IMG/VR virus record: IMGVR_UViG_3300048591_000707 | Coordinates: 1 to 43,439 of that record | Reading direction: 5' to 3' (one strand) | Length of the DNA: 43,439 bases | Origin: a virus | Part shown: positions 1-43,439 of the stretch, piece by piece | How positions within the stretch are numbered: the stretch's first letter is position 1 | How the letters are laid out: each line of letters opens with the position of its first letter | Notes under the pieces: generated by a model | Databases searched by the model: none | Told to the model about the DNA's origin: nothing | Seen by the model: only the letters and a program-made list of their open reading frames with translations | Translations under genes and position numbers: made by a program

Positions 1-127
1 GGGGGGAGCCGCCGGGTGTTACCGAGTTATGTTACCGATGGTCAGACCCAAAACACCCTACAGCTATGGGGTTTCAATCACCTTCCACCCGATAGACCAT
101 CAATCATCTGGCGCGCCGTGGGGATTC
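1..127. repeat. Direct terminal repeat, left copy (circular assembly overlap)
   Basis: These 127 bases are identical to 43313-43439. The length equals a common maximum assembler k-mer, so I read it as the overlap of a circular contig rather than a biological terminal repeat. A real short terminal redundancy cannot be excluded from sequence alone. The segment lies in the gene-free gap between the divergent early and late transcription units. Confidence 0.9.
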
Positions 128-161
128 AATCCGCCCTGGCACGATGGGGATCTAATCCACC
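68..161. repeat. Three iteron-like copies of GGGGATTCAATCC
   Basis: Copies begin at 68 (GGGGTTTCAATCACC), 120 (GGGGATTCAATCCGCC) and 146 (GGGGATCTAATCCACC), with start-to-start spacings of 52 and 26 bp. The core GGATT-C-AATCC is itself an inverted repeat. They could be binding sites for a regulator, replication initiator or terminase. Confidence 0.45.
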
Positions 162-253
162 CAGTCGGAATAGGGTATCACGTCGAGGCCCGCGTTGCCT
201 TATGCAATCCCAGGTCCATACGGCGCATCATTTGCCCGCATCCGTCAAGATGG

Positions 254-273
254 ACATTAAAATTTTTTAATGT
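254..273. promoter_or_regulatory. 20-bp A/T-rich palindrome upstream of the first promoter
   Basis: ACATTAAAATTTTTTAATGT is a perfect inverted repeat with 9-bp arms and a 2-bp centre. It ends 20 bp before the -35 box at 294. The position suits an operator or an UP-like element for the first early promoter. The T run could also make it a weak terminator. Confidence 0.5.
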
Positions 274-293
274 AATTTTCTTTGCCGAAGGTA

Positions 294-322
294 TTGACTT
301 TTTTTCGGTTATGCCGCATACT
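294..322 (+). promoter_or_regulatory. Sigma70-like promoter for the first early gene
   Basis: TTGACT (294-299), a 17-bp spacer and CATACT (317-322) match the bacterial housekeeping consensus well. About 120 bp of leader follows before the start at 443. Confidence 0.6.
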
Positions 323-442
323 GGTTTCAGATGGTAGATGGACGCGGGCAACGCGGACCACCGCCACCTGGCCGATCATTGATAACCGAATAGACCTCGA
401 TCATTCGATGATCGGTTTCTCAACCCAACAAAGGAGCCAACA

Positions 443-1027
443 ATGGCAAAGAAACTCGAAATGAATCTGGTTGCGGAGACGCAACCCAACAAAGAAACCG
501 AATCCGCGCCTACCACATCTGAACCCAAGCGGATTGCCAAATGCAAGACGGAGACTGTTGAAGTCGAATCGCTCGAACGCGGTTCGATCATCTTCTCCTG
601 GCCATCAATCAACAAGACGGAAACCGTCCGACTCAACGGATGGAAACCGGAATTAATTGCGCGTCTGGCTTTCCACGGCGTCGAGCAGAAACTCCGCGAC
701 TGTCAAGCTGGTCGCGAGGTGACCGCAGAGATCGGATACGGCGCCTTCATGAAACTCATGGACGCGTTTAATTCCGGCTCGTTCAATGTGAAAGGTGACG
801 GTGGACCCTCCGAAACGTCGGTGGATCTGGTCGTCCAGGCTGTCGGAGCTGCGAAGGCGGCCGCGGGCAAGCCGTTCGATGCGGACGCCTTCCGCGCCAG
901 CTATATCGCCAAGACGAAGGACGAGCGGGCGGCGATTGCGGCCATTCCACAAGTGGCCGCCGAAATCGCCCGATTGAAGGCGGCTCGGAAGTCCACCGAA
1001 ACTTCGGTGGATCTCGATTCCATCTAA
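443..1027 (+). CDS. Hypothetical early protein with LDSI tail
   Basis: This 194-residue protein stands alone between its own promoter (294-322) and an intrinsic terminator directly downstream. The start follows a good SD (AAAGGAG) 7 bases upstream. The N-terminus (about 1-40) is polar and low in complexity, followed by a compact alpha/beta-looking middle and a charged Ala/Lys-rich helical C-terminus. It ends SVDLDSI, resembling the LTLEDI and LTLDDII tails of two other small early proteins, which suggests a shared docking peptide. I do not recognise the family. Its isolated, strongly framed unit suggests early or constitutive expression. Confidence 0.8.
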   Translation: MAKKLEMNLVAETQPNKETESAPTTSEPKRIAKCKTETVEVESLERGSIIFSWPSINKTETVRLNGWKPELIARLAFHGVEQKLRDCQAGREVTAEIGYGAFMKLMDAFNSGSFNVKGDGGPSETSVDLVVQAVGAAKAAAGKPFDADAFRASYIAKTKDERAAIAAIPQVAAEIARLKAARKSTETSVDLDSI

Positions 1028-1041
1028 CCAACCAACCCTGC

Positions 1042-1073
1042 CCCCCCAGGCCACACGGTCTGGGGGGTTTTTT
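1042..1073 (+). terminator. Rho-independent terminator after the first gene
   Basis: CCCCCCAG (1042-1049) and CTGGGGGG (1060-1067) form an 8-bp G/C stem with a 10-nt loop, followed directly by TTTTTT (1068-1073). It lies 15 bp past the stop at 1027. Confidence 0.92.
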
Positions 1074-1359
1074 GTCTCCCCACGCCCCGCTTGCGCGAAC
1101 GGTGGCCAGCTGGGCGGACTTCATGCCGTAGTTCGCCCTGGTGTCGGTCTAATGAAGCTGGTGTCGGCCTGATTCCCAAATAGCGCCCTGATGGTGAAAC
1201 CTTAAACCCCCTGTCAGTAGGCCCTACAGCTTGGAAAAGGCCCCCTGGCGAGAACGTCCGGGCGGTGATTGAGCAATAATCGGGCGGGCTGCAACGTGCT
1301 ACGAGGCCCGGCGGACGGGCGGCGGGCGGGCTGCCGAGCAATTCAAACCGTAGTTCGCC

Positions 1360-1450
1360 CTGGTGTTGCGCTGGTGTTTAGCTGGTATGGGACTGGTGCA
1401 GGACTGGTTCTGTCCTGTTCACACCCTATGGCACCCTGTAGCAGCCTGAC
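1360..1450. repeat. Left array: nine helically phased CTGGT words
   Basis: CTGGT-like words begin at 1360, 1371, 1382, 1393, 1404, 1415, 1426, 1436 and 1446, so the period is 11, 11, 11, 11, 11, 11, 10 and 10 bp. The first five are exact CTGGT; later ones drift to CTGTT, CTATG, CTGTA and CTGAC. The phase places every word on one DNA face, as expected for cooperative protein binding. The array is followed by CCGTATTTCATTCC at 1463-1476. Confidence 0.8.
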
Positions 1451-1462
1451 CGGGGTATCACG

Positions 1463-1609
1463 CCGTATTTCATTCCCAAGCCGGGCCTTTTGCTCGCAGG
1501 GCCTTTTTGCTGGGGCCTTTTCTTAGTGCTTAAAAAAATTATATATGAAAAAGGACCCTTAGCAGAATGAAAAAGCTTGGACGTTTCAAAAGCTCGGAAT
1601 GAAATACGG
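1463..1609. repeat. Inverted GGAATGAAATACGG pair bounding the A/T-rich core
   Basis: CCGTATTTCATTCC at 1463-1476 is the exact reverse complement of GGAATGAAATACGG at 1596-1609. Between them are three GGGCCTTTT-type repeats (from 1483, 1499 and 1512) and an A/T-rich stretch (1529-1552) suited to duplex unwinding. The half-site CCGTATTTCAT recurs in the spacers of the promoters at 1987 and 6476. Confidence 0.7.
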
Positions 1610-1622
1610 TATGATTACCCCG

Positions 1623-1711
1623 TCAGGCCGCCATAGGCTGCCACAGGCTATGAACAGGACGTGCGCAGGACGAGAGCAGGCTGATAGCAGGGCGCACCAG
1701 GGAAACACCAG
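1623..1711. repeat. Right array: nine phased CAGG words, inverse of left array
   Basis: CAGG-type words begin at 1624, 1634, 1644, 1655, 1666, 1677, 1688, 1698 and 1709, period 10-11 bp. The last two are the ACCAG form, the reverse complement of CTGGT. Together with 1360-1450 the arms form a large interrupted inverted repeat about 350 bp across. Confidence 0.8.
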
Positions 1712-1780
1712 AACAAACGTGCTATCAATACCTCAAGAATTCACAACTTAGAAGTGTTCCACGGCTTAGTTCCACGGCTT

Positions 1781-1797
1781 GAGCCCCACCCGGACCC
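1781..1797 (-). repeat. 17-bp dispersed repeat, copy 1
   Basis: Exact 17-bp word, in the GAGCCCCACCCGGACCC sense on the + strand. It is preceded by GTGTTCCACGG and pairs as an inverted repeat with copy 2 (1919-1935), which has the same flank. Noncoding. Confidence 0.9.
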
Positions 1798-1864
1798 AGA
1801 TCCGCCCAACTACGGTATTAAATCCGCCCGCCATCCAGCCTGGCATCCCACCTCCCTACACACA

Positions 1865-1891
1865 CCGTAGTTTAATCGGATCACAATACGG
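1865..1891. promoter_or_regulatory. 27-bp palindromic operator CCGTA-N17-TACGG, copy 1
   Basis: One of about six related 27-bp sites whose idealised form is a near-perfect palindrome (CCGTAGTTTAATC, central base, then its reverse complement). It sits between the inverted 17-bp repeats, about 95 bp upstream of the promoter at 1987. Confidence 0.65.
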
Positions 1892-1918
1892 TATGAATCA
1901 AGGCGGACTCCACATCCT

Positions 1919-1935
1919 GGGTCCGGGTGGGGCTC
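1919..1935 (+). repeat. 17-bp dispersed repeat, copy 2
   Basis: GGGTCCGGGTGGGGCTC in forward sense, followed by AGCCCG so that GGGCT-C-AGCCC can form a small hairpin. It is preceded by GGCGGACTCCACATCCT, a flank shared with copy 4. Noncoding. Confidence 0.9.
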
Positions 1936-1986
1936 AGCCCGTGGAACACGTCCAAGTGTCGCCGGGGATTTATTGTGAGCGGGGTA

Positions 1987-2016
1987 TTGACTTCTACCCG
2001 TATTTCATGTTATAAT
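1987..2016 (+). promoter_or_regulatory. Strong sigma70 promoter for the small-gene operon
   Basis: TTGACT (1987-1992), an 18-bp spacer and a perfect TATAAT (2011-2016). The spacer carries CCGTATTTCAT, also present in the promoter at 6476-6505 and in the inverted pair at 1463/1596, suggesting common control. The leader can fold: TATCAGC pairs with GCTGATA just before the SD, with GCGGAACCGC as an inner hairpin. Confidence 0.8.
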
Positions 2017-2085
2017 GGGGTATCAGCTGGAATCCGGGCCGATGCGGAACCGCACCTGGCGCGGCGGCTGATAGGAGAAACCAAG

Positions 2086-2322
2086 ATGGAAGAGAACGAG
2101 AGAAAAGCAATTGCCAAGCTGAAAGCGGAGCTGGTGTCCGCCAAACTGGAAACGGTCGATTTCCTGCTGATGGTGGCCGGACATGATGAGCCGGGTCGGA
2201 CACAGGACTTCAAGATCTTTGGCTACAAGAACTTCGAAGACTGTGCAGCGAAGTCAATCAAACGTCTCCGCGCCAACGTGGAGCGAATGATTCAGCAGCA
2301 CGAAAGGAGCTTTCCCGGATGA
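2086..2322 (+). CDS. Small hypothetical helical protein (78 aa)
   Basis: The start at 2086 is chosen over an upstream open frame because AGGAGAAACCA lies just before it, and because the upstream frame crosses the promoter. The product is charged and predicted helical throughout (many Lys, Glu and Arg), with a short central GHDEPGRTQDFKIFGYKNF stretch. It is the first gene of a packed operon and its stop overlaps the next start as ATGA. No family is recognised. Its SD region is one of those perfectly complementary to the putative antisense RNA at 40845-40926. Confidence 0.75.
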   Translation: MEENERKAIAKLKAELVSAKLETVDFLLMVAGHDEPGRTQDFKIFGYKNFEDCAAKSIKRLRANVERMIQQHERSFPG

Positions 2323-2687
2323 CACGTCACAAATTGCTCCAGGCCTTCCAACAGGCCGAGCGCCTTCATATCAACCTGCCCGCCGACGAGCAGGATATCG
2401 CCTGCCTTGGGTCCATCGACCTGCTGCGGCGGTTTTTCATGCTCCAGGATCGCTATGTCGATGCTGGTTTACGCGGCGCTGATCGAGAACCCATCGTCGC
2501 CGCCATCCAGCCTGTGATCGCCGAGATCCTGTGGCGGTGCGACGGCGCGTCCGAGGAGTACAGCATCCAGCGTGATGACGATTCCCCCCACGACCTGGCG
2601 CGCGGACTCGACTACTACTTCGACACCGCCGGGAAGCTGGTGGTGATGGACAGCCGTGGGCCAGTGATTACTGTCACGAGGAGTTAA
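2319..2687 (+). CDS. Hypothetical protein (122 aa)
   Basis: Overlaps the preceding stop by four bases (ATGA), so translation is probably coupled. An SD (AAAGGAG) lies 13 bases upstream, inside the previous gene. The N-terminal half is predicted helical (LLQAFQQAERLHINLPADEQD), the middle has IQPVIAEILWRCDG, and the C-terminus looks like beta strands (GKLVVMDSRGPVITVTR). No catalytic motif, membrane segment or known family was recognised. A regulator or a host-takeover protein would suit the early position, but neither is shown by the sequence. Confidence 0.75.
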   Translation: MTRHKLLQAFQQAERLHINLPADEQDIACLGSIDLLRRFFMLQDRYVDAGLRGADREPIVAAIQPVIAEILWRCDGASEEYSIQRDDDSPHDLARGLDYYFDTAGKLVVMDSRGPVITVTRS

Positions 2688-2690
2688 CCG

Positions 2691-2999
2691 ATGTTCACAG
2701 TCTTGACACATTCGATGGAAGGCGAGCGCGGCGACTGCTACGTTGCTCGCTATCACCAGTTCGCAACCCGCCCAGAGGCCGTGACGTTCTTCACCGAGAA
2801 CGAATCGGCCTGCCTGCTTTACGAGGGGGAAGCGCCGAAGCTTCCCGTCTACGTCCCGCCCACTGACATCCGCCCAGTCTACGTCATGCGCGAAGTCAAG
2901 CGCGCAGAAAAGGCTGTGAAGTCCGCCGTCAAGCCGAAGCCCTGCGCCGAGGCAGCCCCGAAGAGCTCGAAACCCGCACTCACCCTGGAGGATATTTAA
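2691..2999 (+). CDS. Hypothetical early protein with LTLEDI tail
   Basis: This 102-residue protein starts 3 bases after the previous stop, with GAGGAG as SD. Residues 1-60 look like a small alpha/beta domain; the region from about 65 is Lys/Ala/Pro-rich and probably disordered. It ends KPALTLEDI, closely matching the PKLTLDDII end of the protein at 9159-9377 and resembling the end of the protein at 443-1027. The disordered linker plus conserved acidic-hydrophobic tip resembles the architecture, not the sequence, of SSB C-terminal tails that recruit partners. Function unknown. Confidence 0.75.
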   Translation: MFTVLTHSMEGERGDCYVARYHQFATRPEAVTFFTENESACLLYEGEAPKLPVYVPPTDIRPVYVMREVKRAEKAVKSAVKPKPCAEAAPKSSKPALTLEDI

Positions 3000-3353
3000 G
3001 TGCCTACTTCCAATCGCCTGATGGCAATTTTGCTTGATATACTCAAGCACTCCAAAGAACACAAAGAGAACAGCAAAATCAAACAACTCAGCTGTTCCCA
3101 TCCCGGCCAGCCCAAGCTGGTTCTGGAGGTCCTGGTCTACCATCCCTTCGACACCACGGAGCCTGTCGTGGTGCTGTCCGAGACGGCTCTGCGGATGTGT
3201 CTGAAGGAGGTACACGACATCACCAGGACACACACGCTCGAGCGGTTCACGACCGAGCTGGTGGAGGTGCTCTCGAAGGACCTCGAGAACCTGGAGCGTA
3301 CGGCACAGGCCCGCAAACCTGGCCCGCCCGCCCCCTCCTCGGAGGTCCAATGA
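3000..3353 (+). CDS. Hypothetical protein (117 aa), GTG start
   Basis: The GTG at 3000 directly follows the stop TAA at 2997-2999 and has GAGG 8 bases upstream, inside the previous gene. An ATG at 3021 is a possible alternative. The protein is mostly helical with a beta-looking segment (QPKLVLEVLVYHPFDTTEPV), a long amphipathic helix near 75-105 and a Pro-rich tail. Its stop overlaps the next start as ATGA. No family is recognised. Co-transcription with neighbours is clear, function is not. Confidence 0.7.
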   Translation: MPTSNRLMAILLDILKHSKEHKENSKIKQLSCSHPGQPKLVLEVLVYHPFDTTEPVVVLSETALRMCLKEVHDITRTHTLERFTTELVEVLSKDLENLERTAQARKPGPPAPSSEVQ

Positions 3354-3577
3354 ACTGGAAAGGTCGGTACCGGGTGCTGGTCGGGAACGTCGGTGAGGTC
3401 TTCGCCGGGTGCTGTGGGGAGACCGCCAACAAGACCTTCGCCGCCTACGTCCACGCAAGCAAGGCGGGTCACGGTAAAGTGGCTGGCGAGGACGTGTTCC
3501 TGATGCGCAAGTCGGAAGTGATTCGTGAGTATTATGGGACCGCCTCTCGCGAGCGGAACCTGTCAGTCAACCAGTAG
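3350..3577 (+). CDS. Hypothetical protein (75 aa)
   Basis: The ATG at 3350 overlaps the previous stop (ATGA) and has GGAGG at 3341-3345; a longer upstream frame has no SD and overlaps the previous gene heavily. The product is basic. It begins with a beta-like MNWKGRYRVLVGNVGEVF and includes a C-C pair (AGCCGET). No domain is recognised. Tight coupling suggests it belongs functionally with the preceding early genes. Confidence 0.65.
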   Translation: MNWKGRYRVLVGNVGEVFAGCCGETANKTFAAYVHASKAGHGKVAGEDVFLMRKSEVIREYYGTASRERNLSVNQ

Positions 3578-3596
3578 GAACCACAGGAGAAACCAG

Positions 3597-3779
3597 ATGT
3601 TTTCACTTGACAGCCTTGACAACATGATGACCGGGCCTCAGCTTTTCAGGGGAGCCGGAACCGATGTCAGCCACCTGAACAACGACGTTCAGGCCATCCG
3701 TGAGGCGGCAGGCCTCGATTGGGAGCCGCGCAAGCTCACCTTGATGGCGGCGATGGGAACAATGGGAGCCAGGAGATAA
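3597..3779 (+). CDS. Mini-protein resembling the N-terminus of DUF932 proteins
   Basis: This 60-residue protein starts after CAGGAGAAACCAG, a strong SD region shared with other genes here. Residues 19-42 (GAGTDVSHLNNDVQAIREAAGL, then DW) resemble the opening of DUF932 phage/plasmid proteins, where a GLGT segment is followed by a helix ending in AGLDW. Those proteins are several hundred residues long, so this would be only the N-terminal part. The similarity is from memory and weak. It may be a reduced relative or chance. Neighbours are unknown small genes. Confidence 0.6.
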   Translation: MFSLDSLDNMMTGPQLFRGAGTDVSHLNNDVQAIREAAGLDWEPRKLTLMAAMGTMGARR

Positions 3780-3781
3780 CG

Positions 3782-4003
3782 ATGCCACGCTATCGAGTTA
3801 CGTTCGATCAACGCACTCCCCTGAAGGACGGCTGGCTGGTGCTGGAAGCCCACAATCCGACTGAAGGTCGCGAGTTCTGCTCCACACATCTCAGGCACTG
3901 GTCGGGCTTCTATAACGAGCTGAACAAAGTCTGCATAGACTGGGACCGCCTGTTTCCAGCAGGCTGCCTCGGGACCATCAACATCATGAAGGTGAACGGC
4001 TAA
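3782..4003 (+). CDS. Hypothetical protein (73 aa)
   Basis: The ATG at 3782 lies two bases after the previous stop with AGGAG about 7 bases upstream. The product is beta-rich, with RYRVTFDQRTPLKDGWLVLEA followed by HNPTEGREFCSTH and several aromatic residues, suggesting a compact single domain. Two Cys and two His occur, but no regular zinc motif. No family is recognised. It is the last gene before a structured leader containing a copy of the 17-bp repeat. Confidence 0.65.
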   Translation: MPRYRVTFDQRTPLKDGWLVLEAHNPTEGREFCSTHLRHWSGFYNELNKVCIDWDRLFPAGCLGTINIMKVNG

Positions 4004-4009
4004 TGTTCT

Positions 4010-4026
4010 GGGTCCGGGTGGGGCTC
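4010..4026 (+). repeat. 17-bp dispersed repeat, copy 3 (5' leader)
   Basis: Exact forward copy in the 66-bp gap before the gene at 4070. In the mRNA, GGTGGGG of the repeat can pair with CCCCACC at 4044-4050, enclosing a CCCGAGAGTCGGG hairpin, upstream of the SD AAGGAGAAA. A regulatory leader is plausible. Confidence 0.85.
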
Positions 4027-4069
4027 AGCCCGAGAGTCGGGAGACCCCACCTACCAAGGAGAAATCACA

Positions 4070-4966
4070 ATGGAAGACAACTTAGACATCTGCGCAACGT
4101 GTAACAACTCGATCGAGCCGGACGACCTTCCGGCCAACTACTGCTACCTTCCGGTCTGCGAGAAGTGCTTGCCCTACACGCTCGAAGCCCTGACGGAGGA
4201 TGCCAAGAACGAGGCGATCGCAACGGCTCGGAGGTGGCTGCTGAATTCCGCCCTCCGCACGCACAAACGGTTCGTCCGCATGGAGCGAACGGAATCGCCG
4301 GAACAGTCTGCCAGGGCGGACTCCATCCTGGGTCCGGGTGGGGCTCGCGTCGGGAGTCAGAAAAAGAAACACTCGATTTGGGTCGAGGGCTACGAAGCCG
4401 AACTCGCCAAACTGCACAGCGAGCGTATGGAGGCGCTGGAAAGCCGAATCACCACGCTGGGGGTGATCGCATCACCCGATGGTGGCTCGCCGGAACAGGC
4501 TGCCCGCGACCGGCTGGCGCTGATCGGGTTTTCGGAAACTGAACGGCGCATCGCCGCCCTCAAAGCCGAACTCGCCGCCGCGAAGGAGCGGGAGGCGGCG
4601 CTGGCGGCGGCGCTGAAGAAGGCGCGCGACCTTGCCGGAACTGCATCCTGTTACGAAGTAGACGCGGCGCTATCGACAGAGGCGGGATCGGACGTATTCG
4701 GGAGTCCCGGCATTGCGAGTAAGTCTCTTGTGAGGAGAGCCAAGAACGCCTGGGCCAAATTCGATGCGGTTATCGACGCCGACCCCGCTGCCATCCTCGC
4801 CGCCGTCCGACGCGAGGCCAGGCGGGAGGCGCTGGAGGGGCTGAAGGCAAAAAGTACGCCCGCCATGTTTGACGTCGCGGGTGTATGGATGGAGGTGGTT
4901 CTGGCTGACGACCTTGACGCCGCCCTCGCCGCCCTCGACGCGGAGGAGGAAAAGCAGAATGGCTGA
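4070..4966 (+). CDS. Zinc-finger plus coiled-coil protein (298 aa)
   Basis: Start follows AAGGAGAAATCACA. The N-terminus carries two CxxC knuckles (CATC at 8-11; CEKC at 30-33) spaced like a zinc ribbon. Residues about 150-190 are Ala/Glu/Lys-rich and coiled-coil-like. The C-terminus has two Asp/Ala-rich helical segments (VIDADPAAILAAVRREARREA; DDLDAALAALDAEEE). Copy 4 of the 17-bp repeat lies in frame, giving GPGGA near residue 89 in a region that looks like a linker. SPEQSAR and SPEQAAR occur about 65 residues apart, hinting at an internal duplication. Function unknown; a nucleic-acid-binding regulator is possible. Confidence 0.75.
   Translation: MEDNLDICATCNNSIEPDDLPANYCYLPVCEKCLPYTLEALTEDAKNEAIATARRWLLNSALRTHKRFVRMERTESPEQSARADSILGPGGARVGSQKKKHSIWVEGYEAELAKLHSERMEALESRITTLGVIASPDGGSPEQAARDRLALIGFSETERRIAALKAELAAAKEREAALAAALKKARDLAGTASCYEVDAALSTEAGSDVFGSPGIASKSLVRRAKNAWAKFDAVIDADPAAILAAVRREARREALEGLKAKSTPAMFDVAGVWMEVVLADDLDAALAALDAEEEKQNG
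4330..4346 (+). repeat. 17-bp dispersed repeat, copy 4 (coding, GPGGA)
   Basis: Exact forward copy within the gene at 4070-4966, read as GPGGA. Upstream flank GGGCGGACTCCATCCT is shared with copies 2 and 12. Confidence 0.9.
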
Positions 4967-5249
4967 CCCCATCCTCGAAACCATGCTGAAAGACCCGGAG
5001 TTTCGCCGGAAGTACGTGGACGAAAAGGCACGCATGGACGTGGCGCAACTTTTCGCGGATGTGATGGCGGAGCGCGGATGGGACAACGCGCAACTGTCCG
5101 AAGCGACGGGTTCGCCCAACACGTACCACATCATCCAACTCATGCAGGGCAACTTCAATCTGACGTTTACGGAGGTCGCGCAGATGCTTGACCGGCTCGA
5201 CATGGATCTGGTCGTCACAGCGCGGAAGAGGGAGGTTCCGAATGCCTGA
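4959..5249 (+). CDS. XRE-type helix-turn-helix protein (96 aa)
   Basis: The ATG at 4959 overlaps the previous gene by 8 bases and has GGAGGAGG upstream. Residues about 30-80 read as a Cro/C1-type fold: AELFADVMAERG-like first helix, NAQLSEATGSPNTYHIIQLM as the helix-turn-helix, then NLTFTEVAQMLDRLDMDLVV, the usual final helices of XRE antitoxins and regulators. No toxin-like partner was seen. It could bind the 27-bp palindromes or the CCGTATTTCAT promoter motif. That link is inference only. Confidence 0.7.
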   Translation: MADPILETMLKDPEFRRKYVDEKARMDVAQLFADVMAERGWDNAQLSEATGSPNTYHIIQLMQGNFNLTFTEVAQMLDRLDMDLVVTARKREVPNA

Positions 5250-5526
5250 CCCCACCCCAGACCAGCGCATCGACGCAGACCGCCGCGAGAAGTGGGTGGC
5301 GTTCCGGCGCAAGCACGGCATGGCGGAGGACGCGCCGTTCGTGGGCAAGTGCCCATGGGTAGAGTGCTACGAGGAGGCGCTGGACGCGCTGAATTACCTC
5401 GAACAAATCAAACCCGAATGGTGGACGATTGCCGACTATGTGGACGCGCAACTGCACGCCCGCGTGTTGGCGGCGATTTGCTTGAAGCATATGAAGGGAG
5501 GCACGGAATGGCTGACACGAACTTGA
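5242..5526 (+). CDS. Hypothetical protein (94 aa)
   Basis: Starts inside the end of the XRE gene, with GGGAGG about 7 bases upstream. The product is acidic/basic mixed and helical, rich in Trp (KWVAFRRKHG; CPWVECYEEALDALNYLEQ; PEWWTIADYVDAQLHARV). Two Cys are present but no metal motif. No family is recognised. It is translationally coupled to its neighbours on both sides. Confidence 0.7.
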   Translation: MPDPTPDQRIDADRREKWVAFRRKHGMAEDAPFVGKCPWVECYEEALDALNYLEQIKPEWWTIADYVDAQLHARVLAAICLKHMKGGTEWLTRT

Positions 5527-5717
5527 CGCCGTTGGAGCGGCTGGAGGCGTGGGTGCTAACTGACCCCCTGAACAGATTAGTCACGATGATGGTTGATCCT
5601 CCTTCTTGGTCGGTGGAGTTAAACGACATCGAGACACACGTTACACATGAGGGCACCGCCCCCACCCTCGACGCCGCCATCCTCGCGGCGCTCGCGCAGG
5701 CGGAGGAGGGCGCATGA
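5508..5717 (+). CDS. Hypothetical protein (69 aa)
   Basis: The ATG at 5508 overlaps the previous gene by 19 bases and has GGGAGG about 7 bases upstream. It encodes a small soluble protein beginning MADTNLTPLERLEAWVL and ending in an Ala-rich acidic helix (TLDAAILAALAQAEEGA). No motif is recognised. The stop overlaps the next start (ATGA). Confidence 0.65.
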   Translation: MADTNLTPLERLEAWVLTDPLNRLVTMMVDPPSWSVELNDIETHVTHEGTAPTLDAAILAALAQAEEGA

Positions 5718-6049
5718 AACCACACACCTGCCAATTCTGCGGCAATCCCGGCACACTATTGTGCGACGGGAAAATCTACGACAACGGCGGATTGCGGGCG
5801 CGAGTGCCCTACGGCAACATGAACTTCCTGCCCGCCCACATCTCGACATGCGATGCGAAGATGTGCCGCGCGTGCGCCAAGAAGGTGTCAGATGTGCATT
5901 TCAGGATGAAGGGCGGCTGCTGGTGGGACACTGTGGACCTCTGCCCTGATTGCCAGAAGGCGCAAGAGAAGCCGGTTCGGATTGTCGCGCAGGCGGAGGG
6001 GGAGCTGAGCCGGACTACCGTCGAACAACAGGGCCACCCGCCCGCATAA
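5714..6049 (+). CDS. Cysteine-rich zinc-binding protein (111 aa)
   Basis: ATGA overlap with the preceding gene and GGAGG as SD. Cysteines occur as CQFC (6-9), a lone C in LLCDG, a CxxxxxCxxC cluster (CDAKMCRAC) and CPDC near residue 77, consistent with two zinc knuckles, with His residues available. Small zinc proteins of this type are common in phage early operons, where they often bind nucleic acid or host proteins. The exact role cannot be assigned. It ends the first packed cluster; an inverted-repeat region follows. Confidence 0.7.
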   Translation: MKPHTCQFCGNPGTLLCDGKIYDNGGLRARVPYGNMNFLPAHISTCDAKMCRACAKKVSDVHFRMKGGCWWDTVDLCPDCQKAQEKPVRIVAQAEGELSRTTVEQQGHPPA

Positions 6050-6062
6050 CGTCCCGTTTTCG

Positions 6063-6147
6063 CTGGTGTTTCTCTGGTCTAAATCGTTCGCCGTGGTCGT
6101 CCTATACCTCCCCATAGGGGGTGATTTCACCACCAGAGAGACACCAG
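6063..6147. repeat. Second phased CTGGT/ACCAG inverted repeat
   Basis: CTGGT at 6063-6067 and 6074-6078 (11-bp spacing) faces ACCAG at 6132-6136 and 6143-6147 (11-bp spacing). The arms read TTTCGCTGGTGTTTCTCTGGT and its near reverse complement, with a smaller inverted repeat CCTATACCTCCCCATAGG between. GAAATGAAATAC follows at 6154-6165, as at 1598-1607. This is a two-unit version of the 1360-1711 locus, upstream of the gene at 6185. Confidence 0.75.
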
Positions 6148-6184
6148 CAAAAACGAAATGAAATACAGCCTGAAAGGAACTTAC

Positions 6185-6469
6185 ATGACCGAACTTAACA
6201 CAGTCCCGAGCGAAAAGTTTATCGCTCTATTAGGAGCCGCAGCTCTGTTCATCTTCGGAGTTGTCGCTGTCGTTCACGGCAGCAAGATCTTTACACTCAA
6301 AGTGTGGAAGCCGATCTTCTACTTCCCGCTTGTGGTCTTCATTGTGCTGTTAGCCTTCGTTGCAGCTTGCTTGGGCTTCGTCTTGTCCACGCTGCTTAAC
6401 GTGAACGAGAAGATCATTGACCTCTGCGAAGCCTTTCTGAATCAGGTTAATTCAGAAGTACGCTCATAA
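6185..6469 (+). CDS. Two-helix membrane protein (94 aa)
   Basis: The ATG at 6185 is preferred over 6158 because AAAGGAA lies at proper distance before it. Two hydrophobic segments are clear: FIALLGAAALFIFGVVAVVHG (about 10-30) and IFYFPLVVFIVLLAFVAACLG (about 42-62), followed by a polar tail. Two closely spaced helices and small size suit a holin, a superinfection-exclusion protein or another inner-membrane effector. Its early position argues against the main holin. A phage promoter follows directly downstream. Confidence 0.7.
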   Translation: MTELNTVPSEKFIALLGAAALFIFGVVAVVHGSKIFTLKVWKPIFYFPLVVFIVLLAFVAACLGFVLSTLLNVNEKIIDLCEAFLNQVNSEVRS

Positions 6470-6475
6470 AAGGTG

Positions 6476-6505
6476 TTGACTTCTCGCCGTATTTCATGGG
6501 ACAAT
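6476..6505 (+). promoter_or_regulatory. Promoter sharing the CCGTATTTCAT spacer
   Basis: TTGACT (6476-6481), an 18-bp spacer and GACAAT (6500-6505). The spacer is nearly identical to that of the promoter at 1987-2016. The leader is very short and runs straight into AGGAGAAACC and the ATG at 6522. Confidence 0.65.
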
Positions 6506-6521
6506 AGGAATAGGAGAAACC

Positions 6522-6782
6522 ATGCCATACAATCTTCAAGCTTGTACCTACAAGTCGCTCCAAAAAAACAGTGGCTGGATGATCCGCCAGGTAAGGCGTC
6601 CGCCGTTGTGTCCGGAGTGTCGGAAGTTAAGCTACGAACTCCAAGCTCTCCGCCGCAGACACAGGCAGCAGACGTTCCGGCAATCGCTCAAGCAGTACGT
6701 CCGACTGACCTTCGGCTGCAAGTCCTCGTGGCAGCTGATCGAGAACTACGCTCAATACTACACCTTGGTGGTGCCGAGATGA
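6522..6782 (+). CDS. Basic protein with CPEC motif (86 aa)
   Basis: Start is set by AGGAGAAACC directly before ATG. The protein is strongly basic (QVRRPPLCPECRKLSYELQ; RRRHRQQTFRQSLKQYVR), with one CxxC pair, which suggests nucleic-acid binding. A longer frame covering the same DNA in another register was rejected because it lacks an SD and starts inside the promoter. The stop overlaps the next start (ATGA). Family not recognised. Confidence 0.65.
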   Translation: MPYNLQACTYKSLQKNSGWMIRQVRRPPLCPECRKLSYELQALRRRHRQQTFRQSLKQYVRLTFGCKSSWQLIENYAQYYTLVVPR

Positions 6783-7186
6783 CGCCCGCCGAGCGTGTTG
6801 ATGTACTGGCTCGCCTTGCTTCCGAGTGGCAGATGAGCTTGGAGGAACGCGAAGCCCTGGGGTGGGCGGTCGTTATGCTCCGCAACGATCCGCAGGAAGC
6901 ACCGGACGAAGCGCTGGCTCGGTACATCGAGCACCTGGAACTGATGGTTGCAAAGCAGGATGTGCAGGAGAAACGAGAGAGTTTCTCGAGAGAACTATAC
7001 AGATTGCGGAATGACCTCTTCGCCAGGGACTCCCTTATCCGAAACCTGAAAGCCAAGTTCATGTGGGAGTTGCCCGGACCAAACCCTGAACCGTATGGCA
7101 AGAACGGCTGGGCTGATGGGTTCACTCAAGGTTGGAATGATTACCGTTCGAAAGTTCATGAGATAGTTAAGAGGCTTCTACAATGA
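6779..7186 (+). CDS. Hypothetical helical protein (135 aa)
   Basis: ATGA overlap with the previous gene. The reading frame is open far upstream, but coupling to the stop at 6780-6782 makes 6779 the best start. Residues 1-100 are helical and charged (TPAERVDVLARLASEWQMSL; ALARYIEHLELMVAKQDVQE). The C-terminus is rich in Gly, Asn, Pro and Trp (PGPNPEPYGKNGWADGFTQG). No family is recognised. It is followed by a further ATGA overlap with the HD-hydrolase gene. Confidence 0.7.
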   Translation: MTPAERVDVLARLASEWQMSLEEREALGWAVVMLRNDPQEAPDEALARYIEHLELMVAKQDVQEKRESFSRELYRLRNDLFARDSLIRNLKAKFMWELPGPNPEPYGKNGWADGFTQGWNDYRSKVHEIVKRLLQ

Positions 7187-7695
7187 GTGCTTACGACTAT
7201 ATGCTGACCTTCACAGGCAGGCATTTCCGGTTCGACGCTTTCCAGCCGGATGATTTCGATATCCGAGACATCGCCCACGCGCTGTCGAACGTGGCTCGCT
7301 TCAACGGACACACGCTCACCCACTACAGCGTGGCGCAGCACAGCGTCTTCGTCAGCAATCTGTGCTTGCCGGAGGATGCCCGCGAAGGTCTGATGCACGA
7401 CGCGCCTGAAGCTTACATGGGCGATATGGTCGGGCCGCTCAAGCGCCTGGCTGTGATGCATCAGTTCAGGGTGATGGAGGACAGAATGTGGCGGGCGATT
7501 GCTTGCAAGTACCGCTTGCGGCAGCAGCTCCCGAACAGTGTGAAGGATGCTGACAAGGTGATGCTCGAAAAGGAACGGGATCACTTCCGTTACTACGAGC
7601 TGCGCGCGGGAGAAGGTTTCTCAATCCCCATCTTGAGTCCAGTTGATGCCGAGTTCGAGTTCATGAAGCGGGCGAAGGAGCTCGGCCTTGTCTAG
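7183..7695 (+). CDS. HD-domain phosphohydrolase, YfbR-like
   Basis: This 170-residue protein has the HD hydrolase signature: H53 in HYSVAQHSVF, the H72-D73 pair in LMHDAPEAYMGDM, and a downstream Asp in VKDADKVML. This arrangement resembles YfbR-type 5'-deoxynucleotidases and related phage HD proteins. Those enzymes dephosphorylate dNMPs with a divalent metal, so a role in nucleotide-pool control during replication is likely. It is coupled to its neighbours by an ATGA overlap at the start. Confidence 0.82.
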   Translation: MSAYDYMLTFTGRHFRFDAFQPDDFDIRDIAHALSNVARFNGHTLTHYSVAQHSVFVSNLCLPEDAREGLMHDAPEAYMGDMVGPLKRLAVMHQFRVMEDRMWRAIACKYRLRQQLPNSVKDADKVMLEKERDHFRYYELRAGEGFSIPILSPVDAEFEFMKRAKELGLV

Positions 7696-7873
7696 ACTGA
7701 TCGCAGCTTGTATCCTTGCCGCCTACCTCGTGGTGCTGGCAACAGCAGTGGTGGCGGCGTGGAAGATACTCGCGATCTTGTTTGAGTTTGTTTTCCAGGG
7801 AGGATGGCGGCGACGCTGCAATCCCTGGCTACTGTCAACGATCGAACTCTTTAGGAGAAACCATGGCTGTTAA
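7688..7873 (+). CDS. Small single-helix membrane protein, TTG start (61 aa)
   Basis: The TTG at 7688 has AAGGAG 8 bases upstream and overlaps the end of the HD gene by 8 bases. One hydrophobic helix (LIAACILAAYLVVLATAVVAA) is followed by a second shorter hydrophobic stretch and a basic tail (GGWRRRCNP). The tail overlaps the next gene's start region. This could be a small membrane effector. The rare start makes the call tentative. Confidence 0.45.
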   Translation: MSRLIAACILAAYLVVLATAVVAAWKILAILFEFVFQGGWRRRCNPWLLSTIELFRRNHGC

Positions 7874-8159
7874 GAAGACGAGAGCGGGTTCGCTGAAAAC
7901 TGCGTCCCAAGTGAAAATGACGGATCATATTCTGATCCCGCCAGACCCTCCGAAGTTCTACGAGCCTCCGTCCGTGTCCCTGGAAGTGGACAGCGGATTC
8001 GAGGTGCGGAACCTCGACACCAACGAGTTCTTCTTCTCCTGTTCGCGGAAGGGAATTCTCGAGTTCCTGGCCGGACCCGGCAATGACTGGCTGCACTTCA
8101 CGATCGCAGCCGGCAAGTTGCCGTCGCAACTGCTTTACGGAGGCAGCCTGTGTCAGTAA
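7863..8159 (+). CDS. Hypothetical protein (98 aa)
   Basis: Start follows AGGAGAAACC directly, one of the SD regions with the best match to the putative antisense RNA. A basic N-terminus (MAVKKTRAGSLKTASQVK) precedes a beta-rich body with SLEVDSGFEVRNLDTNEFFF and a Cys-containing FSCSRKG turn. No family is recognised. Its end overlaps the GTG start of the next gene by ten bases. Confidence 0.7.
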   Translation: MAVKKTRAGSLKTASQVKMTDHILIPPDPPKFYEPPSVSLEVDSGFEVRNLDTNEFFFSCSRKGILEFLAGPGNDWLHFTIAAGKLPSQLLYGGSLCQ

Positions 8160-8440
8160 CAGCGATCTGCTCCCTGCACGTTACCTTTCCGAGGATCATC
8201 AAGTGCACGAAGTACGAAGACGTTAAGCTCGGACTGGTGCTGCTCACGCTGATCTCCAATAACGGGATGGAGTTCAAGCTGTTCTTCTCCGACTTCGAAG
8301 TGGCACGGCAGATTCATCAGGCTTTCGAGTTGATGGAACTGCGACAGCTGGCTGCCGAGAAGAAGGAGCTGACGATCTCTGAAGTCCCGAGTGAGCCCCA
8401 CCCGGACCCACAGATGGAGGCTGCCGATGTCGAAGCGTAA
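8150..8440 (+). CDS. Hypothetical protein (96 aa), GTG start
   Basis: The GTG at 8150 has GGAGG about 6 bases upstream. The protein opens with beta-like segments (SVTAICSLHVTFPRIIKC; LGLVLLTLISNNGMEFKLFF) and then a charged helix ending LRQLAAEKKELT. The C-terminus contains copy 5 of the 17-bp repeat in the opposite sense, giving SEPHPDPQ. The repeat lies just before the SD of the next gene. Function unknown. Confidence 0.6.
   Translation: MSVTAICSLHVTFPRIIKCTKYEDVKLGLVLLTLISNNGMEFKLFFSDFEVARQIHQAFELMELRQLAAEKKELTISEVPSEPHPDPQMEAADVEA
8393..8409 (-). repeat. 17-bp dispersed repeat, copy 5 (coding, opposite sense)
   Basis: Reverse-sense exact copy at the end of the gene at 8150-8440, 17 bp before the next start at 8427. 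It is the only coding copy whose mRNA carries the GAGCCCC sense. Confidence 0.9.
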
Positions 8441-8741
8441 GCTCGAACAGTTTGACCAAGCCGCTTACGAGGCTGCGATTCAGGCGGCACGTGAGTCCGC
8501 CGAGAAGCAGCTTCACATTCCGTTCGCCACGGCTCGGGAGGCCATGTACTTCCGGGCTCAGTTCTACGCATGGCGCAAAGCAATCCAGATGCTGGAAGGT
8601 GATGCGTCGTTGTACGGAGACATCGTGCTTCGACTCGGCCCACAGAAGAACGTGCTGATTATCTGCGCGGGCTTCACTCACGGTCGGCTGCGCGAAGTTC
8701 TCAGAGCCGCCAACGTCCATATCGAGGGCGAGGAGGTCTAA
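8427..8741 (+). CDS. Hypothetical protein (104 aa)
   Basis: The ATG at 8427 follows GGAGG by 7 bases and overlaps the previous gene by 14 bases. The body reads as a helix-rich N-terminus (AAYEAAIQAARESAEKQ; TAREAMYFRAQFYAWRKAIQ) followed by beta strands (DIVLRLGPQKNVLIICAGF). No family is recognised. Its stop and the next start share TAATG. Confidence 0.65.
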   Translation: MSKRKLEQFDQAAYEAAIQAARESAEKQLHIPFATAREAMYFRAQFYAWRKAIQMLEGDASLYGDIVLRLGPQKNVLIICAGFTHGRLREVLRAANVHIEGEEV

Positions 8742-8956
8742 TGCAACGCAGTCACTGGGAGGTTGTTTGCGAGTGCGGGAAGCTGCTTGTCACCAGGAAT
8801 ACGAGGCTGATATGTCCTTATTGCAAGCGTCAGCTTCGGATCGAGTGGCAGGCAGAGCTTCCCGAGAAAGAGGAGCAGCCTCCCAGACTGCTCTCGGACA
8901 ACACAGACTTGGATAAAGGAGGTAGTGATGCCGCGAGGCCGGATACCGAACGATGA
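8741..8956 (+). CDS. Zinc-ribbon protein (71 aa)
   Basis: TAATG overlap with the preceding gene and GGAGG as SD. The N-terminal half is a compact zinc ribbon: CECG (10-13) and CPYC (25-28) with basic residues around them. The remainder is acidic and probably disordered. Small zinc ribbons of this size usually bind nucleic acid or RNA polymerase; which applies here is unknown. The end overlaps the next start region. Confidence 0.65.
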   Translation: MQRSHWEVVCECGKLLVTRNTRLICPYCKRQLRIEWQAELPEKEEQPPRLLSDNTDLDKGGSDAARPDTER

Positions 8957-9128
8957 CAGGCCTGCAAAGGTCACAATCAATCTGCCGCAGAGCTTGTACA
9001 ATCAGCTCGTGATCAGGTTCCTGGACCCGATGACGAAGAGGGCCAAGTACGGAGCGCTCTCGAATCTGGCAACGCGGCTGCTGAAAGAATGGCTGGATGA
9101 CCAGCAGCGAAAACAAGACGTAGTTTAG
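8928..9128 (+). CDS. Ribbon-helix-helix-like DNA-binding protein (66 aa)
   Basis: The ATG at 8928 is preferred to the GTG at 8925 because AAAGGAGG lies 5 bases before it. After a basic N-terminus comes AKVTINLPQSLYNQLVIRF, a strand plus helix typical of the MetJ/Arc fold, then NLATRLLKEWLDDQQRK as the second helix. Such proteins act as repressors or as ParR/ParG-type centromere binders. The gene's stop lies within copy 2 of the 27-bp palindrome, and the genome has 11-bp phased arrays of the kind ParR binds. Both links are inference. Confidence 0.6.
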   Translation: MPRGRIPNDDRPAKVTINLPQSLYNQLVIRFLDPMTKRAKYGALSNLATRLLKEWLDDQQRKQDVV

Positions 9129-9144
9129 ACGGATTAAACTACGG
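9118..9144. promoter_or_regulatory. 27-bp palindromic operator, copy 2
   Basis: GTAGTTTA and TAAACTAC form perfect 8-bp arms in this copy. It overlaps the stop codon of the ribbon-helix-helix gene and lies just upstream of the SD (AAAGGA) of the next gene. Confidence 0.65.
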
Positions 9145-9158
9145 CTAGAAAGGACAAG

Positions 9159-9377
9159 ATGGAACAACAAGAAACACCGATCCGATGTCTTGCTGATGTG
9201 CTTGAGGTACAGCGTCAGCACGCCGAGGGCAAGGAGGTTCCGAAGGAACTTCTGAAGGCTTGCATCGAATTCCTCCGGGAAGAGCGCAAGACTCCTTCCG
9301 CCAAAGGCAGTACGAAGAAAGCAAAGGAACCCAAGGCAGCTTCGAAACCAAAGCTGACCCTGGATGACATCATCTAA
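9159..9377 (+). CDS. Small protein with LTLDDII tail (72 aa)
   Basis: Start follows AAAGGACAAG. Residues 1-45 form a helical domain (IRCLADVLEVQRQHAEGKEV; ELLKACIEFLREERK). Residues 46-65 are a Lys/Ala/Pro linker, and the end is KPKLTLDDII. The tail matches that of the protein at 2691-2999 (LTLEDI). It is immediately upstream of the recombination nuclease (TAATG overlap), so the tail might recruit a replication or recombination partner. That is inference. Confidence 0.7.
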   Translation: MEQQETPIRCLADVLEVQRQHAEGKEVPKELLKACIEFLREERKTPSAKGSTKKAKEPKAASKPKLTLDDII

Positions 9378-10285
9378 TGTCAAGCAAGTGGGGCTTACCT
9401 AAAGTCGTGGACAGTACAATGCTGTCGGATTTCCGCAGCTGTCCACGCAAGTTCTACCTCAGTTTCGTACGGAGACTGGGGCACCCTGGTTTGTCTGTGC
9501 ATCTGCGGGCAGGTGGTGCGTTTGCAAAGGCGCTCGAAGTCGCGCGACAGTACTACGTTCAGGGTGCTGATCCGACCGAGGCAGAAGCCTTGGGACTGAT
9601 GGCCCTGATCAAGAACTACGGCGACTACATTCCGCCTGACAAGCACAAGAACAAATCCTTGGAGATGACCATCTCGGCATACCTCTCCTACCTGGAACGG
9701 TGGCCGCTCGAGACAGATCCAATGCGTATCATGGTTATCCAGGACACGCACGCGATCGAGTTCTCGTTCGCCCTGCCGATGCCAGTCAACCATCCGGAGA
9801 CGGGCGACCCATTCCTGTTTGCTGGTAGGGCGGACTGTTTCATGCAGTACGGTCGCACAGTCCTCATCGATGACGAGAAGACAACCAGCTACTTTACACA
9901 CAACTGGGCGGACCAGTGGAAGCTGCGAGCACAGTTCATGGCTTACACCTACGCCGCCCGCGAGTTTGGATTCAAAGCCGACGGTGCCTTGGTTCGCGGC
10001 ACAGCCTTCAAGCTGTCCGGGATCGAACACGCCGAGGTTATTATTCAGATCACACCGGATCGCTTGAAACGGTGGTATGAGCAGACTGTCCGTGATCTTG
10101 AGCGGATGGTCCGGCTTTGGCACGAAGACTACTTCGACTTCGACTTCGGAGACAGTTGCAACGCTTACGGTGGTTGTACCTTCAAGCACCTGTGCAGCGT
10201 TGAAGACCCAGAAAAATGGATTGAGCCTCTCGGATTCGTCGAACGGATCTGGGACCCGCTCCATAGACAGGAAGATGAAAAGTGA
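9377..10285 (+). CDS. PD-(D/E)XK exonuclease, Cas4/RecB-like with Fe-S cysteines
   Basis: This 302-residue protein has the Cas4/AddB-type layout: C22 in SCPRKFYL near the N-terminus, and C261, C267 and C273 near the C-terminus, the four-Cys arrangement expected for an iron-sulfur cluster. The nuclease core shows GRAD (D153) and LIDDEKT (D166/E167 and K168), followed by the helix QWKLRAQFMAYTYAA, which fits the QxxxY motif. It probably resects DNA for recombination or replication, working with the ATPase and ssDNA-binding protein encoded next. Its stop overlaps the GTG start of the ATPase. Confidence 0.85.
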   Translation: MSSKWGLPKVVDSTMLSDFRSCPRKFYLSFVRRLGHPGLSVHLRAGGAFAKALEVARQYYVQGADPTEAEALGLMALIKNYGDYIPPDKHKNKSLEMTISAYLSYLERWPLETDPMRIMVIQDTHAIEFSFALPMPVNHPETGDPFLFAGRADCFMQYGRTVLIDDEKTTSYFTHNWADQWKLRAQFMAYTYAAREFGFKADGALVRGTAFKLSGIEHAEVIIQITPDRLKRWYEQTVRDLERMVRLWHEDYFDFDFGDSCNAYGGCTFKHLCSVEDPEKWIEPLGFVERIWDPLHRQEDEK

Positions 10286-11136
10286 GTCAACCCAATGAAA
10301 CCACACAGCCTGACGCCCTTCGCGGCTTGAACGCTTTGTTGATGGGACCCTCGGGCTCCGGCAAGACCACATCCCTCAAGACGCTTCTCGACATCCCCAA
10401 TCTGGAAGTGTTCGCTATCTTCACAGACCCTCGGTTCGACATCCTCGGCAAGGAGGTTCTCGACCGCATCCACTGGCGCTACCTTCCGCCCGCAGTTCCT
10501 GGGTGGGACACGCTGAAACGAGTGGCGAGTCAGGTCAACAAATTGAGCAACGAGGCTTTGCAAAAGCTGCAAAGTGTCGAGGGCTCAAGCTTCATGCAGT
10601 ACATCGAGTTCCTCGATCAGTGCAACGACTTCGTGGACCAGCACGGCGAGTCCTTCGGAGATGTCTGTACCTGGGAGCCGAACCGCGTGTTGTTCATCGA
10701 CGGCCTGACCGGGCTGAACAAGATGGCACGCTCCCTTACCGTGGGCGCAAAGGCCACGCTGACGCAGCCTGATTGGGGTAGCTCTCAGTTCATGGTGACG
10801 CAGATCGTGGACGCGCTTACCACCACAACCAAGTGCCACTTCATCATGACCGCTCACGTCGAGCGGGAACTCGATGAGATCAACGGCGGCACTCGGATCA
10901 TGGTCTCGACCTTGGGGCGCAAGCTGGCCCCGCTTATCCCGATCAACTTCGGAGATGTGATCCTCGTTCTGCGCGAGGGCCAGGAGTTCTATTGGGATAC
11001 CATCGACACGCGGGCTGACCTGAAGCCTGCGTTCGCAGAGTTTGGCGCAAAACAGAAGCCCAGCTTTGTGCCTCTGTTTAAGAAGTGGCAACGTGCTGGT
11101 GGAGTGATTGCTCCCCACACTCAACCTTCCGTATAG
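10282..11136 (+). CDS. RecA-fold ATPase, Sak4-like
   Basis: GTG start overlapping the nuclease stop (GTGA). Walker A is GPSGSGKT (22-29) and Walker B is VLFIDGLTG (about 135). The length (284 aa) and single P-loop suit Sak4-type phage recombinases or related AAA ATPases. Its setting between a RecB-like nuclease and a probable SSB matches phage single-strand annealing or strand-exchange modules. A terminase-like or packaging ATPase is unlikely given the separate late terminase. An SD-bearing gap of 22 bp precedes the next gene. Confidence 0.8.
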   Translation: MSQPNETTQPDALRGLNALLMGPSGSGKTTSLKTLLDIPNLEVFAIFTDPRFDILGKEVLDRIHWRYLPPAVPGWDTLKRVASQVNKLSNEALQKLQSVEGSSFMQYIEFLDQCNDFVDQHGESFGDVCTWEPNRVLFIDGLTGLNKMARSLTVGAKATLTQPDWGSSQFMVTQIVDALTTTTKCHFIMTAHVERELDEINGGTRIMVSTLGRKLAPLIPINFGDVILVLREGQEFYWDTIDTRADLKPAFAEFGAKQKPSFVPLFKKWQRAGGVIAPHTQPSV

Positions 11137-11158
11137 GAAGCAATCAAGGAGAAACTCA

Positions 11159-11611
11159 ATGGCTTTCAACACTGAACAGATGATGAACACGGCAGTTGAG
11201 GAGTCGCTCTCGACTCACTCAATCCCTGCCCCTGAAGGCGAATACGAAGCGGTCATCGACTCGGTCGGGCTGCGCGTGGTCAACCGTAAGGACAGCACCG
11301 AGGCTTTGACCTGCGATATCAAGTGGTCGATCCTCGACGAGAAGGTCGGGGAGATCACGGGCCGCAGCAAGAACTTCGCCCGCCAGACCCTGTGGCTGGA
11401 CACCACGTCCGAGGGTGCGCTCGATACCAGCCCCGGCGTCAACATCGGTCTCGGCAAGCTGCGCGAAGCGGTCGGCCAGAACCGGAAGGGTAAGCCCTGG
11501 TCCTTCTCCATGCTGCAGGGCGGGATGGCCAAGATCCTGGTCACGCACCGTACCTCCGACACCACAGGCGACACGTTCGCCGAGGTCAAGAGTGTCCGGA
11601 CGATGGGCTAG
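11159..11611 (+). CDS. Probable single-stranded-DNA-binding protein (DUF669-like)
   Basis: The ATG at 11159 follows AAGGAGAAACTCA; an upstream in-frame start lies inside the ATPase gene and lacks an SD. The protein (150 aa) has a beta-rich core opening PAPEGEYEAVIDSVGLRVV, then LTCDIKWSILDEKV, and GKLREAVGQNRKGKPW, close in style to phage DUF669-type ssDNA-binding proteins. The position right after a Sak4-like ATPase supports that. The C-terminus lacks the acidic DDDIPF tail of cellular SSB. An intrinsic-terminator-like hairpin follows at 11621-11642. Confidence 0.65.
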   Translation: MAFNTEQMMNTAVEESLSTHSIPAPEGEYEAVIDSVGLRVVNRKDSTEALTCDIKWSILDEKVGEITGRSKNFARQTLWLDTTSEGALDTSPGVNIGLGKLREAVGQNRKGKPWSFSMLQGGMAKILVTHRTSDTTGDTFAEVKSVRTMG

Positions 11612-11620
11612 CTTGCACTC

Positions 11621-11642
11621 GGGGAGGGGGAAACTCCTCCCC
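11621..11642 (+). terminator. Probable leaky intrinsic terminator
   Basis: GGGGAGG (11621-11627) pairs with CCTCCCC (11636-11642) around an 8-nt loop; the sequence after it is T-rich but interrupted (ACTTTCTTGTCTTT). It sits between the SSB-like gene and the ParB-methyltransferase gene and could reduce downstream expression. Confidence 0.6.
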
Positions 11643-11667
11643 ACTTTCTTGTCTTTAGGAGCCATCA

Positions 11668-12978
11668 ATGAGTCAACACTTACCGATTATCAAAATTAAG
11701 GTGGATGATCGAATCCGCCAAGAGTTCGACAAAGAAGCCCTCGACGAGCTTGCCACTTCAATTTCCCGCCTCGGCCTCCTGCACCCCGTCGTCGTCCGCC
11801 AGCTCCCTGTCATGGATGCCGAAGGCCGGACCCACCAACTGATCGCAGGTGAGCGGCGACTGCGTGCCACCGCCTTGTGTCATGACAAGCGAGTGCCGAT
11901 TCCCGAAAACAGTATGTCCCCGCTGAAGGAAGTTCCTTGGGGCTATATCCCTGTCCAGGAAATCCGCAGCTACGGCGAGAAGGCGGAACTCGAGATGGAG
12001 CTCGACGAGAACCTTCGCCGCAAGGACTTGACGTGGCAGGAGATTGCAACGGCAACCGCCGCCCTTCACAAGCTGCGGACGGATGCCGACGAGAACTGGA
12101 CCATTTCCAAGACCGCCGAGGAGATGGAGAACCGTGGACACTCTGGCCACACCACCACGAACAGGAATCGGATTCTGCTTGGTGAGCACCTCGCGTCCCG
12201 CCCAGAACTCTCGAAGGCGGCTAGCGAGAAGGATGCGGTTAAGCTCCTGTCTCAAACGCTGGAGGCCGAACTCCGCCGGGCACTTGCGGAGCAGGGCACC
12301 ACGAGGGCGGACGAGTACATCGCCAAGACAATCGACTTCGAGGAAGGGATGCTTGAGCTCGAGCCGAACAGTGTGGATGTTATCATCACTGATCCGCCCT
12401 ACGGAGTCAACGCCGACAAGTTCAACATCGCCTCGGTGAAGGAGCGGCACAAGTACAAGGACGATGCGGAGTCCGCCCTGGACAAGATCCGTCGCATGAT
12501 AGCACTCACTCCGCAGGTCTGCAAGGAACGAGCTCACATCTACATCTTCCACGACTTCGCCTTCTTTTGGGACATCGCCGAGATGCTCGAGGATGCGGGC
12601 TGGGCAGTCTGGCGGCGTCCGCTGATCTGGCACAAGAACACAGGCTACGCTCCCGAACCTGACTTCGGCCCTCGCCGTCACTATGAGTGCATCATCTATG
12701 CCCATCGCGGGCGGAAACCTGTGATCGAAGTGGGCGGCAGCGACGTACTTTCGTACAACTCCCCGACCGAACGGTTCCACGCAGCACAGAAACCGACCGC
12801 CCTTTTTAAGGACTTGCTGCGTCGTAGCGGTACGCCAGGGGAGACGGTGCTCGATCCGTTCTGCGGCAGTGGTCCGGTTTTCCGGGCGGCTCGGATGCTG
12901 CATCTGTTCGCCATTGGCTTCGACATCGAGTCTGCGAACATCCAGATCTCGATGGAGCGTAGGGGGATGGATGAATGA
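11668..12978 (+). CDS. ParB-like domain fused to beta-class DNA methyltransferase
   Basis: A 436-residue protein. Residues about 8-75 form a ParB/Srx-type domain (ALDELATSISRLGLLHPVVV; then HQLIAGERRLRATAL), and a helical linker follows to about 220. DPPYG (242-246) is motif IV, and LDPFCGSG (about 395-402) is the AdoMet-binding motif I. The IV-before-I order is typical of beta-class N6-adenine or N4-cytosine methyltransferases. ParB-methyltransferase fusions are known from phages and mobile elements. The role may be self-methylation against host restriction. No cognate endonuclease is nearby. Its stop overlaps the polymerase start (ATGA). Confidence 0.88.
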   Translation: MSQHLPIIKIKVDDRIRQEFDKEALDELATSISRLGLLHPVVVRQLPVMDAEGRTHQLIAGERRLRATALCHDKRVPIPENSMSPLKEVPWGYIPVQEIRSYGEKAELEMELDENLRRKDLTWQEIATATAALHKLRTDADENWTISKTAEEMENRGHSGHTTTNRNRILLGEHLASRPELSKAASEKDAVKLLSQTLEAELRRALAEQGTTRADEYIAKTIDFEEGMLELEPNSVDVIITDPPYGVNADKFNIASVKERHKYKDDAESALDKIRRMIALTPQVCKERAHIYIFHDFAFFWDIAEMLEDAGWAVWRRPLIWHKNTGYAPEPDFGPRRHYECIIYAHRGRKPVIEVGGSDVLSYNSPTERFHAAQKPTALFKDLLRRSGTPGETVLDPFCGSGPVFRAARMLHLFAIGFDIESANIQISMERRGMDE

Positions 12979-15332
12979 GAATCCACGGCTCGCCGCAGCC
13001 GCGCATCCTCATTGTCAATGACTGTGTAGGTGCGCCAGAAGAAGAACGGAGGGTTCCCCTGGCGGGAGCCCCCCACTTCGAACTCGAACGAATGAAGCAG
13101 GCGGCTGGCATCTCCAACAGCGATGTTGCCACAACCGTCTGCTCCTCTATCAGAGGTCCGTCCTACGAGCTCACTCCGTGGATCGACTTCCCCTCCAAAA
13201 AAACCTGCCCGCCAGCATCCTACGTTGCAGCCCACAACGCTTACATTCACCCCTCACTACTCTACGGATTACACGAGCTGTGGCAGCAGATCGAGTACCT
13301 CAAGCCCAACGTCGTTGTTACCCTGGGTGAGGAGGCAACATGGCTCCTGACTGGGCGGCGTGGGATAGGCGACCTGCGCGGATCAGTGTTGGAAAGCAAG
13401 CGCCCCTCATGCATGGGTCCGGGTGGGGCTCACTCGCCCGTCAAAGTCATTCCGACCTATCACCCTCGCAAGGTCCTCCGCAACTACCCTTGGCGTTGGG
13501 ATGTCATCCGAGATCTCACACGCGCCAATCAAGAATCACTCTTCCCACAGATCCGTAAACCTGACTGGCTCTTCCACGTCGGGCCGTCGTTCGATCAGGC
13601 TTGGAGCTTTATCGAGAACTTGGGCGAAGAAGTCACAGCTGACATCGAGACTCGCAATCGCCAGATCACTTGTATCGGCTTGGGCGAGAACAAACGCGAG
13701 GCGATGTGCCTCCCGATCACTGCGCAGGGCGGATCGTTCTGGCCTACGCTCGACGAAGAGTTTGAGATGATCCGTCACCTGATGAAGAATCTCAAGCAGC
13801 GTAAGGTGGTTGGACAGAACTTCTTGTACGATGCCTTCTACCTAGCTTGGTTGTGGGGAGGTTACATCTACGCTGACTTCGATACCTTGGTTGCGCAGCA
13901 CGTTCTGCTTCCAGGATTCCCGAAGTCGCTCGACTATCTCGCCTCGTACTACTGCGACTACTACACCTTCTGGAAACACGACAGCAAGGAATGGTCAGGT
14001 TACATCAATGACGTGGACTTGTGGATCTACAACTGCGAAGACATCGTTTATACAAACGAGTGCAGGCAGAACCTTGAAGTGTCGCTGCGGCAGGCCGGAC
14101 TCACAAAACAGTTCCGACAGCTGATGCGCCAGTTCGAGCCGTGCCTTCGGATGATGTCTCGCGGAATCAACTCGACAAATGAAGCTCGCCAGCGTATGTC
14201 CAAAGAAATCGCTGAGGCGATGCAACGCAAGCAGACCTTTGTTGACTTCGTGTTCGACCAGCCTGTGAAGATGCGTGGTCCTCACCTGTCAAAGCTCTTC
14301 TACGAAGACCTCAAGCTTCCGGTCGTCAAGAGTCGCACCACCGGACAGCCTACCACCGATGACGACGCCTTGGACAAGATCGCTGCCAAGACGCCGCTCG
14401 TCATGCCTATTTGTAAGCGAGTGCAGTCTTACAGAACGCTCGGCATTTTGCGCTCGAACTTCCTCGAAAGCGAAACCCCGAACGGTCGCTTCTACTGCGG
14501 AATCAAACAGGCGGGAGCCAGGACCTTCCGTTTCGCCAGCTCCAAGAATCCGATGGGGATGGGTACGAACTTACAGAACGTACCCAACTTACAGGATGAT
14601 GAGGAGGGAGCAGATCCTGACATTCCAAACTTGCGTAAGCTTTTCTTTCCAGACCCCGGCTTCACGCTGGCAGAGTTCGACCTTAGTAAGGCGGACCTTC
14701 GGGTGGTGGTGTGGCAGTCCGGCGAGGAAGAACTGAAGGAAGCGCTTCGTGCGGGAGTCAACATCTACAAGGAGCACGGCACTCGCATCACCGGGTTGCC
14801 TTACCGACGTGCCAAGAGCTTGCTGCATGGTACGAACTACGGCGGCAAACCTGCCGGAATGTCCACACGTCTCGGCGTCACGCAGGCACTTGTCCGATCC
14901 GCCCAGGAGAAATGGTTCGGCGCTTACCCTGGCATCCGCCGATGGCAGCAACGAGTCGAAGACGAACTGATGACTCGGCGGACCACGACAAACAAGTTCG
15001 GGTTCCGTATCTTCTGGGGCGATCGCCTCGAAGGGCTGTTGCCTGAAGCTTTGGCTTGGGACCCGCAGTCCACCGTCGCCCTCGTAATCAATGAGGTTCT
15101 CTTTTGGTTTTATGAGACAATCGAGAAGCAGGAGGACAAAGGTCAGATCCTCATGCAGATTCACGATTCAATCTTAACTCAGATCCGTGACGAATATGTA
15201 GAGGAGGTTATCCCCAGAACACTCGAAGCCTTCAATCAAGTGGTTGTTCCCTTCGACGACCCGCTCATCATCCCAGGTGAGTGTAAATATGGGAAGGGTT
15301 CTTGGGCAGACTTGCACCCCTGGGAGGGCTGA
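12975..15332 (+). CDS. DNA polymerase, family A, with N-terminal UDG-like domain
   Basis: A 785-residue replicative polymerase. Residues about 10-190 resemble family 4/5 uracil-DNA glycosylases (VVVTLGEEATWLLTG; then VIPTYHPRKVLRNYPWRWD). Residues about 215-380 are a DEDD proofreading exonuclease (ADIETRN; VVGQNFLYDAFYLAW). The palm carries motif A DLSKADLR (D569), motif B around RRAKSLLHGTNYGG (about 611-624) and motif C IHDS (H730-D731-S732), where most family A enzymes have HDE. Copy 6 of the 17-bp repeat is in frame near residue 147 (GPGGA), inside the UDG-like domain before its HP motif. Whether the glycosylase is active is unknown. Confidence 0.92.
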   Translation: MRIHGSPQPRILIVNDCVGAPEEERRVPLAGAPHFELERMKQAAGISNSDVATTVCSSIRGPSYELTPWIDFPSKKTCPPASYVAAHNAYIHPSLLYGLHELWQQIEYLKPNVVVTLGEEATWLLTGRRGIGDLRGSVLESKRPSCMGPGGAHSPVKVIPTYHPRKVLRNYPWRWDVIRDLTRANQESLFPQIRKPDWLFHVGPSFDQAWSFIENLGEEVTADIETRNRQITCIGLGENKREAMCLPITAQGGSFWPTLDEEFEMIRHLMKNLKQRKVVGQNFLYDAFYLAWLWGGYIYADFDTLVAQHVLLPGFPKSLDYLASYYCDYYTFWKHDSKEWSGYINDVDLWIYNCEDIVYTNECRQNLEVSLRQAGLTKQFRQLMRQFEPCLRMMSRGINSTNEARQRMSKEIAEAMQRKQTFVDFVFDQPVKMRGPHLSKLFYEDLKLPVVKSRTTGQPTTDDDALDKIAAKTPLVMPICKRVQSYRTLGILRSNFLESETPNGRFYCGIKQAGARTFRFASSKNPMGMGTNLQNVPNLQDDEEGADPDIPNLRKLFFPDPGFTLAEFDLSKADLRVVVWQSGEEELKEALRAGVNIYKEHGTRITGLPYRRAKSLLHGTNYGGKPAGMSTRLGVTQALVRSAQEKWFGAYPGIRRWQQRVEDELMTRRTTTNKFGFRIFWGDRLEGLLPEALAWDPQSTVALVINEVLFWFYETIEKQEDKGQILMQIHDSILTQIRDEYVEEVIPRTLEAFNQVVVPFDDPLIIPGECKYGKGSWADLHPWEG
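13415..13431 (+). repeat. 17-bp dispersed repeat, copy 6 (coding, GPGGA)
   Basis: Exact forward copy inside the UDG-like domain of the polymerase gene, read GPGGA. It falls between two segments that look contiguous in related domains (GDLRGSVLES and VIPTYHP). Confidence 0.9.
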
Positions 15333-16600
15333 TGCGGTTACTCGACAACTGGATTCACGGCTACCTTCGTTCCACGCAGAATAATGAGGCGCCTGAGCAT
15401 TTTCACTTCTGGATGGCTGTCGGTGTGATCGGAGCAGCACTCCGACGCAAGACCTACATCGACATGGGGGACTGGCAGTGGTCCCCCAACTTCTATATTA
15501 TCTTCGTTGCAGAGCCAGGCATCGTCAACAAGTCCACGACGCTGCGCATCGGTAAACGGATGCTTGCTCACAACGAAGGAATACACATCGGCCCGTCCTC
15601 GATAACTTGGCAGGCTCTAATCGAGATCCTGTCCAGTGCGTCGGAGGAGGTCCCGATGGGAGACGGTACGTTGCACCCAATGGCCTGCGTCTCGTTCTTT
15701 GTGTCGGAGCTTGGCGTCTTCATGGACTTCAACGACAGGAAAATGATCGACGTACTGGTTGACTTGTGGGACGGAGACACAGGGTCTTGGGAACGAGCAA
15801 CTCAATACCGAGGTCGGGAGGGTGTCGTGAACCCCTGGCTCAACATCATGAGCGGTACGACACCAGCCTGGCTTGCGGATAACCTACCAAGGCAGATGAT
15901 CGGCGGCGGGTTCGCATCCCGCTGTATTTGGGTACACGGTCATCAGAAGAAAGCGTACATACCTTACCCTAAACGGCATCCTAAGTATGAAGGAAAGGAG
16001 ATTCTCGACCAGCAGCTTGTGATGGACCTGATGCGGATCTCAGCGTTGCGTGGGGAATTTAAGCTGACGGAGAAGGCCTTCCAGTATGGGGAGGCTTGGT
16101 ATCTCAAGCATTGCAAGAACTTAGAGAAGCAAGTAGCCAGATCATCCGGTATGGCTGGGTACTACGCACGCAAACAGGCACACGCCCATAAGCTGGCGAT
16201 GGTCCTATCAGCAGCCCGCCGAGATGACTTGGTGATTGATGAAGAGGATCTGGAACAGGCTATCAAAATCCTCGATGCTACGGAGCAGGACTACGCGCAG
16301 GTCTTCCAAGCTATCACCACAACCACAACAATGGAGCAGACCAGCGACGTGGTGAAGCTTGTGATTCAACGTGGCAAGATCAGGAAGGCGGAACTCTACC
16401 AGTACTTCTTCCACGCCATGACAGCTAAGGAATTCAACGAGTCGATAGAGTCAGCGATTGTGGCGGGGTACCTGGCCCTCGAGCAATCAGGCTCAACGAT
16501 CTTCGTTACTCCTGGGGCTCATTACCGTAAGCGCGATGGAAGCTCCGGTACAAATTCCAGTACCGCTGAGTCGGGGGAAGCCCCTTTTCCCGAAGAATAG
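15332..16600 (+). CDS. DUF3987-like replication ATPase or helicase
   Basis: The ATG at 15332 overlaps the polymerase stop (TGATG) with GGGAGG upstream; protein of 422 residues. The N-terminal segment (PEHFHFWMAVGVIGAALRRK; then SPNFYIIFVAEPGIVNKST) resembles DUF3987-type phage ATPases. The P-loop is irregular: it keeps KST but lacks the usual GK pair. VSFFVSELGVFMDF could hold a Walker B-like acid, and LNIMSGTTPAWLADNLP is typical of the family. It is the last gene of the rightward operon, and no separate primase or helicase was seen, so it may supply helicase or loader function. The last 95 bp overlap the giant late gene antisense. Confidence 0.65.
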   Translation: MRLLDNWIHGYLRSTQNNEAPEHFHFWMAVGVIGAALRRKTYIDMGDWQWSPNFYIIFVAEPGIVNKSTTLRIGKRMLAHNEGIHIGPSSITWQALIEILSSASEEVPMGDGTLHPMACVSFFVSELGVFMDFNDRKMIDVLVDLWDGDTGSWERATQYRGREGVVNPWLNIMSGTTPAWLADNLPRQMIGGGFASRCIWVHGHQKKAYIPYPKRHPKYEGKEILDQQLVMDLMRISALRGEFKLTEKAFQYGEAWYLKHCKNLEKQVARSSGMAGYYARKQAHAHKLAMVLSAARRDDLVIDEEDLEQAIKILDATEQDYAQVFQAITTTTTMEQTSDVVKLVIQRGKIRKAELYQYFFHAMTAKEFNESIESAIVAGYLALEQSGSTIFVTPGAHYRKRDGSSGTNSSTAESGEAPFPEE

Positions 16601-19600
16601 AATTACGCTTACGATCTTCGATTGATTGCCTCACCTGTCTTGGCATAAGCTTAAGTTCAGGTGGGGCAGTTTTGTTGTACTTGGCAAGATCCTCGGAGGC
16701 TTGTTTCTGCGCAGCGGGATCACCAATAGCATTAGCGAACTTATTCAGAAGCAACGAGCGGCGTGTGAGGTAGTAAGCGACGTGCTCGGCAGCCGCCCAA
16801 TCAGCCTCACGAAAACGGGCGATGCGTACAGGCTGCATACCCATTGCTTGAAGAACGATTTCCCCGAACTGCTCCGGATCGTTGGAATCAAAGCGGACCA
16901 GTGGCCGACCGCGCCCGTCCTTACCGTAGCCGGAGTTCAGGTACTGGTGGGCCTTCCCGAGGTTCTTAAGGAAAGGCGGAACAGCTGCCATTACACGAGC
17001 CTCGGCATCGCCGTTCTCGATCAAAGCCTGTGCGACGTTCAAGCTGGTGCTTCCCACTGCCCCCGCCGCTTCGGTAATCATTTTGAAAACAGTGTTACGT
17101 CCACCTGCTCCGCCCGTCAAACCTTCAAGCATGGGATCAACCATTGGAATGAAGCTGCCCATCGACAACGACGAGTTGATGTTCATCTTCGGGAAGGGCA
17201 ATCCGACCAGATCGGCCATCGCGCTCAAGCCAAGCGACTCGCGAGACATACCGTGAATGAACAAGTCTGGATCATCCACAAAAGCAAGCAGCATATCCCG
17301 GAGTTCTTTCTCCAAGTCGAGCTTCGGATTCTCTACTCCAAGGAACTCGCGCAGCCAAGTGCCGAGAAGTTCGAGAAGGTTCTTTGCGTGCTCTGCTCCG
17401 GGCAGTCCCATCATACCGACGGCAGCGAGCTGCAAGGCCCAGAACCGCCAGCCGCCCTTGTTGGTCATAGCGTAGTACAAGTAGCCTTGCTGGAACATCT
17501 TGAAGATGAAGAGCACTGACTTCTTGCCGCGCATCAACTCGGGACGATTCCAGCTAGCGTACTCGAACTGCGTCCAGATAACCGTGTCCTTAGCGAAGTT
17601 GTAGGCGGTGTTCTCGTCCATACCTTTTGCCATAGCAGCATCGAAGGCGGACAAGAAGGACAAGCGACGGTTGTACTCCTCACTCACAGTGAAGTGAGCA
17701 ATACCGTATCGGCCGAGTACTCGGCCATAGTAGTAGGCTCTATTTGCCCACTGGTTTCGAGCGATAGCTGGAGCTTCAGCAATCCCGGCCATCTCCGTTG
17801 CCGCGCTCTCATTCATGAACTCCTCGGACACAGCGCGATTGAAAGCACGCTTGTGGGCGTCCGGCAAGTTGGAGCCTTCGACCCAAGTCTTGCGCAGGTA
17901 CCTGGACATCTTCATCATGCTCTTGGTAGTCTGCAAATCACCAAGACGCTTGGCCAAGTAAGGATAAGTGAAGAGCGGAGTCTGGGTGAGGTTCACGAAG
18001 AACTGCTTGGGCACACCCCAGAAAGCAAGCATGAACATCCCGCCTCGGACGGCCGGCAGCTCATTGCCAGGGTTCATCACACGAGCATAGAACTGTCGCA
18101 TCTTCGCAGCGAGCATAGAAGGGTGATCGCCTTCGATTGCAGCGTTGGCCTCACGCTCCATCGCTTTGATCGAATCCTCGAGAATATATCCGACTTCCAA
18201 GCGGGCGACGTGGTTCGCCAAGTGCTGGAAGTAACGCGAGAACGAGCGAAGGGCGTCCTCGGAGAAGCCGGGTGTGCCCTTCTTCTTAAGCATACTCTTG
18301 ACGAAACCCTGACCAGGGGAGAGGGTGTAGAGTAGCTGACGAAGCTGAGCCTTCTGGGTAGGCGTCATCTCCAGCTTGCTCTGCATCATATCGAAGAGTG
18401 TGGGACTGAAGCTCATGAACGGAGCTTCCTGATCGGAGATGTACCGCTTCTTCAGCACGAGCGGCTTACCGTCGAGCTCACGAGTCAACTCTTCAAAGCG
18501 CCTGTCACGTTCAGTCTTTGTCCTGAAGGTTTCGAAGCGCTCGGTCATACCGCGGCGAGTCTTGTCCGCCTTCGTACCTTTGGTGTACTGTACGATCAGC
18601 GCCCATTGACCGAAGCGGTAGAAGGGGAAGTAGTTGCGCTGAGCCATACGCGCAAACTCTTTGTTGATCTGATCGCGGTTCACCTCGAAGGCAGGGGTTG
18701 TGGTGACTCCTTGGTTGCGGGCCTCTTCGGAGATAAAGATCCGGCGGGCCTGCTCGATCAGCGCTGTGCGCATACGCTCCAGACCTTGCTGGAAAGAAGC
18801 ATCCACGTCAGCTGCCATGTCGATCAGCTCAGGAAAAGCTTTCAGGCCAAGGCGGGTTGCGATGGTGTCCATCTCAGCTGCGGTCAGACGACGCTCGAGC
18901 TTGAACGAACTCTCCGAAACACGGAGGATGAAAGCGGCAAGTTTGGCAGCCTTTACATGGCTGAGCCGCATCCACTTCTCAGCGGTCGGCATCCCGATGA
19001 GGAGGACCTTGGTCTTGACAGCCGAGAACTGCTCCATCCCCTTGGAGAAGACTTGCATCGGGAGAAGGTTCTTGAACTGGTCGGCCAGTTGCAGGAGTGT
19101 CATAAACTCCTTGGTCTGGCGGAAGTAGTCTTTGATCCAGCCTTGGGCAACGCGGAACTTTTTCAGACGCTCGGGGTCCTTGGGTCCGCCCCGGAGTTGC
19201 CGGGCTAGGCGACCATACTGCTTGAGAAGAGCGGTCTCAGCGGGCGTAGGCGCAGTGGATGTGGAGGTGGGAGGAGTGTAAGTTACCTGACTGATAACCG
19301 AACTGACATGCTGCTGATACTCCAGGGAATTGGAGGGCATTTCCATATCCTCAGGAGTAGCGAAGAAGGAGGGAGTGATTCCAACAGGCTCAACATTATC
19401 AATCGGGCCAAGGTAGGTGTCGTAGCTGAGATCATCCAAGGTGAGCTTAGCGCCTGTTATAAAATTCAGTTGACGGTGTGTAACCTTATGGTTGTTGGGA
19501 TCGCGAACAAGACTGAGCAACTCCTGACGCATTTGGAGAAATGCCGGATCTTGATAGAAATACTCTTGCAAGTACCCTTCAAGTTGCAAGCGCGTCCACT

Positions 19601-22544
19601 TGTGGCCTATCGTGTAATAGTGCGTAAACTCGTGCAGTATCGTATCGACAAGCTCGCGATGAAGAATCTGACTTTGAGTGTAGTTAAGAGCCTCACCGAG
19701 GAGATTGACGCCTATATAAAACCTGCCTTTGATAGGTCGATGTACTCCATGCTGGTGCCCTCCGCCAGCTTCAAAGGCAAAACCTCCGTAATGCTGCGGA
19801 TCGGTGTCAGTTATTGTACGCAGGATAATCGGATGATAGTGGAAAGCTTCCTTGAGTCTTTGCACAAAAGCGCTGTTGGGATCAGCCAGTACATTCCAGA
19901 CATACTGACTAATTCTCTCAAGTTGTTGCCGAACGTGTATGATCTGAGCTCTGTTGTAGTATGCCTGCTCACTAGGACTAAGTGTTGCCTGGGGCCGCTC
20001 ATGTAAAACTCGAGTGCCGTTGGGCAAGGTGCCCATACGCCCTTCCAAACGGTAGATGAAAGGGATAAAGTTACCAAGAGTCTCAAACTGCTTCTGATAA
20101 ATGAAGTACTCAAGGATAGCGTCATGCAGCCCATACCTGCGTATGAACGGGTCCACTCCGTCCAAGCGTCGCTCTGTTATAAGCATCAGTTCCAGCACAG
20201 TTGCAACGCTGTCAGCCTTCTCCAGTAGGATGCGCTGGAACTCATCATAATAAGAACCATCTGCGAGTTGCTTACGAATGAAAGCAGCGAAATGCGGGTG
20301 TGTATCCGAAGGGTGAACAGTGACGCCATCATCGCTTATTTCAAGAATCACCTCTCCACCTAAGAAGTCTTTCGCAAATCGTTTTTCCTCAGTCTGGGTC
20401 CAGCCCTCAGCCTGCAGCAACTGTGTGTCGGCATCCAGCTGCTCCGGCTGCTTGTTGAGATGCTTCAACAAGTCGGCAAGGATCTCCTCCGGCTTGGCGT
20501 TGTGAAAAGCGATCTTCGTCGGAAGCTCGGTTACGCGATCGGGGAGTACAGCTGTCCATACACCAGTAATAGGGTTGTAGCCGAAACGCTGGATGGCTTG
20601 CGGATTATCAGGATCAGTGCGGTCAGGAATCTCAATGCGGTTGAACGCCTGCGAGTAAGTTGCGCCGTCGGTCCGACCAGGAACAGGCCGGAAGTAATCC
20701 TTCTGCTGGCCGGACACCTCCGGACTGAAGGTGTACTGGTCTTGCCCTGGTAGCGTCCTGATGATACCCTGATCCAAGAGCTGATCCAGGGGCGCATCAG
20801 ACGGCATCTGGAAAATGGTACGGATGCCGGACCCGGAATGAGTCTCAAACAAAGCCGGAGCACCTACGTTGTTGACAACCTGCTCACGGAAGCGCTGACG
20901 AAGATCTGTAGGAGCGAGGTTCTTGTGCGGGTTGACGATGTTGGAGATGGCGAAGTGGCCAGCCTGCATAGCTTCGCCAAGTGTAGAGTAGGCCCCGACG
21001 AAGGGAGTGGGAGAATCCGGCAGAGGGATCTCGAGACGGAAGACGCCCTGGGTGGGATCACCAATAAAGGGATCGGTGATTTCAGTGATCTCAGCCAAGG
21101 ACGTCTCGCCGTCTGCATCGAAGAAGATAGCGATCGGCTCGCCGGGAACTGTGTCGTAATCAGGGATTGTCCAGTTCGGATCTTCGATGATGTCGAACTG
21201 GCCCATCGGATGGGTTTCGAGCTGGGCGGGCGGCTTCAGAGCTTGAGGAAGCTGATCGAGGAGCTGACCGGAATCGAGTTGAGGAACTGCGCTGTCGTCG
21301 ACATGAGGGATGTCAGGCTTAGGATTCTGGGGACTGACCAGAGGCTCGATCAAGTTCGGATCGGGAGTAGGTGCAGGGGTGTTGACCTCGGGAGTGGTTT
21401 CGGGAGAGGGAGCTACTACGGGAGCTGCGGGATCAACAGGAGCGCCCGGATCGGCGGGCTGAGCCCCACCCGGACCCAACGGATCAGTGGTGGCTGCAGC
21501 CGCCCGACGCTGCTCATTTTCAATCATACGACGCTGTAGTGGATGGGTCACAAGCCGCCCGACTCCTGCGATGCTGCCGCCCGCGATTGCGCCTTGGACC
21601 CCGGAGTTGAGTATCCGGCTGGCGATTGTCCCAGGTGTATGAGCGATGCCCGCGTACTTCTCGAGCAGGATGTCGATACCTTCCTGCCCGGATTCCGTCG
21701 AAGCCTCGCCGCGTGCGCCCTTCCACCAAGCGGAACCTGAGGCTTTCACTGTGTCCAGAGCGCGATGCCAGCCTGTGGTGTTAAGCTCCTTCTCGAATTG
21801 TGCTGCTAGAGGTTTCGGGAGATCCTTGGGCACGAACCGCTTGACCAGTCCGCCAGCCGTCATGATGGTCTTGACGCCAACCACATCGAGCAGCGCTTTG
21901 GTGTGACCGCCGACCTCAGCAAGGCGGGCCGCTTCCTCTTTCTCGATCCCTTGCTCGAGGAGGTTCTGGTAGGACTCCCCTTTGTTCAGGATGTAGGAAG
22001 CTGCATAACCGCCAGCAGGTCCGCCCAACGCATAGGCTGTTCCCGTCACACCAAGCTGTGGCAGGTTCTGAACCGTAGCTCCGATGATCAGGTCCGCAAC
22101 GCTGGAAGGGCTTTTCCAGTCGACGTTCTCAAGCGATAGCTCCGTGTCGGGCGGGCGTTCGTAAGCTCCCTTGTGCCGAAGCTGTCCCATCCAATCTTCC
22201 ATGTAAGAGCCACCGGGAGAAGCTGGCTCCATACCGTAGCCGATGCTGGAGTAGAGCTGTGCCACGCCCTGATCCCAGAACTGCTTAACCCGACCGAAGG
22301 CCCCGGAGTAGTCCTCCTGCACACGCGGCTTGAGCATTGGTGTGTTCGGATCGAGTTCCGGCGTGGGCGGGGCAGGAGGAGCAGATGGAGCAGAGGACTG
22401 CTGCCGAAGAAAGGACTCAAAACTGGGCGGACTTTGAGACGGAGTAGTAGGTGTTGAGGGAACAACAGACTGAACAGGCGCCATCGAGGGGGAAGGAGCG
22501 CCGCGCTGCTGGCGAAGGAATTCCTCAAAACTGGGTTGACTCAT
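16506..22544 (-). CDS. Giant internal virion protein (2012 aa) with HEFTH motif
   Basis: Last gene of the leftward operon; its ATG overlaps the previous stop (ATGA). The N-terminus has two copies of a short motif (FEEFLRQQ at about 6-13; FESFLRQQ at about 42-49) in Pro/Ser-rich linkers. GATVQNLPQLGVTGTAYALG is a hydrophobic Gly-rich stretch. HEFTH (residues 971-975) is an HExxH zinc-peptidase-type motif in a predicted helix (VDTILHEFTHYYTIGH). The C-terminal third includes IFKMFQQGYLYYAMTNKGGW, resembling domains of phage large polyvalent proteins. It is probably ejected with the DNA, opening the cell envelope or modifying host targets. GPGGA from repeat copy 7 is near residue 357. Confidence 0.8.
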   Translation of the reverse strand: MSQPSFEEFLRQQRGAPSPSMAPVQSVVPSTPTTPSQSPPSFESFLRQQSSAPSAPPAPPTPELDPNTPMLKPRVQEDYSGAFGRVKQFWDQGVAQLYSSIGYGMEPASPGGSYMEDWMGQLRHKGAYERPPDTELSLENVDWKSPSSVADLIIGATVQNLPQLGVTGTAYALGGPAGGYAASYILNKGESYQNLLEQGIEKEEAARLAEVGGHTKALLDVVGVKTIMTAGGLVKRFVPKDLPKPLAAQFEKELNTTGWHRALDTVKASGSAWWKGARGEASTESGQEGIDILLEKYAGIAHTPGTIASRILNSGVQGAIAGGSIAGVGRLVTHPLQRRMIENEQRRAAAATTDPLGPGGAQPADPGAPVDPAAPVVAPSPETTPEVNTPAPTPDPNLIEPLVSPQNPKPDIPHVDDSAVPQLDSGQLLDQLPQALKPPAQLETHPMGQFDIIEDPNWTIPDYDTVPGEPIAIFFDADGETSLAEITEITDPFIGDPTQGVFRLEIPLPDSPTPFVGAYSTLGEAMQAGHFAISNIVNPHKNLAPTDLRQRFREQVVNNVGAPALFETHSGSGIRTIFQMPSDAPLDQLLDQGIIRTLPGQDQYTFSPEVSGQQKDYFRPVPGRTDGATYSQAFNRIEIPDRTDPDNPQAIQRFGYNPITGVWTAVLPDRVTELPTKIAFHNAKPEEILADLLKHLNKQPEQLDADTQLLQAEGWTQTEEKRFAKDFLGGEVILEISDDGVTVHPSDTHPHFAAFIRKQLADGSYYDEFQRILLEKADSVATVLELMLITERRLDGVDPFIRRYGLHDAILEYFIYQKQFETLGNFIPFIYRLEGRMGTLPNGTRVLHERPQATLSPSEQAYYNRAQIIHVRQQLERISQYVWNVLADPNSAFVQRLKEAFHYHPIILRTITDTDPQHYGGFAFEAGGGHQHGVHRPIKGRFYIGVNLLGEALNYTQSQILHRELVDTILHEFTHYYTIGHKWTRLQLEGYLQEYFYQDPAFLQMRQELLSLVRDPNNHKVTHRQLNFITGAKLTLDDLSYDTYLGPIDNVEPVGITPSFFATPEDMEMPSNSLEYQQHVSSVISQVTYTPPTSTSTAPTPAETALLKQYGRLARQLRGGPKDPERLKKFRVAQGWIKDYFRQTKEFMTLLQLADQFKNLLPMQVFSKGMEQFSAVKTKVLLIGMPTAEKWMRLSHVKAAKLAAFILRVSESSFKLERRLTAAEMDTIATRLGLKAFPELIDMAADVDASFQQGLERMRTALIEQARRIFISEEARNQGVTTTPAFEVNRDQINKEFARMAQRNYFPFYRFGQWALIVQYTKGTKADKTRRGMTERFETFRTKTERDRRFEELTRELDGKPLVLKKRYISDQEAPFMSFSPTLFDMMQSKLEMTPTQKAQLRQLLYTLSPGQGFVKSMLKKKGTPGFSEDALRSFSRYFQHLANHVARLEVGYILEDSIKAMEREANAAIEGDHPSMLAAKMRQFYARVMNPGNELPAVRGGMFMLAFWGVPKQFFVNLTQTPLFTYPYLAKRLGDLQTTKSMMKMSRYLRKTWVEGSNLPDAHKRAFNRAVSEEFMNESAATEMAGIAEAPAIARNQWANRAYYYGRVLGRYGIAHFTVSEEYNRRLSFLSAFDAAMAKGMDENTAYNFAKDTVIWTQFEYASWNRPELMRGKKSVLFIFKMFQQGYLYYAMTNKGGWRFWALQLAAVGMMGLPGAEHAKNLLELLGTWLREFLGVENPKLDLEKELRDMLLAFVDDPDLFIHGMSRESLGLSAMADLVGLPFPKMNINSSLSMGSFIPMVDPMLEGLTGGAGGRNTVFKMITEAAGAVGSTSLNVAQALIENGDAEARVMAAVPPFLKNLGKAHQYLNSGYGKDGRGRPLVRFDSNDPEQFGEIVLQAMGMQPVRIARFREADWAAAEHVAYYLTRRSLLLNKFANAIGDPAAQKQASEDLAKYNKTAPPELKLMPRQVRQSIEDRKRNSILREKGLPPTQRYWNLYRSFHRAYGNEPQE
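16573..16588 (+). terminator. Weak terminator-like hairpin at the end of the rightward operon
   Basis: GGGGG-AAG-CCCC followed by TTTT within the last codons of the ATPase gene. The stem is short, but there is no other terminator candidate where the two operons converge. Confidence 0.35.
21461..21477 (-). repeat. 17-bp dispersed repeat, copy 7 (coding, GPGGA)
   Basis: Exact copy, forward sense on the minus strand, in a Pro/Ala-rich linker of the giant virion protein (LGPGGAQPADPG). Confidence 0.9.
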
Positions 22545-23662
22545 TTTCTTTCCTGGTTCATCTTGATCAGCAAGTCTTCAGCCTCGTCATACGAAGGCGG
22601 CGTGGCGTTGGGGTACAACCGCTTGTACTCCTCGATCTTCGCTTCCACATCACGGCGGGGAGGTGCCATCATCTTGCGGAAAGCTCGTGACATCGCCGGG
22701 GCAGTCTCCCGAAGAATTTCGGCTTCCTCCTCCTTGGTAATGAGGCCCATCATTCGACTGCTCTGAATCGTCTCGGTGTAAGAGCCGAGTCTTTGAGCAA
22801 CGCTGCTCCAGTCCTGCGGAGTCATCGGGCGGTCGGGCGACTCATTCTTGATCTGCTCGTTAATCCGCTTGATGTCAGCATAGGTCTTGGCTATCGACGC
22901 CGCAGCTTCCTTCTCTTGCAGCTTCAAGCGATCCTTCTGGAGTTGAAGTTCCTTATCGCGATAAGTCTGCGTTCTACCGAATTCAGTTCTACGCTGTTTA
23001 AGTTCCTCCTCCTGAAGCTTTAATCGAGCTTTGAACTGAGCCACATCATTGTCCATGCGCTCGATTTCGAGGTTCAGCTTCTCATTGTTCAGTTGACTGA
23101 GAACCCCAAACTGAGTCTCGTCCTGCTTAAGCTTATCCTTCTGAATCGTGCGACCTTCCCGCGCATCCTCAATGCCAGCTTCGATGCGCTGCTGCTCAAG
23201 GCCAAGGCGGGTCTCTTCCCGCTTATCAGCAGCCTGTTGGCGCTTGAGTTGAGCAGCTTCCCGTTCGCGCTCAGCCACCATCGCGGAGTGCAGGGCCAAG
23301 GTATTGTAACCGCTGGCTACGGACTGTGCCATCCGTCCCCATCCGGTCTGGCCGGGCTGTAAGGGCTGGCCCATCTGCGCACCAGCGGCGAGCAGGAACT
23401 GGGTGAAGCGCGGATCTTTGACGGCTTCCATAAGTCTCGACTGAGCCCCACCCGGACCCACGGAGGTAGGCACAGGTGTTGCTCCCGGAGGCTGATTCGG
23501 GTCCGGCATGGGAGCTGCCACAGGCGGCGGCGAGGGAATGAAGGGCGGCGTCCCGCCCGGCTGCCCGATGTTGGGATACACAGGCACAGGCGGATACGGA
23601 TAGGCCCTGCCGGGATACTGCGCTCTCGGGATTCGCAAGGGAGAATTGGGTCGCTGGGGCAT
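22541..23662 (-). CDS. Coiled-coil ejection-type virion protein (373 aa)
   Basis: The N-terminal 80 residues are Pro-rich (PPFIPSPPPVAAPMPDP) and include GPGGA from repeat copy 8. Residues about 120-280 are a long charged coiled coil (AEREREAAQLKRQQAADKRE; LKLQEEELKQRRTEF), and the C-terminus is helical. This layout is typical of internal core or ejection proteins in short-tailed phages. The SD is the AAAGGA within operator copy 3 directly upstream. Its stop overlaps the start of the giant protein. Confidence 0.7.
   Translation of the reverse strand: MPQRPNSPLRIPRAQYPGRAYPYPPVPVYPNIGQPGGTPPFIPSPPPVAAPMPDPNQPPGATPVPTSVGPGGAQSRLMEAVKDPRFTQFLLAAGAQMGQPLQPGQTGWGRMAQSVASGYNTLALHSAMVAEREREAAQLKRQQAADKREETRLGLEQQRIEAGIEDAREGRTIQKDKLKQDETQFGVLSQLNNEKLNLEIERMDNDVAQFKARLKLQEEELKQRRTEFGRTQTYRDKELQLQKDRLKLQEKEAAASIAKTYADIKRINEQIKNESPDRPMTPQDWSSVAQRLGSYTETIQSSRMMGLITKEEEAEILRETAPAMSRAFRKMMAPPRRDVEAKIEEYKRLYPNATPPSYDEAEDLLIKMNQERK
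23443..23459 (-). repeat. 17-bp dispersed repeat, copy 8 (coding, GPGGA)
   Basis: Exact copy read GPGGA at the junction between the Pro-rich N-terminus and the helical part of the coiled-coil protein. Confidence 0.9.
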
Positions 23663-23668
23663 TTAATA

Positions 23669-23695
23669 CCGTCCTTTAATCGGTTCAAATTACGG
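23669..23695. promoter_or_regulatory. 27-bp palindromic operator, copy 3
   Basis: Occupies most of the 39-bp gap upstream of the coiled-coil gene. On the minus strand its far arm supplies AAAGGA, the SD for the start at 23662, so a bound protein could affect translation or transcription here. Confidence 0.65.
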
Positions 23696-23701
23696 TTAGA
23701 A

Positions 23702-24640
23702 TTAACGTGCTGGCGGCTGAAAGAGCGCAGCCAAAATCTCACCAAGGGAAAGCTGTTGCCGCTGTCGCTGCGCGTTCTGGAACAGCGAGGTCTTCATGTT
23801 CGGATCTCCCACAACCGGGGCCGGACCAGCGGCGAGCGGTGCACCACCTGCCCCGGACAAGGCTGCTCCAAGTGCCGGTAGCCCACCACCCCCACCTGAC
23901 GACGGCGGCGTTTCAGGTGTTGCAGGCGGCTGCGCGGGCGGAAGCGCGGGCGGCGGAATGACTGGAATCGGGATCTCCGGCTCAGGCATCGGCGGTTCCA
24001 CAGGCGGAGGCGGAGGTGGACCAGGAGGCGGTGGCTGGCCAGGAACACCCGGTTCAGCAGGCGGAGCCACAACATCAATCGGGAAGGTTGGCACTCCAGT
24101 TGTCGGCGGATAAATCACTGTTCCGGGCGGAAGCCAAGGTAACTGTGGCGCTTCTGGTACTTCAGCTTCCGGAGGAGGCGGCTCAGTCGGCATTGGAGCA
24201 ACCACATCAATCGGAAACGTGGGAGTCTCGCCGGGCCAGGGCGGAAGCGGAAGTGCTCCCGGGAATCCACCCGAAGGATCACTGCGCGGAGCACCTGCGG
24301 AAGGTCCGCCCAGAGAAGTACCGGGACGTGTTGATCCCTCTCCTCGATAGGTCGGATCACCCCCAGGCGGTGTGGGCGGATCAACCTCGCCAGGAATCGG
24401 CATCGGAGCCTCGACGGGCGGCGGCATCGGTCCCGGCCAGGGCCACGGAATCGCTCCCGGCACAGGTAGCCCGATCGAGGCCCAGTCCCACCAATCCCAC
24501 CAACCAGGCTGCGCACCGGGAGGCGGAGCCAAGAAACCTCCACCCCCACCTTGCGCGCCCATACCGGGACCAGTTGACATGGGCGGGATGAAGTCCCACC
24601 AGCTGTCGGGATCAATGTACTGAGGTGATGAATTAGGCAT
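23702..24640 (-). CDS. Pro/Gly-rich virion-associated protein (312 aa)
   Basis: Almost entirely low complexity: about a third Pro, with Gly, Ala and Trp, and runs such as PPPPGPPPPPPVEPP. The nine-residue block PTFPIDVVA occurs twice, about 50 residues apart. Only the last 40 residues (MKTSLFQNAQRQRQQLSLGE, then ILAALF) look folded. It probably acts as an extended linker or ejection protein inside the capsid, like its neighbours. The start is set by ATAAAGAG directly upstream, next to repeat copy 9. Base composition is skewed by the Pro codons. Confidence 0.7.
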   Translation of the reverse strand: MPNSSPQYIDPDSWWDFIPPMSTGPGMGAQGGGGGFLAPPPGAQPGWWDWWDWASIGLPVPGAIPWPWPGPMPPPVEAPMPIPGEVDPPTPPGGDPTYRGEGSTRPGTSLGGPSAGAPRSDPSGGFPGALPLPPWPGETPTFPIDVVAPMPTEPPPPEAEVPEAPQLPWLPPGTVIYPPTTGVPTFPIDVVAPPAEPGVPGQPPPPGPPPPPPVEPPMPEPEIPIPVIPPPALPPAQPPATPETPPSSGGGGGLPALGAALSGAGGAPLAAGPAPVVGDPNMKTSLFQNAQRQRQQLSLGEILAALFQPPAR

Positions 24641-24652
24641 CTCTTTATCCTT

Positions 24653-24669
24653 GGGTCCGGGTGGGGCTC
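24653..24669 (+). repeat. 17-bp dispersed repeat, copy 9 (intergenic)
   Basis: Exact forward copy on the + strand in the 37-bp gap upstream of the Pro-rich gene. The leftward mRNA therefore carries the GAGCCCC sense, unlike most other late copies. Confidence 0.9.
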
Positions 24670-24677
24670 AGTCCGAA

Positions 24678-25493
24678 TTACGGGAACAACTTCTTCAGAA
24701 TGTCGATCAACAGGGCTCCACCAGTGAGACCTGCACCGATTGCTTGTCCAACACCACCGCCTTCAGCAGTGACCTCGGAGGTCTGCGTGCCGCCGAACGG
24801 ACTCTTGATCAGGTTCGCGTACTCCATCAATTTCTGGTAGGGCAGGTTCTGCTCGTACTGATGGCGAGCCACAGCTTCATCAATCTTCGCCTGTTCCAGT
24901 CCGCGTTCTTTCTCACCCACACCAGCCAGCACCATCCCCGGCGCATAGGCGTTCTGCTGTAGGGCGGGCGACATACCCAGTCCGCTGACAAGGGTACTCA
25001 ACCCCTGGCTGTAGGCGTTGCCGAGAATCCCGGCCTTCGTGTTCATGGCTTGCTGGGCTGCGCGCTCCATACCTTGCGCTTCAGCAATCCCTTGACGTGA
25101 ACCACCGATCTGCCCAGCGCCGATTGCTCCGGACTTGATCCCCGGCAGGACCTCTTCACGAAGCTGTTGGATGATCGGCTGCGTCGCCTGCTGAGCCATG
25201 TTCTGCACAACAGGATTCTGGTCCACCTGATAGGCAGTCAACGCCGTTCCGAGGGCGGGCTTCAGCAATTCGTCATTTTGCTGCGCGTTGCGTGCCGCCG
25301 TCTCCTGCAGGTAGTTTGCCCCCAGCGTTTCGGCGGGCTGAAATCCTGCAACTGTACTACCGGGAAAGAACGTAGGTCCAGGAGAGTCGTACAGCCGCTT
25401 GGCTTCCGACATCATCGAGCCGACATAAGGCTCTTGAAACCCAGGCAGTCCAGACGTGCTGGTCGATCTCGTGGTGCCAGTACCCTTACTCAT
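24678..25493 (-). CDS. Virion structural/ejection protein (271 aa)
   Basis: The ATG at 25493 is chosen because AAAGGAG precedes it; a longer frame overlaps the GNAT-like gene by 98 bp. It is rich in Gln, Ala and Gly, with helical segments (LKPALGTALTAYQVDQNPVV; GISKQGIAEAQG-like region near 130) and a C-terminal GAGLTGGALLIDILKKLF that could touch membrane. Proteins of this type, often ending in a Gly-rich hydrophobic segment, are found next to the ejection proteins of short-tailed phages. The exact role is inferred from position. Confidence 0.65.
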   Translation of the reverse strand: MSKGTGTTRSTSTSGLPGFQEPYVGSMMSEAKRLYDSPGPTFFPGSTVAGFQPAETLGANYLQETAARNAQQNDELLKPALGTALTAYQVDQNPVVQNMAQQATQPIIQQLREEVLPGIKSGAIGAGQIGGSRQGIAEAQGMERAAQQAMNTKAGILGNAYSQGLSTLVSGLGMSPALQQNAYAPGMVLAGVGEKERGLEQAKIDEAVARHQYEQNLPYQKLMEYANLIKSPFGGTQTSEVTAEGGGVGQAIGAGLTGGALLIDILKKLFP

Positions 25494-25908
25494 TGGGCAA
25501 CTCCTTTGAATACACTGTGTAGACAGGTTCGTAGTCCAGCTTCTCGAGGGCTGGTCCGAATCCCTTGCGGCCAGCAAATTCAATCCATCGGCACTTATGA
25601 TCCCACCCGAAACTGATCAGTGCCTGATTCATCTCGGCCTGCCACTCGGCCATACGTTCCCCGGCCAGTGTCAGGACACGGACCACAGCTCCGCACTCGT
25701 AGTCTGTGATCGAAGTGGTCAGCACACCGATCAGCCTGGGACCGTCCATGATCTCCCAGAACTGGACTGTTTCAGTCTCAGCCTGTGAGAGCAGCCCTTT
25801 CGCCGTACACTCGCCGCGTGAGTGGCTGAGCGCTTCTTCCAGATAAGGCCGATAATGAAAAGCTCGGCGTAGAACATCGGCCACCTTAACACGCTGAACT
25901 CGTATCAT
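25486..25908 (-). CDS. GNAT-like acetyltransferase-fold protein (140 aa)
   Basis: The ATG at 25908 overlaps the stop of the preceding gene; upstream frame extension has no better SD. The strand-helix pattern fits a small GNAT fold: VLTTSITDYECGAVVRVLTL, then a helix AEWQAEMNQALISFGWDHKC, and the C-terminal WIEFAGRKGFGPALEKLDYE followed by PVYTVYSKEL, typical of the last GNAT strands. The acetyl-CoA loop (Q/RxxGxG/A) is not evident, so activity is doubtful. GNAT-like proteins occur in late regions of several podoviruses with unknown roles. Confidence 0.6.
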   Translation of the reverse strand: MIRVQRVKVADVLRRAFHYRPYLEEALSHSRGECTAKGLLSQAETETVQFWEIMDGPRLIGVLTTSITDYECGAVVRVLTLAGERMAEWQAEMNQALISFGWDHKCRWIEFAGRKGFGPALEKLDYEPVYTVYSKELPNE

Positions 25909-26138
25909 AGCTTGACCCAACTTCCTGAGACGTATTGATAAAGTCCACGACCGCTGCCAGGATCCCAATAAGTTCCATCTGCAAAAGCGAACGTGCCCTC
26001 AATAAGGCGGGCTGGCGGAGCGTGCTGAGGGACCGTTAGCGACTCTAGCAGATCATTCAAACGAAGCTGCAGCTCCCGAACTTGCTGCTCCAAGCCAAGC
26101 AGCGAAGGTGTCGCGGCGGGTCGAAAAGGCTGACTCAT
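25905..26138 (-). CDS. Small coiled-coil virion-associated protein (77 aa)
   Basis: Overlaps both neighbours by four bases, so it is embedded in the late operon. Residues 14-36 form a short amphipathic helix (LGLEQQVRELQLRLNDLLE). The C-terminus (FADGTYWDPGSGRGLYQYVS, then GSWVKL) is a short beta-like module common at the ends of phage fibre or tail-associated proteins. Possibly a minor tail component. Confidence 0.6.
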   Translation of the reverse strand: MSQPFRPAATPSLLGLEQQVRELQLRLNDLLESLTVPQHAPPARLIEGTFAFADGTYWDPGSGRGLYQYVSGSWVKL

Positions 26139-27706
26139 CTGCCCTCCTTAAGCTGGATCACTTCCAAGAAGTGCCCATGCCACTGCCAACGCGCGTTCGA
26201 TGTGCAGGTCACCCGGAAAGCCAGATAACGCCCTGTCACGAACAGCTCGCACTCAGTGTCCTGACCAACAACAAAGGTGCGGACATCTCCCCACAGCAGC
26301 GCGCTGTTGAGCGCGTCCTGCGATCCGCCCTGAATCGAGAACACCGTTCCTTCCGGAGCGACGATCAAAGGCCGCAGCACAGCCAGAGTTTTGTACGAGT
26401 ACTCGTCGATCTCTTGCGGAGAGATCTGAATGATACCCGACCGTTCAAGCTCAACGACCATCGGCCCTGTGTTGTCGGGATGAATAATCTTGATGTCCTC
26501 AGCCACATCAGGGACAGCTGTCAAGATAGAAGTCACCAGACGTGGCGTGCCGGGGGTATCCCAAGTTATCCCGTCACTGAGGTCCCAAGCGATCTCATCC
26601 TCCATGTCCCAATAATCCAGTCCACTAACACCCTGCAATCGCATTGCCTGGGCGGACCGAATACCCTCAGTCGTGCGAACATTCCAAGTGTCCAAGCGAT
26701 AGTTCCACACGAGTACAGTGTCGAGCAGCTGCCCGGCTGTGGGGAAGAAGATCCAAATCTCTTTGGACTCCGGCAGATGTACCACCCGAGTCAGGTAGTA
26801 ATAGGTAGTATTCAGGTTCTGGAAGAACCAACGACGTACCTTGCCGTCAGCCACACTAAGTACTTCTTGACCGTTGTGTACAACTAAGTCATCCTGCGAC
26901 ACCAAAAACTGCTGCTGGCGGAAATTCGTTACACAATCCTGAGCCAACAACCCCACACTGTCAAACAGGCGATAAAAGTCGAAGATTGCTTGCCCGCCAA
27001 CGAAGCGCATCGCCCACGTCTCCTCGCTGGTGTAGACCATGTTAACGTCTCTGTACTGAAGACAGTCAACCAGCTCAGCGTCCCCCTGCGCAAGCGAGAC
27101 CTCGCCTGCCGAGCGAGTAGCATCTGTTTCATCCCACGAAGCTGGCAGCGTACCTGGATCAGCGGCATCCGACCACTTGACCATACGCTTGTCGGTTGTC
27201 GAAGAGATAGTAACCTGCAATCCGACCAGAAAACTTTTGTAGGCCCGCAGAACCTTGACACGAACAGACGCAGGCCAAGCAGGAAGATCAATCAACCTTG
27301 TGGTCAGGTTGACAGGATTCCAAGATTGCGGAATGTCGACTCCATTATTGTAGAGTCCGAAGCCGTGAAACTGTGCATGATTCCATGACCCAAGCGCTGG
27401 GGTCGAATAATCTCCGGATAACCGTGTAATATCAGCTTGGGCGGCTGCCGAGAAACCTCGAGCCTTAGCAAGCCCGAAGTACACTCCATACACACCATTA
27501 GAGGGAGCAGGAAAAATGGCGTAGGGCGCAACTGCCGGGGTCAGTAAGGAGACTGGAACCGGACCCACAATCAGAGCGCCCCCGCGAGTATGCATATTGA
27601 CAAGCTTAGTCCAGGCCGCAGTCTGCAACTTTTGCGGAGTTGTGTCGGCAATGAAACCGAACTTATCCACGTCGGTAACAGGGATGCGAACAGGGCTACT
27701 TGACAT
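26135..27706 (-). CDS. Tail nozzle / stabilization protein, beta-propeller type (523 aa)
   Basis: Long, beta-rich and without obvious catalytic motifs. It has repeated strand-turn segments (GVYGVYFGLAKARGF; DLVVHNGQEVLSVADGKVRR; KEIWIFFPTAGQLLDTVLVW). Such sequences are typical of the phage stabilization or nozzle proteins of short-tailed phages (T7 gp12-like, P22 gp10-like), which close the tail tip. Its place next to ejection and lysis genes fits. No tape measure gene was found, which supports a podovirus tail. Confidence 0.7.
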   Translation of the reverse strand: MSSSPVRIPVTDVDKFGFIADTTPQKLQTAAWTKLVNMHTRGGALIVGPVPVSLLTPAVAPYAIFPAPSNGVYGVYFGLAKARGFSAAAQADITRLSGDYSTPALGSWNHAQFHGFGLYNNGVDIPQSWNPVNLTTRLIDLPAWPASVRVKVLRAYKSFLVGLQVTISSTTDKRMVKWSDAADPGTLPASWDETDATRSAGEVSLAQGDAELVDCLQYRDVNMVYTSEETWAMRFVGGQAIFDFYRLFDSVGLLAQDCVTNFRQQQFLVSQDDLVVHNGQEVLSVADGKVRRWFFQNLNTTYYYLTRVVHLPESKEIWIFFPTAGQLLDTVLVWNYRLDTWNVRTTEGIRSAQAMRLQGVSGLDYWDMEDEIAWDLSDGITWDTPGTPRLVTSILTAVPDVAEDIKIIHPDNTGPMVVELERSGIIQISPQEIDEYSYKTLAVLRPLIVAPEGTVFSIQGGSQDALNSALLWGDVRTFVVGQDTECELFVTGRYLAFRVTCTSNARWQWHGHFLEVIQLKEGR

Positions 27707-27968
27707 CCTTGAACTCCTTGGCTAAACCACAAGTCACCGGACATTTCTCAGCCACGCGATGAAGGGAACGAGAGATAACGCTCAGCTCTTCTTTTGTCGC
27801 AAAGCGTATTGAGTACTCCTTCTCACGCTCAACAAGTTTGGTGTACCAGTCGCTGTCGACCTTGCCTACAGCCCTACTGATCTCGGATCTGACGATATAC
27901 AGAAAAAGCATCGTCAGCATTGTGAGGGCTGCGGAGATTGCTGACACAGCTGTCCAGATACTTTCCAT
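27696..27968 (-). CDS. N-terminally anchored small protein, spanin or holin candidate (90 aa)
   Basis: One clear N-terminal membrane helix (AVSAISAALTMLTMLFLYIV, about 7-26) is followed by a soluble charged helix (WYTKLVEREKEYSIRF) and a C-terminal CPVTC pair. An N-terminal anchor plus a periplasmic coiled helix resembles inner-membrane spanins or hole-associated proteins. The start shares TAATG with the preceding gene's stop. No outer-membrane partner or lipobox was found, so the function remains open. Confidence 0.6.
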   Translation of the reverse strand: MESIWTAVSAISAALTMLTMLFLYIVRSEISRAVGKVDSDWYTKLVEREKEYSIRFATKEELSVISRSLHRVAEKCPVTCGLAKEFKDVK

Positions 27969-28204
27969 TAGCGAGAGTGCTCTTTTTGCTGAAGATCTTG
28001 CACATCCTGCTTGGTACGTGCGTCCTGCTCAGCAGGCTGACCTTCACGAAGCATGATCAGGCCAATGGCGGCAGCGATTCCGCCTTGAATCTCGGCGTCT
28101 GCGATACTGAGCGGATTTTCGACAATCTTGGTCCCGATCAGGATCAAGCTCGCAACACCAGCCAGGGTGCTTCTCCAACTTTTCCAGTTCTTCCATCTGT
28201 TCAT
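27968..28204 (-). CDS. Probable holin (78 aa)
   Basis: Start follows AGGAGG. After a basic N-terminus (NRWKNWKSWRSTLAG) there are two hydrophobic stretches (VASLILIGTKIV and GGIAAAIGLIMLRE) and a charged polar tail (GQPAEQDARTKQDVQDLQQK). The W-S-T-x-A-G start followed by a GLI-type segment is typical of small two-helix phage holins, which hold the cell membrane until lysis. A matching endolysin was not recognised next to it. Confidence 0.65.
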   Translation of the reverse strand: MNRWKNWKSWRSTLAGVASLILIGTKIVENPLSIADAEIQGGIAAAIGLIMLREGQPAEQDARTKQDVQDLQQKEHSR

Positions 28205-28212
28205 AAAACCTC

Positions 28213-30996
28213 CTAAGGCACTTCAAATGTTCCAGTTGCACGAGCCGTACCGCAGCTTACTCGGTAGTGGTAAGTGCCCGTACTGAGAGAGGAAACAACA
28301 AACTCGTGGACTCGACCTTTGCGCGTGTCAGTCGAATCGGCGCTGTCATCACTCGTCGCCGGAGCTGAGGCCCCAACGTATACACGACAGGCTGCACCAG
28401 AAGGAGCCACATACCTGAGCGTAGCCACGCCAGCAGATACTGTCGCCCTTAGGTTATGAACTGGTTTGTCCGGATCGAACAGCCAGCGCGGGTCGCTGTA
28501 GCTGGAATAGATCCCGGTGATCCCTACTGACTCATTCGTGTGGCAGTTTGCTGCGAACACCTCAGATGCTCGTGCTGAGGTGAGAAAGTCAGAAGACCAC
28601 CTACCTGCCGCACACATCCCTTCAGCATAACTGCCGCCGTCCGACATCAACGTATCTTGTCCAATCAGAATTGATGGAAGCGCGTAGGTGTAGGCGGATA
28701 CAAGCTCCCCGTATCCTGTCCCTGGACGTGTACAACTGACGGTTGTGCCGTTCGTGCGAGCACCTCGTGAGGAGGCGTTATACCCTCGCCCACCACGCCA
28801 AGTGCTACCAGCGATCATGTTGCTGCCTTGTATATCCACAATCAGAACTGTCTCACCTACCCAGATAGTGAAAGGCGCACTGCCACAAACAGCGCTATTA
28901 GCCACAGGTATTGTGGTATCGTTGGCTCCGATATCAGCTGTCAGGGTTGTACTGTTGTTGAAGCGGACAGGGTAATGATACTGTCGTAAAATCGCCGGAT
29001 TTGAGCCGACATCTGTCACAGCCTTCTCGTACCGCTCCGCATGGTGCTTCGCAAGGGCACACGCCAGTCCCTCGCCCCGGCACAGGTCGAAGTAGGCCAG
29101 ACCTACGAAGGTATCCATCCAGGGTGAACTGCCCGTCGAAACGATGGTCTGGTCAATGCCGCTGCGCTGCGCCGACGAACCGATCACTGTCGAGTGGCGA
29201 TTGGGGTTTCTGCTGGCTTGACCTTCAACACGGAAGCCATGACACCACTTGCTCGTATCTGTCGTCGGATCATAAGGATTCGTTGAACAAGGCTCGTAGT
29301 AATCACCATCAGTGATGTTGTAGTAACCCTCATGCTGCGCCAAGGCATCTTCAAGCTTTTCCCGAACATACCCATGCTGAGGATCTGCGTCAGGAATAAT
29401 CAAAGAAGCTCGCCATAGATTCCAAGTATGCCAAGCAACAGCTCTGTGGTTCAACTCTTCCGCACGAACAAACCCCCACGTCCCCTTGCGTTGACCGGAT
29501 TGGTGAGCGACCTGCTGCGCCCAGAAGAACAGGTGATGCGCAAGGAACGACTGCTCCTGCATGAAGAACCAGTCCCCTGTGACGAGGTACGCCAGCTGCG
29601 TGTGAGTATGTCGATGGGCGTTATCCGCAGCCCATCCAGTCCAGAGACTCTGTGAACCTGAGATCGGACCTACAGCTGTAGGTAGATTCGAGGTGTTGTA
29701 CATATAGAGATTGATGTTCGTCGTCGGACGAGTGTTTAGCGAGATCGGCATACCAAAAGCCGCCGTGCTGCCTCGGTAGTTCGCCAGCCCTGTTGCAAGT
29801 TCCCGAAGGTGATGCGGCTGCGAGGTAACGTACTCCGCGTTGCCGATAACGAGGTTGAGGAGGTCGGCCCGTTGCGTATAGAGCCACAGCGCCTCCCAGT
29901 GCGGGTAGAAGCCCCTATCGCCTCGTCCACCTGTTGCCGAGTAGGATCGTGTGCGATTACCACAAGATACACCTGTCAACGTGCAAGCAAAAGGAAAATC
30001 GTCGTTGATATTACCTGACCATCCAGCCAACGCCCCGTTGATCGAGGTCTGTCCGCCGAGTGCCGCCGTCTCCGTGATCGGCCCGAACGGGTAGCGGTAC
30101 GGCGGAATCATCTTCGAGTACTTCATGTACTCCATGTTGAAATCAGTGTTTGTGGCAACTGGTGCTGTGCCGTCCCTGAAAGTTTTCCGCCACCACGTTT
30201 GAGCAATCCCGCGAATACCAGTCTTGGTGAACACAGCAGTACCAGCTGATGTGTGAAGTTCCAGACTGTAGCGCTGGTCCTGGCGTGTCGTAGTCCAGTA
30301 ATTAGCAAGAATGTACTCAATATTCACCCCCACCCCCTGCGTGAAAGTGAGAACGAAGATCGGATGCAGGCTCCGGTGCGTCGTGTCATCGGCCCAGGTG
30401 CAGGTGTCATAAGGGGCTGTGCACCCTGAACCCAGCCAGCCGAAGTCGTACACACGACTCGAACTGGCATCCTCTACGATCACCGCCGTCACCAGTGGTC
30501 CGCGCGTCCAGTAAGTAAAACGACTGGCCGTCAGCATCGTACGGGCGTTTACGGTGCGCTGAGTCGTTGCACCTACTGGATCGGCTGAGACCCGCATCTC
30601 CGCATCCCACGTCCCGCCACCAAAAGCCAGCATCCCCGCACCATCCAGCCCCGCCGCCTCGCACGTCGCCTGATTGCCGAGGTGACAAAAGCTTGTAGTG
30701 TTTCTGAAATCCACGACGAGTGAACCAGAGATCGCAATCTCCGTGAGAGAGTAGCACACGTAAGCAAACCGAACAGAGCCATCACTCCACCTGTTTCGGA
30801 TCGTCACTTGCCAGCTGGAAGACGCCACGCCAGCCAGGTAAGGCTGCGGGTTGTTCGGAATCTCTCCTTGAGCGAAATAACGCGGAGTGCACTGAATCTG
30901 TCCAGCCGGAACAAGATCACCCGTAGACTGAACTGTCACCGCGTTCGACAGTCCCCAAAGAGAAAAAGACATCAGGAAAAGAGTCAGGAGTTTCAT
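28213..30996 (-). CDS. Large secreted-type protein, possible depolymerase/tailspike (927 aa)
   Basis: Begins with a textbook Sec signal peptide (MKLLTLFLMSFSLWGLSNA), unusual for a virion protein. The N-terminal domain contains RNRWSDGSVRFAYVCYSL, reminiscent of the W-DGS-R segment in PcRGLX/YetA-like carbohydrate proteins. The centre is helical and Trp/His-rich, as in alpha/alpha-toroid polysaccharide lyases. Many Cys residues occur in pairs, suggesting disulfides. The last about 90 residues (VHNLRATVSAGVATLRYVAP; STGTYHYRVSCG) resemble a fibronectin-III module. I infer a carbohydrate-active receptor-binding protein; the family assignment is weak. ATGA overlap with the preceding gene. Confidence 0.65.
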   Translation of the reverse strand: MKLLTLFLMSFSLWGLSNAVTVQSTGDLVPAGQIQCTPRYFAQGEIPNNPQPYLAGVASSSWQVTIRNRWSDGSVRFAYVCYSLTEIAISGSLVVDFRNTTSFCHLGNQATCEAAGLDGAGMLAFGGGTWDAEMRVSADPVGATTQRTVNARTMLTASRFTYWTRGPLVTAVIVEDASSSRVYDFGWLGSGCTAPYDTCTWADDTTHRSLHPIFVLTFTQGVGVNIEYILANYWTTTRQDQRYSLELHTSAGTAVFTKTGIRGIAQTWWRKTFRDGTAPVATNTDFNMEYMKYSKMIPPYRYPFGPITETAALGGQTSINGALAGWSGNINDDFPFACTLTGVSCGNRTRSYSATGGRGDRGFYPHWEALWLYTQRADLLNLVIGNAEYVTSQPHHLRELATGLANYRGSTAAFGMPISLNTRPTTNINLYMYNTSNLPTAVGPISGSQSLWTGWAADNAHRHTHTQLAYLVTGDWFFMQEQSFLAHHLFFWAQQVAHQSGQRKGTWGFVRAEELNHRAVAWHTWNLWRASLIIPDADPQHGYVREKLEDALAQHEGYYNITDGDYYEPCSTNPYDPTTDTSKWCHGFRVEGQASRNPNRHSTVIGSSAQRSGIDQTIVSTGSSPWMDTFVGLAYFDLCRGEGLACALAKHHAERYEKAVTDVGSNPAILRQYHYPVRFNNSTTLTADIGANDTTIPVANSAVCGSAPFTIWVGETVLIVDIQGSNMIAGSTWRGGRGYNASSRGARTNGTTVSCTRPGTGYGELVSAYTYALPSILIGQDTLMSDGGSYAEGMCAAGRWSSDFLTSARASEVFAANCHTNESVGITGIYSSYSDPRWLFDPDKPVHNLRATVSAGVATLRYVAPSGAACRVYVGASAPATSDDSADSTDTRKGRVHEFVVSSLSTGTYHYRVSCGTARATGTFEVP

Positions 30997-31970
30997 CGTA
31001 CCCCCGCCGAGGCTCCGAACTGACCTTTGAAAGACCAGTAATCAGCTTCAAGATATTTGGCTCCTGCAGAATCCGTCTGAATATAAAACCAGGGATGCCC
31101 ATTGTTGGTATCAGTCCAGAAACTCGAACCATCCGCGATAGTCAGGTCGCATCCGGTAGGACATCCAGTGAGCGGAGTGCCGCTGTCCAGTTGCGCGTAG
31201 ACCTTCTTGGCCGTACCGTCGGTGTAGACGCGGAACGTGTGCCATGCTGTATCCAGCGCCACTCCCGTCGATACCGATGCCTGCTCGCCGCCCGCGCCCC
31301 ACACCACTTCGAAGTTACCTCCAACTGGCCGCAGACCGATACCACGGGACACTACCGCACCATTCGTGCCCCAGATCCCAAAACCAACACGAAAGGTAGT
31401 GTCAGCGGTCTGCCCCAGCCGGAAGATCTTCTTCTCTTCCCAAACCTTCGTGGTGTCGGTGTAGACGTTCCCAAAGACCTGCGACCCGGTCGGAGTCAAT
31501 GAGACCACACCATAATTGCCGCTCGTCGCGCCACTGGAGAATCGAGCCACACCATAGTAAGGACGCGCACCAGCTTGCAAGGCGACAGTGGCGTTCGAGT
31601 TGAACCAGCCAAGCGCCCCAATCTGGAGCGAGGTCGTACCGCCGCTGACAAACTCTTCCGCTGCACAGACCCAACTCACGTCGCCCGGAGCGCAGATCTG
31701 TGTACCGCCGCCTCCCCCGCTCGTCACCGCGGTCCAAGTATCGGTCGCCGTGCAGAGCATCAAATTCGAACCAGCTGTCGCGTCCGAGTCAAAAAACTGC
31801 TCGCCCACCGTGCAGGTCACCGGAGCGGTCGTCCCGACTTTCGCTGGGATGGTCGCGGAAGCGCTTCCTGCATTGAACAAGCCGCTCAGAGAGATGTCGC
31901 CGTTGGTGTGCTCAGCCAGCAGAAGCACGGCCAGAGCAAACAAAAGAAAAATAAGCAGAAAGCGCTTCAT
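30993..31970 (-). CDS. Signal-peptide protein with lectin-like C-terminus (325 aa)
   Basis: Starts MKRFLLIFLLFALAVLLLAE, a signal peptide or membrane anchor, after a GAGG SD. The middle is Gly/Ala/Thr-rich beta. The C-terminal 170 residues (VGFGIWGTNGAVVSRGIGLR; ALDTAWHTFRVYTDGTAKKV; HPWFYIQTDSAGAKYLEADY) look like a concanavalin-A/LamG-type jelly roll, so glycan binding is plausible. It is a member of the block of four signal-peptide-bearing late genes. Role on the virion or cell surface is inferred. Confidence 0.65.
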   Translation of the reverse strand: MKRFLLIFLLFALAVLLLAEHTNGDISLSGLFNAGSASATIPAKVGTTAPVTCTVGEQFFDSDATAGSNLMLCTATDTWTAVTSGGGGGTQICAPGDVSWVCAAEEFVSGGTTSLQIGALGWFNSNATVALQAGARPYYGVARFSSGATSGNYGVVSLTPTGSQVFGNVYTDTTKVWEEKKIFRLGQTADTTFRVGFGIWGTNGAVVSRGIGLRPVGGNFEVVWGAGGEQASVSTGVALDTAWHTFRVYTDGTAKKVYAQLDSGTPLTGCPTGCDLTIADGSSFWTDTNNGHPWFYIQTDSAGAKYLEADYWSFKGQFGASAGVR

Positions 31971-31972
31971 GT

Positions 31973-32410
31973 TTAGACCTCCTCGTACAGAGCGTTGATT
32001 GCGTCCTGAACGCTCGGCTTGTTGAAGTACCAGTCCTTCAATTGGGCGTCGGTGACGCCAGCCTCGGAGAGCAGTGTCTCACACGCCTGTTTGCGACTCA
32101 GCATCCACAAACGAGCGTAGGTCGCCACGTTGACTTGCAGCGCATTGACATTCTGCTGTCCGATGGACACACTGCCTGTGAAGTACAGAACCAGAGGTTT
32201 CGAGTGATCGCGGATATTCTCCGTCATCCACTTCTCGTCGTACAGGTCGCCCATGCCGGCAGGCTGGCCGAAGATGTGCAACTTGGCCATCGGCAACTTG
32301 GAGACGAAAAGCGCACGAAGTTTCTTGGCGTCAGCCAGGCCGATGCAGTGCTGAGGCGGAGACTGAAGAATCCGCTCAGAATGGTCATTGAGAACAAGCG
32401 AAGTGAACAT
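31973..32410 (-). CDS. Hypothetical late protein (145 aa)
   Basis: Preceded by AGGAGCAG. A mixed alpha/beta protein without signal peptide, lying between two signal-peptide genes. Features: LHIFGQPAGMGDLYDEKWM in the centre, LVLYFTGSVSIGQQNVNALQ, and a helical C-terminus (KQACETLLSEAGVTDAQLKD). No endolysin, protease or chaperone motif was recognised. It may be a chaperone or assembly factor for the neighbouring fibre proteins. That is inference from position only. Confidence 0.6.
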   Translation of the reverse strand: MFTSLVLNDHSERILQSPPQHCIGLADAKKLRALFVSKLPMAKLHIFGQPAGMGDLYDEKWMTENIRDHSKPLVLYFTGSVSIGQQNVNALQVNVATYARLWMLSRKQACETLLSEAGVTDAQLKDWYFNKPSVQDAINALYEEV

Positions 32411-32418
32411 AACTGCTC

Positions 32419-33576
32419 CTAAAGGTCTTTCAAGATTTTGACGCCGAACTGGAATCCGTCGGCCACAGCAACACCTGTGTTATCGGGGTTGCAAAGCGTT
32501 ATTGTTACAGTGTCTGCCGCCGAGACACGCATAATACCGATCAACTTGGCGGGCAGATCAGCGGGCCATCGAGGTGCCACAGCGTCCCCCGACAAGACGC
32601 CTGGGACTGTCATTGTCTTGGTAGTGCAAGCCGCCGTTACAGTTCCCCAACTGTTAACAGTCTCACTGTGATTGAGAAAAGTCAATAGAACAGCAGGGTC
32701 GGCTCGGATCGGATCAAGCGCTGTACCGACTCCCAACAAGCCAACGCCAACCGTTATCGCACCACCCGAAGCTGCGTCGATAGTGATGGTATCAATGTTC
32801 TGGCTGATGGAAACTCCCGTACCGCCTACGAGCGTACGCGCTGTGACATTGGTACTGGCTTTGAGAACTTGCGCACCAGCACCGCTGTTGGACACGACCG
32901 TAGCCTCTCCACTCCCACCGCCCCCAGAACCGCCTGTCGAGATGAGAAGGAGGGAGCCAGCTTGCGCCACTTCCCAGTTGACTGTCACATCGTACTGATT
33001 GGCTCCCGCGTTGGTGTTACAGGTCCAGCCGTCGCTGCGAATAGAAGTGTAGATGCCTGCCGACTCCGAATAAGTGAAAGCGCCGATGAAGCAAGTACCC
33101 AACGCGTGTGTGGCTCCAGGAATCGTCCAAGTCGTTGCGGCCTCGAAAGTGGCTGTGTAAACACCCGTCGCCTCTTCTCCACCACCGGAACTCTCACCAA
33201 CCACGGCCCAGTTGAACGTATCATCTGAACCCTTAGTGCAGATACGCAAAACGTCAGCAACGGCGGTGTCGCCTCTCGATGCCCAGATTGTGCCCCGATT
33301 GGCTGAATCACACGACGGCGGAAGGGTATCGGTAGGATTCAACTGAACCCCTTGCAGCGTCAAGCTACGGAAACGACCTGGCCTGTTGCCGTCAAAGACG
33401 CCAAGTTTTCCTTCCTCTACTCGGTACAGGCCGACATCGAAGGGCCCAAGATAAAGATGGCTTGTGGACCAACGGATATAAGCTCCGCTCGGCCCTTGCA
33501 GTGTGTCGAAATTGATGGCTGCCGGAGTCTGAGCCAGAAGCGGAAAGGTGAAAATGAGCAACAAAAAAAGCAGCAT
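32419..33576 (-). CDS. Signal-peptide fibre-like protein (385 aa)
   Basis: Starts MLLFLLLIFTFPLLAQ, a short hydrophobic signal with a cleavage-like Ala-Gln, after TAGGAGAA. The N-terminus has LQGPSGAYIRWSTSHLYLGP and the body is Gly/Ser/Thr-rich with GGSGGGGSG spacers, then beta repeats (NVTARTLVGGTGVSISQNID). The composition is that of a phage fibre. A C-terminal segment with VSAADTVTITLCNPDN may be the receptor-facing or trimerising tip. Likely a tail fibre or envelope-displayed adhesin. Confidence 0.65.
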   Translation of the reverse strand: MLLFLLLIFTFPLLAQTPAAINFDTLQGPSGAYIRWSTSHLYLGPFDVGLYRVEEGKLGVFDGNRPGRFRSLTLQGVQLNPTDTLPPSCDSANRGTIWASRGDTAVADVLRICTKGSDDTFNWAVVGESSGGGEEATGVYTATFEAATTWTIPGATHALGTCFIGAFTYSESAGIYTSIRSDGWTCNTNAGANQYDVTVNWEVAQAGSLLLISTGGSGGGGSGEATVVSNSGAGAQVLKASTNVTARTLVGGTGVSISQNIDTITIDAASGGAITVGVGLLGVGTALDPIRADPAVLLTFLNHSETVNSWGTVTAACTTKTMTVPGVLSGDAVAPRWPADLPAKLIGIMRVSAADTVTITLCNPDNTGVAVADGFQFGVKILKDL

Positions 33577-33586
33577 CGTAGTTCTC

Positions 33587-34375
33587 CTAGTCCTTCTGGC
33601 ACATCAGCAGCTGGATATAAGGAGCGTTCGTGCCGGACACACTCCCAGTTGTTGAGATCGTTCCGCCCTGAGCGACGAGGTTTGTGCCCTTCGTTCCGGT
33701 GAGATTCGAAGACGTTGGGTTATTTGCAGTCGTTATTCCTGTCAGTACAGTAGTACCAGCTCCACTCTGAACTGCTGTGGAAGTAGTACCTGTAAGTTGT
33801 GAATAGGTGTGGGTGTGAGCCAAGTCATCCAGCTGATGTGCGTGTGTATCACCAGTGAAAGTGTGTGAGTGGGCACCGACTGCTCTGTTTTCCTGGTTCG
33901 TCAGGGCTGTGCCGACAGAGGCGGCCAGCGTGCCGCCGGAGGGCATACCTGCAATATATCTGCCTCGAGCGGCCGTGAACTCACTCCACCCGGTCGGGCA
34001 AGATGACAGGTTGAAGGACATCACAGCTCCGGCTGGTGTTGCGTCCCCACCACCTCCGGTTGAAGGAGTGGCCCAAGTCTGATCGCCGCGCAGGAATGTC
34101 GTCGAGTTGGCAGTGCCGCTGCCGAGACGAGCGGTTGCGATGGTTTCACTGCCGATCTTGGAAGCGCCGATTGTCGCTGTCGGTGTGATGTTGTTTGAAG
34201 CATCGTAGACAGCGAGATGGCCAGACGACGGCGAACCAGTCGCCATCTGAACCTTGGTTCCATTACCCAAGCGATCGCCGGAGAACAGCTGGTTGTAGCG
34301 GATACTTCCGCCGGATTGCATGAAAGCAGCGAGAGTAAACACTGCCAGGAAACCAACGACCACGAGTTTTTTCAT
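33587..34375 (-). CDS. Tail collar-domain fibre with signal peptide (262 aa)
   Basis: Starts MKKLVVVGFLAVFTLAAF, a signal-like segment. The SD (AAAGGA) lies within operator copy 4 directly upstream. Residues about 110-160 contain the tail-collar domain signature: PAGAVMSFNLSSCPTGWSEF then RGRYIAGMP, followed by His-rich turns (GAHSHTFTGDTHAHQ; LAHTHTYSQL). The end (APYIQLLMCQKD) is also typical of tail-collar proteins, where it forms the distal knob. Signal peptides are not a normal feature of this family. Confidence 0.8.
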   Translation of the reverse strand: MKKLVVVGFLAVFTLAAFMQSGGSIRYNQLFSGDRLGNGTKVQMATGSPSSGHLAVYDASNNITPTATIGASKIGSETIATARLGSGTANSTTFLRGDQTWATPSTGGGGDATPAGAVMSFNLSSCPTGWSEFTAARGRYIAGMPSGGTLAASVGTALTNQENRAVGAHSHTFTGDTHAHQLDDLAHTHTYSQLTGTTSTAVQSGAGTTVLTGITTANNPTSSNLTGTKGTNLVAQGGTISTTGSVSGTNAPYIQLLMCQKD

Positions 34376-34381
34376 TTTTCA

Positions 34382-34408
34382 CCGTCCTTTAATCGGATCA
34401 AACTACGG
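34382..34408. promoter_or_regulatory. 27-bp palindromic operator, copy 4
   Basis: Fills the gap between two leftward genes, ending at the base before the fibre-adaptor stop. As in copy 3, its minus-strand reading supplies the AAAGGA SD, here for the collar fibre gene at 34375. Confidence 0.65.
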
Positions 34409-34783
34409 TCAATATCGGTACCAAGCAAGCATCCACTCGCTGGCATCGGCAACAACAGGAGTGAGTGTTAAGGCTGCTCCAGCCAGAGTGAAGTCGGTCC
34501 CGGCCCGCTGGACAACACCATTGCGCACAAGCACAAGACTGGCCGCAGGACTCGGGGAATTGGCAAGAGTTGCAGCTCCGGAAGAGGGGGTCAGCGTAAC
34601 CGATTCACCGTCAGCGAAACTGAGTGCGGTCGGTAAACCGAGCTGGCCGGGGTTGGTCAACAAACTCTTGAGGGCAACCTTGATGATACGCAAGTGATTG
34701 TCGCCATCGGAACGAGGATCGCCACCAAGAGGCCAAAGCTCGTTCAGATCACTGATCTCGGTTACACCAGTTTCAACAGGCAT
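34409..34783 (-). CDS. Tail fibre N-terminal/adaptor-like protein (124 aa)
   Basis: Start preceded by GGAGG. Residues 8-48 (ISDLNELWPLGGDPRSDGDN, then HLRIIKVALKSLLTN) match the N-terminal segment commonly seen in podovirus tail fibre and spike proteins (DLN-WP, DP-GD-H-R-IK-LK). The rest is a small beta domain (LVLVRNGVVQRAGTDFTL, then AWYRY). Phage fibres with this beginning are usually much longer, so this may be an adaptor that carries a separate fibre such as the collar protein downstream. Confidence 0.75.
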   Translation of the reverse strand: MPVETGVTEISDLNELWPLGGDPRSDGDNHLRIIKVALKSLLTNPGQLGLPTALSFADGESVTLTPSSGAATLANSPSPAASLVLVRNGVVQRAGTDFTLAGAALTLTPVVADASEWMLAWYRY

Positions 34784-35404
34784 TTAACCTCCAAACTCCC
34801 TGAAGCCACCGGAGACTTCGCGAGCGACATTCAGGCGGTTGAGTGTATCCGTTGCCTCTGCAATGTCAAGCTGGAACAAGCCCATTGACTCAGGCGAACG
34901 AAGGAATTTTGCGATCTGATACCCAGCCCGACCGATCAGAAGCTTGGGGGCGTGTGTGAGCCAAGCATTTGTGCCACCATCGGTTGTCGGGAATGGCTGA
35001 CGTGCGAGATAAAAAAGCTTGAAGTTTTGATTCAACGCGTCAGGTGCAGGAATCAGATGGATCTGTTCGAGAGCAACAAACGTCGTGGGAGTGCCTGTCG
35101 AAGCAGCTTCCGTCGTCGCCAGATGACCGCTGTTGCCCTTGACGAGCGGCACAGGCGGCGCCCCTGCGCGCCATACCAAAGGAGTGTCCATGAGCTCACT
35201 GAGAAAATCGGCAGGATAAGCGATAGGACCAGCGCTTGTGAGTGTACTCTCCTTTGTCAGGAACCACGGACGAACAGGACCGTTCTCAAGCTCGATCTGC
35301 TCCATCTCCAATTCGAGGAGGATTTGTGCAGTCAAACCAGCCTGGGGCGTCATGCGCTGACCCAAACGTCCTGTTATGAGATTCACTGCCTGAAGTCTTG
35401 TCAT
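34784..35404 (-). CDS. Head-tail connector / tail adaptor (206 aa)
   Basis: ATGA overlap with the upstream gene. The helical N-terminus (TRLQAVNLITGRLGQRMTPQ; ILLELEMEQIELENGPVRPW), then FLTKESTLT and IAYPADFLSEL, and the helical C-terminus are typical of tail tubular protein A-type adaptors (T7 gp11-like and P22 gp4-like roles), which bind the portal ring. Position downstream of capsid genes and upstream of fibres fits. Sequence evidence is fair, not decisive. Confidence 0.65.
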   Translation of the reverse strand: MTRLQAVNLITGRLGQRMTPQAGLTAQILLELEMEQIELENGPVRPWFLTKESTLTSAGPIAYPADFLSELMDTPLVWRAGAPPVPLVKGNSGHLATTEAASTGTPTTFVALEQIHLIPAPDALNQNFKLFYLARQPFPTTDGGTNAWLTHAPKLLIGRAGYQIAKFLRSPESMGLFQLDIAEATDTLNRLNVAREVSGGFREFGG

Positions 35405-35916
35405 GCAGGTACTCCAAGCATCCGTTGGGATTGCAGGAACCCGAGAACTTCCTGCAACCGATCTGCGCCATTACGACGCGCGGGCTGAGCCCCACCCGGA
35501 CCCATGAATGAGGTCCGCCCTCCCGCAGTCGATGGCGCGACAAAAGCACTTGGCGGGGCGGTCAACGCTTGAGCGAGATCGGACGAACCCCCGAAGGCGG
35601 ACAGCTGCTCCGGCGACGGCGGCACATAACCTTGCGGGGCAGGAACCGGATTCCCCTGATCGGTGTACTGCATCTGCCCATTGAGAAGCTGCGTCCAGAT
35701 ATTCGCATTGGGAGTGATGGAGCCGTCCGGCTGCTGGTACTGGAAGTGAACGTTTTGCGTCCACGGATCAAGCTCCCGGACCAGAAACGGACTATACGAG
35801 CCGTCGAACAGTCCCTGGGAGTTGATCAGCCCCATCAACTCGGGTGGGATTCCATGATTGGGTCCCAGGCTCGATAACCAGTCTGCGCTCGAGATTCCTG
35901 TGGGTAGTGTACTCAT
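35401..35916 (-). CDS. Hypothetical structural protein, overlaps glycosyltransferase gene (171 aa)
   Basis: The start at 35916 is set by GGGAGATGAGGAAA upstream. It overlaps the preceding glycosyltransferase gene by 125 bp in another frame. The protein is Pro/Gln/Ser-rich (QYQQPDGSITPNANIWTQLL; PVPAPQGYVPPSPEQLSAFG), with repeat copy 10 giving GPGGA, and a helical C-terminus (RLQEVLGFLQSQRMLG). Low-complexity character suggests a virion linker. The alternative start at 35835 lacks an SD. Confidence 0.6.
   Translation of the reverse strand: MSTLPTGISSADWLSSLGPNHGIPPELMGLINSQGLFDGSYSPFLVRELDPWTQNVHFQYQQPDGSITPNANIWTQLLNGQMQYTDQGNPVPAPQGYVPPSPEQLSAFGGSSDLAQALTAPPSAFVAPSTAGGRTSFMGPGGAQPARRNGADRLQEVLGFLQSQRMLGVPA
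35487..35503 (-). repeat. 17-bp dispersed repeat, copy 10 (coding, GPGGA)
   Basis: Exact copy read GPGGA near the C-terminus of the gene at 35401-35916. It is followed by ATGAATGAGGTCCGCCC, the flank type shared with copies 12 and 13. Confidence 0.9.
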
Positions 35917-36595
35917 TTTCCTCATCTCCCTCTGCCAGCTCTTCCGGAGTGCGCCCAAGCAGCGTATGCTTGTGCTTGTAAACAAACTCGCCCACATGAC
36001 CAACATCCTGCGAAGCGTCGTGGTGAATGAAGACCGGGATACCTGCATCCTCACATTTCTGAAGGAAAAACCAGTCTTCGCCCTCGTAGTCGTCGAGCTC
36101 TTCTCGCCAGACGATGTTAAACCAAGGCTGAGGGATGCGGCGAAAAACATCCATCTCAACCAGCATGATACCTGAGCCGACCCGATCCACCTGCCGGAGT
36201 CCTTCACTTTCAGGCTTGGTGTAGACCGGAACATAAGCTCCGTTCTTCCGAACACGCGCCGTAGAGTTGGCCGGAAACCGCTTCGTCGCAATGTTGCAAG
36301 CAACGATCGGCTTCTCACACTCCAGAAGCTTATGAAGGATGTCTCCCTCAAAAGTCTGATCCGAGTCAACAAACAGGAGGTGTGTGGCGTCGATCTCGAA
36401 AGCACGCTTCACAAGTCCTGCTCGAGAGCGGGGGAGGATACTACCACGCTTGTTGACAATCGTGATAGCTTGCCTCCCCCACAAAGGAACTGGTCGGCAA
36501 TAGAAGTAGGCAATCAGCCCGCACAGGGAGACACCCATATGAGCCTTCCAGTCGTTACCGCTCGCTACTCCTACTGCCACCAGTAAATCGCGCAT
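35792..36595 (-). CDS. GT-A-type glycosyltransferase (267 aa)
   Basis: Start after TAGGAGAAAACG. THLLFVDSDQTFEGDILHKL contains the DxD (DSD) motif that binds the nucleotide-sugar metal. KPIVACNIATKRFP, VGSGIMLVEMDVFRRIP and GEDWFFLQKCEDAGIPVFIH follow the order seen in small GT-A glycosyltransferases, and HHDAS may supply a metal ligand. It sits inside the capsid operon right after the major capsid protein, so it may decorate capsid or fibre proteins. It could alternatively alter host surface glycans. Confidence 0.75.
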   Translation of the reverse strand: MRDLLVAVGVASGNDWKAHMGVSLCGLIAYFYCRPVPLWGRQAITIVNKRGSILPRSRAGLVKRAFEIDATHLLFVDSDQTFEGDILHKLLECEKPIVACNIATKRFPANSTARVRKNGAYVPVYTKPESEGLRQVDRVGSGIMLVEMDVFRRIPQPWFNIVWREELDDYEGEDWFFLQKCEDAGIPVFIHHDASQDVGHVGEFVYKHKHTLLGRTPEELAEGDEENEYTTHRNLERRLVIEPGTQSWNPTRVDGADQLPGTVRRLV

Positions 36596-36604
36596 CGTTT
36601 TCTC

Positions 36605-37795
36605 CTAGACGACGACGTTGCCGAGGTAGGCCATCGTCTCCTCGTGATGCAGCTCGAGGCCGGCCTCGGTGAGCCACATATCTTCCTGAGCATCCACATC
36701 GTTGGCCTGAACGTTGGGCACCAGTTTGGTGTCCCGCAGCGGCCTGTAGATCAGGTTCGAGGGATCGACGACGAACGCACTGTAGTTGTACAGCGGATGG
36801 AGGTTCATCAGCGGGTGGGTCTTGATGCCGAACGAGCCCTGCGGAGTGATCCACCGCTGCAGGTTCATGCCGTAGACCTTGATGATCTCCGAGAAGTTCA
36901 CCCGGGAGCTGTTGGCGTTCCGGGCAACCTTGTTGAGGCTGTTGAGGAAGCCGTTGCCTGCCAGGACGATGCGCTCGTCGCCCGCCATGGACTTCGAGTT
37001 GTAGTTGAACACCGGATACAGAGCCTCAAGGATGTCGTCCTCGTCCGGCGTGGAGGTGAAGATGGTCACGTTGGTCTGAATGAACTGACGCAGACCGCCC
37101 GTGAACCGCTCGGGCTTGCCGTTCGAGCCGACAGCCTCGTGCGCCTTGCCGAACATGAAGGCGAATTCGAGCTGAACGCTGTGATCGAACATCTTCCGCT
37201 TCTTGTCGTTGGAGAAAGCGTCACCCGTTCGGGCCTTCGTGCGCTTCGCCGTCTCGGTGATACCGCATAGAGTCTTGAAGATCTGGCAGTAGTTCCGCTT
37301 TTTGGTCGGATTGCGCTGACTGATCGTGGACTTCCCGGTACCTTCAGCGAAGGCCGAGCCGATGCACGTCAGAGCGGCGCCGTCGGCGATGGCTGCCGGC
37401 GTCGTGCCAGCCGCACCGCGAGCCACCACGATCTCGGTGTCGCTGTTGACCGCCGTGACCTTGAGGATTTCGTTGGTGTAAGCGAGGTCTTCGGCCTTCT
37501 CGATCATCAGCGTGTTGCCGGGAACGAGATACAGACCGCCGCTGTCGATGGTGAGAATGGTGTCGGTGCTGACGTAGCCGCCAACCTCGTTGACGGTAAC
37601 ACGAACAGCCTCGAGCGCCTCCTCCCACCAGTTGAATTCCGGATCGTCCGGAGCTTCCTTCTTCATCTTGGCCATCAGAGCCGTGAGCGGAGCGCTCCCG
37701 TTCGGATTGGTCCAAAGAATCGTCTCACGGAAATCCTTGGGGCGCTCGTCGGCTCCCCAGTTTCCGGTTCCACGCAGACCAGCAAAAGCTGCCAT
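36605..37795 (-). CDS. Major capsid protein, DUF5309/SU10-like
   Basis: 396 residues, preceded by AGGAGG and following the scaffold directly. Features: an N-terminal Gly/Asp-rich arm, GGYVSTDTILTIDSGGLYLV as a beta insertion, QRNPTKKRNYCQIFKTLCGI, KRKMFDHSVQLEFAFMFGKA, and a C-terminal WLTEAGLELHHEETMAYLGN. These match the style of DUF5309-type HK97-fold capsid proteins in P22/SU10-like short-tailed phages. The position scaffold-capsid, with portal upstream, is the canonical head module. Confidence 0.85.
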   Translation of the reverse strand: MAAFAGLRGTGNWGADERPKDFRETILWTNPNGSAPLTALMAKMKKEAPDDPEFNWWEEALEAVRVTVNEVGGYVSTDTILTIDSGGLYLVPGNTLMIEKAEDLAYTNEILKVTAVNSDTEIVVARGAAGTTPAAIADGAALTCIGSAFAEGTGKSTISQRNPTKKRNYCQIFKTLCGITETAKRTKARTGDAFSNDKKRKMFDHSVQLEFAFMFGKAHEAVGSNGKPERFTGGLRQFIQTNVTIFTSTPDEDDILEALYPVFNYNSKSMAGDERIVLAGNGFLNSLNKVARNANSSRVNFSEIIKVYGMNLQRWITPQGSFGIKTHPLMNLHPLYNYSAFVVDPSNLIYRPLRDTKLVPNVQANDVDAQEDMWLTEAGLELHHEETMAYLGNVVV

Positions 37796-37798
37796 GTG

Positions 37799-38635
37799 TT
37801 AATCCTCCTGGGAAGCGAACTCTTCCCAAATCGAAAGCTGCTTGTTACCCGGCAAAGGAGCAGCGGAAGCTCCCGGCATGGCGGGCATCGGCGGCCTTGA
37901 CGGAGCCTGAGGTGCGGATGCATTCGGCGCTGCGCTCGGAAGGGGGATTCCGAGGGCGATATGCGCAGAGGCTCCGGCGTCCTCAATAACGCGGTCAAGG
38001 GGCGCTGTGGGATTGGCCTGTCGAAAGGCCTTTACGATCTGAACAACGCGACCGCGATCGGCAGTTCGGAGGGCGGGCCAACGTTCGTAGAACTGCTGCT
38101 CGCTCCTCTGAACCATCGACGCCTGCTGGTTGATCGTGTGAACCAGTATGGGCAGCGCTTGCGCTACCGCCGCGTAAACTCCATCGAAAACATCAACGTA
38201 CAGTTTGCCCACAATCTTGGGCAAAACCTTCTCCGGCTCCTCACGCAGAGCCTCGGCTTCCTCCTCACTGAAGGAGTAGCGAGATGAGATCTCCTCGATC
38301 ACAGAAGCGCGCTGAGCCAGAACCTGCTCCCGCGTGAGTTCGGGTGTGACCGGACTCGCCTCCGCCGGAGGAGCAGGAGCGGGAGCGGGAGCAGGCGGCT
38401 CACCTGCAGGAGCGGCTGCAGGAACCTGGGGGGTGACAGGCTCGGCAGGCGCAGGAGCAGGAGTCGTGGTAGGCTCCGGAGCCGGAGTGATAGGCGGCGT
38501 CTCGGAGCTTGCAGGCGGTTCGTCGGACGTACCTTCGGGAGGCGGGTCGCTGTCGATCTCAAGATCGGCCATTGCTTCGAAGATTGCCGAGTCATCGACA
38601 ACTGCTTCGGGGTTTGGGTTCAGGTCTTCAGGCAT
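37799..38635 (-). CDS. Scaffolding protein (278 aa)
   Basis: The ATG at 38635 is used because GAGGAAG precedes it; a GTG four codons upstream is possible. The N-terminal 100 residues are acidic then Pro/Ala-rich (DLNPNPEAVVDDSAIFEAMA; PAPAPAEPVTPQVPAAAPAG). The centre is helical and acidic (EISSRYSFSEEEAEALREEP), and the C-terminus ends NKQLSIWEEFASQED, helical and suited to capsid binding. The composition and the slot between portal and capsid identify a scaffold. Confidence 0.75.
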   Translation of the reverse strand: MPEDLNPNPEAVVDDSAIFEAMADLEIDSDPPPEGTSDEPPASSETPPITPAPEPTTTPAPAPAEPVTPQVPAAAPAGEPPAPAPAPAPPAEASPVTPELTREQVLAQRASVIEEISSRYSFSEEEAEALREEPEKVLPKIVGKLYVDVFDGVYAAVAQALPILVHTINQQASMVQRSEQQFYERWPALRTADRGRVVQIVKAFRQANPTAPLDRVIEDAGASAHIALGIPLPSAAPNASAPQAPSRPPMPAMPGASAAPLPGNKQLSIWEEFASQED

Positions 38636-38930
38636 TTTCTTCCTCACGTTCCAGATTTAGCTGCATCTGAATCTGCTCATTGAGCTCTTCCAGAAGCAGC
38701 TGTGGCATACGCAAAACCATCTGCAAGGTTGCGATCTCGTTCATCAGTGCTGCAACCTCGAAACAGCTGTCAAATGACCGCGCTTGCTGATTGAAGATGG
38801 CAAACCTGCGCGCACGCTCCTGAGCTTCGAGTTGCTCACAAAGCAACTTAAAGCCAGGGCTAAGCAACAGGTCCGAGAGAACCTGCTTGCGGTGGTACAG
38901 GCCCTCCAGAAGATCCGGGGATTGCGGCAT
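38628..38930 (-). CDS. Small helical head-module protein (100 aa)
   Basis: The ATG at 38930 lies within the end of the portal gene (71-bp overlap). It is almost wholly helical and Leu/Glu/Gln-rich (FKLLCEQLEAQERARRFAIF; MNEIATLQMVLRMPQLLLEE). It overlaps the scaffold start by 8 bp. Probably a head assembly factor or minor capsid protein; no family recognised. Confidence 0.65.
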   Translation of the reverse strand: MPQSPDLLEGLYHRKQVLSDLLLSPGFKLLCEQLEAQERARRFAIFNQQARSFDSCFEVAALMNEIATLQMVLRMPQLLLEELNEQIQMQLNLEREEENA

Positions 38931-40785
38931 TACTTGCAGGCACCATCCTTCCTTGCTCGATTTGGTTCTGAAGCATCTGATCGGGAGCAACTTCGATCCG
39001 AAACTGTGTGATGTTCTTCAGCCCGGCCAACTGCGCCATCCAACTGAAGATCCCGGCGATGTCGTAGCCCTGACCAATCTGGGGAATCGTAGCCATCCCT
39101 GTTAGAATCTCTTTCCACAGATTGGCTTGGGCGAAGCGGTCAATCGGGAGCGTACCATCCACAGGCACGAAGTCGTAAAAGCCTGCCAGCTCCTCAGGAC
39201 CGATCGACAGGAAACCCTGCTTTTGCTGCAGCAGGTCCCCGGCGATCTTATACATCTGAGGCTCGTCATAAAACTGCTGCGAATTTTGAAGCAGGATCTG
39301 AGACATCGGCGACCAGCCCAAGCCAGAGTTGTACTCGCAGAAAGTCTTAAGTCTGTTGACACCGAAGCTGGAGGATGTCCGAACCTCCGTTGCCGTCTTG
39401 CGTCCACCAGCGTTAACCAGCCCCATCAGGTTATCGTTGATACCTGTCACGCGGTAGAACATATCGAGCAGGGCGGCAATGTTCCTGAAATTCTGCTGCG
39501 TCACGTTGACCACAGGAAGCTGCTTCAGGACCTGATCAAGGTTGGCGCCGTAGGCGGCTGGCTTCAGGCGGATTAGGCGACCCGCTCCACCGCGCTCGAG
39601 ATCCGCTGTCTCCACCCGCGAAGGATCGTAAAGGATCTGATCGTTGAGAGACTTGCGGACGTTGAAGAAGTGGGAGTTGAAGAGCCAATCAAGGGTGTCC
39701 GACAACGGCTCGACGATCTCCAGCATCCCTCGAGAGTTATTCGAGTAGCCGTCCACTTCGTAAAGCTGCAGGCAGAAGGGAAACTGGTTGTGGATGCAGG
39801 TCTGCGGACGGCAGCCGATGATGACATCCTCGTTCGCCATCGTGATGACCCACTTCTCAGGATAGGTGGACTCACCCAGACCCCACTCATTGGGGATCAG
39901 CTCCCACGTCATCTCGATCAGCGAATACATATCGTTCCTCATGTCTGAGGAAGGAGCAGGCAGCGAGTCCTCGTTGGGAATCACCAGCTCACGATGTGGA
40001 CGAATCCTGTTGTACTGAGTGTTGTTGTCCTTCTTACGGACCTGCTCGAGATTAAAGTAGCCTTCCGACGAAGCCTTGAGCGTGTTCCACCCGATCTCGA
40101 CAAAGCGGCCACAAAACTCCCCGCTCTGGAACGACGCCAGCGACACACGCGGGTCGTAGTAGAAGTCATGCGGGCGGATATTGAAAAGCCTGTTCCCGTT
40201 GTAGGAGAGGGCACGCTGGTACTTACGAACCTTGCGCTTCTTCCCGCCAGGGATATTGAACCCAAGCAACGAGAAGGACTCATCCTCCTCGACGATCTGG
40301 GAGGTGGTCGAATACTCTTCGCACCAATAGGCTCCGACCACCCCGTAGCCGTACCGCCCAGCATCGAGCAACCACTGGTAGAGCGGCACCAACATACCGC
40401 CAACCCGAAGCTGGTAGTCGATGATCGCTTCTACCGCCTGAACCTTGTGGGAGGGCTCACCATGCCGAGCGGTGAATTGAAGAACAGGATCGCGAGCGAG
40501 AAAAACGGAAGTCCAATAGGTATGCGCTGTGAGCAGGAGCGCGTAACTGAAAGGCAGCGTGACTGTCGTGTACTCAACCGTGCCGCCCTTGCGTCGAGCG
40601 CTCCGTACACGGTCGTCCTCGGTCTTCGTGTGGTACGCGCGATAAAGCTTGTCAGCCTTGTCCCACTGCTTCGCCCGATCAGTCAGGTTGTTGTGCGACA
40701 GACGGAAGCGGGCAAGGACAGCTTTCTTGATCTTCTCGTGCCCTTCCGAGCCGTACTTGAGTTCCTTGTGCAGGCTTACAGACAT
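38860..40785 (-). CDS. Portal protein (641 aa)
   Basis: Residues 40-110 (DKADKLYRAYHTKTEDDRVR; PFSYALLLTAHTYWTSVFLA) and LLDAGRYGYGVVGAYWCEEY match the N-terminal part of P22/SU10-type portals. NRLFNIRPHDFYYDPRV, GRKTATEVRTSSSFGVNRLK and the long C-terminal helical region fit the stem and crown. The length is usual for these portals. The start shares TAATG with the stop of a short leader frame at 40785-40862, suggesting translational coupling. Confidence 0.85.
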   Translation of the reverse strand: MSVSLHKELKYGSEGHEKIKKAVLARFRLSHNNLTDRAKQWDKADKLYRAYHTKTEDDRVRSARRKGGTVEYTTVTLPFSYALLLTAHTYWTSVFLARDPVLQFTARHGEPSHKVQAVEAIIDYQLRVGGMLVPLYQWLLDAGRYGYGVVGAYWCEEYSTTSQIVEEDESFSLLGFNIPGGKKRKVRKYQRALSYNGNRLFNIRPHDFYYDPRVSLASFQSGEFCGRFVEIGWNTLKASSEGYFNLEQVRKKDNNTQYNRIRPHRELVIPNEDSLPAPSSDMRNDMYSLIEMTWELIPNEWGLGESTYPEKWVITMANEDVIIGCRPQTCIHNQFPFCLQLYEVDGYSNNSRGMLEIVEPLSDTLDWLFNSHFFNVRKSLNDQILYDPSRVETADLERGGAGRLIRLKPAAYGANLDQVLKQLPVVNVTQQNFRNIAALLDMFYRVTGINDNLMGLVNAGGRKTATEVRTSSSFGVNRLKTFCEYNSGLGWSPMSQILLQNSQQFYDEPQMYKIAGDLLQQKQGFLSIGPEELAGFYDFVPVDGTLPIDRFAQANLWKEILTGMATIPQIGQGYDIAGIFSWMAQLAGLKNITQFRIEVAPDQMLQNQIEQGRMVPASNAAIPGSSGGPVPPQAGSLGPVA

Positions 40786-40862
40786 TATGTTTTCACCTCA
40801 CAAAAGAACTTGACAACTTGGTTGACACCGGATATACTAATACTAGCCCCACCCGGACCCAT
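40785..40862 (-). CDS. Possible leader peptide coupled to the portal gene (25 aa)
   Basis: ATG at 40862 follows AGGAGAAACC by four bases and ends in TAATG, overlapping the portal start. It encodes MGPGGASISISGVNQVVKFF plus five residues. It includes repeat copy 11 as GPGGA. A leader that feeds ribosomes to the portal start is plausible because the portal's own SD (GAGG) is weak and distant. The same DNA is read in the opposite direction as the putative antisense RNA. Confidence 0.45.
   Translation of the reverse strand: MGPGGASISISGVNQVVKFFCEVKT
40810..40838 (+). promoter_or_regulatory. Consensus sigma70 promoter antisense to the late operon
   Basis: TTGACA (40810-40815), a 17-bp spacer and TATACT (40833-40838): six of six and five of six consensus bases at ideal spacing. 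It points rightward, opposite to the late genes, and no rightward gene follows. Confidence 0.75.
40844..40860 (-). repeat. 17-bp dispersed repeat, copy 11 (one mismatch)
   Basis: TAGCCCCACCCGGACCC differs from the consensus at the first base. On the minus strand it encodes GPGGA in the leader peptide; on the plus strand it forms the predicted 5' end of the small RNA. Confidence 0.85.
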
Positions 40863-40926
40863 GGATGGTTTCTCCTGGGTTGGAGCAGACCCGGTAGCAG
40901 CGATGTTACCGGGTTTGCTTTTTCTG
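40845..40926 (+). ncRNA. Putative antisense small RNA, about 80 nt
   Basis: A perfect-looking promoter (40810-40838) and an intrinsic terminator (40889-40926) bracket about 80 nt with no rightward reading frame. The predicted 5' end is AGCCCCACCCGGACCC, complementary to GGGTCCGGGTGGGGCT of the 17-bp repeat in mRNAs. Bases 40865-40876 (ATGGTTTCTCCT) are complementary to AGGAGAAACCAT, the SD region of several phage genes and of the portal leader on the opposite strand. CTCC-TGGGTT-GGAG forms a small hairpin before the terminator stem. Transcription and pairing are untested. Confidence 0.6.
40889..40926 (+). terminator. Intrinsic terminator of the antisense RNA
   Basis: ACCCGGTA (40889-40896) and TACCGGGT (40907-40914) give a perfect 8-bp stem with a 10-nt loop, followed by TTGCTTTTT. 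The T tract lies only on the + strand side, so it acts rightward. Confidence 0.8.
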
Positions 40927-40927
40927 G

Positions 40928-40954
40928 CCGTATTGTGATCGGATTCAAATACGG
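40928..40954. promoter_or_regulatory. 27-bp palindromic operator, copy 5
   Basis: CCGTA-N17-TACGG directly after the small RNA terminator, in the gap between terminase large subunit and portal genes. The arms are TATTGTGATC and GATTCAAATA, near-complementary around a central GG. Confidence 0.65.
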
Positions 40955-40969
40955 CGGGAATTACGGGCT

Positions 40970-40986
40970 GAGCCCCACCCGGACCC
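40970..40986 (-). repeat. 17-bp dispersed repeat, copy 12
   Basis: Exact copy 17 bp past the terminase large subunit stop, preceded by CGGGCT and followed by AGGATGAAGTCCGCCC, the longest flank consensus of the family. Confidence 0.9.
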
Positions 40987-41002
40987 AGGATGAAGTCCGC
41001 CC

Positions 41003-42520
41003 TCATGGAGCCACCATCCAGTCCATGGACAGAGGCTCGTAGACGGGCTTCATCACATCCGCCGAACCGAAGCTATTCACACCCGCCGCCTCATCCAGTG
41101 CCATCGCCACCGCGTCCAGCTCGTCATCGTGAGCCACGTTCGGGTAAGCAATGAACTGCTCCTGGAAGGTGGTCATCGTTGGATCAATGAACAGGTTGCC
41201 GGAGGATGCAAGGCCGGAGAAAGCCTGCTGGATTCGAATGGCCTTTTTGCGGTTGTCAGGCGGACTGTTCACAAGGAAGAACACTCCGCGCTTCTTCATC
41301 TCCTGCTCAATCAGCCACTTCAGCGTCCGTTGGTAGGCCACGCCCTCCACTCGGACGGACATTGGTTGCCAGCGGCGGATCATCCTGAAAAGCGTGGTAA
41401 TCGTCCACTCGGGTGTGTGGCCTTTGGAGCTGGCGATCTCGAGAACAAAGCGACGGGAGCCGTGCACGCCGATCGCTGCGATGACTTCGGAGTCTTTCTT
41501 CCGCAGTCCGCCCTGGATCTCGCGTTCGGAAGGCGGCGGAGTCGGGTCGATCCCGATGTAGACTGCCATCCCCTCAGGTAGAATGTCGTAGTGCTGGAGC
41601 CACTCGGAGCGGAACAGTGAGGTCTCCGGCGAGGTAATCCGGCACTCCATCTCACGAAGCCAGAGCGAAAGGTGGTTCCGCCTGATGTGGGCCTCTTTGT
41701 CCGCCAAGAGCGTCTCGGTGGACCATCGGGTAGGCCAGGCGGACTCGCCGTCTGGAGTGAAACAGGGATAGGTCCGAGCCGCCCATTGCGGGTCCTTGAG
41801 GCAAAGGTTGAGCAGATCTTCTTCCTGCAAAGGAGTCTGAAGTAAGGCCATCAAGGCTGCGGGCGACTCGGAAACTGGTGCCATGCTTTTCTCGAGCGCA
41901 CCGAAGAAAAGCTCGGCCATCTTTCTACGCTGGTCAGGGGTGCCAGTGTTCTCCTCGTCGCAGGGGTCGTCCACGACGATAAGGTCCGGGCGGAAGTCCT
42001 CGATGTTGAGGCCTCGAATCTGCCCAGTGATACCGACAGCCACAACGGAGATCTCGCGGTTGTAGATCCCATGCTGGATCTTGATAAACTCCTCGGACCA
42101 CTTGCTACCCTTGGAGAGCTTGAAGATCGAAGCCCACAGCTTGTTGAACTCGACCTGCTTCTTGAGCCATTCGATGCTCTTGATCGAGTGGTCCTGCGAG
42201 TTCGAGACAAACATGATCGTGTTGCTGATCCCGTAGGCGATGCGCTTGGAGGTAAAGGCGCGGAGGAGTGTGGTCTTGGCTCCACCTCGGAAAACAGACA
42301 AAGCCGCCCGGTGATGGCGGCGATCCTCGAGGACATTCCAGAGGTCTTTGTGGAAAGGTGCTCCGTCTTGGCGGAAGGCTCGGGGAAAGAACGTGCGACT
42401 GTAGAGCTGACCGTCTACGGCACAAAGGTTTACGAGCTCGCCTATCTTAACTTCGTCGCCACGACCTCCGGGCTGAGCCCCACCCGGACCCACGGATAAA
42501 GGTCCGCCCAACTCGATCAT
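41003..42520 (-). CDS. terL: Terminase large subunit
   Basis: 505-residue packaging motor and nuclease. Walker A-like RGGAKTT (78-84) and Walker B LIVVDDP (about 180-186) define the ATPase. The RNase H-like nuclease shows YIGIDPT, RVEGVAYQ and HDDELDAVAMAL, giving the usual acidic residues. The N-terminal 24 residues include GPGGA from repeat copy 13, before the conserved region, and look like an added linker. The start overlaps the small subunit stop (ATGA). Confidence 0.95.
   Translation of the reverse strand: MIELGGPLSVGPGGAQPGGRGDEVKIGELVNLCAVDGQLYSRTFFPRAFRQDGAPFHKDLWNVLEDRRHHRAALSVFRGGAKTTLLRAFTSKRIAYGISNTIMFVSNSQDHSIKSIEWLKKQVEFNKLWASIFKLSKGSKWSEEFIKIQHGIYNREISVVAVGITGQIRGLNIEDFRPDLIVVDDPCDEENTGTPDQRRKMAELFFGALEKSMAPVSESPAALMALLQTPLQEEDLLNLCLKDPQWAARTYPCFTPDGESAWPTRWSTETLLADKEAHIRRNHLSLWLREMECRITSPETSLFRSEWLQHYDILPEGMAVYIGIDPTPPPSEREIQGGLRKKDSEVIAAIGVHGSRRFVLEIASSKGHTPEWTITTLFRMIRRWQPMSVRVEGVAYQRTLKWLIEQEMKKRGVFFLVNSPPDNRKKAIRIQQAFSGLASSGNLFIDPTMTTFQEQFIAYPNVAHDDELDAVAMALDEAAGVNSFGSADVMKPVYEPLSMDWMVAP
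42475..42491 (-). repeat. 17-bp dispersed repeat, copy 13 (coding, GPGGA)
   Basis: Exact copy read GPGGA about 10 codons into the terminase large subunit. Flanks are CCGGGCT before and ACGGATAAAGGTCCGCCC after, on the + strand. Confidence 0.9.
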
Positions 42521-43077
42521 GAGGGTAGCCCTTCCGCCTGCACGTCGATAAAAGAGGAGAGGTCGCTCGCGTTCGACCTCCCCTCTCCGGAGCCACCATC
42601 CGGAACTTTGGCCGGGGTCCGCCCTTCGTTTAGGCGGGCCGCACGTTCACGAGCTTCGTCGAGCTCCTTCGACGTAAGGTGCAAGTGAAGCGCTACACCA
42701 TTGCCTCCGCTGCCGTTGCCGCCGTTGCCGTTGGCTGTGTAGCCGAGGGCACCGAGCGTGGTACGAAGCGTTTCACCGATGAAGCGTTCGGTGGGAGGCG
42801 CCTCCTCGTCGGACAGTCGGTCGGCCGCTTTCTCGATTGCCAGGTTCGCCAGTCCGCCCAACCGCCCGACGAGTGTATGGGTGGCCAGCTGCCCGACTTC
42901 TTCACATCGGCGCTGGTAGGCGGCCTGGAACATATCCGATCCGACCAGCTGCGAAATCCATGTGGGGGTGAAGCCGAAGAACTCCGCGCAGTCCCTGAGG
43001 GTGCGGTCGGGGTTCGTGACAAGCCAGTTCACGACCTGCTCGTGACGATGGCTCAGCTTCTGTACTTGGTAAGGCAT
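42517..43077 (-). CDS. terS: Terminase small subunit (186 aa)
   Basis: The ATG at 43077 is preferred because the longer frame would begin upstream of the promoter -10 box. Residues about 12-50 (RHEQVVNWLVTNPDRTLRDC, then AEFFGFTPTWISQLV) form a helix-turn-helix typical of small terminases that recognise the packaging site. Residues 60-110 are helical for ring assembly. The C-terminus is Gly/Asn-rich then charged. No good SD was seen. Location directly upstream of the large subunit confirms the call. Confidence 0.85.
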   Translation of the reverse strand: MPYQVQKLSHRHEQVVNWLVTNPDRTLRDCAEFFGFTPTWISQLVGSDMFQAAYQRRCEEVGQLATHTLVGRLGGLANLAIEKAADRLSDEEAPPTERFIGETLRTTLGALGYTANGNGGNGSGGNGVALHLHLTSKELDEARERAARLNEGRTPAKVPDGGSGEGRSNASDLSSFIDVQAEGLPS

Positions 43078-43106
43078 TGGCTGGTACGATGGACCAGCCC
43101 CACTCG

Positions 43107-43142
43107 TTATACCATAGTACCATGGCTGCGGGCGGATGTCAA
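43107..43142 (-). promoter_or_regulatory. Late operon promoter
   Basis: Minus-strand TTGACA (43142-43137), 17-bp spacer and TACTAT (43119-43114), with a further TATAAC at 43112-43107. It sits just upstream of the small terminase gene and is the only strong leftward promoter noticed, so it may drive the whole 26-kb late arm with host RNA polymerase. Confidence 0.75.
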
Positions 43143-43220
43143 TACTTTTTGTGAGCGGGCGGGTTTTGTTTGTAAGCGGACGTAGCCTGGGCGCAGCCCT
43201 GCCCTGGGCATAACCCAACG

Positions 43221-43247
43221 CGGTAGAGTGGTGGGATTACAATACGG
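43221..43247. promoter_or_regulatory. 27-bp operator, degenerate copy 6
   Basis: One arm (GGATTACAATACGG) is well kept and matches copy 1 closely; the other arm begins CGGTAG and is degenerate. It lies about 80 bp upstream of the late promoter. Confidence 0.45.
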
Positions 43248-43312
43248 GTAGAATTGAAAGTGCTGAAAAGTCGGGGGAGAGGGTATAAGATGATGGACCG
43301 AGGTGGGTGGGT

Positions 43313-43439
43313 GGGGGGAGCCGCCGGGTGTTACCGAGTTATGTTACCGATGGTCAGACCCAAAACACCCTACAGCTATGGGGTTTCAATCACCTTCCAC
43401 CCGATAGACCATCAATCATCTGGCGCGCCGTGGGGATTC
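43313..43439. repeat. Direct terminal repeat, right copy (circular assembly overlap)
   Basis: Identical to bases 1-127; see the left copy. It should be removed before circular analysis. Confidence 0.9.

Follow-up and report, generated by a model that had tools for sequence, protein, structure and literature searches.

Small antisense RNAs of bacteriophages are already known. According to the accounts cited here, the OOP RNA of phage lambda (pO-oop-tO) is 77 nt long, has its own promoter and intrinsic terminator and lies antisense within an operon (PMC5869508, PMC12197685), and the sar RNA of P22, of 68/69 nt, is an antisense RNA that pairs with a phage mRNA and blocks translation initiation (PMC12197685). 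Dispersed exact repeats, for their part, are on record in several phage groups without known function. Cluster A mycobacteriophages are described as carrying dispersed asymmetric stoperators (PMC9283540), Cluster O phages as harbouring an invariant, dispersed 17-bp repeat whose function is unknown, in more than 30 copies of which about one third fall in genes (PMC4351075), and Cluster K phages as having Start-Associated Sequences (SAS), conserved short repeats scattered in the genome, again of unknown function (PMC3203893). In these accounts, no Cluster A, K or O repeat is said to form the start of a small RNA.

Here I describe a phage locus in which a copy of a dispersed repeat forms the 5' end of a predicted small antisense RNA. 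This coincidence offers a concrete and cheap test of whether such repeats are pairing sites, operators, or neither. The unit resembles OOP in having its own promoter, an intrinsic terminator and a similar length, all predicted here from sequence, and differs from it in that OOP overlaps the 3' end of cII. As expected of an antisense RNA of the OOP/sar type, its promoter and terminator are spaced for 50-250 nt and it lies opposite phage genes, here a leftward block, the transcription of which is assumed. The sar RNA differs in having a single described target (ant) and a role in lysogeny; in the phage analysed here, the scanned ORFs included no recognisable lysogeny module.

Results and discussion

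The genome and its terminase-portal spacer

The window is the whole length of the IMG/VR virus record IMGVR_UViG_3300048591_000707, positions 1-43,439. It carries an exact 127-bp direct terminal repeat (1-127 = 43313-43439), so that the 43,439-nt stretch is probably a complete genome. On its left side, rightward genes include those for an exonuclease, a Sak4-like annealing protein, a ParB/methyltransferase, a UDG-DNA polymerase A and a primase, and on its right side the structural genes (terminase, portal, major head protein) run leftward. The scanned ORFs, many of which are without annotation, included no recognisable integrase or immunity repressor; a weak regulator match (phrog_1373) lies at 4959-5249. 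The unit described below is located between two of the structural genes:

41003-42520, leftward: terminase
38860-40785, leftward: portal, with an SU10-type domain
40786-41002, no strand assigned: 217-bp terminase-portal spacer, which holds the whole unit and is absent from the nearest relative

A compact promoter-terminator unit

The initial annotation had read, on the + strand of this spacer, a TTGACA-N17-TATACT promoter, a perfect 8-bp terminator stem with a T tract, and no rightward gene between them. All three observations stand, and the following features were delimited:

40810-40838, + strand: sigma-70-type promoter TTGACA-N17-TATACT, matching 11/12 consensus positions, with optimal spacing
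40845 to ~40924, + strand: predicted small RNA of ~80 nt, from A40845 as +1 to an end in the T run, as given by the promoter-terminator geometry
40884-40923, + strand: intrinsic terminator with a 16-bp stem, a GCGA loop and a T run, -27.8 kcal/mol

The promoter consists of TTGACA at 40810-40815, a 17-bp spacer and TATACT at 40833-40838, followed by AATACT and then by A40845, at the usual +1 distance, 7 nt past the -10 element; a genome-wide scan found a single other 11/12 promoter, at 1987+. The terminator is stronger than had been claimed. Its perfect 8-bp stem is formed by ACCCGGTA (40889-40896) and TACCGGGT (40907-40914), and when G-U pairs are counted the stem grows to 16 bp with a GCGA tetraloop (40884-40919), after which TTTTCT follows. 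Its energy is the lowest among all terminator-like hairpins on both strands of the whole window, and the fold of 40887-40925 has a z of -6.05; a simple terminator scan did not list it. The + strand between the two signals, which are 45 bp apart, holds shadow ORFs only. The sole small frame that starts inside the RNA, with ATG 40861, runs past the terminator before it reaches a stop, and a rightward protein was therefore rejected.

For comparison with chance, a unit was defined as a promoter of at least 11/12 and a terminator of at most -20 kcal/mol at the same distance, with dinucleotide-shuffled genomes as the null. One such unit occurred in 6,326 shuffled genomes versus one in the real genome, which puts the joint signal of promoter and terminator at about 1.6e-4 per genome. 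The promoter-terminator observation is thus real and well above chance, and a compact small-RNA unit at 40810-40924 is well supported by the sequence. From these signals I infer that the unit is transcribed. Its predicted RNA folds with an MFE of -41.9 (z -5.2), and nt 1-8 are largely free, being 81-99% unpaired in the computed ensemble. It has no match to a known RNA family at the Rfam gathering score. CRISPR-like or guide-RNA readings were rejected: the scanned ORFs gave no recognisable guide-RNA nuclease, and such an RNA would be directed at the phage itself.

It is conceivable that there is no RNA gene here at all, and that the signals are chance or decayed ones in a recently acquired spacer, or that the spacer encodes a protein. 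The frame concerned is the following:

40785-41006, - strand: 73-aa open frame that crosses the spacer and overlaps the gene on either side

In favour of such a reading, the spacer is specific to this phage, and the 73-aa frame stays open, reaches into both neighbours and has a codon score above 98% of out-of-frame windows. However, 98% of true in-frame windows score higher, the start of the frame has no good Shine-Dalgarno sequence, and searches found no homologues of it; chance signals are at odds with the shuffling result. I regard this reading as very improbable. As the frame crosses the spacer, an untranslated leader is nevertheless not certain.

Relatives of the phage

In the nearest relative (L001), with a terminase 59% and a portal 56% identical, only a few bases separate these two genes and the 217-bp spacer is absent. 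In most other relatives terminase and portal abut or overlap, as they do in Microcystis phage Mel-JY34. No relative of the spacer was found in phages, viral contigs or 26 related contigs; a match in Pf-WMP4 is weak (E 0.06), is confined to one site within a peptidase gene and is attributed to chance. Since the spacer was found in no other genome searched, it is most simply seen as acquired by the phage analysed here. The initial annotation had suggested a search of related phages for a conserved promoter and terminator, and had named their loss in close relatives as evidence against the RNA. A scan of 1.1 Mb of related loci yielded no antisense unit, even with a promoter of at least 10/12 and a terminator of at most -15 accepted, and none of the relatives searched has the unit; formally this amounts to the loss in question, and it shows that the unit is phage-specific and lacks the support of conservation, not that transcription is absent.

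One relative has a dispersed element of its own. In contig G009 (of L013) the 12-mer CTTCCCCCCCTC occurs in 19 exact copies on both strands, mostly with unrelated flanks, some of them just before start codons and one inside a terminator at 4530+. By eye, no promoter-seed-terminator unit surrounds these G009 copies.

Predicted antisense action on the terminase-portal leader

The reading that I tentatively favour, plausible if not quite probable on the sequence evidence, is that of an antisense RNA of the OOP/Sar kind, specific to this phage, which would act in cis on the terminase-portal leader (probably) and in trans through two repeated seeds (possibly). The features that bear on both parts are these:

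40785-40862, - strand: 25-aa leader ORF MGPGGASISISGVNQVVKFFCEVKT, of uncertain coding status, opposite the 5' part of the RNA
40866-40876, + strand: RNA nt 22-32, TGGTTTCTCCT, the perfect complement of the ribosome binding site (RBS) AGGAGAAACCA
40845-40861, + strand: RNA nt 1-17, identical to the dispersed repeat AGCCCCACCCGGACCCA, of which the genome has 13 exact copies

An RNA of about 80 nt had been placed opposite the portal leader. The length and strand hold; the position is better described as opposite the terminase-portal spacer, some 60-140 nt upstream of the portal start. With the portal ATG at 40785 and the RNA start at 40845, the portal's own RBS is uncovered. What the RNA does cover is the RBS of the 25-aa ORF, which has its ATG at 40862, AGGAGAAACCA at 40876-40866 and a stop that overlaps the portal start (TAATG). 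An effect in cis on portal expression, as first suggested, is possible.

Under the favoured reading, host sigma-70 RNA polymerase would make the ~80-nt RNA opposite the late operon, mainly when late leftward transcription is low, and the strong intrinsic terminator would end it. In cis, the RNA could pair over its full length with the terminase-portal mRNA and mask the RBS of the 25-aa ORF, whose end overlaps the portal start, and the outcome would be less portal synthesis or an invitation to cleavage by RNase III.

Alternatively, the RNA may act in cis only, dampening the terminase-portal leader, with the anti-RBS segment being no more than the opposite of the standard RBS of the 25-aa ORF and the repeat a passive element. 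Indeed AGGAGAAA is a common RBS of this phage; on the late strand it precedes, by 9 nt, the ATG of a frame that ends in overlap with the portal start. The anti-RBS segment is equally well explained by an ordinary RBS of the leader ORF. Moreover, palindrome, repeat copy and the same RBS likewise stand together upstream of the early gene at 2086. However, this leaves the start of the repeat exactly at +1 without explanation, and I consider it unlikely.

The dispersed repeat and possible action in trans

The repeat was first noticed by self-comparison of the genome DNA. Apart from the copy at 40845, its exact copies are:

40971-40987, + strand: second repeat copy, in direct orientation, 126 bp from the first
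42476-42492, + strand: antisense to the terminase 5' end, a possible pairing site
35488-35504, + strand: antisense to a 334-aa gene, with a 19-nt match to the RNA
23444-23460, + strand: antisense to a 373-aa gene
21462-21478, + strand: antisense to a 2012-aa gene
13414-13430, - strand: antisense to the UDG-DNA polymerase gene, with a 19-nt match to the RNA, in an in-frame insertion
4329-4345, - strand: antisense to a 298-aa early gene
4009-4025, - strand: in the 5' leader of the gene at 4070
1918-1934, - strand: left control region
1782-1798, + strand: left control region, inverted relative to 1918
8394-8410, + strand: same sense as the overlapping rightward frames
24652-24668, - strand: shortly before the gene at 24640 and in the sense of its mRNA

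The copies are both intergenic and inside genes, and no copy with 1-3 mismatches is present in the genome. The copy at 40845 starts precisely at the predicted +1; the base before the repeat is G in 12/12 other copies and T solely here. To my knowledge, no dispersed repeat is known at the 5' end of OOP. Nucleotides 1-17 of the RNA exactly match the 12 other sites, the majority of which are antisense to the overlapping gene, and they can therefore pair with the G-rich strand of each of these copies; in most of them the G-rich strand is that of the mRNA. The predicted RNA could thus pair with many phage messages. Most in-gene copies lie within coding regions, away from translation starts. Those with the G-rich strand coding always specify GPGGA in one and the same frame, and the copy in the UDG-polymerase gene belongs to an in-frame insertion relative to the relatives, as in a dispersing DNA element; these features count against the favoured reading. 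An origin as a host-genome element was rejected, the repeat having five single matches in unrelated genomes and three in viral contigs, about the level of chance.

The second segment, nt 22-32, is the complement of AGGAGAAACCA, which serves as the RBS, at 2073, 3585, 6512 and 7853, of four early genes, at 2086, 3597, 6522 and 7863, and, with one mismatch, of the gene at 4070. AGGAGAAACCA is one of just two overlapping 11-mers common to at least three gene-start windows and the sole one common to four; elsewhere in the genome it occurs only once, opposite the predicted RNA.

The largely unpaired 5' end and the two repeated seeds suggest that the RNA may act in trans on the phage's own transcripts. 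Less certainly than in cis, nt 1-17 could form 17-19 nt of pairing with the G-rich repeat copies in several phage mRNAs, and nt 22-32 could form 11-12 nt of pairing with the shared RBS of four early genes. Action in trans, which the initial annotation had also raised, gains support from the sequence, in the 17-nt repeat seed and in the 11-12-nt match to the early RBS; yet the duplex energies of the whole RNA against all gene starts are not clearly better than those of shuffled RNAs, for which reason it is put forward as a hypothesis. The pairing itself, like transcription, is deduced from sequence complementarity. Were it to occur in trans, the phage would regulate its own genes via a repeated antisense seed. 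A far-reaching version, which I consider quite improbable, would make this one small RNA the centre of an RNA regulon in a lytic-type phage, coordinating the early-to-late switch by RNA pairing; its 5' 17 nt would be matched by perfectly complementary sites, placed in frame, in about ten of the phage's own mRNAs and its second segment would block the RBS that early genes share.

The repeat may instead be a DNA site for a phage protein, operator- or stoperator-like, in which case the copy at +1 would be an operator and RNA pairing incidental. Several observations fit: the repeat is asymmetric and invariant over 17 bp, it is found in 13 places, 10/13 copies point the same way with respect to the direction in which their arm is transcribed (a statistically weak bias), and one copy overlaps a promoter start. 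Cluster A stoperators (PMC9283540) and the 17-bp repeats of Cluster O (PMC4351075), as described there, are precedents for dispersed sites. The likeness to the stoperators of the L5/Bxb1 type lies in short asymmetric sites spread over the genome, one of them at a promoter. However, stoperators are bound by an immunity repressor, and here many sites are inside genes; the ORFs scanned yielded neither an integrase nor an immunity repressor, the weak phrog_1373 match being the only regulator hit. Protein-bound DNA sites also usually tolerate some mismatches, in contrast to the zero copies with 1-3 mismatches found here. I therefore judge a DNA site to be somewhat unlikely. AGCCCCACCCGGACCCA likewise resembles the Cluster O repeats and Cluster K SAS in being a short conserved repeat scattered through a phage genome, and is unlike them in that, in the published descriptions, Cluster O repeats are palindromic and Cluster K SAS are located at gene starts and contain RBS-like sequence.

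Other repeated elements

Another repeated element lies next to the unit:

40927-40955, no strand assigned: 29-bp palindrome that follows the terminator directly and belongs to a set of five related copies

The five related 29-bp palindromes, at 1864, 9117, 23668, 34381 and 40927, have a consensus of approximately ACCGTANTTTGATCGGATCAAANTACGGT. Three are directly upstream of gene starts, one is in the left control region and one is just past the 40884-40923 terminator; an operator or a 5' UTR element is possible. Two promoter-like stretches, 1983-2019 and 6472-6508, share TTGACTTCT..CCGTATTTCATG, and each is followed by a gene start with AGGAGAAACCA. In the left control region, the inverted repeat copies and their flanks (1769-1799 and 1917-1947) form a 31-nt, 94% inverted repeat with a predicted very stable fold. 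The copy at 4009, finally, is located within a stable 5' leader hairpin (4003-4085) of the gene at 4070, in which GGTGGGG of the repeat pairs with a downstream CCCCACC, and antisense pairing could open this hairpin.
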